Source: Verrucomicrobiaceae bacterium
Lineage (GTDB): Bacteria > Verrucomicrobiota > Verrucomicrobiia > Verrucomicrobiales > Verrucomicrobiaceae
NCBI GenBank assembly: GCA_019694165.1
Contig: JAIBCL010000001.1
Span: 1 to 64,000, forward strand
Direction: 5' to 3'
Length of the DNA stretch: 64,000 nucleotides
Part shown: positions 1 to 64,000 of the stretch, in pieces
How positions within the stretch are numbered: position 1 is the first letter of the stretch
Layout: each line of letters begins with the position of its first letter
The notes under the pieces: generated by a model
The model's database searches: none
The model's input: only the letters and a program-made list of their open reading frames with translations
What the model was told of the DNA's origin: nothing
Position numbers and translations under genes: made by a program

Positions 1-71
1 TCGAGCAGCGCGACGGCGTCACGTTTGAACTGCTCGTCATAGGTGCGTTTTTTCGTTCCTGTCGTGTTCAT
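1..71 (-). CDS. IS3-family transposase OrfA, N-terminus only (cut by window edge)
   Basis: Reading leftward from an ATG at 71 gives 23 residues that include TYDEQFKRDAVALL. That string is the start of the helix-turn-helix Tnp_1 domain found in OrfA of IS3-type insertion sequences, which binds the element's ends. The gene runs off the left edge, so it cannot be told whether the element is intact. A perfect 6-bp hairpin (78-93) lies just upstream of the start codon. It could hide the ribosome binding site or be part of the element end. Identification rests on a short stretch, but the motif is characteristic. Confidence 0.72.
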   Translation of the reverse strand, partial: MNTTGTKKRTYDEQFKRDAVALL

Positions 72-77
72 GCTGAT

Positions 78-93
78 TTGGGTGGTTACCCAA
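78..93. other. Short perfect hairpin before the transposase start
   Basis: TTGGGT-GGTT-ACCCAA pairs perfectly over 6 bp. On the transposase strand it ends 7 bases before the ATG, where a Shine-Dalgarno sequence would lie. Protection of IS genes from read-through transcripts by such hairpins is known for several elements; here that role is inference. Confidence 0.35.
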
Positions 94-124
94 CTTTTGC
101 TGTCCACGAAAACGAAGAAGGCTC

Positions 125-270
125 ACCGAGAGTCGGCGCGAGCTGGGGGAGTCTCCCCGAACCCGCACCGAGAGTCGGCGCGACCCGGGGGAGTCTCCCC
201 AAACCCGCGCCAAGAGTCGGCGCGGGTCGCCGGACATTCCCTTTCCCAGCGCCGAGAGTCTGTACAGGCT
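125..270. repeat. 42-bp imperfect tandem repeat, three units plus a partial fourth
   Basis: Units start at 125, 167, 209 and 251, exactly 42 bp apart. Each begins with (A/G)CC(G/A)AGAGTCGGCGCG or a variant. Units 1 and 2 carry the palindrome GGGGGAGTCTCCCC, which is lost in units 3 and 4. The period is divisible by three, so the repeat stays open in several frames on both strands. No frame has a convincing start or protein composition, so I treat it as non-coding. Confidence 0.8.
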
Positions 271-1011
271 TCGAGAACCGATTTCGGGCGGTGGCAGGCC
301 CGTTTTCGGACTTGGCGAGACGCCCGTCGGATGGCCCGCCGGTCGAGGCCAGTTGCGGCGGGCTTTTGGAGAGCTTTACCATCATGCAATTCTTTGAAAA
401 AAGCCAAACAATGCACCTTTTTATGTTTGAAAAGGGATACATGAACAGGCCCGTGATTCGGTCCGAAATGGCGGGGAAAACGGTCTGTCAGTGGCGGGTC
501 GTACCGGGCTTTGGCGCGACCCTAGGGCGACCTGGGCGGGTTTGGTCGCGATTGGTTGCGAGGCGATCGAGGTGGCGAAGGAGGCTTTTTACTCTGTCTC
601 CATGTTTAACCAGTCGCCTCGCCGGTTTGTTCACAGCCCGCCTGATGCAAATGGTCTTCGATGCGAGCTGTCAGCGTGTTTGTATCGAGCTATTTATTGT
701 CTTTTTTACGTCAAATTTTCTCCATCCAATCCACTCTGATTTACGCTGTCAACAAGCCGAACAAGGCACGGGGTTTCCCCTGCTTTTGTTGGTTCGTCCG
801 GCTGCCGGATTGGAGTCAAGCAGTGACCGGCCACTCGATTTTGCGGTCCGCGCGGGTCCGGATCGCCCGCCACGGGCCGGCGCAACCTCCGATTTCACCG
901 CTCATGAACTGGGATGAGGGAACTTGGGACTCGGGCTTTTGGGATGAACCCAGCCCTCCCTCGCCGCCGATTTTTCTTCCACAATCAAAACATAAAATCA
1001 ACCGTAAAACT
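271..1011. other. Non-coding stretch, no gene seen
   Basis: About 740 bases lie between the tandem repeat and the first intact gene. Base composition is mixed, with AT-rich parts near 370-440 and 690-740. Open frames here overlap on both strands and none resembles a protein. I see no tRNA, clear promoter or second IS end. Confidence 0.5.
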
Positions 1012-1941
1012 ATGGCTGCCAATCCTACACCTGAAAACGACGACATCCTCAAGGCGCTTGCCGAGGACCTGGCTGATGGATGCCACACCCACGAGGTGTC
1101 CATCGGCATCAAACAAAACACGGAGGCCGTCCTGCGGACGGCCATATCCGGCCTCGACGCCGCCCGGCTGGCGCGCGGAAACGCGGAGACGACCCAGGGC
1201 AACGCCTACGACACCCTGCAAACCGCCGACGCGGCAGGCACCACCATCTTGAAGAACTGCCGGCTGCGGCTGGTGAAGCTCTTTGGCGGGCAGTTCAACT
1301 CCCAGTGGCAGACGGCCGGCTGGCCCAGCGGCACCACCGCCGTGCCGGACACGCAGGATGTGCGCTTCAGCCTGCTGGGATCCCTCAAGGTGTACTTCAC
1401 CGCCAACCCGGCCAGCGAGAGCACGGATATGGAGGCCACGGCGGCGGTCTGCACCCCCGCCCACAAGGCCGTGAGCGATGCGCGCGCGGCGCTGAACGCG
1501 GCCAAGCTGACGCTGAAGGATGCCAAGGGGACGGAGGAAGCGGCGGCCCGCACCCTGCGCAAGCGGGTGCGCGGCCTCATCGATGAACTCGGCACCCTGC
1601 TGGCGGACGACGACCCGCGGTACACGGCCTTTGGCCTCAATGTGCCGGCCAATCCGAGTGCGCCGGAGGCGATCATGAGCCTGACGGCCACGGCGATCGG
1701 CGGCGGCAAGATTCATGCATTGTGGAGCTATGCCACACGCATGACTGGCACGCGCATGCTGACCAAACGCACGAGCGGTGCCGTGGTGGATCCGGACTTC
1801 CTCACCGCCGGGACGGTGGACGGGCTGGAAAAGACGCTGACCGGCTTCACCCCCGGCGTGAATGTAGAGATCAAGGTCATCCCCTACAACGACGGCGGCG
1901 ACGGCCCGGCCAGTCCGGTGGCGACAGTCCTGGTCACATGA
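1012..1941 (+). CDS. Unknown protein with C-terminal fibronectin-III-like region
   Basis: This is a 309-residue protein starting MAANPTPENDDILKALAEDL. There is no signal peptide. The first 215 residues are rich in alanine and look helical; residues about 155-185 (many Ala, Lys and Glu) could form a coiled coil. Residues about 218-309 read like one fibronectin type III fold, with a tryptophan in an early strand, LTGFTPGVNVEIKV and then VIPYNDGGDGPASP near the end. The ATG at 1012 is chosen because the frame upstream has no protein-like sequence. The next gene on the same strand is collagen-like, about 400 bases on. No function is known to me; a structural or adhesive role is only a guess. Confidence 0.7.
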   Translation: MAANPTPENDDILKALAEDLADGCHTHEVSIGIKQNTEAVLRTAISGLDAARLARGNAETTQGNAYDTLQTADAAGTTILKNCRLRLVKLFGGQFNSQWQTAGWPSGTTAVPDTQDVRFSLLGSLKVYFTANPASESTDMEATAAVCTPAHKAVSDARAALNAAKLTLKDAKGTEEAAARTLRKRVRGLIDELGTLLADDDPRYTAFGLNVPANPSAPEAIMSLTATAIGGGKIHALWSYATRMTGTRMLTKRTSGAVVDPDFLTAGTVDGLEKTLTGFTPGVNVEIKVIPYNDGGDGPASPVATVLVT

Positions 1942-2912
<971 letters not shown>

Positions 2913-2925
2913 AGCGGGAGCAGGC

Positions 2926-3281
2926 TGGCCGATGGCGTCGAAACCCTCCGTGAACCTCCCGGCCACATTGTGGAATCTCTCATAAGCAAGTGCCTCCAAT
3001 TTCCCGCTGCCGGTGATCGGCGTGCCGTCCTCGGCGCGCAAATCAAACATCTCCTGCCGTCCGCCACTCGAAGCCGCGCCGTCGAGTGCGAGAAGAAGTG
3101 TGTAGAAGGAATCGGTGAGCACTCCGCCGACAATTCGTCACACGGTTCGCGTCTGCTCATCGGACAACTGGAGAGCTGCAATGTCCGCTGCAACCTGTGA
3201 ACCAGAACCCGCCGTGAAGCAGCCAGCCAGCAAGTCGGCCCGCTCCTTCGCGCAACAATCAATGAACTGGTAAGGTGTCAT
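2926..3281 (-). pseudogene. Broken small gene in third integron cassette (in-frame TGA)
   Basis: An ATG at 3281 opens [20 protein letters not shown], which reads for 47 codons to a TGA at 3138-3140. It continues in the same frame with [20 protein letters not shown] and then [20 protein letters not shown], up to YERFHN. The two halves read as one small protein of about 110-120 residues. After about residue 105 the frame runs on without a stop into DNA opposite the collagen-like gene, so the natural 3' end and the cassette's own attC seem to be lost. The left boundary given is approximate. I do not know the family. The gene is placed as the third cassette, just after attC-like site 3325-3418. 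Confidence 0.65.
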
Positions 3282-3324
3282 AGCGCGTGATGTGGCCGAA
3301 ACCTTATGGTTGCGGTTCAGACTG

Positions 3325-3418
3325 CGTCAACGTCTCGGATCAGGCGGCGGCGAGCGCAGGACGTTGCTGACACGACAAATAGCCTTCGAGCCGTTGCCTG
3401 CATCCGTTTTGTTCGGCC
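3325..3418 (-). other. attC-like recombination site between cassettes 2 and 3
   Basis: On the - strand the 94-bp site starts GGCCGAACAAAACGG and ends GAGACGTTGACG. Its two ends fold back on each other: GATGCAGGCAACGGC pairs with GCCGCCGCCTGATC, leaving one unpaired base, as in integron attC sites. It shares CGAACAA, CAACGGCTCG, TGTCG and GCGCTCGCCG in the same order with site 3937-4029. The 3' core, GTTGACG, departs from the usual GTTRRRY. Confidence 0.72.
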
Positions 3419-3461
3419 TTGGTCTCGGGGTAATTGTGATCATGTGCAAAACTGGGGGCGG

Positions 3462-3920
3462 CTATCCGCCAAAAAGCCGTGCGAAGAACCCCTTCTTACG
3501 TGGTGGTGGCTGCGGACCAACGTCCAGACCGAGACCCGCTCCGTAAGCAGCAATTCCGTCCTGTGGGCCATTCTTCAGTCTCTTGATGACTCGCTGGGTG
3601 GGCCACACGATGCTTCCGTCTGTAAGCTTTAGAATAATGTTGATTTCGTTCTCGGGGTCTGCCTCGTCCGCCACCCACGAGCCGCCCTTCGAGCGCCGCA
3701 AAACCTCGCCAACATAGCCTCCGAGAGCAAACATCCGCGAACCAAACTGCTTACCAAGCAACCCTCGCGGCTTAGGTGCTCCGTTCTCGCTTACGTCGTC
3801 GAAGAAGCGATCAATCTCCCAGAGGCTCGCAGGTGAGAAGTCTGCACTGTATCCAGAGGACTTCAAACACTGAGCAATCCAATCAGCTCCTGTGACTATG
3901 TCTTCTGTGATCAATGGCAT
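3462..3920 (-). CDS. Unknown protein, integron cassette 2
   Basis: This is a 152-residue soluble protein with no signal peptide or membrane span. The middle reads GKQFGSRMFALGGYVGEVLR then GGSWV, and the second half contains INIILKLTDGSIVWPTQRVIK. The C-terminus is a Pro/Lys/Phe-rich tail, PPPRKKGFFARLFGG, which could be a basic amphipathic end. I cannot assign a family; the fold may be close to other small proteins of unknown function. It is bounded by attC-like sites at 3325-3418 and 3937-4029 and transcribed away from the intI remnant, as cassette genes are. Its codon use is visibly less GC-biased than the flanking genes. Confidence 0.82.
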   Translation of the reverse strand: MPLITEDIVTGADWIAQCLKSSGYSADFSPASLWEIDRFFDDVSENGAPKPRGLLGKQFGSRMFALGGYVGEVLRRSKGGSWVADEADPENEINIILKLTDGSIVWPTQRVIKRLKNGPQDGIAAYGAGLGLDVGPQPPPRKKGFFARLFGG

Positions 3921-3936
3921 GGCGAGCGACTTGGTA

Positions 3937-4029
3937 GGTTGAGCGTCTAAGCTGTGGCGACGGCGAGCGCAAGACTCCGCTCATGCGACAGACTGCTACG
4001 AGCCGTTGTCACCAGCGTCTTGTTCGCCC
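3937..4029 (-). other. attC-like recombination site between cassettes 1 and 2
   Basis: On the - strand the 93-bp site runs from GGGCGAACAAGACGCTGG to TTAGACGCTCAACC. GGTGACAACGGC near one end pairs imperfectly with GCCGTCGCCAC near the other, with an unpaired base. Its first core, GGGCGAAC, is the exact complement of GTTCGCCC, where cassette 1 begins (4580-4587). This is what is expected when a cassette has been excised and inserted as a circle by an integron integrase. Confidence 0.75.
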
Positions 4030-4059
4030 TCGTTTGTCCGTGGGTCTTTCGTAGCGGAG

Positions 4060-4560
4060 TCATAGGTCAGTAATCTGAGCACCTGCGGCCCGGCATCTCT
4101 CGGTCATGAAGACCAGCGCGGCCTCGGGAATCTGCGATGCTGGAACAATCGAATACATGGCACCTCGAAAGCCAAGCAAAATGAGGTGTCGGTAACGTCG
4201 AAGCTCGGCAATGGCTGTCCAAGCGAGGGACACCGATCCCAATGAACTCCGAGCCTCAATGGTCTCGTCCGTCAGGCGATAAACTGCTCTGCCGTCAATG
4301 ATGGCATCGAGCTTGGAAAGCATCTTGCGACGGCCAGTCAGGTAAACCCCGAACATAATGACCACGACTAGCGCAAGGACCGTCAAACACACAATCGACA
4401 CCGTGCTCAATCCACCAAGACGAGAGTCGAAGTAGGCTGCCCCCAATACAATCGCCGCAGCAATCAGCAGTCTCCAGTGGTGACGGCCTCGGAAAAACCA
4501 TGCGTGCCAAGCTGTCTTCATCATGGCTGAATCAACTTGGACTTCGAACTCGTGTGGCAT
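4060..4560 (-). CDS. YcxB-like membrane protein, integron cassette 1
   Basis: The protein has 166 residues. Two hydrophobic segments (about 30-47 and 51-72) are followed by a basic loop with GRRKMLSKLDAIIDG. A soluble C-terminal part contains YRLTDETIEARSSLGSVSLA then WTAIAELRRYRHLILL. This layout matches the YcxB-like family: two membrane spans and a C-terminal domain of unknown function, probably facing the cytoplasm. The gene fills the first cassette, between the boundary at 4586/4587 and attC-like site 3937-4029. The start at 4560 lies 27 bases inside the cassette. It may depend on an outside promoter in the intI leader. Confidence 0.8.
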   Translation of the reverse strand: MPHEFEVQVDSAMMKTAWHAWFFRGRHHWRLLIAAAIVLGAAYFDSRLGGLSTVSIVCLTVLALVVVIMFGVYLTGRRKMLSKLDAIIDGRAVYRLTDETIEARSSLGSVSLAWTAIAELRRYRHLILLGFRGAMYSIVPASQIPEAALVFMTERCRAAGAQITDL

Positions 4561-4579
4561 GTCCGGCGGCTACTTGGTT

Positions 4580-4752
4580 GGGCGAACAATTGGATCATCA
4601 ACAAGAATGTTGTTTGATGCGCAACGCTATCTGGCACAAGAATGTTGGAAAAAAACGGCTTGTTGCGGGCCTGGCCGAGGTTGTAGCCGGCGATTGCGCG
4701 CAAAGCAACATGATCGTTGAGCCGTGCGCAAATGCGTTGATGAAAGGGGTGC
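4580..4752 (-). other. Likely attI and leader of the relic integron
   Basis: The core GTTCGCCC (- strand, 4587-4580) marks where the first cassette joins the platform. The 165 bases between it and the intI remnant would hold attI and, in intact integrons, the Pc promoter driving the cassettes. I see no strong -35/-10 pair and no second integrase-binding site that I can defend, so only the core and the position support the call. Confidence 0.5.
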
Positions 4753-4890
4753 TTGATTATCTCCAAGACAGAGCCAACCCTCGAACAGCGCATCATCCAG
4801 ACGATGCGGCTGCGCCACTACTCCCGCCAGACGGAGCAGGGCCATGTGATGTGGTACAAACAGTTCGTGCGCTTTCACTCCAAGGTGAGC
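4753..4890 (+). pseudogene. intI: Integron integrase (intI), 5' fragment
   Basis: From a TTG at 4753 the frame gives about 45 residues including HYSRQTEQGHVMWYKQF, followed by VRFHSK. This is the N-terminal SAM-like, DNA-binding segment of integron tyrosine recombinases (pattern R-x-x-HYS-x-RTEQ-x-Y-x-x-W-x-x-x-F-x-x-FH). After about codon 45 the similarity stops. No catalytic domain (Arg, His-x-x-Arg, Tyr) follows in any frame before the next gene, so the enzyme is dead here. It points away from the cassette array, the normal integron layout. Confidence 0.75.
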
Positions 4891-4903
4891 GGGAGGCTGA
4901 TGC

Positions 4904-5068
4904 GTTCAGCCCGCCGCTTTGAAAATCCGGTCAACATGGACGGACGACAGGCTCACACGCAAACCAGGCCGCTGGAACCGTCATCCCGATGACGCGGAGG
5001 ATGACGGAGCCGTGGTGATCACCATCGCGCAGAAGTTTTTTGAGCCGTTTTTCCGGCCGCATGTCTGA
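4904..5068 (+). pseudogene. 3' remnant of an unrecognised gene
   Basis: In a frame different from the intI fragment, about 55 codons are open up to a TGA at 5066-5068. The last part reads DDAEDDGAVVITIAQKFF and then EPFFRPHV, which looks like a real C-terminus with GC-rich third positions. No start codon precedes it, and the open frame begins next to the decayed intI. It may be the tail of a gene cut when the integron region rearranged. The next gene starts 31 bases later on the same strand. Confidence 0.35.
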
Positions 5069-5098
5069 GGCATCACAACCAACAACCCGCCGCTCGCC

Positions 5099-5626
5099 AT
5101 GCCGCATACCGCCACCACCGTCGTCCGCGGTCCGTCCATTGAAGACTTGGTCCGCTCCATCTGCCGGGCAGTGCAGAAAGCCGACGTGGGACTGCTCGCC
5201 TCATTCAGGCCGTCCGGCCACTTTCCGCTGCTGTGGGCGGGGCCGGTGCGTGTGACGAGCGACTGCCATCTGGTGCGGGCGCAGGGATTGGAACTCGCGC
5301 CTGTGATCGAGGCGGTGCACCGGGCGCCGGACGTGGTGTGGGCATTCCCCGACGGCGACGGCGCGGAGGCGCGGCTCTACGGCCGCATGCGGCTGCGCGC
5401 CGAACATGCGCCCGAACTCGACGACTACGAACTGCCGCTGGAACTGACCACCACCATCGTCTGCGTGAGCCTGGAGATTCCCACGCACGGCATCTCTCTC
5501 ATGGCCCGCCTGCCCGATCCTCTGGACCGCGGCACGCAGCCGGCGATGGCGCTGATGCCCGGCGGACGCTCAATGCAGGAAGCCGTGGCAGCCTGCCTGA
5601 CGACGGCGGATTGGGAGCGCCGGTGA
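5099..5626 (+). CDS. Unknown protein, first gene of a coupled set
   Basis: A 175-residue soluble protein with no signal peptide or membrane segment. It contains FRPSGHFPLLWAGPVRVTSD and ends in GRSMQEAVAACLTTADWERR. The composition is mixed alpha/beta and I recognise no catalytic motif. The gene ends in GTGA, shared with the GTG start of the next gene, and that gene ends in ATGA shared with the third. The three are therefore translationally coupled and probably act together. Family and role are unknown to me. Confidence 0.7.
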   Translation: MPHTATTVVRGPSIEDLVRSICRAVQKADVGLLASFRPSGHFPLLWAGPVRVTSDCHLVRAQGLELAPVIEAVHRAPDVVWAFPDGDGAEARLYGRMRLRAEHAPELDDYELPLELTTTIVCVSLEIPTHGISLMARLPDPLDRGTQPAMALMPGGRSMQEAVAACLTTADWERR

Positions 5627-5868
5627 GCGGGCCGCCCATTTACTTCTTCCGTTTCGCCTCCGGTGCCGGCGAGCACTGGCGGGTGGAATCCAGGAGCTGC
5701 ACCGCAGTGCTGCCGCCATGCGGGGAACTCGCGGCATCTCATGGCGGATGGAGAAGCATCCACGCCATGCAAACCCTGCCGGTACCGGCCAGCAGCCCGC
5801 GAGGCAGAGGCAGAACCCGGGGCGCGCTTGCACGGCGCGCGAATCGTGTTCAAGTCCATGACGCATGA
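5623..5868 (+). CDS. Small unknown protein in the coupled set (GTG start)
   Basis: Opening with GTG at 5623, which overlaps the previous stop, the frame gives 81 residues beginning VSGPPIYFFRFASGAGEHWR. The second half is rich in arginine and alanine and looks poorly ordered. The overlap at both ends (GTGA upstream, ATGA downstream) is the main reason to accept it, because the sequence alone is not strongly protein-like. It could also be a spacer without a product. Confidence 0.45.
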   Translation: MSGPPIYFFRFASGAGEHWRVESRSCTAVLPPCGELAASHGGWRSIHAMQTLPVPASSPRGRGRTRGALARRANRVQVHDA

Positions 5869-6281
5869 ACACCGCCTCGCAAAATCTCCCGCGTCACCTC
5901 GACATCCTGCGCGAGCGGCTGCTGCATCCGACGGATTATGAGAAGGCATTTCACTACTTCCTCGAAGAGTTCGGCGGCGATGCGGACTTCATCGCGATGG
6001 GAGAAGTGGAGGCTGCACCTTTGATCGTGGCGGTGCTGAGTCACATCGCATCGAAGTCGCTGGGCAAACCGGTGCGTGTGGAGGGTGCGCGGCTGTCATT
6101 GGTCCGCGATCATCGCTTCCACCATGGCAGCGCGGCGGTGGACGGCCGGGCGCTGGTGTTCTTTTACTTCGAGGACTCCAACAAGGGACTGGTGACCATC
6201 ATCCCCGGCGCAGACGGCGGCGCCGGCATGGCGCGCTTCTCGCTGCCGCAGAATCTGCCGGTGAATCCGGCGCACAATTGA
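5865..6281 (+). CDS. Unknown protein, third gene of the coupled set
   Basis: A 138-residue soluble protein. Residues about 20-30 (LLHPTDYEKAFHYFLEEFGG) look helical. The second half is strand-rich, with LVRDHRFHHGSAAVDGRALV and then FFYFEDSNKGLVTIIPG. The three histidines in HRFHH are notable but no metal site can be proposed with confidence. It starts in an ATGA overlap with the gene before and is followed after 18 bases by the next gene on the same strand. No family is recognised. Confidence 0.7.
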   Translation: MNTASQNLPRHLDILRERLLHPTDYEKAFHYFLEEFGGDADFIAMGEVEAAPLIVAVLSHIASKSLGKPVRVEGARLSLVRDHRFHHGSAAVDGRALVFFYFEDSNKGLVTIIPGADGGAGMARFSLPQNLPVNPAHN

Positions 6282-6299
6282 ACCGCCGCCCGATTTGCC

Positions 6300-7142
6300 A
6301 TGGGAGAGGATCGCATCAAACGTTTGAGGTCGATGGCGCGGGACAAGCGCTTCATATCGGGCATTTTCAATTACTGTGACCGCTGGTGCGAGCGCTGCCC
6401 CTTCACCGCGCGCTGCCTGAACTTCGCCATGCAGGAGGCCGACGACACGGACGATCCCGGCGCACGCGACACCGGCAACGACAAGTTCTGGAAAAAGCTC
6501 GAAGAGATTTTCCGGGACACCCTCACGATGATCCGGGAGGACGCGAAGGCGCGCGGCATCGATCTCGAAGCACCTGACACCGAGGCCGAGGCACGGACGG
6601 AGGAGCAGAAAGCGCGGTGCTTTGACGAGATGGAGGAGCCGCTGGTGGAAAGCGCGATGGCCTACGCAAAGGCCGTGACCGGCTGGATGAAGAAGTCCGG
6701 GCCGCTGTTCGAGGCGAAGGGCACGGAGCTCGCCACGCAGGCGCGGCTCTCCGTGGGCCGGCCGCAGGCGGAGGCGGAGCAGTTGAAGGAGTTCGCCGAT
6801 GTCATCAGTTGGTATCAGTACTTCATCGGCGCCAAGCTGAGCCGCGCCGTGCAGGGGCAGGCGGAGGACGAAATGGAGACCGACGAGGAGATGAAGCAAT
6901 TCCCGAAGGACTCCGACGGCTCCGCCAAGATCGCGCTCATCGCCATCGACCGCTCCATCGCCGCGTGGTCCGGTCTGCGCGGATCGCTCGACGAGCAGAA
7001 CGACTCCATCCTCGACCTGCTCGCTGCGCTCGCCCGCCTGCGCCGCGAAGTGGAGGAGAAGTTCCCCGCCGCGCGCGCCTTTGTGCGGCCGGGCTTCGAC
7101 GAACCGGAGCAGACCAAGGCGGCGAGGAAAAAGAAAGCGTGA
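6300..7142 (+). CDS. Unknown helical protein with N-terminal cysteine cluster
   Basis: A 280-residue, highly charged and mostly helical protein. Near the N-terminus lies C-D-R-W-C-E-R-C-P-F-T-A-R-C (residues about 26-39), four cysteines spaced 3, 2 and 5 apart. This suits a zinc or iron-sulfur site. The rest is Glu/Lys/Ala-rich, including ISWYQYFIGAKLSRAVQGQ at about residues 166-184, with coiled-coil potential before a basic end (KAARKKKA). It has no signal peptide, so it acts in the cytoplasm. It follows the coupled trio by 18 bases and may belong to the same transcript. I know no function for it. Confidence 0.7.
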   Translation: MGEDRIKRLRSMARDKRFISGIFNYCDRWCERCPFTARCLNFAMQEADDTDDPGARDTGNDKFWKKLEEIFRDTLTMIREDAKARGIDLEAPDTEAEARTEEQKARCFDEMEEPLVESAMAYAKAVTGWMKKSGPLFEAKGTELATQARLSVGRPQAEAEQLKEFADVISWYQYFIGAKLSRAVQGQAEDEMETDEEMKQFPKDSDGSAKIALIAIDRSIAAWSGLRGSLDEQNDSILDLLAALARLRREVEEKFPAARAFVRPGFDEPEQTKAARKKKA

Positions 7143-7162
7143 CCGCATCCCACCTCCATTCC

Positions 7163-8569
7163 ATGCGGCCCGCCGCCGCCATTGTCTTGCTGTGCGTCGT
7201 CGTCGCATCCGTCCGGGCACAGGTGCCGCTCCGGGATGCGCCACCGGCGGATCTCGACGCCGGCTTCGTCGCCGGATGGCAGAATGGGGAGCCCGTGCCA
7301 GGCAGCAAGAAGGCCGGTGCATCCGCCGACTTTTCCGTGTGCGTCAGGACGGATGGGCGGTCAACGTTTGACGTGCGCGCGGCCGACTGGTCGCTCTCGC
7401 TGGCGGATCAAGCCATCGTCTTCAAAATGACCCTCGGCGATGGCAGGGCGGTCGAGATGCAGACGCCGCGTCTGAAGTCGCCACCGCGTTCTGTGGTGGC
7501 AAGCATCAGGCGCGATGCAAGGCAGGCATTGTCGGGACTCTGGATCGACGGCGTGGAAATGGCGTCGGTCGCAGTCGCCCCAGGGCAGACAAAGTGGGAT
7601 TCATCCGCACTCAAGACGACCGCACTGCTCGCGCTCATGTACGACCGCGCGCTGACGCGACCGGAGATCATCGAGTTCGGCCAGACGGAGCAGCGGCATG
7701 AACCGAAGCCTCCGTTTCCGGGTGAGTTCGTCGTCGATGATGGCGAGGTGATCTCGCTGCTCGGCGGTTCGGAGGCCGTCGGCTTGGTCGAGTCCGGCTG
7801 GTTTGAATCGGCGCTGATGGTTTTCGCGGCGGGGAAGAAGGTGTCGGTGCGCGACTTGTCATGGGAAGCCGACACGGCGCTGCGGCAGGACCGTCCGATG
7901 AACTTCGGCAGCCTCGCGCAGCAGCTTGAACGAACGGGCACGACGACAGTGATCCTGATGTTTGGACGGCAGGACTGCATCGAGATGGGGCCTGGCCGTG
8001 CGCAGCAGTTTTACGATGCGATGGAGCGGATCGTGCGGACATGCGCCGTGCATACGCGGCGGATCGTCATCGTCGGGCCGGTGCCTTTTGAGAAGAAAGA
8101 ACCGCCTTTGCCGGATCTCTCATCGCAGAACAAAGCACTGAGTGCGTACAGTGAAGCCGCCTACGCGGCGGCGGAGAACGGCAACTGCCTCTTCGTCGAC
8201 GTACTCCGCGAGTGGCCGCAGGGTGCCGCGCGCTGGACCACCGACGGCCTCACGATGACAGACAGCGGTCATCGCGTGCTGGCCGATCTCATGGCCCTGC
8301 ATCTCTGGAATGGCCGGCCGCTCGATTCGACGGTGCAACAACTGCGGAAGGCGATCATCGAGAAGAACAAGCTCTGGCACGACTACTGGCGCCCGTCGAA
8401 CTGGGCCTTCCTCCACGGCGACCGGACCGCGCAGCCCAGCAGCCGCGATCACTTGAATCCCGGCGTGCGCTGGTTTCCCGCGGAGCTGGAAAAGTATCGA
8501 GATCTGATCACCGCCAAGGAAAAGGAAATCTGGAAACAGGCCGCGGAGCCAGGAGGAAAACTCCCGTGA
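7163..8569 (+). CDS. Secreted SGNH/GDSL-type hydrolase with LamG-like N-terminal region
   Basis: The 468-residue protein starts with a signal peptide (MRPAAAIVLLCVVVASVRAQ). Residues about 40-175 resemble a concanavalin/LamG-type sandwich ending in ALMYDRALTRPEIIEFGQTE, a stretch common in secreted PVC proteins. The rest looks like an SGNH hydrolase: LLGGSEAVGLVESGWFE in the place of block I, LMFGRQD in place of GxND, and a C-terminal DGLTMTDSGHR giving the Asp-x-x-His pair. Block I (GGS rather than GDS) and the Asn block are altered, so activity is uncertain. It precedes the sulfatase on the same strand by about 100 bases, which suggests a shared job on extracellular polymers. Confidence 0.72.
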   Translation: MRPAAAIVLLCVVVASVRAQVPLRDAPPADLDAGFVAGWQNGEPVPGSKKAGASADFSVCVRTDGRSTFDVRAADWSLSLADQAIVFKMTLGDGRAVEMQTPRLKSPPRSVVASIRRDARQALSGLWIDGVEMASVAVAPGQTKWDSSALKTTALLALMYDRALTRPEIIEFGQTEQRHEPKPPFPGEFVVDDGEVISLLGGSEAVGLVESGWFESALMVFAAGKKVSVRDLSWEADTALRQDRPMNFGSLAQQLERTGTTTVILMFGRQDCIEMGPGRAQQFYDAMERIVRTCAVHTRRIVIVGPVPFEKKEPPLPDLSSQNKALSAYSEAAYAAAENGNCLFVDVLREWPQGAARWTTDGLTMTDSGHRVLADLMALHLWNGRPLDSTVQQLRKAIIEKNKLWHDYWRPSNWAFLHGDRTAQPSSRDHLNPGVRWFPAELEKYRDLITAKEKEIWKQAAEPGGKLP

Positions 8570-8675
8570 GTCGTCCCCTCGGCCCGCCCGGTGCCGCCGG
8601 CTGAAAGCGCCGGCTCAAGCTCGTGTGACAATCCGTGAGCGCTGCAGCACGGTAGTGGCGTTTACAGCTTCGTTT

Positions 8676-10112
8676 ATGAAGCTGCCCCTTTTCCTCGTCT
8701 GTGCGGTTGCCGCCTGCATCATCCCTCCTCCGACATCCGCCGCACAACAGCGCCCCAACATCCTCTTCGTCCTCGCCGACGACATGGGCTGGAGTGATCT
8801 CGGCTGCTACGGCGCGGACTTGCACGAGACGCCGCGCATCGATGCCTTCGCGAAGGAGTCAGTGCGATTCACGAACGCGTATGCGATGTCGGTGTGCTCG
8901 CCCACGCGCTCCACGATCATGACCGGCAAGCATGCGGCGCGCCTTCACTTCACCATCTGGGCCGAAGGCGCAGAGCAAGGCGGACCGAAGAACCGGAGGC
9001 TTCGTGACGCCGAGTCGATCTGGAATTTGCCGCTCACGGAGACGACGATTGCGAAGCGCCTGCATGATGCCGGCTATCTCACCGCGCTCGTCGGCAAATG
9101 GCATCTCGGCGACTGGCAGCACTATCCCGAGGCGCATGGGTTTGATATCAACATCGGCGGCACCAACTGGGGCGCACCCCAGACCTTCTGGTGGCCTTAC
9201 AGTGGCAGCGGAAGGTTCGGCGACGAGTATCGCTACATCCCGCATCTGGAGTTTGGCAAGCCCGGCGAGTATCTCACCGATCGCCTCACCGACGAAGCGA
9301 TGAAGGTGATCGACCAAGCGAGCGACAAACCCTTCTTCCTCTACCTCGCGCATCACTCCGTTCACACGCCGATCGAGGCAAAGGAGGATGATGTGAAGCA
9401 CTTCGACGCCAAGCTGCGCCCCGAGATGCATCATCAACACGGCGTCTATGCCGCCATGATGAAGAACCTCGACGACAACGTTGGTCGCATCCTCGACCAC
9501 CTGAAACAACGCGGCCTCGACAAGAACACGCTCGTCATCTTCGCCAGCGATAACGGTGGCTACATCGGCAACGACAAAGCCAGTGGTCGTGACATGCCCG
9601 TGACCAGCAACGCCCCTCTGCGCTCCGGCAAAGGCTCGCTCTACGAAGGTGGCATCCGCGTCCCGCTCCTAATCCGCTGGCCCGGCGTCACGCAGAGTGG
9701 CACCTGCGACGAGCCTGTGATCTTGACCGACATGTTCAACACCTTGCTTCACGCCGCTGGTCTGCCCACCGAGCCCAACGACGGCCTTGACCTCTCGCCG
9801 TTGCTGCAATCGCCGTCATCGAAGCTCAAGCGCGAGGCCCTCTTCTTCCACTACCCGCACTACTACGCCACGACCACACCCGTGAGCGCGGTGCGCGCCG
9901 GCGACTGGAAGCTGCTGGAGTTCTTCGAAGACAATCATCTCGAACTCTACAACCTCCTCGAAGACCTGAGCGAACAACACGACCTCGCCGCCACGATGCC
10001 GGACAAGGCGAAGGAGTTGCGCGATAAGCTCCACGTCTGGCGTGAGTCGGTAGGCGCTGCGTTGCCGACGCCGAATCCAGACTTCATGGTTCGCAAGGCA
10101 AAGACCAACTGA
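8676..10112 (+). CDS. Secreted arylsulfatase-type sulfatase
   Basis: The start is set at MKLPLFLVCAV because it gives a clean signal peptide ending near TSAAQQ. The mature part opens RPNILFVLADDMGWSDLGCY, with the paired Asp metal ligands. Then comes C-S-P-T-R-S (Cys about 74), the C-x-P-x-R site that a formylglycine-generating enzyme converts into the catalytic residue. GKWHLGDW and FASDNGG follow, two further sulfatase signatures. At 478 residues it has normal length. It removes sulfate esters, probably from polysaccharides, in the periplasm or outside. The anaerobic or aerobic maturase is not in the window. The gene meets the DUF1549/1553 gene tail to tail. Confidence 0.93.
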   Translation: MKLPLFLVCAVAACIIPPPTSAAQQRPNILFVLADDMGWSDLGCYGADLHETPRIDAFAKESVRFTNAYAMSVCSPTRSTIMTGKHAARLHFTIWAEGAEQGGPKNRRLRDAESIWNLPLTETTIAKRLHDAGYLTALVGKWHLGDWQHYPEAHGFDINIGGTNWGAPQTFWWPYSGSGRFGDEYRYIPHLEFGKPGEYLTDRLTDEAMKVIDQASDKPFFLYLAHHSVHTPIEAKEDDVKHFDAKLRPEMHHQHGVYAAMMKNLDDNVGRILDHLKQRGLDKNTLVIFASDNGGYIGNDKASGRDMPVTSNAPLRSGKGSLYEGGIRVPLLIRWPGVTQSGTCDEPVILTDMFNTLLHAAGLPTEPNDGLDLSPLLQSPSSKLKREALFFHYPHYYATTTPVSAVRAGDWKLLEFFEDNHLELYNLLEDLSEQHDLAATMPDKAKELRDKLHVWRESVGAALPTPNPDFMVRKAKTN

Positions 10113-10127
10113 ACGCTCAACGAGCAC

Positions 10128-12707
10128 TCAATTCACATACATGATCTCGTTCGCGAACAGCAGCGCCTGCGCGTAGCGCTCCCAGGCGGAGAGCGGTTGG
10201 CGTGAGACGACCTCGCCTTGATTGTGAACGGGAGCCTGCGTGCCGGCGCGACCTCCTTCGGGGCGACGCTGAGGCTGGCCGCGACGTGAGTCGGCGATGA
10301 TCTCGGTGGTGGTGTCTTCCAACGCTTCGCTGACGAAGTCCATGCCGACGTTGGCCTCGGCGGCTTGCGGCATGCGTTGGAAAACAATGCGATACAACGC
10401 CTCGACCCGACCGACGTCGTCTCTTGCTTCCGTGAACTCGCGGCGCGCAACCATCGCGCGGGCGACGTCGATGATCATGGGGCTGTTCATCAGAAAGAGC
10501 GCTTGCTGCGGCACGACGGTGCTGGCGCGCTTGCTGTTGGTCATATCGGGATCGGGGAAGTCGAACTGCTGCATGAGTTCGGGCAGATTGCCGCGATCGA
10601 CGTAACCATAGACGCTGCGGCGATACGAATACGGTTCGTCGGTGAGATTGATCGGTTTGCCGCCGCGCTGCGGATCGAGCTTGCCGCTGAAGACGAGCAA
10701 CGAGTCGCGCATGGATTCGAAGTCGAGCTTGCGCAGGCTCGCGTGCCAGAGCAGGCGGTTGTGCGGATCGCGTTTTGCGTAGTCGGCGTTGTCGTCACCG
10801 GACTGCTGGTAGGTCGCGGACATCACGATCTCGCGGATGATCGCCTTCTGTGACCAACCCTTCGCCATGAACTCGGACGCGAGCCAGTCGAGCAGCTCGG
10901 GATGTGAAGGCGCTTCGGCTTGCACACCGAGATTGTCAGGCGTGGGAACAAAACCTTCGCCGAACAAGTGCATCCAAATGCGGTTCACTTGCACGCGTGC
11001 GGTCATCGGATTCGACTTGCTGGCGATGGCCTGCGCGAGTTCGAGTCTGCCGCTGCCTTCTTTGAAGACGGGCCGATCGTTGTCCGAGAGGATTTCGAGG
11101 AAGCGACGCGGCACGCCGACGGCATTCCTGCTCACCTCGGCCTGACCCCGCACGAAGACGGGCGAGTTCTTCGGCGCGGACGAGTCGATCATCGCCATTG
11201 CGCGTGCGGGCGCGGCGGGATGCGAGATCTCGAGTTCGTTGATTTCATCGAGTTTGAAGGGAGCGATCTGTCGCATGTTGCGTCCGAACTGAGTGAGTGC
11301 GGCGGTGAGCTTCTCGGTGTTCAAGGTCGCGCCCGGAATCAAGGCGAGCGGCTTCTCCAACAACTCGGCGACAGCGGGATCAAAGCCCGGCACGCTGTTG
11401 GTCGATGCGCGTCGCTTGGCGGCGAAGTAAGCTTCAGCCTGTGACTCCACCCGCTTGAATGCTGCTGCATAGATCGCGGCCACATTTTCCATCGACTTCG
11501 GAGCCTTGCCTTTGAACTCGGCGGCGAGCACGGCATTCCAGCCGTAAGTGGTGGCGCTGCCGGGATTGCTGGCGACCTCCGCCGCATAGCTCGCGCCATT
11601 GGTCGCGAGATCATCAGCGCTTCTCGCGCGGAACAGCAGCCACGGTCCCCACACCGCATCGCTCGGTGACATGCGCGGCGTGATGGAGCTGATGACACGC
11701 AGCTCTTTCTGCAACTGCTCGCGCGACTTCATGCTCATCATCTCGTTCGCTTGCTCGCGTGTCATGCCGCGTCCGCCCGTGTTGAGTCGCAGCATGTAAC
11801 TGGCGGCATCCTGGCGGAAGCTGGCGTTGATATCCGCGATCGTCTGAAAATAGATCGTCGCGTTCTCGTCCTCGAGCTTCGCGAGTTTCGCCTGATAATC
11901 CGCGAACAAGTTCGCGTCCTTCGACATCGCGATGCGTGGTCGTTCCTCGGGTTCCAGGCTGGAGGCAAAGATGCCGTGCAACGAGTAGTAGTCCTCCGTG
12001 GGCACGGGATCGAACTTGTGATCGTGGCAGCGCGAGCACGCGACGGTGAGTCCGAGGAATGCCTTCGTCACCGTGTCGATGCGGTCGTTGATGACATCGT
12101 TATTGTTTTGAAAACGCTCGCCCACCGTGAGAAAGCCAAGCGCGGCGAGCACCGACGGATTGTCCTTCCCCTGCGGCAGCCGATCCGCCGCGAGCTGCTC
12201 GATGATGAACTGGTCGTAAGGCTTGTCGTCGTTGTAGCAGTTGATCACGTAGTCGCGATACGCCCAGGCATATGGATAACGATAACCATCGCGCGTGGTC
12301 AGCGTCTGCTGCCCCGCGGTGTCCGAGTAGCGCGCCGTGTCCAGCCAATGCCGCCCCCAACGCTCGCCAAAGTGCGGCGACTTCAGCAGCCGATCGACCA
12401 CCTTCGCGAACGCCTCCGGCGACTTGTCCGCAAGGAAGTCACGCAACTCATCCGTCGTCGGCGGCAGACCGATGAGATCAAACGTGACGCGTCGCAGCAG
12501 CGTCTCCTTTGTCGCTGGTCGCGCTGGTTTCATGCCTTGGGCATCGAGCGCCTTGCGAATGAAGTGATCGATCGCATTCGAGTTCGCCGGAACCTCGGGA
12601 CGCACGACGGGCTTGAAGGCGAAGTGATCGCGATCAACCGCATCCGCTGCTGGAAGCTGGAGGACTGCGATAAGCGATAGAGCGACTGTGATGAAATGGA
12701 GCTTCAT
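10128..12707 (-). CDS. DUF1549/DUF1553 (PSCyt2-PSD1) secreted protein
   Basis: The 859-residue protein begins with a signal peptide ending near LQLPAADA. Residues about 40-260 are the DUF1549 (PSCyt2) domain: [38 protein letters not shown] and [12 protein letters not shown], which holds a CxxCH motif (residues about 219-223). Residues about 555-800 form DUF1553 (PSD1), with [18 protein letters not shown]. Such proteins are abundant in Planctomycetes and Verrucomicrobia, usually paired with DUF1501 and sulfatases; their exact activity is not established. The N-terminal PSCyt1 domain is absent. The start overlaps the ORF6N gene stop by 4 bases. The last 50 residues are Arg/Gln-rich and less conserved-looking. 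Confidence 0.9.
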
Positions 12708-13267
12708 GGTCTGCGTTTGGCTCGGGCTTTGGTTTTGCTGTCCTTGTCGTGAGCGAAGGTGTGGAAGCCCATTTCCTTCTTGGTGCCGGAAGGTGGTGGT
12801 GCCATGAGCTGGCGGAGCGCGTCGAAGACGATCTTGAACTGGCCATCGTATTTCTTCTCCATCTCCTCCAGCTTCCGGGCGAGTTCGGCATTGGTGGCGA
12901 GCATCTGCCGCAGCCGCACAAAGGCGCGCATGATGGCGATGTTCACCTGCACGGCACGCGGACTGCGCAGCACGCTGGAGAGCATGGCGACGCCTTGCTC
13001 AGTGAAGGCGAAGGGGATGGCTCCGCCAAGCTTGCCGCGAGCAGGTATCACATTTTGTGATACCAGGGCGTCCACTTCGGCTTCGGATAACTCAAAGAGG
13101 AAGTCGTCCGGAAATCGCTCCAGGTTGCGACGGACGGCTTGCTTCAAGGCCCGGGTCTCGACGCCGTAGAGTTCGGCGAGATCGGAGTCGAGCATCACTT
13201 TCTGCGAGCGGATCAGCAGGATGCGGCGTTCGGCTTGAAGCGCGATGGCGTGATCGGATGAGGACAT
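12704..13267 (-). CDS. ORF6N-domain DNA-binding protein
   Basis: The start at 13267 ([11 protein letters not shown]) gives 187 residues. The ORF6N domain fills about residues 10-95: [20 protein letters not shown] then [16 protein letters not shown], and [14 protein letters not shown] after it. A coiled coil ([14 protein letters not shown]) and a basic tail follow. ORF6N occurs in phage antirepressor-like and mobile-element proteins and probably binds DNA. Here it sits between DUF1501 and DUF1549 genes, with a 4-base overlap with the latter, an odd place for a phage-type regulator. It could control this operon or be a passenger. Confidence 0.87.
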
Positions 13268-13286
13268 GGTTTTGAAAGGACGAAGA

Positions 13287-13496
13287 TCAGGCAATTGAGC
13301 AGCCAATGGCACGCACCGGACGGCACGTCGCCACAGCCTCCCTCCAATCGAGTTCATCCGCGATCTCCTCGGGCAATCGCGAAAACGGATCGCTCAGCTT
13401 TCGCAGCAATTGCAATCGCTCGAACTCGCAGAGCACCGCTTCATCCTCATTGAAGCGGCGGGCTTGCTCCTGGGCGCGGGCGAGGAGGTTCTTCAT
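13287..13496 (-). CDS. Small unknown protein coupled to DUF1501
   Basis: The ATG at 13496 overlaps the DUF1501 stop (ATGA), giving 69 residues that start [20 protein letters not shown]. The sequence is helical and charged, with [18 protein letters not shown] near the end. It has no signal peptide. It ends 19 bases before the ORF6N start, so the two may form a cassette inserted in the operon, possibly a two-gene module. No family is recognised. Confidence 0.6.
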
Positions 13497-14845
13497 GCGA
13501 TGACCTCCTTCACGACGTTGCCAAAGTTGTCCGTGAGACGGAAATCGCGACCGTTGTAGCCGAAGGTGAGCTTGGTGTGATCGAAGCCGAGCAGGGCGAG
13601 GATGGTCGCGTGCAGATCGTGGACGTGGACTTTGTCTTCGACGGACTCCGCACCGAGATCGTCGGTGGAACCGTGAACGATGCCGCCTTTCACTCCGCCG
13701 CCGGCCATCCAGCAGCATGCGGCCTTGCCATTGTGATCGCGGCCTGCGTTGCCGACGTTGCCGTTGCGGTCGCGCGTCACGGTGCGGCCAAACTCGCCGC
13801 CCCAGAGAATGAGCGTGTCGTTGAGGAGACCGCGTTGTTTCAGATCCGTGAGCAGTGCCGCGACCGGGCCATCGAGTTCGCCGCACTTCTGGCGCAGGCT
13901 CGTCTCGAGATTGTTGTGATGATCCCAGCCACCGTGATTGATCTGCACGAAGCGCACACCGCGCTCCACGAGCCGTCGCGCGACAAGCATCTTCATGCCG
14001 AGTTCGCCGTTGCGGCCACTGCCGCGAACGCGTGGAGCATTCGGATCGATGCCCGCATAGAGAGCGCGCGTGGCTTCGGATTCCTTGCTGATGTCAAAGG
14101 CATCCGTGGCCTCGGTTTGCATTTGGAAGGCCATCTCGAAGGACTCGATGCGCGCTTCGAGCTGCTCATTGCGCTGGAGCTTCTCGCTGTGCAGGGCGTT
14201 GAGCTTGTTCGCGAGATCGAGCTGCTTGCGCTGCTGGTCCATCGGCGTGAATTGACTGCGGATATTCAGCAGCGCCTCGTCTGGTCTCATGCCCGGGCGA
14301 TAGTTCACGTTCACACCCTGGCAGTGGCCAGGCAGAAACGACGCCTGACGCCACTCCGGCTGACCGCCGAGCGAGACAAAGCCCGGCATGTTTTTATTCC
14401 CGGAGCCAAGCCCATACAGCACCCACGAACCGAGGCTCGGCTTCGGCAATTGCGTGGAGCCCGTGTTCATGAAACGCGACGCGATGCCGTGATCGGGAAT
14501 GTCCGTCCACAGCGAGCGGATGATCGCCATGTCATCGACATGCTCGCCGAGTTTGGGAAACAACTCGCTCACCTCGATGCCCGAATTGCCGCGCCGCTCG
14601 AACTTGAATGGCGACCCAAACGCCACCGCGCCACCGCGGACAGACTTCCCATCCACACGCGTGAGTTCCGGCTTCGGGTCGAAGGTATCGACATGCGACG
14701 GCCCGCCCGCAGCGAAGATATGAATGACGTGTTTCGCGCGCCCAAAAGGCGCGGCGTGGGCTTCATTCAGCATGGAGGCGAGCGCGAGACTGCCCATGCC
14801 CATGGTGCTGCGATGCAGGAATTCACGACGAGAGTGCATGGACAT
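13493..14845 (-). CDS. DUF1501 secreted protein (first of three)
   Basis: The 450-residue protein begins MSMHSRREFLHRSTMGMGSL, a twin-arginine signal peptide, and so is exported folded. The DUF1501 body carries IHIFAAGGPSHVDTFDPKP near the start, FVQINHGGWDHHNNLE mid-way, and LILWGGEFGRTVTRDRNGNV followed by GRDH near the end. These His/Asp-rich motifs recall the alkaline phosphatase/sulfatase fold to which DUF1501 is related. Its usual partner, DUF1549/1553, lies two genes downstream in the same direction. Its role is unproven; it is thought to act on sulfated or phosphorylated compounds or in anchoring. Confidence 0.92.
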   Translation of the reverse strand: MSMHSRREFLHRSTMGMGSLALASMLNEAHAAPFGRAKHVIHIFAAGGPSHVDTFDPKPELTRVDGKSVRGGAVAFGSPFKFERRGNSGIEVSELFPKLGEHVDDMAIIRSLWTDIPDHGIASRFMNTGSTQLPKPSLGSWVLYGLGSGNKNMPGFVSLGGQPEWRQASFLPGHCQGVNVNYRPGMRPDEALLNIRSQFTPMDQQRKQLDLANKLNALHSEKLQRNEQLEARIESFEMAFQMQTEATDAFDISKESEATRALYAGIDPNAPRVRGSGRNGELGMKMLVARRLVERGVRFVQINHGGWDHHNNLETSLRQKCGELDGPVAALLTDLKQRGLLNDTLILWGGEFGRTVTRDRNGNVGNAGRDHNGKAACCWMAGGGVKGGIVHGSTDDLGAESVEDKVHVHDLHATILALLGFDHTKLTFGYNGRDFRLTDNFGNVVKEVIA

Positions 14846-14947
14846 TCATTACAGCCCGCCCGACCGGAAGTTTTCACACTCGACGAAGCGCTTGAGTCGA
14901 TATGAAATTGAAAGATGCCTGCCACTCTCGCCTGTTCTGCTTCATTC

Positions 14948-15733
14948 ATGAAATCACAGACATTGCCTTTCCTCGGAGCCGCGTTGCTGCTCTGCCTTCA
15001 CGCCGTCATCGCTCAAGACGCCCTGCCGCGCGCGGCGGCAACCTTCGAGGTCAACGGCAATAAAGCTGTGCTCTACGCCGCGCCGAAGCCTGCCGAGGGC
15101 AAACCGTGGGTCTGGTATGCGCCAACGTTGAAGGGCGGTGTCTCGCTGGCGGGGCGGAAGGTGTATTTCGATGCCTTCATGGGGGCGGGTATCAGCCTCG
15201 CGGGTTTTGATTTGGGTGAGGTGCGTGGTTCTCCGGCGAGTTCGGCGAAGTTCTCCGAGTTCTATGAGGCGATGGTGAACCGAGGCTTCTCACCGAAGCC
15301 GATCCTGCTCGGGCAATCTCGTGGCGGAATGATGACACTGGCGTGGGCGTTTCGGAATCCAGACAAGATCAAGGCATGGGTCGGCATCTATCCCGTGTGC
15401 AACCTCGCGAGCTGGCCGCTGAAGAACAGCAAGCCGCAGACGCTCGCCGACTTCGCGATGCCTGAGGCGGACTTGGTAGCGAAGCTGAAGGAGTTCAATC
15501 CCATCGACAACCTCCAGGGCCTCCTCGCGAACAAGGTGCCTATGTTCGCGGTGCATGGTGACACCGATGTGGTGGTGCCTTACGACGACAACACCAAGCT
15601 GCTCAAAGAGCGATACGAAGCGGGCGGAGGTTCGTTCAGCGTGAAGATCATTCCCGGCGAAGGTCACAAGGTGACGCCATCGTTCTTCGAATGCACGGAG
15701 CTGCGCGACTTTGTGCTGAAGCAGGCGAAGTAG
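14948..15733 (+). CDS. Secreted alpha/beta hydrolase
   Basis: The start at 14948 (MKSQTLPFLGAALLLCLHAV) gives a signal peptide and 261 residues. The nucleophile elbow is GQSRGG (Ser about 124), the acid lies in AVHGDTDVVVPYDD (Asp about 205) and the histidine in IPGEGHKV (about 238). This is a complete catalytic triad in the right order. Length suits a small single-domain esterase/peptidase of the prolyl-oligopeptidase-like type. It is divergent from the DUF1501 gene and may share its regulatory region. The substrate is unknown. Confidence 0.82.
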   Translation: MKSQTLPFLGAALLLCLHAVIAQDALPRAAATFEVNGNKAVLYAAPKPAEGKPWVWYAPTLKGGVSLAGRKVYFDAFMGAGISLAGFDLGEVRGSPASSAKFSEFYEAMVNRGFSPKPILLGQSRGGMMTLAWAFRNPDKIKAWVGIYPVCNLASWPLKNSKPQTLADFAMPEADLVAKLKEFNPIDNLQGLLANKVPMFAVHGDTDVVVPYDDNTKLLKERYEAGGGSFSVKIIPGEGHKVTPSFFECTELRDFVLKQAK

Positions 15734-15814
15734 CAGAGTCACCAGGGGACTCGTGACCTACACACGCGCTGCCAGGCCAAGCTGCGGCGTCGGATGCTGT
15801 CATTCATTCAGGGA

Positions 15815-16339
15815 TCAGCGACGGGTCAGCACCATCGGCGGGCAGGACGGCTCCGGCTTGCCATTGGCCCAGGAGGAACCCTCGAACCGGATATGGTTTG
15901 CGTCGATAAATGTGATCTTGGCGGAATGCATGTGACGATCCTTCGCCGGATTGATGCCTGGACTGGGCGCGAAATCGAAACTCAACGAATCGGCGGCGCT
16001 CCTCACCAGCTTCATTTTCGGACGGTTGTGCAGGGCGCAGTAGTGCGTCATCGCGAGCCGGCCTCCCTCGTCGTAGTAGGTGCTGAGCATCTCCATGGGC
16101 GTGTCTTCAAAGATGCGCTCCTCGATCATGGATCCGGCGGCGCTGACCTTGTATTCGATCTCTACGGGCCCCATCGGTCCGGTGCCGTGCCATTCACCGG
16201 CGAGCGACTTCATCCGCTCGAATTCAGCAGACCCCTTGAAGGCAGGCATTGCCGGAGGTCCGCCGGCCGGCTTGGAAAGCTGGCAGGAGGCGAGGGTGAG
16301 GAGGGGGAGAACGACTGAGAGCTGGGCGGCGCGTTTCAT
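15815..16339 (-). CDS. Lipoprotein, DUF1579-like
   Basis: The start MKRAAQLSVVLPLLTLASCQ (16339) gives a lipoprotein signal with a Cys about residue 19, so the protein is anchored in a membrane facing the periplasm. An in-frame ATG 12 bases upstream is also possible. The 174-residue protein contains MKSLAGEWHGTGPMGPVEIE, SMIEERIFEDTPMEMLSTYY and MTHYCALHNRPKMKL. This is the barrel-like pattern of DUF1579-type proteins of unknown function. A strong hairpin lies just upstream, separating it from the next DUF1501 gene. Confidence 0.72.
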   Translation of the reverse strand: MKRAAQLSVVLPLLTLASCQLSKPAGGPPAMPAFKGSAEFERMKSLAGEWHGTGPMGPVEIEYKVSAAGSMIEERIFEDTPMEMLSTYYDEGGRLAMTHYCALHNRPKMKLVRSAADSLSFDFAPSPGINPAKDRHMHSAKITFIDANHIRFEGSSWANGKPEPSCPPMVLTRR

Positions 16340-16405
16340 GATGGCGAGCATGGTTGCCCACCGCTTCAATCGGGCAAGCACGAATGCACGCCGTCCAGAA
16401 CGATA

Positions 16406-16435
16406 GCGGGGGTGAGCTACCCAACTCACCCCCGC
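16406..16435 (-). terminator. Strong hairpin between DUF1501 and lipoprotein gene
   Basis: GCGGGGGTGAG and CTCACCCCCGC pair perfectly over 11 bp around an 8-base loop. It lies 36 bases after the DUF1501 stop at 16472. There is no T-run after it on either strand, so it may be a weak or factor-assisted terminator, or an mRNA 3'-end stabiliser. Confidence 0.6.
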
Positions 16436-16471
16436 GTTGTCGAAAGCAAGAGAAGACCAACTGACTCTTGC

Positions 16472-17746
16472 TCAAGCGAACAATTCTGCGACCACCGTTC
16501 CCTTGTCACCCACGGTGAAGGGACGGTTCGTCGGCGACATGACGACTTCGGCGACGGGCAGCCCCATCGCTGCGCCGATGGTGGCGATGAAGTCGGTGAC
16601 GGAAACCTGTTTGTCGGCGATGGCCTTGCCCGCGGCATCGGTGGAGCCGTGGATGTAGCCGCCCTTGATGCCGCCGCCGGCGAAGACGGAGCAGAAGATC
16701 GGATAGTGATCGCGCCCGCTGTTTTCATTGATGCCGGGCGTGCGGCCGAACTCGGAGGCGAGGACCACAAGAGTGGATTCGAGCAGGCCGGTGGCGGCGA
16801 GATCCTGGACCAGCGCGGCGAAGACCTTGTCCATGTCCTTGCCCGTGGTGTTCATCGCATTGTCGATGGTGTTGTGCATGTCCCAGCCGCCGGCCTGCAC
16901 CTCTACAAAGCGCACGCCGTTTTGCACGAGCCGGCGGGCGAGCATCGCGCCCTTGCCGAAGGTGCTGTTGCCGTAGAGTTCCTTCGTGGCGGCGCTCTCC
17001 TGGGAGATGTCGAAGGCCTTGAGTTCCTCGCTCTTCATGAGCTTGAGCGTCTCGTCGTAGAACTCATTGTAGTTCTTCACGTCCTGGCTCTTGAACTTGT
17101 CACGGAAGGGCGCGTCGAAGGCGTTCATCAATTCCACGCGCTTGCTGAAGTTTGCTTCGCTGACGGTCGGCTTCGTGTTTTGCAGTCCACCGTCGGGATT
17201 GCCGATCGGAATCGGCGAGAGCGCGGGCGGGAAGAAGCCGGCGCCGGGATGGCTGTCGCCGGGATTGACGGTCACGCTGAAGGGCAGCGTGCCCTTCTTG
17301 CCCTGGAAGTGCTGCGCCCACGGGCCGAGCGAGGGATGCACGATGGTGCTGCGCGGCTCGTAGCCGGTGTGCATCATGTAGTTGGCGCTCTGATGCACGC
17401 CGGTCTTCGTGATCATGGAGCGGACGATGGAAATCTTGTCCGCCTGCTTGGCCATGTTCGTCATGTAGCCGGAGAGCTGGAAATCGGCGCTGGTGCTGAT
17501 CGGATTGCTGAAGCCCTTCGTATCGCCTGTCTTCGGATCGAAGGTATCGATGTGGCTCATGCCGCCGGCCATGTAGAGATAAATGACGGACTTGGCCTTG
17601 CCGCCGACGCCGGCAGGCGCGGGCTGGGCCGCGCCCATGAGCTTGTTCGCATGCGAAAAGACACTGACGCCGAGCGTGGCCTTGGCGCAGTCCGCGATGA
17701 ACTGGCGACGCGACTCGGAACTCATTTTCAGGGCAGGATTGATCAT
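16472..17746 (-). CDS. DUF1501 secreted protein (second)
   Basis: The start is set at MINPALKMSSESRRQFIADC (17746), the first that gives a sensible signal; SRRQF resembles a twin-arginine motif although the following h-region is short. The 424-residue body has YLYMAGGMSHIDTFDPKTGD, FVEVQAGGWDMHNTIDNAMN and LVVLASEFGRTPGINENSGR followed by DHYP, all DUF1501 signatures. It differs from the other two copies in the region about residues 100-230, which includes GPWAQHFQGKKGTLPFSVTV. It is followed by a strong hairpin at 16406-16435. Confidence 0.9.
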   Translation of the reverse strand: MINPALKMSSESRRQFIADCAKATLGVSVFSHANKLMGAAQPAPAGVGGKAKSVIYLYMAGGMSHIDTFDPKTGDTKGFSNPISTSADFQLSGYMTNMAKQADKISIVRSMITKTGVHQSANYMMHTGYEPRSTIVHPSLGPWAQHFQGKKGTLPFSVTVNPGDSHPGAGFFPPALSPIPIGNPDGGLQNTKPTVSEANFSKRVELMNAFDAPFRDKFKSQDVKNYNEFYDETLKLMKSEELKAFDISQESAATKELYGNSTFGKGAMLARRLVQNGVRFVEVQAGGWDMHNTIDNAMNTTGKDMDKVFAALVQDLAATGLLESTLVVLASEFGRTPGINENSGRDHYPIFCSVFAGGGIKGGYIHGSTDAAGKAIADKQVSVTDFIATIGAAMGLPVAEVVMSPTNRPFTVGDKGTVVAELFA

Positions 17747-17985
17747 GGTGTTGGTCTGTTTAAGGGTTGGCTGTTCGTTGGGTAGGCAGACTGCCTGGAT
17801 TTCCTGCGGGGAGATCGCGCGTCTGACCGGCCCCACAGCACCGGTGGGCGGCAGGCAATCCCATCGGTCATGCACAACGACGATTGGCAGCCCCCCGGTG
17901 TTTTAGCCGATGTTGGCGTTGAGTGTGCGAAGCTTGGCCGCGCAGACGCCGCGTCTAATGCGCGTGCGCAGGCAGTCAGCAAACG

Positions 17986-19410
17986 TCAGGCGAGCACATC
18001 GTGCGCCACATGGCCGGCGAGGTCGGTGAGCTTGTAGTCACGTCCGGCGTAGCGGTAGGTGAGGCGCTCATGGTCAATGCCCAGCAGGTGGAGCAACGTG
18101 GCGTGCAGGTCGTTGACGTGCATTTTGTCCTCCTGCGCGTAGTAGCCGTATTCGTCGGTCGCCCCATACGCAAAGCCGCGCTTCACGCCGCCACCTGCCA
18201 TCCACATGGTGAACCCGTGGGGATTGTGATCGCGCCCGTCGCGCCCCTGCGCCACTGGCGTGCGGCCAAACTCGCCTCCCCAGAGCACGAGGGTGTCGTC
18301 CAGCAGGCCGTGGGAGCGCAGGTCCCTGAGCAGGCCGGCGATGGGCAGGTCCACCTCCAGCGCATTCTTGGAGTGGCCTTTGTACAAGTTGCCGTGCTGA
18401 TCCCACTGCACCTCGCTGTCGCTGTGCGTCACCTGCACGAAGCGCACGCCGCGCTCGAGAAAGCGCCGCGCCATGAGGCACTGGCGGCCAAAGTTGTCCG
18501 TCACCGGATTGCCCAGGCCGTAGAGTTTCTTCGTCGCCTCGCTTTCAGAGTCGATGTTCTGCGCCTCCGGCATGGTGCTCTGCATGCGGAAGGCCAGCTC
18601 GAAGGAATTGATGCGGCCCTCCAGCGCCTGCTCAGCACCGGCGAGAGCGAGATGCTCGCGGTTTACCTCCGCCAGCAGGTCAAGCTGCGCGCGCTGCGTG
18701 GCGGCGCCGATGCGGTCGTTGTGAATGTGCCGCACCATCGCCTGGCGCGCGGGTATCGCAGCATTGCCGATGGGCGTGCCCTGGCACCATGCGGGCAGGA
18801 AGGCGGATCCCCAATTGTTCACGCCGCCATGCGCCAGCGTCGGGCAGATGGTGATGAAGCCGGGAAGGTCGCTGTTTTCCGTGCCGAGTCCGTACGTCAC
18901 CCACGACCCCATGCTCGGACGCACCTGCGTGTCGCTGCCGGTGTGGATTTTCAGCAAGGCTCCGCCATGCGCGGGATTCGAGCCGTGGAGGGAGCGCAGG
19001 ATGCACAGCTCGTCCACGCACTGCGCCACATGCGGGAACAGCTCGCTCACCGGCAGGCCGCTCTGGCCGTATTGCTTGAATTTCCACGGCGAGCGCAGCA
19101 GCAGCCCGGTCTCTGCAAACTTCACCCGCGGCTCTTCATACGGGTATTTCTTCCCGTCGTCACGCTGCAGCAGCGGCTTCGGATCGAAGGTGTCCACATG
19201 CGACGGACCGCCCTTCATGAAGAGAAAGAGCACGCGCTTCGCCCTCGCGGGAAAGTGAGGTTTCTTCGCAGCGAGCGGATTGGCCACGGCCGCGCGTGAC
19301 TGCTCCTCCGCAAGCATGGCGGAGAGCGCCATCATGCCAAACCCTCCCGCCGAGCGGGTCAGCATCTGGCGGCGGGAATACAGTGGAGAATACAGCGGGG
19401 ACGTCCTCAT
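17986..19410 (-). CDS. DUF1501 secreted protein (third)
   Basis: The ATG at 19410 gives 474 residues; a TTG at 19425 would add five. SRRQMLTRSAGGFGMMALSA is a twin-arginine-type signal. The body shows FLFMKGGPSHVDTFDPKPLL, FVQVTHSDSEVQWDQHGNLY and LVLWGGEFGRTPVAQGRDGR followed by DHNP and MWMAGGGVK, close to the first copy in layout. It lacks an adjacent DUF1549/1553 gene, which is less usual; the partner may be elsewhere. About 240 bases separate it from the second DUF1501 gene on the same strand. Confidence 0.92.
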   Translation of the reverse strand: MRTSPLYSPLYSRRQMLTRSAGGFGMMALSAMLAEEQSRAAVANPLAAKKPHFPARAKRVLFLFMKGGPSHVDTFDPKPLLQRDDGKKYPYEEPRVKFAETGLLLRSPWKFKQYGQSGLPVSELFPHVAQCVDELCILRSLHGSNPAHGGALLKIHTGSDTQVRPSMGSWVTYGLGTENSDLPGFITICPTLAHGGVNNWGSAFLPAWCQGTPIGNAAIPARQAMVRHIHNDRIGAATQRAQLDLLAEVNREHLALAGAEQALEGRINSFELAFRMQSTMPEAQNIDSESEATKKLYGLGNPVTDNFGRQCLMARRFLERGVRFVQVTHSDSEVQWDQHGNLYKGHSKNALEVDLPIAGLLRDLRSHGLLDDTLVLWGGEFGRTPVAQGRDGRDHNPHGFTMWMAGGGVKRGFAYGATDEYGYYAQEDKMHVNDLHATLLHLLGIDHERLTYRYAGRDYKLTDLAGHVAHDVLA

Positions 19411-19461
19411 GCGGCGGGGCTTCAAACATACGCTCTGAGGCGGCGCTACTTGCGCGCCTGC

Positions 19462-20856
19462 TCAGAGCAGCGAGCGGATCAGCGGTGAAAAAAGCCGCAG
19501 CACGGGCAGTGCGGCCTTCTTCAAACGCAGGCCGACGGAAGGCCGGGCCGTGCCGATGAGATCGGGTTTCGCCGGATCGAGCAGATATGAAGCGCCCGCC
19601 TGCGCGGTGACGACCGCGTGCAGCTCACGCGCCGCCGCCGCATCCTGGATGAGGGCGAGGCTCTCGGTGTTCCAGAACTCGGAGCGTGGATCGAAGTTGA
19701 GAGTGCCGGCGATGGCGATGCGCCGGTCGATGATGATCGTCTTCGAATGCATGCTGTCGGGCCCGGGCAGCAGATGAATGAAGGCGCCCTTCGCCGCCAG
19801 GCTGGTGCAGGTGCGCGCATGGGCGGCGAAGACGAGGTAGTCCCGGCAGGCATTGAGGCTGTTTGTCACGATGTGCAGCTCGACACCGCGCTCGAGGCAC
19901 GATGCCAGCAGCTCCCCGGTGCGCCGGGTGGTCACCAGCCACGGCGTGCTGATCCACACCTCATGCCGCGCTCCGCGCATCAGTTCCTCGATGCGCGTGA
20001 CGCAGACTGACTGCCGCGGAGTGCGCGGCACTTCCTCGTGGACGAATTCCATCCGCTTGCCAGAAACTGACACCGGCCTGCCGCCTGAGCTGGCAGGCTC
20101 GCGTCCGCCGTTCACGGTGCGCAATGCTTCCTCGATCCGCCGCACGCCGGCCAGTCGATCGTCACGAAAATCACGATCCGTCCGCGCGATGAAGCGCCCG
20201 TTGTTGAGCGGCCGGATCAGAGGACCGAAATTCACATCCCTCGCATCATCACCCGCCCAGAGGGCCTCAAAGTATGCCTGCGCCTCCGTGCACGCTTTGC
20301 CGGTCAGGAGCAGGTCGAGGTCGATGTAGTTCCAGTCCTCGCGCCGGTCGTAGTAGCGGTCGGTAAAGTTGCGCCCGCCAATGAGCATGCGCCTGCCGTC
20401 CGCGATGATGAGCTTGTCGTGCAGCCGCCGGTTCATCCATTCAGGACGGTGCAGCAGCAGCGGGTGATAATCGTGCAGATGCAGGAACTCCACACCGGCG
20501 AGCGCCGCAGTCACCTGCACCGGCAGCGACCGCGCCAGCCCGTCCGCGATCACGCGCACACGCACGCCCCGGCGCGTGGCCTCATGCAGCAGGCCGGCCA
20601 TCTCCATACCGGTCCGGTCGTCACGCCAGATGAAGACCGCCACATCGATCGACTTCCGCGCCGAGCGGATCATCTCCACGCGCGTGTGCCACGCCGCCTC
20701 ACCGTCAGGGATGAATCGCACCTCGTCCGCACCGGCGTGAGGCACGAATCCCACGAGCAACATCACCATCGCCGCCACTGCCGCCGTGCGCGACGAGCCG
20801 CTTTGCGCGGGGCCGGAGCTTTGTCGGCCCCCTTCCCTTCCGCCGCCTCTTTGCAT
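19462..20856 (-). CDS. Exported phospholipase D / cardiolipin-synthase-like protein
   Basis: The 464-residue protein (start 20856) has an Arg-rich head followed by AAVAAMVMLLVGFVPHAGAD, a signal peptide. Two HKD motifs are complete: HDKLIIADGRRMLIGGRNF (about residue 147) and MHSKTIIIDRRIAIAGTLNF (about residue 368). Each is followed by the Asn-Phe typical of PLD phosphodiesterases. Periplasmic or membrane phospholipid transfer or cleavage is expected; true cardiolipin synthase normally has membrane spans, which are not seen here. It is divergent from the RlmM-like gene. Confidence 0.85.
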   Translation of the reverse strand: MQRGGGREGGRQSSGPAQSGSSRTAAVAAMVMLLVGFVPHAGADEVRFIPDGEAAWHTRVEMIRSARKSIDVAVFIWRDDRTGMEMAGLLHEATRRGVRVRVIADGLARSLPVQVTAALAGVEFLHLHDYHPLLLHRPEWMNRRLHDKLIIADGRRMLIGGRNFTDRYYDRREDWNYIDLDLLLTGKACTEAQAYFEALWAGDDARDVNFGPLIRPLNNGRFIARTDRDFRDDRLAGVRRIEEALRTVNGGREPASSGGRPVSVSGKRMEFVHEEVPRTPRQSVCVTRIEELMRGARHEVWISTPWLVTTRRTGELLASCLERGVELHIVTNSLNACRDYLVFAAHARTCTSLAAKGAFIHLLPGPDSMHSKTIIIDRRIAIAGTLNFDPRSEFWNTESLALIQDAAAARELHAVVTAQAGASYLLDPAKPDLIGTARPSVGLRLKKAALPVLRLFSPLIRSLL

Positions 20857-20989
20857 GCGCCATACCCGCCCGCCGCATGCCGGTGCGGGTGCTGCGCGCT
20901 GCCATTCTGCCCGGCGGTCACACATGAAGAAGGAAAAACGAAAATACACCGCGCGAACACACGCACTCATGCATACTGGAGCGGATTTC

Positions 20990-22042
20990 ATGCCTGTCGC
21001 CTCGTCATTTGTCTTCGCCACCTGCAATGCCGGCTCGGAGTCAGCCGTGAAGGCCGAGGTCGCCCGGGCGCATGGCCCGCTGCTCACGCCCGCCTTCATG
21101 CGGCCCGGCCTCATCACATGGAAAAGCCGTGAGCCGCTCGATGCCGCCTTCGATCTGGGAAGCACATTCGCCCGGGTCTCCGGCCTGTCTCTCGGCATAA
21201 GCAAGAGCACCGATCACCTCGTCGGACTGGCGGCAGGTGCATTCGGCGCGCGGTCATTTCATCTCCACGCCTTCCCGCGCGATGTTCCCGAAGAAGGCGT
21301 GGGCGACGAGACCTGGTCCCGCATTGATTCGTCACGGGACAGGATTTCAGCAGAGATGATCCAGGCGGGGCTTCATCTCCACGAGCCGCGCCGGCCTGGT
21401 GCTGGCGAATGGGTTCTCGATGCCATCGTCGAGCCGGACACCGGGCACTGCCTCGCCGGTGTGCATCGTCACCAGGCCGCACGTCATCCGCTGGCAGGCG
21501 CGCTGCCGCGCATCGCGCTGCCGCCCGAGTCGCCATCGCGCGCGTTCTTGAAGATCGAGCAGGCCCTCGCCTGGCAGAATCTCGATGCCGAGGGCGCGCT
21601 CGCCGGCCTGCATGCGCTTGAGCTGGGCTGCGCCCCGGGCGGCGGCACGTATGCCCTGCTGCGGCGCGGAGTGAGCGTCACCGGCGTCGATACGGGTGCC
21701 ATGTCGCCACTGCTGGCCGCCTTCACCGGCCCCGGAGGCGCGCGCTTCACACATCTGCCCGTGCCGGCAGGCGCGCTGGGCGACCATCCGCTGCCAAAAC
21801 AAACCGCCATCCTCGTCTCCGACATGAACCTGGCGCCGCCCGCCGTCCTCAAATACGTGGAGGCCGCGCAGCGTCGCGTCCGCGCCCGGATTCTGATCGT
21901 CACCATCAAGCTCAATGACCGCGTCATGGAGTCGCGGCTGCCAGAATACCTCTCCAGCTTCGCCCGCTTCGCGCCCGGCCCGGCGCGTGCCGTGCAGTTG
22001 CAGGCGCACCGGCGCGAGGTGTGCTTCTTCTCGCGGTCGTGA
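20990..22042 (+). CDS. RlmM-like rRNA 2'-O-methyltransferase (FtsJ fold)
   Basis: The start at 20990 (MPVASSFVFATCNAGSESAV) gives 350 residues; an ATG at 20969 is also in frame. The N-terminal half resembles a THUMP-like RNA-binding region. Residues about 205-350 are an FtsJ/RrmJ fold: LELGCAPGGGTYALL binds S-adenosylmethionine, and SDMNLAPP, VTIKLND and REVCFFSR supply the D-K-E part of the catalytic tetrad. RlmM methylates one cytidine of 23S rRNA; the same target here is inference. It is divergent from the PLD gene over about 130 bases. Confidence 0.78.
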   Translation: MPVASSFVFATCNAGSESAVKAEVARAHGPLLTPAFMRPGLITWKSREPLDAAFDLGSTFARVSGLSLGISKSTDHLVGLAAGAFGARSFHLHAFPRDVPEEGVGDETWSRIDSSRDRISAEMIQAGLHLHEPRRPGAGEWVLDAIVEPDTGHCLAGVHRHQAARHPLAGALPRIALPPESPSRAFLKIEQALAWQNLDAEGALAGLHALELGCAPGGGTYALLRRGVSVTGVDTGAMSPLLAAFTGPGGARFTHLPVPAGALGDHPLPKQTAILVSDMNLAPPAVLKYVEAAQRRVRARILIVTIKLNDRVMESRLPEYLSSFARFAPGPARAVQLQAHRREVCFFSRS

Positions 22043-22151
22043 TCGCATCTTCCCGCCGCCGGCAGCCCGCGTTCTTCTTTGATGCAAGCTCACCGGGCAG
22101 CGTCCGTTTTCACGCCGGCTCGCGGCATGGCCGCCCGTCATCTCTTCCTCC

Positions 22152-23387
22152 ATGAAGCCACACGTCATCGCCCTTTCCATCTTGCTCGCCCTCGCTTCCG
22201 CGCACGCCCAGTCGGATGCCGGACGGCCGCCGCAGCCCGCCGCGCAGCCGAAGATTTCTCCGAAGGTCCTTCGCGATGCCCTGTCGCGCGGCGTCGATCT
22301 CACCCGGATCGATGCCCTGACACAAGATGCCTGCCGGCTCTTCGGCAGAAACAATCTCCTCCAAGGCAAGGCCGGCGTCCGCGTGGATGGCACCACCGCC
22401 GCCTGGGCCATCATCGACAAAACCCAGGCCCGCGTCGTCAAGGAAGACGGCGCCCTCATCGGCACCATGCTCCCCGTCGGCACCGACGGCCTCCAGGTGC
22501 TCGCGCTCGACCTGCCGAATTTCAGCGACTTCAACTACCGCATCGAAGCCGGCGGCATGACGCGCATGGCCGGCAGCATCCGCATCGAGCAGTTTGACTA
22601 TCCGCCCGACAGCCTGCCGCACGCCGACGTGCCGAAAGGCCGGCTCGAAAAATTCGAGTGGCGCGAGAGCAAGATATTCCCGAACACCGTCCGCAACGTC
22701 ACCGTGTACATCCCCGCTGCGTACAAATCCGGCGATGAAGCCTGCCTCATGGTCTGGCAGGACGGCACGCGTCACGCCGACCCCGCCGGCCAGATGCGCG
22801 CACCCGTCGTCTTCGACAACCTCATCCACCAGCACGCCATGCCCGTCACCATCGGCGTCTTCGTCGATCCCGGCCGCGGCCTCAAGCAGAAGCCGGACGA
22901 CAAGGCCGCCAACCGCGGCTTCGAGTACGACTCCCTCGGCGATGCCTACGTGCGCTTCCTGCTCGGCGAGATATTGCCCCAGGTCCAGCAGCGCTTCGGC
23001 GTCAGATTCAAGACCGATCCAGCCTCCCGCGCCATCGGCGGCGGCTCCTCCGGCGGCATCTGCGCCTTCACCGCCGCGTGGGAGCGGCCCGACCAGTTCG
23101 GCAAAGTCCTCTCATGGGTGGGCAGCTTCGTAAACCTTCGCGGCGGTCACGTCTATCCCTACCTTGTCCGCATCACCGAGCGCAAGCCCCTGCGCGTCTA
23201 TTTGCTCGACGGCACCAACGACCTCGACAATCCCTACGGCAACTGGCCCCTGGCGAACCGTCAGATGGCAGCCGCACTCGACTACATGAAGTACGACTTC
23301 CGCATCGACTGGACGGAGTGCTTCCACGGCAGCAAAGGCATGAGCGCGCACCTCCCCGAAGCCTTGAAGTGGCTCTGGCGTCACTGA
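22152..23387 (+). CDS. Secreted esterase, enterochelin-esterase (Fes)-like
   Basis: The 411-residue protein starts MKPHVIALSILLALASAHAQ, a signal peptide. Residues about 170-405 match the putative esterase (PF00756) fold: RNVTVYIPAAYKSGDEACLM, MVWQDGT, then AIGGGSSGGICAFTAAWERP carrying the nucleophile GGSSGG (Ser about 299). LLDGTNDLDN is a candidate acid region, and a late His lies in CFHGSKGMSAHLPEAL. Residues 35-150 form an extra N-terminal sandwich-like domain. It probably acts on esterified sugars or similar compounds in the periplasm. No siderophore genes lie nearby, so an iron role is not supported. Confidence 0.85.
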   Translation: MKPHVIALSILLALASAHAQSDAGRPPQPAAQPKISPKVLRDALSRGVDLTRIDALTQDACRLFGRNNLLQGKAGVRVDGTTAAWAIIDKTQARVVKEDGALIGTMLPVGTDGLQVLALDLPNFSDFNYRIEAGGMTRMAGSIRIEQFDYPPDSLPHADVPKGRLEKFEWRESKIFPNTVRNVTVYIPAAYKSGDEACLMVWQDGTRHADPAGQMRAPVVFDNLIHQHAMPVTIGVFVDPGRGLKQKPDDKAANRGFEYDSLGDAYVRFLLGEILPQVQQRFGVRFKTDPASRAIGGGSSGGICAFTAAWERPDQFGKVLSWVGSFVNLRGGHVYPYLVRITERKPLRVYLLDGTNDLDNPYGNWPLANRQMAAALDYMKYDFRIDWTECFHGSKGMSAHLPEALKWLWRH

Positions 23388-23559
23388 CCACCCCGCCTCC
23401 TCACGGGGCAATGGTGATTGGCGCGCGCGGCGCAAGAAAGCAGTCATCCGCTCAGCGCGTGACCGTGTGCCGGGATGATTGACTCAATCTCGGGCAAGGT
23501 GTGGCCGGTGCGGACTTGAAGCCCGGCAATACTTTGTCCGCTGCGTGCTCGACACGCCA

Positions 23560-23665
23560 TCATCCGCCGAAGACCTGCTGCAAGAGCGCCCGGAAGTCCG
23601 CCTCGGCCATCCCCGCTTTGGAGCCGAGGGAGAGGATGACGTCCCGCACGGCCTCGCCGCAGGGC
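23560..23665 (-). pseudogene. Diverged duplicate of the TPR gene's 3' end
   Basis: Reading leftward, the last 33 codons give VRDVILSLGSKAGMAEADFR and then ALLQQVFGG-stop. The intact gene ends [20 protein letters not shown] and then ALLQQVFGG-stop at 24008. The match extends 3' of the stop for a further 60 bases. The substitutions keep the frame, so the copy was a coding paralogue before it was cut. Upstream of codon -34 nothing of the gene remains. Confidence 0.75.
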
Positions 23666-23691
23666 TTGCGCATCAACCAAAAGCGAAAGCC

Positions 23692-23786
23692 CAAAACCTA
23701 TGATTTGCCCCCGATTCACGATTCCACGGATGATTTCAGCAGAAGTCCAATCCGTGGTCGTCCTGAATCCGTGGGAATTCACTCAG
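23692..23786 (-). repeat. Dispersed ~95-bp repeat, copy 2 (inverted)
   Basis: On the - strand it reads CTGAGTGAATTCCCACGGAT, then AGGACGACCACGGATT, then GGCAAATCATAGG. It matches copy 1 at 2143-2239 block by block. The sequence has internal repetition of an ATCCGTGG-like word. It lies outside genes. Confidence 0.75.
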
Positions 23787-23839
23787 CCGCAACCATGCAG
23801 TCGGACGCATCCACGAAGGCAAGGCGCGAGCGCGCGGGT

Positions 23840-23898
23840 GTAGGCGCGCTCGCCAGAGCGCGTTGGGGTCAACGCCTCGTTCTGGCGAACGAGCCTAC
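23840..23898. repeat. Long imperfect hairpin, REP-like
   Basis: GTAGGCGCGCTCGCCAGAGC (left arm, 23840) pairs with the arm ending GGCGAACGAGCCTAC (23898), around a short GGGGTC loop. The two arms are imperfect complements with a 3-base length difference. It resembles palindromic extragenic elements scattered in bacterial genomes; no second copy is in the window. Confidence 0.55.
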
Positions 23899-24007
23899 GG
23901 TTGCGCGCCGTCTCCGACTGCATGATCAGGGCTCAATCATGTGTGAGGCGTGGCCGGTGCGGGCTGAAGCCCGGCACTGCTTTGTCCGCTACGTGCTCGA
24001 CACGCCA

Positions 24008-26179
24008 TCATCCGCCGAAGACCTGCTGCAAGAGCGCCAGAAAGTCCGCCTCGTCCAGCCCCGATTCGGGGCCGAGGGAGAAGATGCAGTCTCGCACGGC
24101 ATCGTTGCCTTTCCACTCCTGCAACATGATGGCGTAGTTGTTCAGCACGGTGCGCAGATGCGGGTGCGGATGGCCGGTAGTCCGGGTGAAGCGCAAGACG
24201 ATCAGCACCACGCGGCGCATCAGCGGCTCGGCCTCGGCCAGGCGGTTCGTGGCCTGGAGCAACTGCGCGAGGTTGTTGAGGCGGATGGCGACATTGGGAT
24301 GATCCATGCCGAAGCTGGCCTCGTCGATGGCCAGGGCGCGACGCATCAGCGGCTCGGCCTCGGCCAGGCGGTTCGTGTCCTTGAGCAACTGCGCGAGGTT
24401 GTTGAGGTCGCGGGCCACATCGGGATGGTCCTTGCCGAAGCTGGCCTCGTCGATCGCCAGGGCGCGGCGCATCAGCGGCTCGGCCTCGGCCAGACGGTCC
24501 GTGTCCTGGAGCAACCCAGCGAGGTTGTTGAGGCTGGTGGCGACGTTGGGATGGTCCATGCCGAAGCTGGCCTCGTCGATCGCCAGGGCACGGCGCATCA
24601 GCGGCTCGGCCTCGGCCAGGCGGTTCGTGGCCTGGAGCAACTGAGCGAGGTTGTTGAGGCCGATGGCGACGTTGGGATGATCCTTGCCGAAGCTGGCCTC
24701 GTCGATGGCAAGGGCGCGGCGCATGAGCGGCTCGGCCTCGGCCAGGCGGTTCGTGGCCTTCAATGCCTGTGCCCGGTTGTTAATCGCGGCGGCAACGCCC
24801 GTGAGCTGGGGCGGCAGTTGCGCGGCGAAAATGCGCTCCGCTCGTGCGGTGACGCTGATCACGCCCTCATATTTGCCTTGAGCATCGAGCAGCCCGCCCC
24901 AGAGCAGGAGCGTGCCAGCCAGATCGGGATGATGCTCACCCTGGAACTCTTCCCGGATGTCCACGAGATCGCTGATAAGGTCATCCGCCTCATCGTAGTG
25001 AGCATGGTCCAGCAGGAACCTGGCGAGCGGCTCGTGCACCTCGGCCCATAGCAAGGGATCGGCGGCTTTGTCCACAAGTGCTCCAGCACTCTGGAGCGCA
25101 CGGATGGCAGCGGGGATGTCATGCGCGGTCTGGGCGGCCTGGTGCTGAAGCAGATGGGCATTGACCGCTGCCCTCCGATGCTCGGCGGCATCGGCGGGCT
25201 GGTCGGCGGCGAGCTGCAGGGCAAACTCGGCGGCGCTCTGGGCGATGCTTTGCGCCTTCCCATAGTCGCCGAGCGCAAAGGCCGCGAAGGCGAGATCGTG
25301 CAGCGTCTCCGTACTCGGATCGCTGGCGGCGGCGGCTTCCAGGGCAGCCTCGTGCCGGGCGGCGATGTCGAGGATGGTGCGCAGGTTCACCTGCCAGTGC
25401 CCGGCACACTGCCGCAGTGCGGCGACGAAGGTGACGACGCGCGCGGGGTCGTTCTCGAGGATGAGCCGGGGGTCGGGCTTGCGGATGGCGGCGGCGAGCT
25501 GATCGACGATGTCGCGCTGATGCGCCCATGCCTCACCAAGCGCATCGTCCGCAGGCTCGACGGGATCCACGCCGGGATCGAGCCGGTCATGCAGGAAGGA
25601 ACGCAGGGCACGATAGGCCACATGACGCTGATCGGTGAAGTCGGCGCGATGCGCGCCGGTGATGCCAAGCCGCTGCCGATGGCGCTCCTGCGAATCGCGC
25701 TGGGTCGGATCGGGCTCAAACAAAGGCGAGCGGCGTGTCTCCGCAGTGGCGGTGAAGACGAGCACGCGCGGCCGCTGATGATGGAAGGCGAGGTAGGCCT
25801 CCCATTGCGTGTAGCTGATGGTGGATTCGTCACCAAGGGCGGCTTTCAACTCGGGCTCGGCGGAGAGGAATCGATCGCCGTGGCGCTCGCGCAGCCGGCG
25901 GAGGCACGCCGCCTCGGGCTTCCATCCGGCGAGATCGCCGACGAGATGCACCACGAGGGTGCTGCGGGCGATCTCGTCATCGAGGGTCTTGAGCAGGTCG
26001 GTGGTGCCCTGCGCCAGGTCTTCCTGGATGATGACTTCATAGTGCGGCGCGAGTTTTTCAAAAGCCGCCTTGAGCACGAAGCGGTAGGACTCGAAGGCGC
26101 GGGGATTCTCCGGCGGGCACCGGTGGAATTCCTGGCTGACGGCGGAAAGGAAGATGGCTCGTGTGGCGCTCACGCTCAT
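24008..26179 (-). CDS. TPR protein with conflict-type N-terminal domain
   Basis: A 723-residue cytoplasmic protein. The N-terminus ([20 protein letters not shown], then [20 protein letters not shown] and [19 protein letters not shown]) resembles the TIR-like/DUF4062 domains found at the front of bacterial conflict and signalling proteins. The middle (about 200-430) is alpha-helical with weaker TPR units. Residues about 440-660 hold kinesin-light-chain-type TPRs, each 42 residues, carrying [20 protein letters not shown] almost unchanged. No NB-ARC or NACHT ATPase is seen between the two parts. A role in defence or signalling is inferred from architecture only. A broken duplicate of its end lies 350 bases downstream. 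Confidence 0.8.
24217..24780. repeat. 126-bp coding tandem repeat (TPR units)
   Basis: The word GCATCAGCGGCTCGGCCTCG (with one A/T-to-G change in the last copy) recurs at 24217, 24343, 24469, 24595 and 24721, exactly 126 bp apart. The nucleotide identity is very high, including synonymous sites. The repeats therefore arose recently or are kept alike by recombination. Confidence 0.9.
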
Positions 26180-26251
26180 GGGGAGTGCCTGGATTCAAAC
26201 GCATCGCCGCGGATTTGACGAGCAGAATCCATGCACCGACCGGCGAGGCCG

Positions 26252-26803
26252 TCATTCACCCGCCATGCCACCGTGCCGCCGGTCCGCCAGCTTCAGCTTT
26301 TTCGCGCGCGACTCGCGGGCTTTGCGCGCTTTGAAGGCGAGCACTCGCTTTTGCAGCGCCTCATCGTGGCTGCCAAGGATTTGCACGGCGAGCAGGCCGG
26401 CGTTGAAGGCGTTGTCGATCGCCACGGTGGCGACGGGGACTCCGGCGGGCATCTGCACGATGGAAAGCAGCGAGTCGAGTCCGCCGAGCGATCGGCCCGC
26501 CACCGGCACGCCGATCACGGGCAGCGGAGTGTGGCTGGCGATCATGCCGGGCAGATGCGCCGCACCACCGGCACCGGCGATGATGACACGCAAGCCGCGC
26601 CGGTGCGCCGTGCGGCCATAGCGCGCCATGTCATCGGGCGTGCGATGAGCGGAGACGACCTTGGCTTCAATGGTGATGCCAAACTCGGTGCAGGCTTCGG
26701 CGGCGCGCATCATCACGGGCCAGTCCGAATCGCTGCCCATGATGATGCCGACGAGCGGCCGGCTCTTTGCGTGGTCTTGCTTGCGTTTTGAAGGGTGGCT
26801 CAT
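26252..26803 (-). CDS. purE: N5-carboxyaminoimidazole ribonucleotide mutase PurE
   Basis: A 183-residue protein carrying the class I PurE signature: [20 protein letters not shown], then [10 protein letters not shown] with the catalytic His, and [19 protein letters not shown]. It moves the carboxyl group of N5-CAIR to give CAIR in purine synthesis. It is about 15 residues longer than usual at each end, with a basic C-terminal tail ([20 protein letters not shown]). The start overlaps the purK stop by 4 bases, so PurK and PurE are made together and in the order of the pathway. Confidence 0.96.
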
Positions 26804-28017
26804 GACGGATCTCCGAATTGGATGAACGAAGCGGCCAGCGAGGCGGCGCGCAGCGCTTCCTCGGGCGTGGCGCCGGTGGCGGTGACGTGGCCCATCTTAC
26901 GGCCGCGCGCGGTGCGGCTCTTGCCGTAGAGGTGCAGCCGTGCCTCGGGTACGGCAAGGCACGCGGCCACGCCGAGCGGAGCGCCGGAGCCTTCGCCGCG
27001 CCCGAGGAGATTCACCATCGCCGCGGCGGGCGCGCGCATCGCCGTGCTGCCGAGCGGCCAGCCCATGAGCGCCCGGATGTGGTTCTCGAACTGCGAGCAC
27101 TCGCACGCGTCGATGGTGTAGTGGCCGGAATTGTGAACACGCGGGGCGATCTCATTCACCATCACCTCGCCGCCCTCGCACAAAAACAGCTCGACGGCGA
27201 AGGTGCCCGCGGCGCCGACAGCCTGCACGGCACGCAAGGCAACGTCGCCGGCGCGCCGCGCGACGTCTTCAGGCACTTCCGCGGGCGCGACGACGCTGTG
27301 GCAGATGTGATCCTGCTGCACGGTCTCCACCAGCGGGTAGCGCGCGACGCTGCCGTCATGCGCGATGGTGATGGCGACGGCGAGCTCGCGCACGAACGGG
27401 CAGAAAGCTTCGACGTAGAGCGGATGCCGCGCGCCGTCGAGCCGCGCCCACGCTGCATCGACTTCCGCCGCGCTGCGGATGGTGGCGTTTCCCCTTCCAT
27501 CATAACCGTCGCGCCGCTGCTTGAGCACAATGGGCCAGCCAAAGCGCCAGCCGGCGGCGATGACGTCGGCACGGCTGCTGACCGATGCGAACGGTGGCAA
27601 CGGCAGGCCGGCGCGCTCAATGGTGTTTTTCTGGAAGAGCTTGTCCTGCACCCTGCGCATGGTCTCGGATCCCGGCAGCACGCAATGACCGCGAACTTCG
27701 AGTTCGGAGAGAATCGTCGCGTCGATGAACTCATTCTCCAGCGCCACGACGTCCACGGACCGCGCCAGCTCGTCGAGCGCGTCGAGATCGCGGATGGCCT
27801 TGTGAATGCTGCGCGTGGCAGCGGCGGCGGCGGGCGCGTTTGGATCGGGATCAAGCACGATGACATCGCAGCCGAGGGAAACGCCGCTCTGCGCCATCAT
27901 GCGCGCGAGCTGCCCGCCGCCGATGATGCCGAGAGCGGGACGTTTGCGTCTTTTCGTGGAAGATGATTTGTGACGCGGAAGCACGGCGGGGTCTGGTTGG
28001 ACTTTGAAGTGTGGCAT
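26800..28017 (-). CDS. purK: N5-carboxyaminoimidazole ribonucleotide synthase PurK
   Basis: The start is set at [20 protein letters not shown] (28017), giving 405 residues. The core begins [23 protein letters not shown]-grasp motifs follow: [20 protein letters not shown], then [20 protein letters not shown] near residue 300. PurK uses ATP and bicarbonate to carboxylate aminoimidazole ribonucleotide. The N-terminal 30 residues ahead of the core are unusual. It precedes purE with a 4-base overlap, and a carbonic anhydrase gene sits 70 bases upstream. Confidence 0.95.
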
Positions 28018-28087
28018 GGTTGTGGCTTTGCTTGTGGCTGGTGAAACGGCCCCTGATGAAATCGCAACGACCTGCGGCTGCGTGCCG

Positions 28088-28798
28088 TCACTCGAAAAAG
28101 GCGGCCCTGCCCGTGGCGACATCGTACATGCCACCGGTGATATTGATCTCGCCGCGCTTCTCCATGTCGCGCAAGACATGGCTCTGCGAGCGGATGGCGG
28201 CGATGGTGCGCCGGACGTTTTGCTCCGCCACGCGATCGACAAAGGCGCCGTTCTTCGACGAGCGATCCTCGCCTTTGGCCGAAGGCGTGGAGTCCACCGC
28301 CGGCTCGATCTTTTCCAGCAGACCGGTGAGATTGCCGAGCTTCACATGATCACACGCGCCCTTCACCGCGCCGCACTTCGTGTGGCCGATGACGGCGATG
28401 ACCTTTGAACCCGCGACCTTCGATGCGAACTCGAGGCTGCCGATGATGTCACGGTTCACGATGTTGCCAGCGACACGCGCGGTGAAAACGTCGCCGATTC
28501 CCTGGTCGAAGATCAGTTCGGTGCCCGTGCGCGAGTCGATGCAACTGACGACGCTGGCGAATGGGTGCTGCCCCGCGGCCGTGTCATGCACCTGCCTGAT
28601 GTGATCGCGGTGCGAGGGCCTGCCTGCCACGAAGCGGGCGTTGCCGTCCTTGAGCTTTTGCAGCGCCTGCGCCGGCGTGGTGGCGGACTGCGATTGCTTC
28701 GTCATCGTGGCCGTGTCCTTGGTGACGGTCGTGCAACTGACAACCCCGGACGCGGCGAGTGCCGCGAGGCTGAGAAGAATGAGTTTGTGTTTGTTCAT
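28088..28798 (-). CDS. Beta-class carbonic anhydrase, lipoprotein
   Basis: The start at 28798 (MNKHKLILLSLAALAASGVV followed by SC) shows a lipobox, so the protein is probably lipid-anchored on the periplasmic side. The 236-residue protein carries the zinc ligands of beta carbonic anhydrases: SCIDSR (Cys and the Asp/Arg dyad) and GHTKCG (His and Cys). DQGIGDVFTARVAGNIVN lies between them. It interconverts CO2 and bicarbonate. The start overlaps the channel gene's stop by 4 bases, and purK lies downstream. The beta class is usually cytoplasmic; exported forms exist. Confidence 0.92.
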   Translation of the reverse strand: MNKHKLILLSLAALAASGVVSCTTVTKDTATMTKQSQSATTPAQALQKLKDGNARFVAGRPSHRDHIRQVHDTAAGQHPFASVVSCIDSRTGTELIFDQGIGDVFTARVAGNIVNRDIIGSLEFASKVAGSKVIAVIGHTKCGAVKGACDHVKLGNLTGLLEKIEPAVDSTPSAKGEDRSSKNGAFVDRVAEQNVRRTIAAIRSQSHVLRDMEKRGEINITGGMYDVATGRAAFFE

Positions 28799-29673
28799 GT
28801 CGTTGTGCTGGTCTGGGTGGAGTGATGCAGAAAAGTTTCCGGCCTTGCGCGGCTGGCCGCGTGGCCCTCGGAGGCATCGCCGGGGCATCGGTCTTCGAGT
28901 GAAGCGCGCAGCGTCCGCAGCGCACCTTCGATGACGGCGATCTGCTCTCGCGGACTGAGTCCCGTGGATTGCGCGCCCTGCTTCTCCAACTCCTCATGCA
29001 TCTCGGTCATGCTGCTGGTGATGACGCCGATGAAGAGGTTCAGCATGATCATGGTGCCGAGCATGATGAAGCTCACGAAATACACGCCGGCAACCACGGG
29101 CGAGGCGCCGCGCGCATCGGCGTAGATGTTCCCCCAGTCGTCGAGCGTGATCATCTGGAAGAGAGTGAGCAATGCCGGGCGGAACGAGCCGAAGTGCGCG
29201 GGATCATGGACGCCGAAGAGATGGATGCCAGCTACGGCATAGATGTAAAACATGAGACCGAGCAGCAGCCCGACATATCCCATCGCTCCGAGACTCTTGA
29301 GCAACGCGCCGACGAGCATCTGCAGCTTCGGCAGCGCGCTCACCAGACGCAGCAGCCGCACGGCCCGCACGAGACGCAGCACGGCGGCGAACTGCGCCTC
29401 CAGCGGAAGGCAGCAGATGACCACGATGAGAAAATCGAAGATGTTCCAGCCGTCGACAAAGTATCGACCGCGCAGCGCGAAGATTTTCAACGCGGCCTCG
29501 ACGACAAACACGGCGAGCACGAGTGCATCAAGTACGCGCAAGAGCACGCCGTGCTCCGCCACGATGGACGCACTGGTTTCGAGCCCGGCAAGCACACCGG
29601 CGAGGAGGATCGTCGCGAAGATCACGCGATGAAACCAGGCTGCGTGGATGATTCTGGCCGTGGAGGAGAACAT
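28795..29673 (-). CDS. Single-domain voltage-gated cation channel (NaChBac family)
   Basis: The 292-residue protein has six membrane segments and a cytoplasmic tail. S4 is clear, with arginines 100, 103, 106 and 109 each three apart (RLVRAVRLLR). The pore has LLTLFQMITLDDWGNIYADA, so the selectivity filter is T176-L-D-D-W-G. Known sodium channels of this family have TLESW; two acidic residues as in TLDDWS give calcium selectivity in an engineered relative. S6 reads GTMIMLNLFIGVITSSM. A coiled-coil tail (TEMHEELEKQ) fits a tetramer. It is coupled to the carbonic anhydrase by a 4-base overlap and lies 4 bases after terC. Confidence 0.9.
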   Translation of the reverse strand: MFSSTARIIHAAWFHRVIFATILLAGVLAGLETSASIVAEHGVLLRVLDALVLAVFVVEAALKIFALRGRYFVDGWNIFDFLIVVICCLPLEAQFAAVLRLVRAVRLLRLVSALPKLQMLVGALLKSLGAMGYVGLLLGLMFYIYAVAGIHLFGVHDPAHFGSFRPALLTLFQMITLDDWGNIYADARGASPVVAGVYFVSFIMLGTMIMLNLFIGVITSSMTEMHEELEKQGAQSTGLSPREQIAVIEGALRTLRASLEDRCPGDASEGHAASRARPETFLHHSTQTSTTT

Positions 29674-29677
29674 GGCG

Positions 29678-30631
29678 TCACGAAACCGGGTTGTTGTCCG
29701 CCAGCACCGGCATCACGGTCTTCTTCGGCCACAAGAGCGAGGCGATAACCGACGCGGCGAGGATGGAGACGATCACGCCAAGTGAAAGATGCGTGTCGAT
29801 CTTCCACTCCGTATGGCCCAGCAGCATCTTCACGCCGACGAAGGCGAGCACGACGCCGAGGCCGGTCTTGAGGTGGTGGAATTTGTCGATCACACCCGCC
29901 AGCGCGAAGTAGAGCGAGCGCAGACCGAGGATGGCGAAGACGTTCGAGGTGTAGACGATGAACGGGTCCTTCGTCACCGCGAAAATCGCAGGGATGGAAT
30001 CGACGGCGAAGATGAGATCGGAGAATTCCACGAGCAGCAGCACGACGAAGAGTGGCGTGGCATGACGGACGCCGTTGTCGGTGACGAAGAACTTTCCGTC
30101 GCGATAACCGGAGGTGACGGGCATGAGTTTCTTGAAGGCGAGCACGAGCGGATTGCTCTCGGGATGAATCGCCTCCTCCTTTTTGAAGATCATCTTCACA
30201 CCCGTGAGAATCAGGAAGCCGCCGAAGAGGTAGATGATCCAGGTGAACTTCGTGATCAGCGCGGCACCCACTGCGATCATGATCGCACGCATTACCAGCG
30301 CGCCGATGATTCCCCAGAAGAGCACCTTATGCTGATACACGGGCGGCACGGCGAAGTAGCTGAAGAGCAGCACGAAGACGAAGACATTGTCCACGCTGAG
30401 CGACTTCTCAATGACGTAGCCCGTGAGAAACTCCACGGCCTTCTCCGATCCCCCGTAGTGCCACACGCCGAGATTGAAGAGCAACGCAAGCGCCACCCAA
30501 ACGACAGTCCACGCCAAGGACTCCTTGAAACTGACGACATGCGCCTTCCGATGAAACACGCCCAGATCGAGCGCGAGCATGAAGAGGACGAAGACGTTGA
30601 ATGAGATCCAGAGCCAGAGGTTTGCGGGCAT
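29678..30631 (-). CDS. TerC/Alx family membrane protein
   Basis: The 317-residue protein has about nine hydrophobic segments with the TerC pattern. The signatures are FKESLAWTVVWVALALLFNL, VEFLTGYVIEKSLSVDNVFV, VLLLVEFSDLIFAVDSIPAI and then FIVYTSNVFAILGLRSLYFA. Acidic residues inside membrane helices are conserved in TerC/Alx proteins, which are linked to manganese, tellurite and alkaline-pH responses. The gene ends just before the channel gene, so both are on one transcript. The upstream 207 bases carry repeats but no recognisable yybP-ykoY riboswitch. Confidence 0.93.
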   Translation of the reverse strand: MPANLWLWISFNVFVLFMLALDLGVFHRKAHVVSFKESLAWTVVWVALALLFNLGVWHYGGSEKAVEFLTGYVIEKSLSVDNVFVFVLLFSYFAVPPVYQHKVLFWGIIGALVMRAIMIAVGAALITKFTWIIYLFGGFLILTGVKMIFKKEEAIHPESNPLVLAFKKLMPVTSGYRDGKFFVTDNGVRHATPLFVVLLLVEFSDLIFAVDSIPAIFAVTKDPFIVYTSNVFAILGLRSLYFALAGVIDKFHHLKTGLGVVLAFVGVKMLLGHTEWKIDTHLSLGVIVSILAASVIASLLWPKKTVMPVLADNNPVS

Positions 30632-30652
30632 GATCGGAGTGGGGGCGGGGTG

Positions 30653-30815
30653 TTCAGTATTCTGTGTTCAGTGTTGGAGTCCCGGCTTTAGCCGGTGCCA
30701 TTGAGATGAGAGAGAAGCGCAAAAGGCGGAGAGCATGGCGCCGAGGTTTGAGAGTGGCGTGTGACGCGATTCATCTGAAAACTGAATACTGCACACTGAA
30801 CACTTCCGCCCCTCA
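30653..30815. repeat. Imperfect inverted repeat and short dispersed repeat upstream of terC
   Basis: GTTCAGTATTCTGTGTTCAG (starting at 30653) and, about 125 bases on, AACTGAATACTGCACACTGA are imperfect reverse complements. Between them, from about 30675, lies TTGGAGTCCCGGCTTTAGCC, the same short repeat seen near 2030. The whole sits in the 5' leader of terC (- strand). Confidence 0.6.
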
Positions 30816-30838
30816 GCGCGGCACGCCCGCATTCACAA

Positions 30839-31171
30839 TCAGCACGCTTTCAACAGCGGAGCGTGACTCCGCGTGCGCTTCCGCTTCTGCCTTCGCGTGA
30901 AGCGGCTGCCGATCTTGCTGCGCAGCGCGGTCATCGTTTTTTCGAAGGCGGCCCGCAGCGTATGGTCGCAGCCGTCCGCGAAGACATCGGGCCCAGGAGT
31001 GGTGAGATGCACGTTCACTTGATATGCCGGGCTTGCCTCGTCGTTGTGCGCGAGGATGATGTTTGCTTCATCGATCTGCAGCGCGGGCTGGAGCGAGATG
31101 ATCTGCTCCTCGACCCAGGAGTCGAGCGCGTTGGTGGAGCGGACGTTGTGATGTTTGACGGTGAGTTTCAT
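30839..31171 (-). CDS. Ribosome hibernation factor, HPF/RaiA family (short form)
   Basis: The protein is 110 residues and starts MKLTVKHHNVRSTNALDSWV, with the beta-alpha-beta-beta-beta-alpha order of the S30AE family. VNVHLTTPGPDVFADGCDHT and the helix ending EKTMTALRSKIG are typical, and the basic tail FTRRQKRKRTRSH suits rRNA contact. It would bind the 30S decoding site and idle ribosomes in stationary phase. It lacks the long C-terminal dimerisation domain. It lies between the YugP-type peptidase gene and terC on the same strand. Confidence 0.85.
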   Translation of the reverse strand: MKLTVKHHNVRSTNALDSWVEEQIISLQPALQIDEANIILAHNDEASPAYQVNVHLTTPGPDVFADGCDHTLRAAFEKTMTALRSKIGSRFTRRQKRKRTRSHAPLLKAC

Positions 31172-31228
31172 GGTGAATTGGAATCTGGGGCTATGGGTTA
31201 TGAGTTGTGGAGACGTAAGGGTGGTTCG

Positions 31229-31921
31229 TTAATCGCGTGAGCGGCCGCCGGTCATCAGCGGCAGCAGATGCCAGAGGAAATAGGCCAGAGAGGTGATGAA
31301 GGCGGCCACGTAGGTCCACGCGGCGGCATCGAGCACCTTCTTCACGCCATCGGCTTCTTCGCCGGGGGCGATGAATCCCGTCTCGGCGAGCACGGCCTTC
31401 GCGCGGCGTGAGGCGTCGAACTCGACCGGCAGCGTGACCAGATTGAAGAGCATGATGATGCCCCACGCGCCAGCCATGAGCACGGCACCGGTGAGAGGTT
31501 CGATCTGGCCGGTGAACATGCCGATGAGAGGCAGCCACATCACGATCTGATTTGCAAAGGTGGTGACGTTCACCGCAGCCATGCGCCAGTGCAGCGGCGC
31601 GTAAGCCTGCGCGTGCTGGAGCGCGTGACCGCACTCGTGCGCCGCCACACCGAGTGCGGCGGGCGTGCTGCCGAAGTAGTTCGCCTCGGAAAGCACGAGC
31701 CGCTTGTGCGCGGGATCGTAGTGGTCGCCGAGCATGCCTTCTTCATGCACGATCTCGACGTCGTTGATGCCCGCGCGCGCCAGCAGCCGGTGCGCGGCCT
31801 CGCCTCCGGTGAGTCCTGAACGGACGATTCCTTGATTGTAACGGTGGTAGATGGATTTGACGCGCAAGGCCGCCCAGGCAGATAGAGCCATGGTGCCGAT
31901 GAAGATGATCCAGAATGTCAT
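31229..31921 (-). CDS. Membrane zinc metallopeptidase, YugP family
   Basis: This 230-residue protein is the usual length for the YugP (PF04298) family. An N-terminal membrane span is followed by the zinc site AAHECGHALQHAQAYAPL (His-Glu-x-x-His), then two more hydrophobic spans and VTLPVEFDASRRAKAVL, a family hallmark. A final membrane span lies near the end. The substrate is unknown. It is divergent from the LysR gene, with about 170 bases for promoters between them. Confidence 0.93.
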   Translation of the reverse strand: MTFWIIFIGTMALSAWAALRVKSIYHRYNQGIVRSGLTGGEAAHRLLARAGINDVEIVHEEGMLGDHYDPAHKRLVLSEANYFGSTPAALGVAAHECGHALQHAQAYAPLHWRMAAVNVTTFANQIVMWLPLIGMFTGQIEPLTGAVLMAGAWGIIMLFNLVTLPVEFDASRRAKAVLAETGFIAPGEEADGVKKVLDAAAWTYVAAFITSLAYFLWHLLPLMTGGRSRD

Positions 31922-32088
31922 GGTGGTCGTTTGATTGAGGGTTTGTTCGTCTTCACGCCGTCACGCTCCTCACTCGAGGGAAGCAGACCGGCGTTGCGGA
32001 CGCGCAGAGAGTTCCTCATCAGCCGACGCACGACCAATATGCAGTTCCGAATGGACTCATAGGTTCAGCCGAATAGTCTGCCCTCACG

Positions 32089-32988
32089 ATGGAATGGCTG
32101 AACTACCACCACCTGCGCTACTTCTGGACGGCCGCAAAGGAAGGCGGTCTCGCACGCGCCGCCGCGAAGCTGCACGTCTCGCAGCCGTCGATCTCCGAGC
32201 AGATTCGAGAGCTGGAGAATGCGATCGGCGAAAAGCTCTTCCGCCGCGAAGGCCGCAGCAACGTGCTTACCGACGCGGGCCAGATTGTCTTTGGATACGC
32301 CGAGGAAATCTTCGCGCTCGGCCGCGAGATGATGAACGCCGTGAAGCAGCGGCCCGGCGCAAGAACTCTGCGCCTTTACGTCGGGGTGACGGACTCGTTT
32401 CCAAAGCTCGTGACCAATGACATCCTCGCGCCTGTCTTCACGATGCCGCAGACCGTCCACGTCATCGTGCGCGAAGGCAAAATGGAAGACCTGCTCGCGC
32501 AGCTCGCGGCCCATCGTCTCGACATCGTGCTTTCTGACGAGCCGGCGTCCAGCAGCACGAACTTCAAGACGTTCAACCACCCGCTCGGTGATACGGGAAC
32601 GGTCTTCTGCGCGGAAAAGAAGCTCGGTGCAAAACTGAAGAAGAGTTTTCCGAAATCCCTCCAAGACGCCCCGGCTTTGCTGCCGGCCGAGAATACGACG
32701 TTGCGCCGCACGCTCGACACTTGGTTCCGCGCGCAAGGAATCGAGCCGCGCGTCGTCGCTGAGTTCGACGATCTAGCGCTCATGAAAGTGATGGCCGCAG
32801 AAGGCCGCGGATTCATCGCTGTGCCGGCCATCGCCGCCGGGGAAGCCGTCGCGCGCTACGGCTACCAAGTGATCGGCAAAGCGGACAAGTGCCGCATCCA
32901 CTTCAATGCCATCACGGCCGAGCGCCGCATTGAACACCCTGCGGTATCTCTGCTCACCAGCAAGGCGCGCGTGATGCTGCGCGACTGA
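32089..32988 (+). CDS. LysR-family transcriptional regulator, NhaR-like
   Basis: A 299-residue protein. Residues 1-60 form a winged HTH: MEWLNYHHLRYFWTAAKEGG then ARAAAKLHVSQPSISEQIRE. The rest is a periplasmic-binding-type effector domain with LRLYVGVTDSFPKLVTNDIL. The opening and the second domain resemble NhaR, which senses sodium and activates nhaA; no nhaA-like antiporter is in the window. It is divergent from the YugP gene and may regulate that gene. Confidence 0.88.
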   Translation: MEWLNYHHLRYFWTAAKEGGLARAAAKLHVSQPSISEQIRELENAIGEKLFRREGRSNVLTDAGQIVFGYAEEIFALGREMMNAVKQRPGARTLRLYVGVTDSFPKLVTNDILAPVFTMPQTVHVIVREGKMEDLLAQLAAHRLDIVLSDEPASSSTNFKTFNHPLGDTGTVFCAEKKLGAKLKKSFPKSLQDAPALLPAENTTLRRTLDTWFRAQGIEPRVVAEFDDLALMKVMAAEGRGFIAVPAIAAGEAVARYGYQVIGKADKCRIHFNAITAERRIEHPAVSLLTSKARVMLRD

Positions 32989-33203
32989 GTGCGGCCGGGA
33001 AGCCACGCACCGTAACAGAAAAAAGAAAAGTGATCTGATCATGTGTCTGCCGGACAGAACGCGGCACTTGCCCCCTCGGCTGCCCATTGCTCGAGAGCAC
33101 GACATTCCGCACTCCTGCCGCACGGCCTCGAGACTGCGCTCGGCAGCCGCAGGCTCGTCGCGGAGTGCTTGCATGAAGATGGCACACCCGCCACGCTTCG
33201 ACC

Positions 33204-34208
33204 ATGAGTGACGAGATCGAGGACGACCTTTTTGCCAGCCAGCCTAATGACGCCTTCTTCAAGGGTGTCTTCTCCAATCCCGCGCACGCCGCCGTCTTTT
33301 TCCAAAGTCATGTGTCGCCCGCGCTCGCCGCCGCCATTGACTGGACCACGATCGCGGCCATGCCAGCATCGTTCGTCCGCCAGGATCTCCAGCAGTCCCA
33401 CTCGGATCTGCTCTACACCGTGCGCTGCGCGGACCACGACATCTTCCTCTACCTGCTCTTCGAGCACCAGACGAGCGTCGATCCCCTCATGCCGCTCCGC
33501 CTGCTCGACTATGTGACCAAAGTGCTCGTCAAGCACGCCAAGGAACATGGCCCGCCGCTTCCGCCCGTCATCCCCTTCGTGCTTCACCAGGGACCGGAGC
33601 GCTGGACGATCTCGCCGCAGTTCGAGCACCTGTTTGAACTGCCGCTGCACCTGAACGAGCTGCTGCTGCCCTATTTGCCGAAGTTCCGGCACGACCTGCT
33701 CGATCTCTCCTCCCACGACCCGGACGGCGGGGAGCACCACATGCTGATGCGCGTGATCCTGAACCTGATGAAGGCCGCGCGCGCCCAGCGGATGATGGAA
33801 TTCTTCGAGTGGCTGGGCAAATCCGACGCGGCCATCGCGCTGAAGATGGACGCCGGACTGCTGCGCTTCTGCATGGTCTATGCATGGAATGCCGACACGA
33901 GTCTTGACGTCGAAGCCGTCTCCCGGCATCTTATGCACCAACCCGAACTCAACGAAGCCGCCATGACCACCGCCCAATACCTCCGCACCCAAGGCCGCGA
34001 ACAAGGCCTCCAAGAGGGCCGTCGCGAAGGCATTCAGGAGGGCAGTGAGAAGGGCCTCTGGATCGGCAAAGTGACACTGCTGGAGGAATTGATGGGACGT
34101 GCGGCGAGCGACACCGCAGAGCTTGCGACGCTACCGGTGGACATCCTAAAGCAGCGGTTTGCCACGCTTGAGGCTGCGTATCAGCAGAAGTTCAAAGGCA
34201 ACCGCTGA
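33204..34208 (+). CDS. Rpn/PD-(D/E)XK nuclease family protein (transposase_31)
   Basis: A 334-residue protein. The N-terminal two-thirds carry the Rpn pattern: QPNDAFFKGVFSNPAHAAVF, DLQQSHSDLLYTVRCADHDI with the metal-binding Asp, and IFLYLLFEHQTSVDPLMPLR with the Glu-x-Gln that completes a PD-(D/E)XK site. The C-terminal part (about 250-334) has repeated REQGLQEGRREGIQEG, a coiled-coil-like segment common in this family. Rpn proteins promote RecA-independent recombination and may be mobile or toxin-like. No IS ends are visible around it. Confidence 0.88.
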   Translation: MSDEIEDDLFASQPNDAFFKGVFSNPAHAAVFFQSHVSPALAAAIDWTTIAAMPASFVRQDLQQSHSDLLYTVRCADHDIFLYLLFEHQTSVDPLMPLRLLDYVTKVLVKHAKEHGPPLPPVIPFVLHQGPERWTISPQFEHLFELPLHLNELLLPYLPKFRHDLLDLSSHDPDGGEHHMLMRVILNLMKAARAQRMMEFFEWLGKSDAAIALKMDAGLLRFCMVYAWNADTSLDVEAVSRHLMHQPELNEAAMTTAQYLRTQGREQGLQEGRREGIQEGSEKGLWIGKVTLLEELMGRAASDTAELATLPVDILKQRFATLEAAYQQKFKGNR

Positions 34209-34226
34209 GCTACGGAGAGCGTCTGC

Positions 34227-34424
34227 GTGGCAGCGAGGGAACTGCAGGCCGCTCCCGATCTCGCCGCCGATATTCACGAATCCGCGAATGTGCAGATCGA
34301 CGTCATCGTTCCGGGTGAACTGGCGGAGAAGATCATGCTGCGCCTGCAAAGCGATTTCTTTCCGCAGTTCGCCATGATCGCGTACGAATCCGACGTGCGC
34401 GTGCTCCGGCCCGACAAGTTCTGA
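34227..34424 (+). CDS. Short P-II-like / DUF3240-like protein, possibly truncated
   Basis: From a GTG at 34227 the frame gives 65 residues, including VQIDVIVPGELAEKIMLRLQ then FFPQFAMIAYESDVRVLRPD. This looks like one ferredoxin-like fold of P-II or DUF3240 type, of which the N-terminal part is missing. The frame is closed by a stop about 21 bases upstream, so it is either a very short protein or the 3' end of a broken gene. Such genes often lie beside efflux pumps, and here the exporter genes begin just downstream on the other strand. Family assignment is tentative. Confidence 0.4.
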   Translation: MAARELQAAPDLAADIHESANVQIDVIVPGELAEKIMLRLQSDFFPQFAMIAYESDVRVLRPDKF

Positions 34425-34443
34425 GTTTCCGCCGCCTGCCGGT

Positions 34444-35871
34444 TCACTTCCATCCGCCGCCGAGCGCTTTGAGCAAAATCACGGTGGAGACGAGCCGCTG
34501 GCCGTCGATCTGCGCGAGGGCGAGGCGGGTGGAGAGGACGGTGCGGTCGGCTTCGACGACTTCGAAGTAGCTGGCGAGGCCTTTGTCGTAGCGCAGGCGA
34601 GCGAGGCGGGAGGTGTCGTTCGCGGCGTTCAGCGCGGCTTGCACGGCGGCGCGCTGGTTTGAATAGGCGCGCAGGTCGAGCAGCGCGTCTTCGACATCGC
34701 GCAGCGCGAGGAGGATGGTCTGCTTGTAGCTGGCGAGCGTTTCTTCGTATCTCGACTTCGTGGCGGCGAGGTTTGACTTCAATTTGCCGCCGGTGAAGAG
34801 CGGAACGCTGACGGACGGGCCGATGGAGAGCACGCGATTCCGCCAGTCGAAAAACAAATCGGTGCCAACCGTCTCGAAGCCGCCCGCGCCGGTGAGTTTG
34901 AACGTCGGGTAAAACGACGCCTGCGCGACGCCGATCTCGGCGTTTGCCGAGCGGAGGCTTTGCTCCGCCGCGCGGATGTCGGGCCGGCGCTGGAGAAGCT
35001 GCGATGGCAGGCCGGCGGGCACGTTTGGCGGCGCGGGCAGTGATTTGTCGGACGCGACGCGGAATCCGGACGGCGCGCGTCCGCACAACACGGCGAGCGC
35101 GTGCTCGGCGGCGCCGCGCTGGCGCGTGAGCGCGGCGAGGTCGTTACGCGCCAGCTCGAGTTCCGTGCGCGAGCGGGCGACGTCCATTTCATTCGAGAGG
35201 CCGCCTTTGAATCGCGAGTCCTGCAGGTCGAGCGCCTCCTGCCTCAGCTTGATCGTGTCTATGACGATCTGCTCCTGCGAGTCGAACGAGCGCAGGAGGA
35301 AAAAATTTCGCGCCACCTCGGCGGCGATGCTGAAGCGCTGAGCGGAGAGCGTATCCATCGCGGCCTGCTCGGTGGCCTTTGCGGACTCGACGGACCGGCG
35401 CACGCGCCCCCAAACGTCGGCTTCAAAGCTCAGATCAAACGCGGTGTGGTAGCTGTCACGAACCGGGTCGGGCGTGGGAATGCCGGCGGGAAGATTCGCT
35501 CCGAACGAGGACTCGGAGACGTGCTCCTCCTTCATCGCGTGCGTGAGGCTGAGCTGCGGGAACCACTCGGAGCGCTTCACGCCGATGAGCGCGCGCGCCG
35601 TTTCCACCTTCGCCTGCGCGCCGCGGAGATCCTGGTTGTTTTCGAGCGCCTGCGTCACGAGCTTCGTGAGCTGTGCGGAGTGGAAGAGTGTCCACCACTC
35701 GCCCGGTGCGGGAATGTCTGCGGTGGAGGCGGCCTCCTTGTACTTCCGCGGCATGTGGATGTCCGGCAGCTTGAAGTCGGGGCCGACGGTGCAGGCGGAG
35801 AGCAGGAGGAAATGACAAATGACGATTGTCGAATGACGAACGAATGAGGCTGGCTGAAGACTCGGTGGCAT
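34444..35871 (-). CDS. Outer-membrane efflux lipoprotein, NodT/TolC family
   Basis: The start at 35871 (MPPSLQPASFVRHSTIVICH) is followed by FLLLSACTVGPDF, with a lipobox Cys at about residue 27; an ATG at 35892 is also possible. The 475-residue protein has the two repeated outer-membrane-factor modules with the long helices of TolC channels, for example ALENNQDLRGAQAKVETARA and VPLFTGGKLKSNLAATKSRY. It forms the outer-membrane exit duct for the adjacent exporter. Its signal peptide lies in a repeat arm (see 35811-35917). It is the last gene of the exporter operon. Confidence 0.92.
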   Translation of the reverse strand: MPPSLQPASFVRHSTIVICHFLLLSACTVGPDFKLPDIHMPRKYKEAASTADIPAPGEWWTLFHSAQLTKLVTQALENNQDLRGAQAKVETARALIGVKRSEWFPQLSLTHAMKEEHVSESSFGANLPAGIPTPDPVRDSYHTAFDLSFEADVWGRVRRSVESAKATEQAAMDTLSAQRFSIAAEVARNFFLLRSFDSQEQIVIDTIKLRQEALDLQDSRFKGGLSNEMDVARSRTELELARNDLAALTRQRGAAEHALAVLCGRAPSGFRVASDKSLPAPPNVPAGLPSQLLQRRPDIRAAEQSLRSANAEIGVAQASFYPTFKLTGAGGFETVGTDLFFDWRNRVLSIGPSVSVPLFTGGKLKSNLAATKSRYEETLASYKQTILLALRDVEDALLDLRAYSNQRAAVQAALNAANDTSRLARLRYDKGLASYFEVVEADRTVLSTRLALAQIDGQRLVSTVILLKALGGGWK

Positions 35872-35917
35872 GGCGGTTTCAATGGTCGTCATTCGTCATT
35901 CTGCATTCGTCATTTTC
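35811..35917. repeat. Inverted repeat of an ATTCGTCATT motif spanning the OMF gene start
   Basis: AATGACAAATGACGATTGTC with GAATGACGAACGAATGA (from 35811) is the reverse complement, with changes, of TCGTCATTCGTCATTCTGCA with TTCGTCATTTTCC (35886-35917). The two arms are about 38 bases apart. The left arm encodes the hydrophobic part of the lipoprotein signal peptide, and the right arm overlaps the end of the membrane fusion gene. Confidence 0.6.
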
Positions 35918-36860
35918 CAGCGATGAACACATCCACCTGCTGGCCCACATAAAGAGGCGTGTTCGCGGGCTTCTGCAAACGATAGATCACCTGCAGCACG
36001 CGGGTGTCCACGCGCTCGGTGCTGGCGCCAGTGAGAGACACCTTCGGGATCACGAATGGCTCGATGCGCACGAAGATCAGCGGGTAGGGCGTCTTCGAGT
36101 CGCCCTTGAGAAAGGCGGTGGCGGCCTGCCCTTCGCGAACAGCGAGAGCGTTCTGTTCATCGACATCGACTCGCACCTGGAACGTGTCCACATCACCCAG
36201 GATCAATGGCGCGAGCTTGTTCTGGATCGACGCGTATTCGCCGCCGCGAATGTTGACCTGCAAGATGGTGCCTTCCTTCGGTGCGCGCACGGTGAGGCGC
36301 TCGATGAGCAGCTCGGTCTGCTTCACGTCGGCCTTCGCGGCTTCGAGTTGGGCTTCGGCGGCACTGACTTCGGCTTTGGCGACAGCCACGTCGTTGGTGC
36401 GGTTTTTCAAATCATCCTGGCTGATCGCGCGCTGGTCGGTGACGGATTTCAAGCGGTCGAGCATGTCCTGCATTTTCGAAAGCTGCGCGCGGCTCACGTC
36501 GAGCTTTGCCTGGCTCACTGTGATCGCGGCCTGCTGTTTCAAAAGAGACGCGCGCAGCTCGCGATCGTCGAGGATGAGCAGCGGGGCGTCTTTCTTCACT
36601 TTGTCCCACACTTTGACTTTCACGTCGGTGACGAGTCCGGGCGCTGGCACGCCGATGGACACATTCTCGCTCAGCGCTTCGAGAATGCCGGTGGCCGCGA
36701 CGCCGCCCTCGTAGGGCTTCACAGGTGGCGGCACGGGCGGCGGCGGAATTTGCGCACTGTCCTGCCCGTGGATTTGCTGCATGATGAGCACCATTGCGAT
36801 CACGCCTGCAATGGCGAGAACGAAAGTGATGTAGCGGATGACGAGGTGGATGAATCTCAT
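35910..36860 (-). CDS. Membrane fusion protein of ABC exporter (HlyD/DevB-type)
   Basis: The 316-residue protein has one N-terminal membrane span (about 9-27) and then a Pro-rich linker. A barrel-sandwich hybrid starts VSIGVPAPGLVTDVKVKVWD, a long coiled coil runs over about 100-180 with QAAITVSQAKLDVSRAQLSK, and the second lipoyl half follows (VRAPKEGTILQVNIRGGEYA). It bridges the inner-membrane transporter and the outer-membrane duct. The stop overlaps nothing, but the start overlaps the ATPase stop by 4 bases, showing translation coupling. Confidence 0.92.
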   Translation of the reverse strand: MRFIHLVIRYITFVLAIAGVIAMVLIMQQIHGQDSAQIPPPPVPPPVKPYEGGVAATGILEALSENVSIGVPAPGLVTDVKVKVWDKVKKDAPLLILDDRELRASLLKQQAAITVSQAKLDVSRAQLSKMQDMLDRLKSVTDQRAISQDDLKNRTNDVAVAKAEVSAAEAQLEAAKADVKQTELLIERLTVRAPKEGTILQVNIRGGEYASIQNKLAPLILGDVDTFQVRVDVDEQNALAVREGQAATAFLKGDSKTPYPLIFVRIEPFVIPKVSLTGASTERVDTRVLQVIYRLQKPANTPLYVGQQVDVFIAGK

Positions 36861-37618
36861 GCGTGGGCGATGTGGGTGAGATGCTCTGGCAGCGGTTTCG
36901 AGCCGTCGACATCGTGAACGTCGAAGACAGCGCCGTCATCCATCGATGCGATGCGATTGGCGTGCTGGAAGATGCGGTTGTCGTGCGTGACGATGATCAC
37001 GGCGCGCTCGGGGCTTTTGGCGACGTGCTCGAAAAGCTCCATCACCACGCGCCCGTTCTTCGCATCGAGCGCGGCGGTCGGCTCGTCGCAGATTACGAGA
37101 CGCGGCTCATGCACGAGCGCGCGCGCGATGGCCACGCGCTGCTGCTGGCCGCCGGAGAGTTGAGCCGGACGTTTTTTCATGTGATCGCCAAGCCCGACGC
37201 GCTCCAGCATGGCACGCGCTTTTTTCTCGGCTTGACGCGTCGAACCGCCCTGGATCAGCAGTGGCACGCTTGCGTTCTCGATGCACGTCAGCGTGGGAAT
37301 CAGATGAAACTGCTGGAAGATGAAGCCGATGTTTTGCGCGCGAAACCGGGTGAGCGCCGACTTGCGCATCTTGCGCAGGTCATTGTCGAACACGACCAGT
37401 TCGCCCGCGTCCGCCGCCAGCGTGCCGGCGATGATGCTGATGAGCGTCGTTTTTCCGCAGCCAGACGGCCCGACAAGCATCGTGATGTCACCACAGCGCA
37501 CGTCGAGGTCGATGCCCTTGAGCACGAGCAGCTTCGAGTCGCCATCGCCAAAGCTCCGCGTCACGCCGCGAAGGCGTGCGGCGATGGCGGGGGTGGACGA
37601 TGGAGGAGCGTCGGGCAC
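36857..37618 (-). CDS. ABC exporter ATPase, MacB/DevA/LolD-type
   Basis: A GTG at 37618 (reading VPDAPPSSTPAIAARLRGVT) gives 253 residues, starting 11 bases after the permease stop. The ATPase core is complete: Walker A GPSGCGKTT, Q-loop IFQQFHLIPTLTCIENASVP, signature LSGGQQQR, Walker B LVICDEPTAALD and switch His in VTHD. The type is that of lipoprotein and MacB/DevA transporters. It powers the permease and, through the fusion protein, the OMF channel. Confidence 0.93.
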   Translation of the reverse strand: MPDAPPSSTPAIAARLRGVTRSFGDGDSKLLVLKGIDLDVRCGDITMLVGPSGCGKTTLISIIAGTLAADAGELVVFDNDLRKMRKSALTRFRAQNIGFIFQQFHLIPTLTCIENASVPLLIQGGSTRQAEKKARAMLERVGLGDHMKKRPAQLSGGQQQRVAIARALVHEPRLVICDEPTAALDAKNGRVVMELFEHVAKSPERAVIIVTHDNRIFQHANRIASMDDGAVFDVHDVDGSKPLPEHLTHIAHA

Positions 37619-37629
37619 GAGGTTGAAAA

Positions 37630-38790
37630 CTAGCCGCGAAACACCATCGCCGGCTCCAGCCGCGCGACGCGCCAGATGCCGATGAACGCGGAGATGGTGC
37701 AGATCAGCAGGATCACGCCGAGAACGGCGGGCGGCACGATCTCCGGCATGTAAAAGGGCGGCTGCTCCTTCGCGAGCGCGACGCGGGCGAACATCGACGT
37801 GAAGAACAGACCGATGCCATAGCCGATGAAGCCAACCGTGAATGCCTGCGTGACGAGCATCGCGCACAGCGTGAAGTTTGAAGCGCCCATCGCCTTCAGC
37901 GCACCGAGGTGCTTCATGTGATCGAGCACGAAGCTGTAAAACGTCTGGCACGAGATGGCCATGCCGACCACGAAGCCGACCACGACCGTGATGCCGAATG
38001 AAATCGGGATGCCCGTGTTCCGCACATACCACCATATGGTGCTCGTGTTGAAATCCTTGTCCGAGTCGTTGAAGCCGTGATTCAGAAACGCCTTCAAGCC
38101 CGTGATGCGTTCGATGTCGGCGACGACCTGCTCATCGGTGAAACCGGGCTCTGGGGCGGCGATCACAGCGGAGAGCATTTTTCTTTGCGGCGGCGTGTAT
38201 TGCAGCGCGCGCTCGTAAGTCGTCCACACATACGGACCGCCGGTGAAGGACATCATCGCATCGGCGATGCCGACGACACGCGCCTCCTGGTCGTTCAGTT
38301 CAAAAACGTCGTTCACCTTCACCTCGCCACCCTTCACGTTCGCCAGACGCTTCACGCCGAGATCGTCAATCACCACCGCGTGCGGCAGCCGCAGATCGGC
38401 GAGCCGGCCCGCGAGTAAATTCGACGGCGCGCCCGCGAGCGTGGTGGCGTCGATGCCGATGAGCTGGATCATCTTGAAGCTGCCGTTCGAGAGCTTCACG
38501 CGCTGGATGCCCGAGTAGATCGGCGAGGCCCACGCCACACTCGGCACCGAGCGCACGCGCGCCACGTCGGTGTCGAGCAACGGGTTCGTCTCGTTCACCT
38601 GCTCGACCTTCTTCTCGACCACCCAGATCGGCGCGGGTACGTTTTTCAATGTAGCCGTCGTCCAGCTCATCAGTCCGCAAAACACGGCTGCCTGCTGCGC
38701 CATGAGAAACGTGGCAAACACCAGCCCCGCCACCAGCATGAGATACTTGCCGGTGTCACCGAAGAGCATTTTGAGAGCGAGGCGGAGCAT
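37630..38790 (-). CDS. ABC exporter permease, FtsX/DevC-type
   Basis: The start MLRLALKMLFGDTGKYLMLV (38790) gives 386 residues, the length of DevC proteins. One membrane span near the N-terminus (VAGLVFATFLMAQQAAVFCG) is followed by a periplasmic domain of about 200 residues. Three C-terminal spans then include FVVGMAISCQTFYSFVLDH, the FtsX core. DevBCA pumps of cyanobacteria export glycolipids through a TolC-type channel; the gene set here (permease, ATPase, fusion protein, OMF) is the same. The cargo is unknown. Confidence 0.88.
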   Translation of the reverse strand: MLRLALKMLFGDTGKYLMLVAGLVFATFLMAQQAAVFCGLMSWTTATLKNVPAPIWVVEKKVEQVNETNPLLDTDVARVRSVPSVAWASPIYSGIQRVKLSNGSFKMIQLIGIDATTLAGAPSNLLAGRLADLRLPHAVVIDDLGVKRLANVKGGEVKVNDVFELNDQEARVVGIADAMMSFTGGPYVWTTYERALQYTPPQRKMLSAVIAAPEPGFTDEQVVADIERITGLKAFLNHGFNDSDKDFNTSTIWWYVRNTGIPISFGITVVVGFVVGMAISCQTFYSFVLDHMKHLGALKAMGASNFTLCAMLVTQAFTVGFIGYGIGLFFTSMFARVALAKEQPPFYMPEIVPPAVLGVILLICTISAFIGIWRVARLEPAMVFRG

Positions 38791-38966
38791 GGACGGGATG
38801 CGGGATACGAGGTGCAGCTTGGCGGGATGGTTGAATGGTGGTGGAATGACCATGATGCCCATGAATGGCGGAGCGGCATCTTGAAATACGCTTCGACGGG
38901 ATCGTCGGACAGCGGCGCTGTGTGGTTGCCTGCGGAGGCCAGCCGGCTACGATGCACTCCGTCAAA

Positions 38967-39596
38967 ATGGCTTTTACCTGTCCATCTTGCCAGAATCCTG
39001 CGGCCGAGGGCCGGGATGTGTGCATCGCGTGCGGCTTCTCGCTCGCGGAGCTGGACCGGCGTCTGGGCATTCCGCCGCAATTGTCCGCGCCGGTGGCGGA
39101 CCGCTTCATGCACCTGCCCGCGTCCGACGTGCGACGCATCGCGGCGCTGACTGCAGCCATCGAGAAAAGGTTCCCGCAGGTGCATCTGGCAGCGGTGATC
39201 GACCATGTGCCGGAAGATGTTGCGATGGCTGTCTATACCTTTTGGGTTTTCAACCGCTCGGGCATCTCCAGCCCCGTTGAGCGCGGAGCGGACAATCACC
39301 TCGTGCTGCTCCTCATCGATGCGACCGAAGGCGGCGCATCGAAGGGCGCGGCGTGCATGATCGGTTACGGGCTCGAGCCGTTCGTAAAATGGCATCAGTT
39401 GGAGGCTTGCCTGGGCGTGATGAAGGCCGAACTCGCCGGCCGGCGACTCGCCAGCGCGATCATCGCCTTCTTCAACGACGTTCAAGCCGTCCTGCAAGAG
39501 AGCTGCGTGCGCGCGAACCGTGATGAACTGCTCAAGGACACTCAAGCAGCCGCACCCTCGGAGCTGGTGCCCAATGACACCACTTCCGGCGACTGA
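38967..39596 (+). CDS. TPM-domain protein with N-terminal zinc ribbon
   Basis: The start at 38967 (MAFTCPSCQNPAAEGRDVCI followed by AC) gives 209 residues. Four cysteines in two CxxC pairs form a zinc ribbon. The TPM_phosphatase domain follows at about residues 60-185, with LLLIDATEGGASKGAACMIG and GYGLEPFVKWHQLEACLGVM. No signal peptide is visible, which is unusual because TPM proteins are often exported. The role is unknown; family members have been linked to photosystem repair and other functions. It is divergent from the exporter operon. Confidence 0.8.
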   Translation: MAFTCPSCQNPAAEGRDVCIACGFSLAELDRRLGIPPQLSAPVADRFMHLPASDVRRIAALTAAIEKRFPQVHLAAVIDHVPEDVAMAVYTFWVFNRSGISSPVERGADNHLVLLLIDATEGGASKGAACMIGYGLEPFVKWHQLEACLGVMKAELAGRRLASAIIAFFNDVQAVLQESCVRANRDELLKDTQAAAPSELVPNDTTSGD

Positions 39597-39623
39597 TGCC
39601 CCGGCCACTCGCCGACGTCTCCC

Positions 39624-42449
39624 TCATGGCCTCGGTGCCACCACCAAGCGGACAAATTTCCGCTGCACGGGAGCGGGCGGAGGACTGCCCGGGAAGATGA
39701 TGATCACCGGATCGGACTGAAAAACCGTGACGTGCTCGGTCGCGCCGCCGGCATTGGGCGATGTGGATTCATTGCCGTTCAAAAGGAGTTCCCACGTTTG
39801 GAGGTCGGTGCTCTCCTCGATCAGATAAGTGAAATCGAGCGATGCGACCTGCCGGTCGTACTCGATCTGCGTGCCCATCGCGGCAAAGGGGCCGAAGCCG
39901 GTGCGACGCGAAATCAAAAGCGTCGCTGGATCGGACACGAGCGGATTCAGCCCGCGCGCGAATTCCATCAGGTTCGGGATGCCGTCGTGATCGGGATCGC
40001 CATTCGGTCCGGCATCGGTGGCAGTCAACCCGGGGCCGCGCAGGCCCTTGGCGAGCTGCCAGGCATCAGGCAGTCCGTCTCCATCCGCGTCGGCAGCGCG
40101 TGTGATGGTGATCGTGCGCGTGCTTTGATTGCCGACGGAGTCCACGGCGACGATGGAGACGGGGAGGTCGCCGGCCGGGGGCATCGTGACATTGGCCGAC
40201 CACGCGCCAAACCCACCGATGGTCGCCGCCTGACCGTTCACATCGAGGGAGACGACGCCGCAGCTGTCGCTATCGTAGCCGCCGATGGTGACGGCATTCC
40301 GCGAAGTGAAAAGCGGGCCGCCTGCGCCGTCGGCAAGTCCGGAAACGGTGACCACAGGACCCGTGGCGTCTTGCACGGAATAGATCGCGTCGCTCCATGC
40401 GCTCTCCACCGCTGTGTCATCAGCGCGGCGTGCTTTCACACGGAAGTAGCAGGTCCCCTCGCTCAATCCTGTGAACGCAAACGACGTGCCGGGGATCCAG
40501 CCGCTCGACGAGACGTTCCATGAGAAATCAAACGCGGTCGATGCCTCGACGTAGTAGCTGCCTGCATTCGCCACGGCACCCCAGGAAACGGTGTTGCTCG
40601 TGCCCTGCGTGAAAGTCGGCTCCGCATTCATCACCGGCGCTGCGGGCGGGAAGTAGCCGAGATCGATCACATCGCTCTGCCCCAGCGCAGCGCCGCTCGA
40701 TGCTCGGAGCACGACATGCTGCGGCGCGGAGCCAGTGAGCGTGACGTCGCCGGTCCACACGCCGTTCACGAACGCAGTCGTCGTCGTTGGATTGACCGCG
40801 AGCACCGAGCCAAAGCCGAGCCTCATGTTTGGCCGGAAGTCCAGATTCGCGGGCACGGCATTGCCGGACCAAGTCGTCGGCAAGCCGAACGACGGATCGT
40901 TCGTGCCATACCAATAGGCGAAGAAGCCCGACACGCCCGTGCCTTGGCAGAACACCGCGCCGCCCGGCGCGTCGTTCACGAAGCTGACATCGACATACAA
41001 ATTGGAACTGCCGTTGTAGTCGAAGGGTACTTGAAACGGAATCGTCACCCAGCCCGCGCCCGATGGCATCCACGCGCCTTGCCGCACGACGGTCCAGCCA
41101 TCGCCGTCCCACGAACCGGGCGCGAAGAACTGCGACGTGTGCTTCAAGCGGATGGTCAGCTCGTCATACGGCCGCGTCGGCGCGCCGAGAAGTTCGAGCG
41201 AGAGACTGTAGATGCGGCCCGCTCCGGCGAGCGACGAGGCGCGGATGAGCATCTGGCTTCTCATGCGCTTGGTCGCCTGACTGAGCACCGGGCTTTCATA
41301 ATACAGCCCCGTGCCGATTTGATCCGTGCGTGTCTGCGCGAGCGCGAGGAGATCGGCGGTGCCGTTGAAACTGGTGGCCGTGTTGCCGAACGCATCCGTC
41401 GCCCTCAGCGAGAGCGTGCGCGCCACGCCAGGCTGCATCGGCGTCGCGACCGGCGAAAACTCGAACGCGCTGAGCGCCGCGGCCTGCACGGTGAAGGGCG
41501 CGCTCGAGGCCGTGATGTCTCCCGCCGTCGCGATGAGCACGGTGGCACCCGCCTTGAGCAGCGAGAAATTCGTCGCGCCCGTCACGCCGATGGACGCGAG
41601 CGACGAGGGCAACACCGCGCTCGGCTGGCCATTGGTCGTCGCGGTGACGGCGATCGGGCCGGCGAGCGCGACAGGATCGCCATCAATGGTAAGCGCGCGC
41701 AGCTCGACGGGCAGCGTCGCTCGCGCCGTGACGGGACTCGCAATGGCCGGCCATGAAATCGAGGCAGGATCATTATCCTTCACCGTGGCCTGCAGCGTCG
41801 CCGAGGTCATGGCGGCGGCGCTCGCGGTGATCGTCACGTTTTGCGCGCCATCTCTCGCCGTGTCATCCACGGCCACCAAGGTGCAGCTCGCATAGCTCTC
41901 CGACTGACCGGCGGGGATCGAGAGCATGGCGCCGGTCACGTTGACCTCGCCGGAGTTGGTCGTCTGAATCGTCACCGTGAGGTCCGAGCGCACCGGTGCC
42001 GACGAATAGACCTTGAAGCTGGCACCGCCGGGATCGCCTTCCGTCAGCGTGAGCGGCGCGGCGAGAATGAGAAGATTGTGCACTTCATTGTCGGTGAGCG
42101 AAACCTGCGCCGTGCTGCCGGTCCATCCCGGCGAGCCGTGGACAGTGACCGTGGCGGGTGCCGAGCTGTCCTCGATGAACGGATTCTCCGGATATGACAC
42201 CGTGAAGTTCGCCGTGGTCTGCCCGGGCTGGACCGTGACGGTGAAAGGGATGGCGATGCGCGGATCGATCGTGCTCAGGCTGATCGCGAGCGCGAAGCCG
42301 ACGGGCGCGGTGCTCAACGTCAGCGTCCCCTGCCCGCTCGCACCCTCTGCAAGCGATGCCGGCAGCGAGATCGTAATGGTCTCGTCGGCACACGCGGCCG
42401 CGGTGCCAAGCACAAGGCAAACCATCAGATGGAGAACCCGATGAAACAT
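39624..42449 (-). CDS. Large secreted protein with Calx-beta-like domains and a calcium-binding tail
   Basis: A 941-residue protein beginning MFHRVLHLMVCLVLGTAAAC, a signal peptide. Calx-beta-like sandwich domains (residues about 25-250, with SLPASLAEGASGQGTLTLST) come first. A central region of sandwich domains includes YVDVSFVNDAPGGAVFCQG, and then FN3-like and Ig-like units. Near 840-870 lies DADGDGLPDAWQLAKG, followed by GDPDHDGIPNLMEFARG, a thrombospondin-type-3/EF-hand-like calcium motif typical of PVC exported proteins. The last 70 residues end in a PVC-type tail. Probably on the cell surface; binding partners are unknown. Confidence 0.87.
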   Translation of the reverse strand: MFHRVLHLMVCLVLGTAAACADETITISLPASLAEGASGQGTLTLSTAPVGFALAISLSTIDPRIAIPFTVTVQPGQTTANFTVSYPENPFIEDSSAPATVTVHGSPGWTGSTAQVSLTDNEVHNLLILAAPLTLTEGDPGGASFKVYSSAPVRSDLTVTIQTTNSGEVNVTGAMLSIPAGQSESYASCTLVAVDDTARDGAQNVTITASAAAMTSATLQATVKDNDPASISWPAIASPVTARATLPVELRALTIDGDPVALAGPIAVTATTNGQPSAVLPSSLASIGVTGATNFSLLKAGATVLIATAGDITASSAPFTVQAAALSAFEFSPVATPMQPGVARTLSLRATDAFGNTATSFNGTADLLALAQTRTDQIGTGLYYESPVLSQATKRMRSQMLIRASSLAGAGRIYSLSLELLGAPTRPYDELTIRLKHTSQFFAPGSWDGDGWTVVRQGAWMPSGAGWVTIPFQVPFDYNGSSNLYVDVSFVNDAPGGAVFCQGTGVSGFFAYWYGTNDPSFGLPTTWSGNAVPANLDFRPNMRLGFGSVLAVNPTTTTAFVNGVWTGDVTLTGSAPQHVVLRASSGAALGQSDVIDLGYFPPAAPVMNAEPTFTQGTSNTVSWGAVANAGSYYVEASTAFDFSWNVSSSGWIPGTSFAFTGLSEGTCYFRVKARRADDTAVESAWSDAIYSVQDATGPVVTVSGLADGAGGPLFTSRNAVTIGGYDSDSCGVVSLDVNGQAATIGGFGAWSANVTMPPAGDLPVSIVAVDSVGNQSTRTITITRAADADGDGLPDAWQLAKGLRGPGLTATDAGPNGDPDHDGIPNLMEFARGLNPLVSDPATLLISRRTGFGPFAAMGTQIEYDRQVASLDFTYLIEESTDLQTWELLLNGNESTSPNAGGATEHVTVFQSDPVIIIFPGSPPPAPVQRKFVRLVVAPRP

Positions 42450-42889
42450 AATCGCTCGGTTTGTATCAGAAAGTGTGAGTCCGGGCAACGATGAATTGCT
42501 CGGACGAATGTTTGCGCGCCCGATTGCCGATGCCGCCAGACAACGGTGCTTTGCGGATCGCAAACACGGGCCGCGGTGAACCATGCGCTCGCATCAAAGG
42601 GTGCTCTCAATCGCGGCGAGCCGTATCTCTCCCCATCCCGCGTTTTGAAGCCGTGAACGAGCAGGACCCATGCGCGTTGACCGATTGTCCCGCGCTTTCC
42701 GGGCTTGCAGAGGATCAGGCTGATCTCACCCGCAAGCCCCAGGGCTGCATTTGCTGCGCGAATCTGCACTGAGCTTTGTTTTTTCGCTCCGTTGGGGCAG
42801 GGCTGCTCGCGGAAAGACGCCGCACCGGGTTCACTCGATTGATCCTGCCATTCTGGTTCCTGGCATTACGACAAGCACCACTCAGTGAT
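42450..42889. other. 440-bp gap, no gene seen
   Basis: The gap lies between two leftward genes. No open frame looks like a protein and no terminator hairpin or RNA gene is recognised. The surface protein's promoter should lie at its left end, near 42460-42560. Confidence 0.5.
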
Positions 42890-44503
42890 TCAAAATCCGG
42901 CCTTCAACTTCGCCTGCTGAAGGAAATCCTTCATCGCCGGCTCCAGCATCCCGCCATGATCACCTGGAACGTTCTTGATCGTGAGCGGTGCGCGGGTTTT
43001 CGAAGCGCGGACTCTGGCCAGATTCGCCCCTTGCACCACCAGCGCGTCGTCGCTGCCGACATAGGCGATGTGCGGCAGCACGATGAAGCCGGCATTTGGC
43101 GCGGGTGCGCGCAGGTTGCACTCGAGCGGATCGTTTGCGTCGAAAGGCAGCCTCGCATCTCCCGACCGGAAGATGGTGGCGTCATACATGCCACCGGCGC
43201 TGCCGGTGAGCAGGACGGCGTTCTTGTCGTTGAAGCTGACCATCACGGAGAGCACGCCGCCCGCGCTATGGCCGAAGGTGAACACACGCGCGGGATCCAC
43301 CTCGGGCTGTTGCTTGATCCAGCGGATGGCGGCTTCGGCGTCGTCCAGCTCACCGTAGTGGTGCTCGTGAATACCCGGGTTGCCGTTCTCGCCGCGAAGC
43401 ATCGGTGTCATCACGGCGAAACCCGCGTCGAGGAAATCGCGCACGTCGTCGAAATCATCCTCGCCGAAGGCATAGCCGCCGTGAAAATAGACGAGCGCCG
43501 GCTGGCGTCCCGTGAGCTTGGGCTTCGCATACCACGCCTTCAGGCTCAAATCGCCGGAAGGATACTTCACCTCCACCACGCCCTCGGGCGGTTCATCATT
43601 TTCAGCGGTCTGGGGCGAGGGACCCTTGCGGATGAGGTGCGTCACATGCGTCCTGCGTTGATCCCACACGATGGTCGACTCGGCTTGCGCGACACGCTTC
43701 AGAAAGGCGGACATGAAGGAAAGGCCCAGCGCCAGAAACAACACCACCAGCACGCCTCCCCATACCACGCCGGGCACATCGAGCCGTCGAGTGTGGCGAA
43801 AGCCTGGCGGCAGCACCTGAAGCGCCAGCCAGATCAATGGAGCGAGCGGCACAAGGACAAAGGTGAAGATGCCCACCAGCGTAGCGGACCAGCCGATGTT
43901 CCGCGCGCGCAGCACACACAAGCCGCTGAAGGCCAGCCACATCACGCCGCTGATGAGGACATTTAGCGCACTGAACTGCCGCACGACGGCGGTCGCGTCG
44001 GTCTGCTTGGAAAGGGCGACGGCCACCATGCCGCCGAGCAGCATGAAGGTGATCAAGACCGACAGCAGCAGCCAGCCGGCGCTGAGCGCGAAAAACGCAA
44101 TGCGGCCGATGCCCGGCATGTGCGCCGGCATAGACCGCGGCAACGACGGCGGCGGGTCGAACACCGGACGGGGCACAACTGCCGGAGGTGACGCGCGGCG
44201 GGCAGCGGGAGCGGCGGAGCGCGGCGGCGTGGACGGCGGCTGCTTCGAGGGGGCCGGCGACTGCGTCCAGGATACCATCATCGGCTTTGGCTTCGCCTTC
44301 ACCGGCGCGGCCTCACGCCGGGAAGCGGCCGGCGGGGCTTCGTCATCTGCCAGAATGGTCCGCAACGGAAACCACCCGTCACCGCCATCGGCGGCCATCA
44401 ATGTTTCGTCGCCGATAACCTGCCGGGCATACAGGTCCGGAATGTCCGCCTCGGTGATCGGCCCGACGGGCCGGTTGCTGGAGTCGAGGTAGTAGAGGTT
44501 CAT
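42890..44503 (-). CDS. Membrane-bound alpha/beta hydrolase with GYF_2 N-terminal domain
   Basis: The start at 44503 (MNLYYLDSSNRPVGPITEAD) gives 537 residues. Residues 1-50 form a GYF_2-like domain (YYLDSSNRPVGP and WFPLRTIL). A Pro/Ser/Ala-rich linker and four membrane spans (about 130-250) follow. The C-terminal hydrolase has VYFHGGYAFGEDDF, FGHSAGG with the catalytic Ser (about 410), YVGSDDALV and VPGDHGGML with the His. Thus a membrane-anchored hydrolase with its catalytic domain after the spans. The substrate is unknown. Confidence 0.85.
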   Translation of the reverse strand: MNLYYLDSSNRPVGPITEADIPDLYARQVIGDETLMAADGGDGWFPLRTILADDEAPPAASRREAAPVKAKPKPMMVSWTQSPAPSKQPPSTPPRSAAPAARRASPPAVVPRPVFDPPPSLPRSMPAHMPGIGRIAFFALSAGWLLLSVLITFMLLGGMVAVALSKQTDATAVVRQFSALNVLISGVMWLAFSGLCVLRARNIGWSATLVGIFTFVLVPLAPLIWLALQVLPPGFRHTRRLDVPGVVWGGVLVVLFLALGLSFMSAFLKRVAQAESTIVWDQRRTHVTHLIRKGPSPQTAENDEPPEGVVEVKYPSGDLSLKAWYAKPKLTGRQPALVYFHGGYAFGEDDFDDVRDFLDAGFAVMTPMLRGENGNPGIHEHHYGELDDAEAAIRWIKQQPEVDPARVFTFGHSAGGVLSVMVSFNDKNAVLLTGSAGGMYDATIFRSGDARLPFDANDPLECNLRAPAPNAGFIVLPHIAYVGSDDALVVQGANLARVRASKTRAPLTIKNVPGDHGGMLEPAMKDFLQQAKLKAGF

Positions 44504-44707
44504 CGGCTTTTGCGGCTGCCATCGGATTAACCAAATGATTTGTCTCAAATCAAGCCCGCGCCCTGAGGGTCGCGGCAGTTTGCTGTGTTGTCGCGGAGTC
44601 GTTCGTGTGAGAAGACGCGTGATCCCGCGAAGGCCGTCTGTTGCGCCAAGTTCATCCGCTGCGCCGGTTGCACCCGTCCTGTGATTCCGTGTCGTCCGTC
44701 GATTTTG

Positions 44708-47005
44708 TCACTTCACCCCCGCACTCCCGCTCAACAACCACCGCTCAAGGAAGTCCATGCGCTTTTGAAAACCGAACGGCGTCTCGGCCGCGCCGTGACC
44801 AGTCCCGGGCACGATGACCAGTTCGTAGTCCCTCTTGGCTTTCGTCAGCGCCGCGGCGAGCTGCATCGTGCTCGCGGGATCGACGTTCGTGTCCATCTCC
44901 CCGACGATGAGCATGAGCCTGCCCGTGAGCTTCTGCGCGTGGGTCACGTTGGAGTTGTCGGCATACTCGGGACCGACGGGCCAGCCCATCCAGGCTTCGT
45001 TCCACCAGATTTTGTCCATTCGATTGTCGTGACATCCGCAGTCGGCCACGCCGACTTTGTAGAAGTCGCCGTGATGCAGCAAGGCAGCGCCGACATTCTG
45101 CCCGCCCGCGCTGCCGCCGTAGATGCCGACGCGCGAGAGGTCCATCCACGGGCGCGTCTTGGCCGCCGCCTTGATCCACGCGATGCGATCAGGCAGGCCG
45201 GCATCCTTGAGGTTCTTCCAGCACACGTCGTGGAAGGCCCGATTGCGCCAGTTCGTGCCCATGCCGTCGATCTGCACGACGATGAAGCCCAGCTCGGCCA
45301 TCTGATGCTGCCGCTGTTGCAGCCCCCACGACTTCGGCACAAACGCGCCGTGCGGCCCGGCGTAAATTTCCTCGACCACTGGATATTGCTTCGCCGCGTC
45401 GAAGTTCGAGGGCTTGTAGATCACGCCGAAGATGTCCGTCTTACCGTCTCGTCCTTTGGCAGAGAATCGCTCCGGAACCGTCCAGCCCGTGGCGAGGAGA
45501 TCTGATTCAACCGCTTTCTCCAGCCGTGCGACCAGCTTTCCGTCATCGCTGCGGCGCAAATCGTGCACGGGCGGCGCGTCAACCCGCGACCATTGGTCGA
45601 TGAAGAAGCGCTGATCCGGCGAGAACTCGATCCCGTGCGTGCCGTCGCCATCAGTGAGCACCGCAAAGCCGCTGCCGTCGAAGTTCACCCGGCAGAAATG
45701 CTCTTGATACGGATCCTGCCCGGCCACCACGCCACCGGCAAGGAACCAAATCTGCCGCGCCGCTTCATCGACACGCTCCACCTTCCGCACGAGCCATCCG
45801 CCTTTCGTGATCTGGTTCTTTACCGCGCCCTTCGCCGTATCGTATAGCCAAAGATGATTCCAGCCATCGCGCTCGCTCATCCAGAGCACCTCGCCGGTCT
45901 TGTCGAGCCAGCGGAGGAAAGTCTTTTGCGAGTAGTCGATGAACGACCTGCCCGTCTCTTCGATCACGACACGCACCGCCCCCGTGCCGGCATCAACGGC
46001 AATCAAACGCATGAGCTGATGGCCGCGCTGGTTGTAGAGGAAGTACACCTGCGAGCTGTCGGGCGACCAATGCACTCCGTCGAGGCTCCATGGATTCGGA
46101 AACAAATCCTCGGCAATAGGAATCGCCTTTCGCGTGGCGAGATCGACAAGGCGGGGATGCGGATGTGCGATGCGGTCGCCAGGCTTGAGATATTGATGCC
46201 GGTGCAGCTTGGGCTGCGTCTGATCCTTCGGCGTCGATTCAATGAAGTACACGAGATGCTCCTGCTCCGGCTCGATCTGCATCACGAGCAGCCGCTTGTT
46301 GTCCGGCGAGACATGGAATGGTGCGCGGTATTCCCTTCCGACCGTGCCGTCCCTGGTGAGCGCTGTCTCCACGCCGCCGGCATCGCGAGTGAAGACGTTG
46401 TGATCACGGATGAAGAACTTCGGCTTCACGGCTTCGTCCGGCTTTTCATCGCGGTGGTCAGGCTTCGGCGGCAGCAACGACTCCTCGATCACGATTTGCG
46501 CCGGCGAGTTCGCCCCGTAAAACCAGCCGAGTTCCCTTCCCGTCGATTCGACGAACCACCACGCGTGACCCACAAACGTGTGCATCGACCGCGATTCCCC
46601 AGGCTGCACGAAGCCGAAGCTCTTTTTGGCGCCGCCGCTGTCGATCCAGTTCATCTCGACACGCTTCGCCAGGCGGTTCTCGATTACGAAGCTCGTGTCA
46701 TCGCCGTTCTTCGAGCGATGCGGCCCGCCCCAGGTGAGATGCACCGCGGTCGGCGGAGCCGTCGTCGCGACGGTGCGGGCGCCGGATTCAAGATCGATGT
46801 GCACCGATTCAAAATTCCCCTGCCCCGTGCGCACGCGATAGCTGAGTGATTTCCCGTCCCTGCTCCACTCGGCGCTGATCTGTGCGCGGGAAACCTTGTC
46901 GCGAATCAACTCCGGCAGTTTCATCGCACGGTCCCGGTTTTCTCCGGAAGAAGCGATGCCGGACAGGAAAACGAGGGCGGTGATGCAGGCGCTGGAGCGT
47001 TTCAT
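44708..47005 (-). CDS. S9-family prolyl oligopeptidase / dipeptidyl peptidase IV-like
   Basis: The start MKRSSACITALVFLSGIASS (47005) gives 765 residues with a signal peptide; a longer upstream open frame was not accepted. Residues about 25-500 are a DPPIV-type beta-propeller (AEWSRDGKSLSYRV, VHWSPDSSQVYFLYNQRGHQ). The hydrolase domain carries YGGSAGGQNVG (Ser about 635), LIVGEMDTNVDPA (Asp about 708) and GTGHGAAE (His about 737), the full triad in order. An exported peptidase removing N-terminal dipeptides or trimming peptides is expected. It is divergent from the thioredoxin-like gene. Confidence 0.94.
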   Translation of the reverse strand: MKRSSACITALVFLSGIASSGENRDRAMKLPELIRDKVSRAQISAEWSRDGKSLSYRVRTGQGNFESVHIDLESGARTVATTAPPTAVHLTWGGPHRSKNGDDTSFVIENRLAKRVEMNWIDSGGAKKSFGFVQPGESRSMHTFVGHAWWFVESTGRELGWFYGANSPAQIVIEESLLPPKPDHRDEKPDEAVKPKFFIRDHNVFTRDAGGVETALTRDGTVGREYRAPFHVSPDNKRLLVMQIEPEQEHLVYFIESTPKDQTQPKLHRHQYLKPGDRIAHPHPRLVDLATRKAIPIAEDLFPNPWSLDGVHWSPDSSQVYFLYNQRGHQLMRLIAVDAGTGAVRVVIEETGRSFIDYSQKTFLRWLDKTGEVLWMSERDGWNHLWLYDTAKGAVKNQITKGGWLVRKVERVDEAARQIWFLAGGVVAGQDPYQEHFCRVNFDGSGFAVLTDGDGTHGIEFSPDQRFFIDQWSRVDAPPVHDLRRSDDGKLVARLEKAVESDLLATGWTVPERFSAKGRDGKTDIFGVIYKPSNFDAAKQYPVVEEIYAGPHGAFVPKSWGLQQRQHQMAELGFIVVQIDGMGTNWRNRAFHDVCWKNLKDAGLPDRIAWIKAAAKTRPWMDLSRVGIYGGSAGGQNVGAALLHHGDFYKVGVADCGCHDNRMDKIWWNEAWMGWPVGPEYADNSNVTHAQKLTGRLMLIVGEMDTNVDPASTMQLAAALTKAKRDYELVIVPGTGHGAAETPFGFQKRMDFLERWLLSGSAGVK

Positions 47006-47093
47006 GCGCGGCGAGTGTAGCGCCCCGGCGGAGAAAATCGTCAGCGATTTGTTTTGCCCCGCGACCCGTCCCGCCTGTATCATCGCGCCCAGC

Positions 47094-48065
47094 ATGAAAT
47101 CCACTGCCTCCCGTTCCCTCGTCGTCGCCCTCTGCCTTGCCGCGGGCATTTCCCTCGCTGAAACCAAGTCCGCCGCACCGGCAGCCGATGCCCTTTGGCA
47201 GAAGGTCGAGGAGGTGATGAACGGGATGAAGAATCCCAAGGAACGCCCGAAATCCCGTGAGGAAGCTATGGCGATGTTCAAGAAGGGACTGGAGGACTTC
47301 GACGCCGCAGTGGCAAAGCTCGAAGCGAAGAATCCAAAGGACGTACGCTTGTGGAAGGCCCGCTTGTTCGCCGCCACCACGGCAGGTGTGCGTGAAAAGG
47401 TGGGGCTGCCGGCAAAGGGGGAATTGATGAAAGGACTGAAGGAGATCGTGGCCTCGGCTGAAGCCGACAAGGACACGAAGGGCGAGGCGAGCGCCATCCT
47501 CGTGCTGGAGTCAGAACGCGAAATCGAAGAAGGGACTCTGAAAGGAGCGGACTGGACGAAGCAGGCCGAGGCGCATCTGAAGGCCTATCCCGACTCGCGC
47601 CTCAACCAGGCCATCCAGCGGCAGATGGATACGCAGAAGCAGATGGCCGACCTCAAGGCAAAGCCGGTCGATCTCAAGTTCACCGCCGTCGATGGCAGGG
47701 AGATCGATCTCGCGAAGCTGCGCGGCAAGGTGGTGCTCATCGACTTCTGGGCGACGTGGTGCGGCCCGTGCGTGGGCGAGATTCCGAACGTGGTGGCCGC
47801 CTACGAGAAGCTGCACGGCAAGGGCTTTGAGATCGTGGGCATCTCCCTCGACCAGGACAAGGAGAAGCTGGAGAGCTTCGTGAAGGAGAAAGGCATGAAG
47901 TGGGCGCAGTACTTCGATGGCAAAGGCTGGCAGAACGAAATCTCAAGCCGCTTCGGCATCCAGTCCATCCCGGCCATGTGGCTGGTGAACAAGAAGGGCA
48001 TGCTGGTCAGCAACGACGTGCGTGGCCGCCTCGAAGAGATGGTGGAGAAGGCGCTGAAGGAGTGA
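47094..48065 (+). CDS. Exported TlpA/ResA-type thioredoxin-like protein
   Basis: The start MKSTASRSLVVALCLAAGIS (47094) gives 323 residues with a signal peptide. Residues about 25-185 are helical, likely an extra N-terminal domain; DGREIDLAKLRGKVVLIDFW begins the thioredoxin fold, and ATWCGPC carries the redox pair (about 221-226). IQSIPAMWLVNKKG holds the cis-Pro. Length is about twice that of a simple TlpA protein because of the N-terminal domain. It reduces or exchanges disulfides in the periplasm. Confidence 0.92.
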   Translation: MKSTASRSLVVALCLAAGISLAETKSAAPAADALWQKVEEVMNGMKNPKERPKSREEAMAMFKKGLEDFDAAVAKLEAKNPKDVRLWKARLFAATTAGVREKVGLPAKGELMKGLKEIVASAEADKDTKGEASAILVLESEREIEEGTLKGADWTKQAEAHLKAYPDSRLNQAIQRQMDTQKQMADLKAKPVDLKFTAVDGREIDLAKLRGKVVLIDFWATWCGPCVGEIPNVVAAYEKLHGKGFEIVGISLDQDKEKLESFVKEKGMKWAQYFDGKGWQNEISSRFGIQSIPAMWLVNKKGMLVSNDVRGRLEEMVEKALKE

Positions 48066-48102
48066 TCGCCCCGTGCAGTGCCGCACGCCGCCAAAGTTCG
48101 GC

Positions 48103-49095
48103 ATGGACTCCGACGAAAAGCGCGTGATCCGGGCCGTGTCGCTCGTGGGACTGGCGGACGTGGCGGTCGCAGCGGGCCTGTGCGCGACGTGGTTCGGCCT
48201 GGCGGGTGGGCTGGTCTGGTTTCTCGATCTGTTCTCGCACTTTCGGTTTCAGCTCCTCGCCTTCAGCATCGTGGGATTGGCGTGGTTTCTGTGGCGCGGT
48301 CTGCGGACCAGCGCCGCGTTCGCCCTGATAACCATGGTGGTGAATGCCGCGCTGCTCTCGGGAGTCTTCAGCGCCCATGCGCGGACGCCGGCCTCCGTTT
48401 CCCCCGGCTTTCAGCTTCGCGTGCTCAGCATCAATGTGCACACGTCCAACCGCGCTCACGGCAAAGTCATCGACTTCATTCGCCAGGAGGATGCGGATGC
48501 GGTCTTGCTCCTTGAGATCGACAGGAAATGGGAGGAGGCGCTGAGTCCCTTGAAGGACAGCTATCCCTTTTCAATCGTCGAGCCGCGGAGCGACAATTTT
48601 GGAATCGCCTTCTTTTCAAAGTCTGCGGCGCACACTGAAGTGTTGATGTTTGCCAATCCCGCCGACGAATTCAGCATCGGAGTCCCCGTGCTCGTCGCCT
48701 TGATGCCGCATCAAGGCAGAACCGTGCGCCTCGTCGGCGCGCATCCGCTGCCTCCGATTGGCGGACGAAACAGCCGTTGGCGTGATGACGAGTTGTCGAA
48801 GCTGGCGACGATCGCGCGGCGGAGCGCGGAACCCGTCCTGCTCTTGGGCGATCTGAACGCGACGCCATGGTCCGCGGGAATGCGGGCGCTCACGGGCGGG
48901 AGCGGATTACTGTTGCCGTCGGCGAGGTTCACCTGGCAGCCATCATGGATGGCGGATACGCCGCTCGCCATTCCCATCGATCACGCCCTCGCAACCGCGC
49001 CGCTGGTGGTGCTCCGGCGTGAGATTGGTCCGGATGTGGGTTCCGACCACCGGCCCATCATTGCCGAGGTCGGCTGGGCGGCGGAAGTGCGGTAG
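48103..49095 (+). CDS. Membrane-anchored endonuclease/exonuclease/phosphatase-fold protein
   Basis: The ATG at 48103 (MDSDEKRVIRAVSLVGLADV) gives 330 residues; a GTG at 48073 is an alternative. Three membrane segments (about 10-90) are followed by an EEP domain: LRVLSINVHTSNRAHGKVID, DADAVLLLEID with the catalytic Glu, LLLGDLNATPWS and VGSDHRPIIAEVGW with the terminal Asp-His pair. Phosphodiesterase activity in the periplasm is expected; nucleic acids, inositol phosphates or lipids are possible substrates. It follows the thioredoxin-like gene by 37 bases. Confidence 0.86.
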   Translation: MDSDEKRVIRAVSLVGLADVAVAAGLCATWFGLAGGLVWFLDLFSHFRFQLLAFSIVGLAWFLWRGLRTSAAFALITMVVNAALLSGVFSAHARTPASVSPGFQLRVLSINVHTSNRAHGKVIDFIRQEDADAVLLLEIDRKWEEALSPLKDSYPFSIVEPRSDNFGIAFFSKSAAHTEVLMFANPADEFSIGVPVLVALMPHQGRTVRLVGAHPLPPIGGRNSRWRDDELSKLATIARRSAEPVLLLGDLNATPWSAGMRALTGGSGLLLPSARFTWQPSWMADTPLAIPIDHALATAPLVVLRREIGPDVGSDHRPIIAEVGWAAEVR

Positions 49096-49322
49096 CAGCG
49101 CGGGTGCTCGGGAGGCGTACGTCGGGTGGGAGTGGTCTGCGCCAATACGCAGGCACCATGCTCTCCAATCCACCCGCAGACCTTCCCGTCCCGTTGCGCG
49201 CGCGAACGAGCATTACGTGCAAGCTTGCGGACATCGGGCGCACAGGGTGCCCGGTTGTCCGGCGGGAGTGTGCCTGGATGATTTCGAAGATCTGCCGCCG
49301 CCGGACAAACCGGTCCTACGGC

Positions 49323-50945
49323 TCAGCACGCCGGCTCGAGCTGCACCTTGTGCTCGAGCGCGGCCTTGATGAACCCGTCAAAGAGCGGATGCGGCTTGTT
49401 CGGCTTGGAGAGGAACTCAGGGTGGAACTGGCACGCGAGGAAGTAGGGATGGTCCTTCAGCTCGACGAGTTCGGCAAGATTGCCGTCGGGTGAGGTCCCG
49501 GAGATCAACATGCCGTTCCCTTCGACCACGTCCTTGTAGTCGGAATTGAACTCGTAGCGGTGGCGGTGGCGCTCGACGATGCGCTCCTTGCCATAGACGT
49601 CGCGCGCCTTCGTGCCGGCGACGAGGTCGGTGTCCCAGGTGCCTAGGCGCATGGTGCCGCCCTTGCTGGTCACGCGCTTCTGCTCTTCGAGCAGGCTGAT
49701 CACGGGATGCGGCGTGGCTTTTTCAAACTCGGTGCTGTTGGCTCCGCCAAGGCCGCAGACGTTCCTGGCGAATTCGATGACGGCGATCTGCATGCCGAGG
49801 CAGATGCCGAAATACGGAATCTTGTTTTCGCGGGCGTAACGCGCGGACGTGATCTTGCCCTCGGTTCCGCGGTCACCGAAGCCCCCGGGGATGAGGATGC
49901 CTTGCAGGCCGTTGAGATAAAGATCGGGCCCGGCCTTCTCGATGGCCTCGGCATCGACCTTGATGACTTCGACCTTCGCATCATTCGACGCACCGGCGTG
50001 GGTGAGCGCCTCGTAGATGCTCTTGTAGGCGTCCTGCAGCTCGATGTACTTTCCGACGACGCCGATGCGCACATGATGCGTGGGATTGATCACGCGCTGT
50101 ACGAATCTGCGCCAGCTCGCGAGGTCGGGCTGCGGCGCGTTGTCGAGGTGCAGAAGTTTGCACACGAGGTCGTCGAGCCGCTCTTCGTGGAGCTTGAGAG
50201 GCACTTCATAGACGCTGTGCTTCACGTCGCGCCCTTCGATGACGGCTTCGATGGGCACATTGCAGAAGAGCGAGATTTTCTCACGCACATCCGGCTCCAG
50301 AGGCATCTCGGTGCGGCAGAAGATGATGTGCGGGCTGATGCCGATCTCGCGCAGCTTCGAGACGCTCTGCTGCGTGGGCTTGGTCTTGAGTTCGCCCGCG
50401 GCCTTGATAAAGGGCACGAGCGTGGCGTGGATGTACACGACATTGCCCGGCCCGGCCTCGTGGCCGAACTGGCGGATGGCCTCGAGAAAGGGCAGGCCCT
50501 CGATGTCGCCGACAGTGCCGCCGATCTCGGTGATGATGATGTCGCCGCCCATCTTCGCGGCCACGTCATGGATGCGCTGTTTGATCTCGTTGGTGACGTG
50601 CGGGATGACCTGCACCGTGTTGCCGAGGTACTTGCCCTGACGCTCCTTCGTCAGCACGCTCATGTACACCTGGCCGCTGGTGAGGTTGTTGAGCTTCGAG
50701 AGATTCGTGCTCGTGAAGCGCTCGTAGTGGCCGAGGTCGAGGTCCGTCTCCGCGCCGTCGTCCAGCACATAGACCTCGCCATGCTGGAAAGGACTCATCG
50801 TGCCGGGGTCGATGTTCAAATACGGATCGAATTTCTGGAGGATGACCTTCAGCCCCCGGCGCTCCAGCAGCGTGCCAAGCGAAGCCGCGGCGAGGCCTTT
50901 GCCGAGTGAACTGACAACGCCGCCGGTGACAAAGATGTATTTCAT
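49323..50945 (-). CDS. pyrG: CTP synthase PyrG
   Basis: The protein is 540 residues, the usual length, starting [20 protein letters not shown], the CTP synthase signature. The synthetase domain carries [11 protein letters not shown] and [20 protein letters not shown]. The glutamine amidotransferase domain has [20 protein letters not shown] with the nucleophile Cys, and CQFHPEFLS with the His-Glu pair. It makes CTP from UTP and glutamine. It shares strand and neighbourhood with kdsB, which consumes CTP; such proximity is common in Gram-negative genomes. The spacing to kdsB is 61 bases. Confidence 0.98.
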
Positions 50946-51006
50946 GTGCGCAGGAGGTGGTGAGTTGAGAGTGACGGATTGTGTGCGATGCGCGGTGCGG
51001 GAAATT

Positions 51007-51756
51007 TCAAGGTTCGATCAGTCTGGCTTCGACTTCGCGCGCCTGTTCGGGTGTGTCAACGCCGGGAGAAACCTCCTGGGTGAGCACGACGCGGATGCGC
51101 GCGCCGTTCTCCAGGGCCCGGAGCTGTTCGAGCGACTCGGCTTTCTCCAGCAGCGACGGCGGCCATGCGACGAATTGAAACAGAAACTCGCGTTGAAAAC
51201 CGTAGATGCCGAGGTGGCGGTAGAATCGTGCGCCGGAGCCGGTGTTTCGCACGAAGGGCAGTGGCGAGCGCGAGAAGTAGAGCGAGTCACCGGCATGGTC
51301 GAAGACGACCTTCACGACATTGGGATCGGCCACCATGGCCGCGTCATCAATCTGAGATGCGGCGGTGATCATGCGGATCGAGGCGTCACGGCGCAGCGCG
51401 CGCGCCAGCTCGTCGATCAGCCACGGGGAGATCAGCGGCTCGTCACCTTGCACATTGATCACGATGTCATGATCGGGATATGCCTCTGCCGCCTCGGCAA
51501 TGCGGTCCGTGCCGCTGGGATGATCGGGCGAGGTGTACACGGCCTTGGCACCGAAGGAAGCCGCCGCCTCGACGATGCGCCCATCATCGGTGGCGATGAT
51601 CACCTCGTCGATCTCCCTGCACTGCTGGCAGCGCTCCCAGACGTGCTGCACGAGCGGCTTCCCAGCGATGAGGTGGAGCGGCTTTCCCGGGAACCGGGTC
51701 GATCCCCAGCGGGCAGGTATGGCTACGAGTGAGCGGAACGAGGGAGTGGATGGCAA
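51007..51756 (-). CDS. kdsB: 3-deoxy-manno-octulosonate cytidylyltransferase (CMP-Kdo synthetase)
   Basis: The 249-residue protein begins [20 protein letters not shown] and has [20 protein letters not shown]. The nucleotide site and the [17 protein letters not shown] motif are clear, as is [15 protein letters not shown]. It joins Kdo to CMP, the step before Kdo transfer to lipid A. It lies just upstream of pyrG in the same direction, and the kdsD gene is about 2.4 kb away on the other strand, supporting a Kdo-lipopolysaccharide organism. Confidence 0.96.
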
Positions 51757-51904
51757 CGGAGTGACGACCGGGTTTTGCGCACTTGGCGCGGAAGCCCGGG
51801 AGATGCAAATGGAATCCTCGGACCCCCGTGCCTTCCCTCACCGTCCTGCGCGCGGCATGCGCTCACGGCAGCATCAACCAGCGGTCGGAAACGAACTGGC
51901 GTAT

Positions 51905-52867
51905 CTAGACGCAGTGATCCGACTCGGCACGCTCGGGAAAGGCGAGGCGCAGAACGACGCCCCTCATGCTGGTCGATGATCCCAGGACACTGGCCAAGGC
52001 GGTGCCCATGGGTGTCTCACGCACGCAATACCCATGGAGCGACACGAGACCGTCTGGCGAGAGCAGGCTGACGGACAGATACCTCTGCCGGTCGGTGAAC
52101 TCGTAGTTGTAGTAGTCGCTCACGGTGGCGAAGCCGCGGAAGAGCGAAGCGGTGGAAGGACGCTCCTTCTTGAAGTCGGCCCACGCCACTTCGCTGAAGC
52201 CGACGTACGAGGTCCAGTCGATCACGAAGCGCCCGTCGCTGCTACGGCGCATTGCAAGTTCGAGCACATCGCCGGGACGGTTGCACGAATAGGTGAAGTG
52301 GAGGATTTCAGTGCCGTCGAGCCGGTAGTGGCCGCGGTTGAGGAGCGCGCCGAACACCGGATCACCTCCGCGCTGCACCTCGTAGAACTGCTGCATGAGT
52401 ACCCGGGTGCGCTCCGGCTGATAGACATAGGCCACTTTTTCCTCCCACTTCGTCGCCTTCGTATATTTCTTCAGCAGCTCATCCGCCTGCTGCACGTCGG
52501 GTGCGTTTGGCTCCAGCGGCAGCGGGATGGTCACGGGTTCCTTCGGCACGTCGGTGTCGCTGGCACCGGCACGACCTTCCTTCGCCATGTCGCCGAGCGA
52601 GACACGCGGACCCTCGGGCGAGCTGGACGGCGTGGACACATACGGCTGGACTTCCGCGGCGGCATCCGCCTCGGCACGTTTCTTGGCCTCGGCTTCCCGT
52701 TTCGCCGCAAGTTGGGTGATGACCTCCCGTCGTCTGCTGTGATCGAAGAACCAAGACCAGCCTATCACCAGTCCGAGCGCCACAGCACCGGCCGTCAGAA
52801 ACATGAGAATCATCAACGCCCGGTGGGGATAGAGCGATGGCGAATGCATGGATTGGCTGGCTGGCAT
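51905..52867 (-). CDS. Unknown membrane-anchored protein
   Basis: A 320-residue protein with one N-terminal membrane span (about 18-40: ALMILMFLTAGAVALGLVIG). A Lys/Glu/Ala-rich coiled coil comes next (AAKREAEAKKRAEADAAAEV) and then a disordered Ser/Pro linker. The C-terminal domain (about 130-320) is unrecognised: YVYQPERTRVLMQQFYEVQR, FVIDWTSYVGFSEVAWADFK and VVLRLAFPERAESDHC. It probably has its C-terminal domain in the periplasm. It lies between a glycosyltransferase gene and kdsB on the same strand, so a role in envelope assembly is plausible but not shown. Confidence 0.75.
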   Translation of the reverse strand: MPASQSMHSPSLYPHRALMILMFLTAGAVALGLVIGWSWFFDHSRRREVITQLAAKREAEAKKRAEADAAAEVQPYVSTPSSSPEGPRVSLGDMAKEGRAGASDTDVPKEPVTIPLPLEPNAPDVQQADELLKKYTKATKWEEKVAYVYQPERTRVLMQQFYEVQRGGDPVFGALLNRGHYRLDGTEILHFTYSCNRPGDVLELAMRRSSDGRFVIDWTSYVGFSEVAWADFKKERPSTASLFRGFATVSDYYNYEFTDRQRYLSVSLLSPDGLVSLHGYCVRETPMGTALASVLGSSTSMRGVVLRLAFPERAESDHCV

Positions 52868-52876
52868 CAGGACCGC

Positions 52877-54049
52877 CTATATTGCGGCAGATGAAGCGGG
52901 CATCAAGCTTTTGTAGAGGGCCTCGAGCCGGCGAATTTGCGCCGCGCGGTCGAATCCATCCTCGATGCTGCGCCGCGCTCCTCCGGCCAGGCGGTGCCGG
53001 AGTTCTTCGTCCCCCAGCACGCGTGCGATGGCCGCAGCCAGTCCGGGCGCATCGTTTTCCGGCACGAGCAGTCCACTCGCACCATCGGTCACCGCCTCGG
53101 GGATGCCGCCGTGGCGCGTGGCCACGACGGGCAGGCCTGTGGCCATGGCCTCCAGCATTGCATTGGGCACGCCTTCGCGGTCGCCTTCCTCCGTGGTGCG
53201 GCTGGGATGCACAAAGAGATGCGCGGCGGCCATTTCGCGCTTCACGGCGTCTTCATAGATGAAGCCGGTGAAGCGCACTCGCGCACCGATGCCGAGCGAG
53301 GCGATCTGCGCTTCGAGTGCAGGCTTCATCGGTCCGTCGCCGATGAGGGTAAGGCTGGCGTTCGGAAAGCGCCTCAGCACGTCGGCGAAGGCGGCGATGG
53401 TGAGATCGAGGCCCTTCTTGTCGATAAAGCGGCAGCTTTGCACGATGGTCCATGCGCCGTCCGCCGGAGCCGCGCGTCCCTGAAACGGCCAGTCGTCGAG
53501 CGGGATGGCCGTGCGCTGTACGCACACCTTCTCAGGCAGACAACCCAGCCGGACTACATCCGTCGCCAAGCTCTCGGACCGGCACAGGATGCGGGCGGCC
53601 AGCGCGAAGACTTCACGCATCCGCGCCGCGTGCCGTGGCTTCGTCGCATCGATGCCGGCATCCGCGCCGTGAAACGACACCACCACGGGGTGCGGCCACG
53701 CCTTCATGAGAGGGATGAACTGCGGAGCTACGTGGCCGAAGTAGATGTGCAGCACCTTCGCCTCCACCCGGGTGAGTTCCAAAATCCAGCGCCGCAGCTC
53801 CCAGCGGTAGATTTGCCATGGTTCCCCGAGAATCTGCCGGTGGATGAAGCGGCGCAGCCAGCGCGTGCGCGGCTTTGGCAGCACGGTGAGACGCCGGATG
53901 TGGAAGGGAAAGTAGAGAGGATTCTCGCGCCTGTGGGTGAAGACCTGCGGCGTCACTTCCTTCAGTCCCGTGATCTGCCTGTACACATGCAACTGCTCCT
54001 TCTTCAGGAAGTCCGCGATGTAGCAGGCGACGACAGGGTTTTTCGGCAT
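52877..54049 (-). CDS. GT4-type glycosyltransferase
   Basis: The 390-residue protein shows the two Rossmann domains of GT-B enzymes. The C-terminal domain has IVQSCRFIDKKGLDLTIAAF, GDGPMKPALEAQ, HPSRTTEEGDREGVPNAMLE with the Glu-rich nucleotide-sugar site, and GLPVVATRHGGIPEAV. It would add a sugar to a lipid or polysaccharide acceptor. The nearby Kdo genes suggest LPS or capsule, but the substrate cannot be told. The stop lies 9 bases before the unknown membrane protein's start on the same strand. Confidence 0.93.
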   Translation of the reverse strand: MPKNPVVACYIADFLKKEQLHVYRQITGLKEVTPQVFTHRRENPLYFPFHIRRLTVLPKPRTRWLRRFIHRQILGEPWQIYRWELRRWILELTRVEAKVLHIYFGHVAPQFIPLMKAWPHPVVVSFHGADAGIDATKPRHAARMREVFALAARILCRSESLATDVVRLGCLPEKVCVQRTAIPLDDWPFQGRAAPADGAWTIVQSCRFIDKKGLDLTIAAFADVLRRFPNASLTLIGDGPMKPALEAQIASLGIGARVRFTGFIYEDAVKREMAAAHLFVHPSRTTEEGDREGVPNAMLEAMATGLPVVATRHGGIPEAVTDGASGLLVPENDAPGLAAAIARVLGDEELRHRLAGGARRSIEDGFDRAAQIRRLEALYKSLMPASSAAI

Positions 54050-54140
54050 TGATCGGCTGGAGATGGCTGGCTAGGGTGCGCGCCCGCTCCGGGCGGCTGT
54101 TCCGGGGCGGCTATTTTGAAGGCTTCGTCCTCCGTGTCAC

Positions 54141-55112
54141 ATGAATTATCCCGAAAAAGCCCGCCGCGTCATCGATCTGGAGATCCATGAACTGACGCGG
54201 CTGCGCGAGCGGGTGGGGGCAAGCTTCGGAAGCGCCATCGATCTGCTGCTCGGCTGCCTTGCCGCACGGCGGAAGTTGGTGGTCTGCGGCGTTGGCAAAA
54301 GCGGCAACATCGGCCGCAAGCTGGCCGCCACCCTGAACAGTACCGGTGCCACCGCGGTGAACCTGAACGTGGGGGATGCGCTCCACGGCGACCTCGGCGT
54401 GATCGACGAGGGCGACCTCGTCATCATGCTCAGCTACAGCGGCGAGACGAACGAGATCATCGACCTGCTGCCCCATCTGAAGCGCCTGAGCGTCTCCATC
54501 CTCGCCGTCACGGGAGGCGCGTCTTCCACCCTCGCGCGTCACGCAGATGTGGTGCTCGACGTGGCCGTGAGCCAGGAGGCATGCCCGCTGAATCTGGCGC
54601 CTACTTCCAGCACCACCACGATGCTCGTGCTGTGCGACGCCCTGGCGATGGTGCTGCTCGAAGCGCGCGGATTTCAGGCCGATGACTTCGCGCGGCTGCA
54701 TCCCGGCGGCTCCCTCGGCCGCGCCTTGCTGACGAAAGTGAGCGACGTGATGCGCAGCGGCGACCAGGTGGCGGTCGTCACGCCGCAAACTTCCGTCCGG
54801 GAGGCACTCGAGGCGATGACCCGCGCGCGCAGCGGCGCCGCCATCGTGCGCTCCCCGGAAGGCCGCCTCGCAGGCGTCTTCACGCATGGCGATTTCGTGC
54901 GCGCATTCCAAAAGGATGCCGCCATCGCGGAGAAGCCGGTGCAGGACTACATGACGCCGCGCCCGGTGACGATCCTCGCCGGCAAGCTGGCCGCCGAAGT
55001 CCTCGCCACCCTCGAGCACTCCCGCGTCGATGACATCGTCGTCATTGATGATGACGGCCATCCAGTCGGCATGGTGGACACCCAGGACATCACACGCTTG
55101 AAACTCGTGTAG
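54141..55112 (+). CDS. kdsD: Arabinose-5-phosphate isomerase KdsD (KpsF/GutQ family)
   Basis: A 323-residue protein, the family length. The SIS domain (about 40-175) has RKLVVCGVGKSGNIGRKLAA, GDALHGDLGVIDEGDLVIML and SYSGETNEI; SSTTTMLVLCDALAMVLLEA closes it. DDFARLHPGGSLGRALL is the KdsD hallmark. Two CBS domains fill about 205-323 (MRSGDQVAVVTPQTSVREAL, YMTPRPVTILAGKLAAEVLA). It converts ribulose-5-phosphate to arabinose-5-phosphate, the first step to Kdo. A terminator hairpin follows its stop. Confidence 0.96.
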   Translation: MNYPEKARRVIDLEIHELTRLRERVGASFGSAIDLLLGCLAARRKLVVCGVGKSGNIGRKLAATLNSTGATAVNLNVGDALHGDLGVIDEGDLVIMLSYSGETNEIIDLLPHLKRLSVSILAVTGGASSTLARHADVVLDVAVSQEACPLNLAPTSSTTTMLVLCDALAMVLLEARGFQADDFARLHPGGSLGRALLTKVSDVMRSGDQVAVVTPQTSVREALEAMTRARSGAAIVRSPEGRLAGVFTHGDFVRAFQKDAAIAEKPVQDYMTPRPVTILAGKLAAEVLATLEHSRVDDIVVIDDDGHPVGMVDTQDITRLKLV

Positions 55113-55122
55113 TGGTGCAAGA

Positions 55123-55153
55123 AAAACCCGGAAGGGTTTCCCCCTCCGGGTTT
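55123..55153 (+). terminator. Hairpin terminator after kdsD
   Basis: AAACCCGGAAGGG pairs with CCCTCCGGGTTT, one base bulged, around a short TTTCC loop, starting 10 bases after the kdsD stop. A following T-run is absent beyond TTT, so read-through cannot be excluded; on the other strand it may also serve the leftward PKD gene. Confidence 0.75.
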
Positions 55154-55233
55154 CCGACACGATTCGTCAATCGCGAAATCCTGCACCCCAAACACCACAC
55201 CCGGCACCGAAGCGCCGGGCGCGGCGGTTGAGA

Positions 55234-56343
55234 CTACAGGTGCTTGTTGCGCGCACCCGGATTGCCGGGGTGGTAGGCGGGATCATCGTTGCCACCGTTG
55301 TGAATGTGGCCGGGGGTGTTCGGATCGACACCGTTGCCGAGGCCTTCGTTGCCCTTCGCAAAGCAGTCTGCTTTGCCGGGGGCCACGATGTTCACGATCA
55401 CCCACTCCTCGGGGCTGACGTTGCCGCAGTCGTCCGTGGCCTTGGCGATCAGCTTGATGCTGGTGTTAACCTGGGCAGAAGTGATCGTGAACGAATTGCC
55501 GGTGAACGTGGTGGTGGCGCTGCCGGCAATGGTGAGGGCCACATGCTTCGTCAGCGTGGCACCGCCGCAGATGTCGCTCGGCGTAACCGTCACGACAAGC
55601 GGCAGGTCCTTCGAGCTGAAGCAGTAGGTGCCCGAGTCATTGACCGCATTCCCGCCAACGACCCACGCGAGCGTGGGAGGCGTGGTATCCACGACCGTGA
55701 ACGTGGCTGAGGTACTCACGCTGCAGTCGTTCACCGTGGCGGTGAAGATCACCGTCACATGTCCTTCGGCGCAGTCACCGTTCGTTTCCTCATAGACGAA
55801 GTTGGCCGGATTGTAGTTGTTCGTCCACACGATGGTGCCGCTCGGCGCGGTTGCCACGGCGCCGCCGTGGTTGTTCAGCCACGCGAGGAGCGGACCGTTG
55901 TCGCCGAGACCATCACACTCCACCGTCAGGTCCTGAGCGGGGGTGGTAATGGTCGGGCAGCCGCCGGCGGGCGGATTCACCGTGATGGTGACCGTATCGG
56001 TGGCGATGTTGCCAGCCAGATCGGTGACCGTGAGGGTGAAGACGTGCGTGCCGACTCCGACATTCACGGTCGGCTGTTCACCGTAGGCCGTAACGCTGTT
56101 CTGCCACAGGAAATCGAGCACGTCGCCGGGATCGACATCGTAGGAATCACGACCGTCGAGCGTGATGGGAGCAGTACCCGAAGCCGAGGCTGTGACGGTC
56201 TGATCAGGACCTGCGTTCGCCACCGGCGGTGTAGTGAACTCAGCCAGTGCATGAGAGGCTGAGAATGCAGTGAAACCGGTGATCAGAGCGGAACATATCC
56301 CGCCACGAATTCCCCGGAACAAGGTTTTTGTCGTTGGTATCAT
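55234..56343 (-). CDS. Secreted PKD-domain protein
   Basis: The start is MIPTTKTLFRGIRGGICSAL (56343); upstream codons give a Thr/His-rich run that is less likely to be used. The 369-residue protein has a signal peptide ending near SHALAEF. A PKD domain follows at about 40-130 (VANAGPDQTVTASASGTAPI, HVFTLTVTDLAGNIATDTV), then two or more Ig-like sandwich units with conserved cysteines (DLTVECDGL, CGGATLTKHVALTIAGSATT). The tail, from about 325, is Gly/Asn/Pro-rich: KGNEGLGNGVDPNTPGHIHN then PGNPGARNKHL. Probably exported to the surface. Confidence 0.82.
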   Translation of the reverse strand: MIPTTKTLFRGIRGGICSALITGFTAFSASHALAEFTTPPVANAGPDQTVTASASGTAPITLDGRDSYDVDPGDVLDFLWQNSVTAYGEQPTVNVGVGTHVFTLTVTDLAGNIATDTVTITVNPPAGGCPTITTPAQDLTVECDGLGDNGPLLAWLNNHGGAVATAPSGTIVWTNNYNPANFVYEETNGDCAEGHVTVIFTATVNDCSVSTSATFTVVDTTPPTLAWVVGGNAVNDSGTYCFSSKDLPLVVTVTPSDICGGATLTKHVALTIAGSATTTFTGNSFTITSAQVNTSIKLIAKATDDCGNVSPEEWVIVNIVAPGKADCFAKGNEGLGNGVDPNTPGHIHNGGNDDPAYHPGNPGARNKHL

Positions 56344-56455
56344 TGTATTGCTGTTTGTGTGTGTTGTTGGATGTGTTGTGTGTTCGTCGTGCGGTTTCCG
56401 CAAACAGGCATGCCTCCGGGAACAAGCAGGGACGGCCGCGAAAACCGCCGGTATA

Positions 56456-56489
56456 TTGGGTGATTTATCTAGCCACCCAACTCTTTTTT
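56456..56489. other. Hairpin followed by a T-run in the PKD leader
   Basis: TTGGGTG (56456) and CACCCAA (56474) pair over 7 bp around an 11-base loop, and CTTTTTT follows on the + strand. It has the look of a terminator for rightward transcription, but no rightward gene ends here. It could instead shape the 5' leader of the leftward PKD gene. Confidence 0.35.
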
Positions 56490-56529
56490 GATTCGTGTTT
56501 CCCGATTCAAAAACACGCCGGATTATCCA

Positions 56530-56551
56530 ATGTTCAAAAATAATCGAACAT
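56530..56551. promoter_or_regulatory. Perfect 6-bp dyad upstream of the PKD gene
   Basis: ATGTTC and GAACAT flank a 10-base AT-rich spacer. The layout suits a dimeric repressor or activator site. It lies about 190 bases upstream of the PKD start and 70 bases past the stop of the next gene. No regulator for it can be named. Confidence 0.3.
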
Positions 56552-56619
56552 GTTTTTCACCGAGGCCAGTCCGCATCGCCGCGCTGCTGCAGAATGGCGC
56601 TCGAACAACACTCGAAAAA

Positions 56620-57579
56620 CTACTCCGACACGAGGGAAAACAGCGATCCACGGCACGATTCGCGCAGCGTGCTGTCCGTGATCTCGGAGGCCCAGAATCT
56701 GGCATCGTCCGGCGCTGTCGGAGCGAGTTCGCGCGCAAATGACGCAAGGGCTGCATCGCGAAGCTGATTCTTAGTCAAATGACCAAGCCAGGCCGCCACC
56801 GCCGCAGGATCGCTTCCTGCCCAGATTCGAACCATTTCCTCCATTGCGTTCAGCGGCAGCGGTCCGTCTGCCAATTGCCCGATCCACGCCGCTGCCGCCT
56901 CTGGATCGCGCTGAGTCCACCGCTGCACGACGCCGATCACCGCACGCTCCTGCTCGATGCCACCGGTCATTTCCGTGGCGGCGTAGGTGGCGGCCTCGAC
57001 CGGATGATCAGCCGCCATCGCGACCACCAGCGCGCCCTGCGCGGCGGCAAACGCGGAATCATCGCGATGCCTTGCAAGCCAGTCCATGGCGGCCTGCGGA
57101 TCGTCCAAAGCCCATTGTCCGACGGCGGCAGAGAGCAGGTCACGACGTTGCTGCGGACCGGTCATCGCCAGTGCGAGCGTGAGGCGGTCGGAAAGCGGGA
57201 ATTCGGGTGCGAGCGCCGCCACGACCTCATCACGCAGGACACCTCCGGGCAGCCGCTGCAGCCACGAGACGACTTCCGCCGCAGGATGCGAGGGCGAGTC
57301 GATCCAGCGCTGGAGCCGGTCCACGAGCAAGGACGCATCCGCCTCAGCGAACAAGGCGCGGCACTCCACCTCCGGTGTCAGAGCGGCGGGTAGGTCGGGC
57401 GTCGGGGAATCGCCGCTGCTTCGCTGCCAGATCGGAAGCGCAAGAGCCGCTGCGGAGTCACCACCCGGCTCACCGACTGCCCGCCAGCCGAGCAGTCCCG
57501 CGCCCAGTGCCAGCAACACCACCGCCGCCGCCGCGATGCCGCGGGCAGTCCGTGAAGACGAATGGTTGCAAGTTCTCAT
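56620..57579 (-). CDS. Repeat protein with one membrane span (PVC HEAT-like repeats)
   Basis: The start MRTCNHSSSRTARGIAAAAV (57579) gives 319 residues with a membrane span or signal at about 12-32. The rest is a run of roughly 27-30-residue repeats such as VVQRWTQRDPEAAAAWIGQL, WALDDPQAAMDWLARHRDDS and IWAGSDPAAVAAWLGHLT. These have the W-x(3-4)-D-P-x-A-A-x-x-W-L pattern widespread in Verrucomicrobia. They probably form a helical solenoid in the periplasm; partners are unknown. It lies about 20 bases after the metalloprotease gene stop, in the same direction. Confidence 0.78.
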   Translation of the reverse strand: MRTCNHSSSRTARGIAAAAVVLLALGAGLLGWRAVGEPGGDSAAALALPIWQRSSGDSPTPDLPAALTPEVECRALFAEADASLLVDRLQRWIDSPSHPAAEVVSWLQRLPGGVLRDEVVAALAPEFPLSDRLTLALAMTGPQQRRDLLSAAVGQWALDDPQAAMDWLARHRDDSAFAAAQGALVVAMAADHPVEAATYAATEMTGGIEQERAVIGVVQRWTQRDPEAAAAWIGQLADGPLPLNAMEEMVRIWAGSDPAAVAAWLGHLTKNQLRDAALASFARELAPTAPDDARFWASEITDSTLRESCRGSLFSLVSE

Positions 57580-57601
57580 CCGTGCCAAAGCCGCCGGGCG
57601 G

Positions 57602-60600
57602 TTACGGCGTGAAGACCACGTTGTCGAACACAGTGCCACACAGCGTGGTCGTGCTCCCGCTGCCGACGATGATGCCGCAAACCACACCCGATCCCAAGGC
57701 GACACTCTTGCTGGACACCAGTGTCCAGTTCACGCCATCACTGGACTTGTAGCCGTTGATCGTGTTGCCGGAACGCGTGAGCTTCACCCACACGTTCGGC
57801 AGCGTGCCGGTGCCACCGGTCACGGTCGTGTCCGCGCTGCTCGCCTTGGTACGATATTGGTAGCGGTACGTTCCATCGGGCGAGATGCCCATGAAGACCG
57901 ACTTCGCGCCCGTCGCCGTCGTGTCGCGGATCATGATGCCGGCGCGTGCGCTGGTGCCGGTGTTCTGCATCGAAGTGATGCGCGCGCTGATCTCACCATC
58001 TCCGCTCATCGTCTGCTGGCACAGCAGACCGGCGTCTCCCGTACCGCCGATCACACCCGCGCCATTGAGCGTGTAGGCGCTGGCAAAATACTCCGCGCGG
58101 CCCGTGGCGGTGACGGTGCCGAGCTGCTGCGTGATCCACTGGCTCGGGAACGGCGTGATCTGCACGTTGTCGAACGTCGAGGTGGCGAGGTTCGAGGTGT
58201 CGCCCGATGACGTCGCGAGTCCCGCGAGCATGGTGGTCACGCCGCTGAGCGTGAGGCTGCCGGAGTTCGTCCACGTCGTGCCATCGGCTGAGCGGTAGGC
58301 CGTGATCACGCCGCCGCTGCGCGTGAGACGCAGCCAGTTGTTCGGCATCGCGTTTGCCGCGGCCACACTCGCCGCCGTGGCGCTGCCGCCGGTCGTCGCG
58401 CGCGATGAGAAGGTGAAGTTGCCCGCCTTCACGGACATCCACGCGACCTTCGCTCCAGTGGCCGTGCCGTCACGCAACATCACGCCGGCATTTGCATTCG
58501 CCGGGCCGCCTAGCGCGGTGAGCCGGGCGCGGAATTCACCGTCGGCGGTGAGCGGCTGGCTGGCGAACTGGAACGCATCCGCCGTACCATTCACTCCGAC
58601 GCCAGCACCGGCCTGATTGAACACGCCGCCACCAGTGACGGTGGCGCCGGTGCGGCCGGTGGTACCAATGTCCGCCGTGGACCATGGCGCGCCGAGTGGC
58701 GGCGCGGTCACGGTGATCTGCAGCGTCGCCGTGTCAAAAAGACCGCCGGCATCGGTGACGCGCACGCTCCATGAATTCACGCCCACGTCGGTGATCGCGG
58801 GAGTGCCGCTGAGAGCACCGTTTCCGGCGACACTGAGCCACGCGGGGCCGCTGGTCTTCGAAAAGGTGAGCGTGTCTCCAGCGTCGGGATCGGTCGCGTC
58901 ACTTGCCACACTGCTCGAATAAGCGGAGCCGATGGTGCCGTTCGGCTTCGTAAACGAATGCAGCGTCCACACCGGCGGATTGTTCACCGTCTGCACGGTG
59001 ATGTGCAGCACCGTGTCGATGAAGAGGCCGCCGCTGTCCGTCACTCGGATGGTCCACTGATTCGCACCGACATCGCCCACGCCCGGTGTGCCGGAGAGTG
59101 CGCCGGAGGTGGACACGCCGAGCCACGCGGGGCCGCTCTGCTTTGTAAACGTAAGCACGTCGCCTGGATTCGGATCGGTGAAATCACCTGCGAGCGATGA
59201 CGAGTAAGCAACGCCGCGCGTCGCGTCCGGCTTCGTGATCGAAGCGGGACCCGTTGGCGGCATGTTCGGCAGCGGCACGGTGATCGTGACCATCGCGAGG
59301 CCGGAGCGGAGCGGATACACCCAGCCGATGCCACGGTCTTGCGCGGCCACTTGCAAATTGAAGACCGTGCCCTGCACGAGTCCCGCTGCGTTCGCAACGC
59401 TGATCGCTCCGCTTAGCGGATCGATGGCGAAGGTGCCCGCCGTGTTGCCGCTCAAGATCGCGTACACTGGCGTTTCAAGTTCAGGGTCAGTCGCGGACAC
59501 GGAGCCGACGACGGTGCCGTTCGTTGTGTTGGAGGCGACGCTCCACGAGTAGCTGCCGCTCGCGAACGACGGCGTGGCATTCAAATCAAACGCGGTGAGC
59601 ACCGAGCCGGGTATGATGGTCGGAGTGCTGATGCCCGGGCCCGTCCACGCCACCTGCACATGATCCGTGCCGCCGCCCTGATGGTGCAGCGTCTGCAAAT
59701 AATAAGTCTGCCCTGCAGTCAGCGCCACCGGCGCGGAGGTCTGCTGCGCGGGCAGGTAGGCGAAGTTGTCGTAGGGCGTGTTGTTCACGTTGTTGATGAT
59801 GCGCGTGGCACCCGCGCCGCTCGCGTTCGTGGAGAACCACAGCTCGGCATCGTCATTCGATGACATGTAGAAGGTGTAAGTGCCCGACACCGTCGGCGTG
59901 AGCAGCGCCTGAATGCGGGAGCCGTAATTGATCGCCGACTGCGACGCGGTGGAGAACGACGCGTATGTCACCGTGCTCGTCGGTTGATACGGATAAGAGG
60001 GCAGCGCGAGCAGAGCCGCCACGTTTGCGATGATCGCGGACCAGCGCTGCTGGATGATGCCGGCGGCATTCACTCCCGTGGCGGCGAGCACGTTCACGGT
60101 CACCGTTGCGGTGCCGCCGAGCGGCGGCGCGCCATTGTCAGACGCGGCAACCGTCAGCGTGTAAACCGGCGTGGTGCCCGCATTCAGCACGCCCGGTGTC
60201 GCGACAAACAGGCGGCCCGTGGATGCATCGATGCCAAAGACACCGCCCGTGTTCCCCGCCGTGATTGCGTAGCTGCCAAAGGTGTCCTGGCGGTTCACGT
60301 CACTCGTCGTCACCGTGCCTGCCGTCTGGCCATGCACGGCATCCTCGCGCACGGCGAACGTCGCGGAATGCACCGTCGGCGCATAGTTTTGATACACTGG
60401 CGACAAATAGAGGCCGCTCACGATTTGGCGCGAGATGCCAGGTCCCTGCCACGCCACCGAGACGTGATCGCTAGCAATCGCGCCCGCGCCCTTTTTGTGC
60501 CGGACTTCGAGCCAATACGGCTGGCCGGCCGTCAGCGCCACCGTCGCACTCTGCTGCGAGGGCGACTCATCCCAGCCATACAGCGCCGTCGAGGTCGCGA

Positions 60601-63208
60601 CGGATGCGACCACGCTCGCGCTGGCCTGCGTGTCGTTCGTGCCGAGCCACAGCTCGCTCGCATCCGACGAAGCGATCCAGAACGTGTAGCTGCCCGTCAC
60701 CGGCGGCAGCAAATGCACGCGCATCGTATCGCCGTAGTCCGTGCCATGCGTGCCACCGTGCAGCGTGGGGAGGAATTCCTCCTTCGTCGGCGAGTTCGGG
60801 AAGGCCGCATTCCCCGTGAGATCGGAGACTGCCGTGCCAGTGATGTTGTCAAAATAAGTGCGCACCACGCGGCCAGGCTCGTAGCCGTCGGCGGCGTTGA
60901 TCATCGTCACGGTCACGCTTGCCGATGCGGTGAGAGCGGGCGTCGCGGTATCCGCCACGGCAATCGTGAGATTGAAGACCGTGTCGCTGGTGATCTCAAT
61001 GTCCGAGGCCATCGTCAGCCAGCCCGTGCCCGGCTCGATGGAAAACACGCCGGCTGAATTGCCGCCAGTGATGCTGTAGGTCGGAAAATCAAAGTGATCC
61101 TGGTCCGCGCCGTTCACTCGCAGCAGCTTCGTGCCCGCGCGCGTGTGCTCCATGATCGTCACCGATGCCGGTTGCACCGTCGGCGCCTCGTTCACATTCG
61201 TCACAGTCACCACCGTGCGCACGGTTTCATTCCATGCGGAGTTCCCGTAGGTGAGTGACACGAACAACTCAAACGCGGCAGGATCGTCCCAGCGGAGCGA
61301 CAGCGCCTCGAAGTCGATGGCAGCCACGTTTGCCACCGTCAACTGGCCCGTGTCAGCATCGATGGCGAATGCACCGTTCGCATTCCCGCTCGTGATGGCG
61401 TAGGCCGGAGAGGCTCCACCGTGGCTGGTGGTCGGCGTCACCGTGCCCACCACCGTTCCCGCCGGTGAATTCTCCACCACGCTGAACCGCTGCGACTGCT
61501 GCCCGCCCGCGACCGTGCCCGTGATGTAATAGCTGCCGAGGCTCGCATAGTCGGAGTAGCCCGTCGCCAGATCACCGCGGCCCACGCCGCTCACTCGCAG
61601 CAGATACTCGCCCGCAGCGAGCGTGGTGGAGACCGTCGCATTCAGCGCCAGATCGGGATTGTCAGATGCGATCACAGTGCCCGTGCCCGCATCCACGAGT
61701 TCCGCGAGCAGGTCGATGTTCGGATACGTCGAGGCCGGGCTCACGTTCAGCGTGACCGCTCCGCCGGAGGTTACAAAGCGATACGCATCGACGTCGTCGC
61801 GCGTCTCGATGATGCCTTCGTTCGACACCGAGTTGTCGCTCATGATTTCGAGCTGGCGCGCCGTCGCCAGAGTGTCGCCGGAATCATCCGCGCGATACGC
61901 CACGTTGTTGTTCACCGTCGTGATGATGCCGAGGTCATCCTGCGTGGGATTGCTCGCATTCGGATACTCGCCGTGCGACCACTGAGTCACCGCGCGGCTG
62001 TAAGCGCTGCCCATGATCGGCGCCCAGCTCGTCGCTCCCGTGCCACCGTGGCCCGCGTAGTATTCTTGATTCGGCAGCAGACCGTGATGATAGAGGCCCA
62101 GCGTGTGGCCCACTTCGTGTGAAATGACCTCCGCGCAATTCTTGCCACCAATCAAATACGCCCAGCAGACCGGATCGCCCGACCAGTTGAACGAACCGAC
62201 GATCGAACCGCCCGACGTACCCGAATACGGCGTCGCCACCATCGTCGGCGTGATGATCATGTGAACGCGGCTGCCCTCCGGCGCCTTGTCATACACGAGG
62301 CGGTCCGTCGTCACATTGATGTTCATCGGCACGAAGTCCTCGGCCACCAGCTTCCACACATCGAAGATCTGCGCGTTCGAGAGACCCGATGCCGCCGCAT
62401 CAAAATCACCCCAGTAAGCGAACGGTCCCGTCTCACCATCGAAGTCCAGATAGATCACCGCCGTCGCGCCCGGCAGACTTTGCAGAGGCGTCACAGTCTG
62501 GTACACCGGATTCGGAATGTTCGTCGGATGCGTCTCCGGCGCGGCTTGATAGTCCGGCTGCGCAGCCGCGCACACCACATGCTCCATCACCGTCTCGCGC
62601 ATCAGCGCACCCCTGCCCTGCCCGCCCCGCACCAATTCAAACGCCGCTCCGCTCGCATTCAGCACCGCATGACCCACCAGCCAGCCAGCCTTGCCGGCCA
62701 CCGTCTGACGCTGGAAATAAAACCACCCGTTCTCCGGTGTCGCGAGTTTGCCACGCACCCACTGCACGCCGAGGCCATCGCGCTTCATCGCATCGATGCT
62801 TCCGCTCGCCATGCGGCCGTCCGCCAGAGTGAACTCCGCCTTCTTCCCGCCCGCCTTCACCAGATTGTCGATGAAATCCGCCGGCACCTCGCGCGACGAC
62901 GGATTCTTCGGTGCCAGCACCAGCGGACGGATGTCACGCGGCGCGTTCGCTTGATCCGTATCCAGCGGAGCAACGGACTGCCCGGCCTTCGTCTGCACCA
63001 CGAGCGCCTTCTCCGCGCGGCTCGGTCCTCGCCCAGCCTGCGGCTTCGCTTCAGCCGCGGAAGACACCTCGCTTTTGACCACTGCCTCCGACCCTGACGG
63101 AGAGAAAGCAGACTGACTTTGTTCACTGCCGAAACGGAGAACCACCCATCCGATGATTCCGACCGCAACGACCAACTGCACCATGATACCGAGCCGGGAA
63201 CTCTTCAT
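57602..63208 (-). CDS. Giant surface metalloprotease with PA14, cadherin and Ig modules
   Basis: The start MKSSRLGIMVQLVVAVGIIG (63208) gives 1,868 residues with an N-terminal membrane span. Residues about 230-420 hold a metalloprotease domain with the zinc site ISHEVGHTLGLYHHGL (about 360-375). A pre-peptidase PPC domain follows (about 443-550), then cadherin-like units (about 570-770), PA14 (about 776-936), cadherin, a second PA14 (about 1049-1203) and another cadherin. Two Putative-Ig (He_PIG) units (SSLAGDFTDPNPGDVLTFTK, ASDATDPDAGDTLTFSKTSG) and two LamG/DUF1349-like modules end the chain. PA14 and LamG often bind glycans. It probably digests proteins at the cell surface. Confidence 0.85.
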   Translation of the reverse strand: MKSSRLGIMVQLVVAVGIIGWVVLRFGSEQSQSAFSPSGSEAVVKSEVSSAAEAKPQAGRGPSRAEKALVVQTKAGQSVAPLDTDQANAPRDIRPLVLAPKNPSSREVPADFIDNLVKAGGKKAEFTLADGRMASGSIDAMKRDGLGVQWVRGKLATPENGWFYFQRQTVAGKAGWLVGHAVLNASGAAFELVRGGQGRGALMRETVMEHVVCAAAQPDYQAAPETHPTNIPNPVYQTVTPLQSLPGATAVIYLDFDGETGPFAYWGDFDAAASGLSNAQIFDVWKLVAEDFVPMNINVTTDRLVYDKAPEGSRVHMIITPTMVATPYSGTSGGSIVGSFNWSGDPVCWAYLIGGKNCAEVISHEVGHTLGLYHHGLLPNQEYYAGHGGTGATSWAPIMGSAYSRAVTQWSHGEYPNASNPTQDDLGIITTVNNNVAYRADDSGDTLATARQLEIMSDNSVSNEGIIETRDDVDAYRFVTSGGAVTLNVSPASTYPNIDLLAELVDAGTGTVIASDNPDLALNATVSTTLAAGEYLLRVSGVGRGDLATGYSDYASLGSYYITGTVAGGQQSQRFSVVENSPAGTVVGTVTPTTSHGGASPAYAITSGNANGAFAIDADTGQLTVANVAAIDFEALSLRWDDPAAFELFVSLTYGNSAWNETVRTVVTVTNVNEAPTVQPASVTIMEHTRAGTKLLRVNGADQDHFDFPTYSITGGNSAGVFSIEPGTGWLTMASDIEITSDTVFNLTIAVADTATPALTASASVTVTMINAADGYEPGRVVRTYFDNITGTAVSDLTGNAAFPNSPTKEEFLPTLHGGTHGTDYGDTMRVHLLPPVTGSYTFWIASSDASELWLGTNDTQASASVVASVATSTALYGWDESPSQQSATVALTAGQPYWLEVRHKKGAGAIASDHVSVAWQGPGISRQIVSGLYLSPVYQNYAPTVHSATFAVREDAVHGQTAGTVTTSDVNRQDTFGSYAITAGNTGGVFGIDASTGRLFVATPGVLNAGTTPVYTLTVAASDNGAPPLGGTATVTVNVLAATGVNAAGIIQQRWSAIIANVAALLALPSYPYQPTSTVTYASFSTASQSAINYGSRIQALLTPTVSGTYTFYMSSNDDAELWFSTNASGAGATRIINNVNNTPYDNFAYLPAQQTSAPVALTAGQTYYLQTLHHQGGGTDHVQVAWTGPGISTPTIIPGSVLTAFDLNATPSFASGSYSWSVASNTTNGTVVGSVSATDPELETPVYAILSGNTAGTFAIDPLSGAISVANAAGLVQGTVFNLQVAAQDRGIGWVYPLRSGLAMVTITVPLPNMPPTGPASITKPDATRGVAYSSSLAGDFTDPNPGDVLTFTKQSGPAWLGVSTSGALSGTPGVGDVGANQWTIRVTDSGGLFIDTVLHITVQTVNNPPVWTLHSFTKPNGTIGSAYSSSVASDATDPDAGDTLTFSKTSGPAWLSVAGNGALSGTPAITDVGVNSWSVRVTDAGGLFDTATLQITVTAPPLGAPWSTADIGTTGRTGATVTGGGVFNQAGAGVGVNGTADAFQFASQPLTADGEFRARLTALGGPANANAGVMLRDGTATGAKVAWMSVKAGNFTFSSRATTGGSATAASVAAANAMPNNWLRLTRSGGVITAYRSADGTTWTNSGSLTLSGVTTMLAGLATSSGDTSNLATSTFDNVQITPFPSQWITQQLGTVTATGRAEYFASAYTLNGAGVIGGTGDAGLLCQQTMSGDGEISARITSMQNTGTSARAGIMIRDTTATGAKSVFMGISPDGTYRYQYRTKASSADTTVTGGTGTLPNVWVKLTRSGNTINGYKSSDGVNWTLVSSKSVALGSGVVCGIIVGSGSTTTLCGTVFDNVVFTP

Positions 63209-63366
63209 ATTGCCTGGATTTGTTTTGGTTTGAACGCCGGCTGGCCGCCAGCGCGCCAATTCAACCGGCAAATGCACAAAATGCCAAGACAAATCCACCC
63301 GCTGTTTTTCGGTCTTGCCAGAGACCGCCGTCGTATCGCAGGATGAATGGCGAACGCGCAATCCCG

Positions 63367-64000
63367 ATGTCCAAATCGCCTTCATCTTCTCCCGCTCCAC
63401 GCCGGCCGCTGAGCCGCCGTGCACGCCGGTGGATTCTCGCCACATGCGTCGTCACCTTCATGGTGGCCACCACCTTCGTGATCTTCGAAGACCCCTGGCC
63501 CGATGCCCACAACCCTCCCTCATGGCGCTCCTGGCAACGCTGGGTCTATCCGCTGGAGATCAACGCCCCGAACCGTCTGCCGCTGCTGCCGAAAGTGAAA
63601 TTCAACGACATGGCCGTCACGCCCGACGGCCAAAAGCTCTGGCTCGTCGGCGAGCATGGCATGATCATCCACAGCAAGGATGGCGGTGTGACGTGGGAGC
63701 GGCAGGGCGACAAAAACAACATCAATTGGACCATTCCCGCGAACGTTGGCAACAGCATCGACAGTCCGCCGCCAAAAACTAAAACTGAAAACAAAAAATC
63801 AGAGTCGCCTCCCCCCCAATCCACGCAGCCCGAGCCTCCTGCGAACAAACCGGCCGCCGCCCCTCCGGGTCCGAAAGCATCCTTCAAAGCGCCAGTGACG
63901 AAAGTCCGCGAAATCGGCGGCGCGCGTGTGGACGAGAGCCGGTTTCTAGCGGCGGACATCAGTGCCAGGAAGAGTGTCATCCCTCAAGGTGTTGTGCCAA
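63367..64000 (+). CDS. Membrane-anchored BNR/Ycf48-type repeat protein (partial)
   Basis: The frame from ATG 63367 (MSKSPSSSPAPRRPLSRRAR then RWILATCVVTFMVATTFVIF) is open to the window edge, so at least 211 residues are present; an ATG at 63343 would add eight. One membrane span lies at about 22-39. PDGQKLWLVGEHGMIIHSKD followed by GGVTWERQ is a BNR/Asp-box repeat as in Ycf48- and sialidase-type beta-propellers. A Pro/Lys-rich linker follows, and the propeller probably resumes past the edge. The gene is divergent from the giant metalloprotease, with about 160 bases between them. Confidence 0.82.
   Translation, partial: MSKSPSSSPAPRRPLSRRARRWILATCVVTFMVATTFVIFEDPWPDAHNPPSWRSWQRWVYPLEINAPNRLPLLPKVKFNDMAVTPDGQKLWLVGEHGMIIHSKDGGVTWERQGDKNNINWTIPANVGNSIDSPPPKTKTENKKSESPPPQSTQPEPPANKPAAAPPGPKASFKAPVTKVREIGGARVDESRFLAADISARKSVIPQGVVP

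Follow-up and report, generated by a model that had tools for sequence, protein, structure and literature searches.

The window analyzed here, the first 64,000 nucleotides of contig C22 of a Verrucomicrobiaceae genome (7.8 Mb, 66 contigs), almost certainly carries what is left of a chromosomal integron belonging to the short IntI type of this family: the head, two cassettes and part of a third are still there, and the rest has been deleted. An N-terminal stub of the integrase gene lies on the + strand (4753-4900); an attI region (4587-4752) and the cassettes lie on the - strand, and the cassettes are directed away from the stub. The initial annotation had described a fossil integron with a divergent intI relic of this kind, and both the homology of the attI-intI region to an intact integron, on contig C26 of genome G034, and a blind search for attC sites uphold it.

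The stub corresponds to residues 1-49 of a short-type integron integrase of ~340 residues. The catalytic domain is gone, as had been proposed for the catalytic half, and so is the part of the gene encoding the IntI-specific additional domain (patch III); no intact intI with catalytic residues remains at the array. A comparison with the G034 IntI revealed nothing significant of the remainder of the integrase within the 64-kb window. In NCBIfam and Pfam profile searches with the translated fragment, the integron integrases TIGR02249 (20.4 bits, E=2.7e-4) and PRK15417 were the top NCBIfam matches, PF13495 scored 27.2 bits (E=5.4e-6), and no XerC or XerD model matched. The integron-integrase profiles thus ranked above those of XerC, XerD and phage integrases, in agreement with the IntI hallmark previously noticed in the fragment at 4753. 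The closest proteins were short-type IntI without an N-terminal extension, with the G034 protein on top (59% over 41 residues; 53% identity across residues 3-49). Derivation of the stub from the IntI encoded on contig C38 of the same genome was rejected, as the stub belongs to the short type. The stub is short, its HMM scores are modest, and its identity as IntI rests on its position and on the homology of the head at the DNA level. That shortness, and the fact that PF13495 is not restricted to integron integrases, might be taken to mean that the fragment comes from a phage integrase or one of Xer type, with no special tie to integrons, and that the repeats are not attC. We give this practically no credence: the integron-integrase profiles came out on top, the genome's own tyrosine recombinases matched the stub only at E values of at least 2.9, and it is refuted by the attC sites that the blind search recovered and by the alignment of the attI-intI region.

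The stretch from 4577 to 4859, which spans the junction, attI and codons 1-36 of intI, aligns with the G034 attI-intI region at 65% identity (284 nt, E=2.5e-31). It is thus a genuine integron head, not merely a fragment that happens to lie nearby. This alignment and the junction place attI between the divergent intI and the first cassette, with the crossover G at 4587 (- strand), the cassette starting with TTCGCCC at 4586, and ACAAGAATGTTG (+ strand) occurring twice, at 4601-4612 and 4636-4647. The layout drawn in the initial annotation was thus correct, but attI, with its junction and both repeat copies, had been overlooked. The G034 integron is an intact one of the short type. It shares with the window a homologous attI and intI 5′ region as well as the attC type (at least 10 sites), and differs in having a complete IntI (C26:29371-30384, 338 aa) and a longer array. 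No syntenic site, empty or intact, was found in one same-genus genome, G001, where the flanks lack conservation: a neighboring gene has a 31% homologue, but the surrounding genes are unrelated.

The homology of the head also bears on the idea that the array is an off-target CALIN (in IntegronFinder, PMC9024848, a group of attC sites with no integron integrase), in which the C38 IntI inserted cassettes at a genomic attG and the nearby intI fragment is coincidental. Insertion of this kind is a documented source of integrase-less arrays (PMC8618304), and the genome does possess an intact IntI. Nevertheless, we consider this origin very improbable, as the sequence from the junction to the fragment is homologous to a true attI-intI head (chance E=2.5e-31) and the fragment is divergent and stands at the distance proper for intI. 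A sigma-70 consensus scan of 4400-5150 gave no cassette promoter (Pc), the promoter rules of this phylum being outside the scan. The notion that stubs are retained as carriers of Pc found no support, because broken intI genes that retain just the C-terminus are also common and the N-terminus adjoins attI anyway.

The two spacers between the cassette genes, previously given as 93-94 bp, are both attC sites, with lengths of 93 and 95 bp. A repeat search paired them at 72%, and they match ~24 other places in the genome at 81-96%. We used a covariance model, R1, made from 22 attC sites elsewhere in the genome with the window's own two excluded, which describes the attC fold with an extrahelical G. 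Searching the 64-kb window, this blind model could have rejected the sites; it accepted exactly two, both on the - strand, and its next match had E=1.5. The attC of cassette 2 (3324-3418, 95 bp) is of class A, with an intact AAC/GTT core (96.0 bits, E=3.1e-26), and that of cassette 1 (3937-4029, 93 bp) is of class B (68.7 bits, E=5.1e-18). The latter has R'' GGGCGAAC and R' GCTCAACC, in which GTT is changed to GCT; the R' triplet at the boundary of cassettes 1 and 2 is thus GCT, and GTT is present in 18 of 23 scored sites. The model is supported by five pairs changed on both sides, and shifting the partners by 1-3 columns abolished the pairing. For the two sites in the window, the + strand, which is the cassettes' bottom strand, folds as an attC hairpin and the - strand does not. 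The fold energies were not distinctive in comparison with shuffled sequences and were therefore given no weight.

Across the genome, R1 identified 27 strong attC sites, namely 25 besides the window's two, in arrays on C11, C56, C22:180-182 kb, C46 and C34 and singly on C14. The draft state of the assembly calls for caution, since contigs break at attC sites and heads that resemble one another, and several of the arrays stop at contig ends. A lone weak attC-like match (C20:207840-207933; 32.5 bits, E=5e-5) lies distant from the arrays. A second attC class with a GCTGGTGGC/GCCACAGC arm was seen at C22:179538-179630, C56:188423-188510, C14:43337-43429 and 3937-4029 of the window; it often stands at the end of an array, and two of its occurrences have lost a proper R'' box. 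Two other repeats were noticed on C22: a 42-bp tandem repeat of 2.4 copies (CACCGAGAGTCGGCGCGACCCGGGGGAGTCTCCCCAAACCCG) near the contig start (window 124-224), and a dispersed 156-bp repeat, 86% identical, at 2119-2274 of the window and C22:188858-189010.

Of the three cassettes that had been postulated, only cassette 1 (3944-4586, - strand) is whole. Its first seven bases, TTCGCCC, at the 4587/4586 junction, are the exact complement (7/7) of its own R'' GGGCGAA. The same 7/7 complementarity is found in most internal cassettes of this genome, as expected for cassettes inserted as circles. Its gene (4060-4560) encodes a 166-aa protein with a weak YcxB/bacterial PH-domain match (E=5e-4, short of the Pfam cut-off) and is probably still expressed. 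Cassette 2 (3331-3943, - strand), likewise bounded by attC, has a decayed 5′ end, CTCAACC, which agrees with the complement of its own R'' at 4/7 positions. Its gene (3462-3920) encodes a 152-aa protein that is distant kin of a DUF3806-annotated protein, and a homologue in G213 (L231) is flanked by two attC sites. Cassette 3 is a truncated remnant (2926-3330, - strand) that has lost its 3′ end and attC; R1 detected no attC downstream of it in the window, and it has no complementary boxes. While the small genes at 4060-4560 and 3462-3920 are open as first described, the one at 2926-3281 is a pseudogene interrupted by an in-frame TGA (3138-3140). The remnant abuts, tail to tail, a collagen-like gene with a GPPGPQ repeat on the opposite strand (2340-2912). 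A similar collagen-like coding stretch (C14:42729-43081) lies beside the C14 attC, possibly by mere low-complexity similarity.

The genome contains one complete integron integrase, of 480 aa, at C38:247064-248503 (match 247064-248002, 395 bits). It is of a long type, with an extra N-terminal region of ~150 residues common to many Verrucomicrobia, and its matches among named records are Verrucomicrobiaceae and Prosthecobacter MAGs. The long and short types are 47% identical, and both head one attC type. Four near-identical long-type attI heads (97.8-99.6%) are followed by different cassettes and retain different lengths of the intI 5′ region, the one on C38 (C38:248188-248598) alone being complete. 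Relative to this reference, the second head on C22 (C22:183052-183462) is 98.1% identical with ~105 intI codons left, that on C11 (C11:11534-11781) is 99.2% identical with ~54 codons, and that on C56 (C56:191982-192115) is 97.8% identical with ~13 codons; in all three, the identity stops at the attI-cassette junction. The C56 stub looks as if it continues into an IS3-family-like element. C-terminal relics of the short-type IntI occur at C38:246428-246724, behind the long-type IntI, and at C11:~11997-12050, behind the stub, and the older, short type thus has remains at three loci in this genome. The C38 and C11 relics differ at 7/51 positions, over a short compared stretch, and the corresponding heads at 2/248 (p=8e-5), which suggests that the long-type heads are of more recent origin than the relics of the short type. 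Between C38 and the second C22 head, attI appeared better conserved than the stub (0/110 vs 11/290 mismatches, p=0.04), which is only suggestive, and the C38-C11 and G141 comparisons gave no significant difference. Inspection by eye disclosed no common breakpoint motif of the copied heads.

In the preferred reading of the window as the remnant of a short-type integron, the rest of the integrase and everything past part of cassette 3 have been lost by deletion, and the integrase may have decayed once an IntI of the long type had taken its place in this genome. The remaining cassettes would now be stable, with at most low-rate excision in trans by the C38 IntI. The initial annotation went further and called the array frozen, a claim we do not retain. 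With an intact integrase still encoded elsewhere in this genome, on C38, the relic need not be locked. A related long-type IntI also stands directly at the head of attC sites of this type in another Verrucomicrobiaceae MAG (L169/L267, apparently one 58,147-bp contig), and action in trans is therefore possible. Given that integrase-less arrays, including CALINs, can be mobilized in trans (PMC12444791), freezing is not established.

One could go to the other extreme and regard the array as a live satellite of the C38 integron, whose IntI would act in trans with cassette turnover at the window's attI. The attC consensus common to the genome's arrays, the intact cassette 1, the presence of attI and the trans action on CALINs stated in PMC12444791 would all suit such a state. 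We nonetheless judge it improbable: the window attI differs from the C38 attI, with which it gave no alignment among the genome's own heads; the boundaries of cassettes 2 and 3 have decayed, as expected without turnover; and the attC of cassette 1 carries the GCT triplet. From its sequence, cassette 1 probably has reduced mobility because this mutation affects the attC cleavage triplet.

Similar attC sites were found in 60/68 Verrucomicrobiaceae genomes, and IntI (E<=1e-50) in 116/289 genomes of the order, in samples that hold many fragmented MAGs and in which absence counts are lower bounds. Among the family arrays retrieved, intI N-terminal stubs head 14 arrays in 10 genomes, ~7 loci have a complete integrase, and ~30 arrays show none within 4 kb. 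The initial annotation had noted that integrons of this phylum are rarely described as relics. In Verrucomicrobiaceae relics are not rare: stubs and other broken forms of intI, as well as arrays without an integrase, are frequent, and the window relic is one case of this common pattern.

Head copies also occur within other genomes: G141 (L265, L266; 92.5% over 572 bp), G034 (L145, L276; 96.3% over 814 bp) and Bin_29_9 (L166, L181; 90% over 319 bp). The G141 pair has stop codons in common and was therefore copied after inactivation. These copies, like the long-type heads with varied stub lengths on C11, C22:183 kb and C56, raise the question of whether the window's stub head arrived as a copied segment (intI 5′ end, attI and cassettes) and did not arise by local decay. 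We think this unlikely, though worth keeping in mind, as neither the own-genome stretches examined nor a protein search of the genome contained a second short-type head. A broader reading, which we offer tentatively and rate a little higher, is that in Verrucomicrobiaceae copies of integron heads are placed elsewhere in the chromosome and form satellite arrays that can share one integrase in trans. The copied heads would consist of attI and a variable intI 5′ piece, sometimes with cassettes, and several satellites could exist per genome; the window would then be an old satellite, or the displaced head of a replaced integrase type.

Taken alone, the relic is ordinary, since the decay of integrases is among the best-known facts on chromosomal integrons. 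In 2008, pseudogenes made up one third of intI genes (Nemergut et al. 2008, PMC2426708); an active integrase carries a cost and is quickly lost in culture (PMC3510236); and Verrucomicrobiota are listed among the phyla with integrons (PMC8618304). The relic in the window accordingly belongs to a known kind. Of greater interest are the stub-attI heads that recur, a by-product of this analysis; as far as our partial literature search extends, they have not been described. Integrons of this phylum are little described in the literature searched, yet nearly every genome of the family has one common attC type. Two questions thereby become testable: does a single integrase act in trans on many arrays, and by what route do copies of integron heads reach new loci?

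The consulted portions of Nemergut et al. (2008) make no mention of Verrucomicrobia or of multi-locus stub-plus-attI heads; they do report comparable cases, namely a pseudogene of one clade with a functional intI of another clade in a single genome, and a near-identical intragenomic pair of functional and pseudogene intI. With at least two attC sites and the nearest complete intI on another contig, the window also resembles CALINs, which have been proposed to be degraded integrons (PMC9024848). Unlike these, it retains attI and the intI 5′ stub, and one can therefore still see that it came from a complete integron that decayed (or from a copied head). The inactivated integrons of Xanthomonas (PMC12444791) are similar in that intI was lost repeatedly per lineage through stops, frameshifts and large deletions, in that the arrays persist, and in that further CALINs exist at separate loci. 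They differ in having a single ancestral site beside ilvD, whereas here there are several heads, at different loci and of two IntI types.
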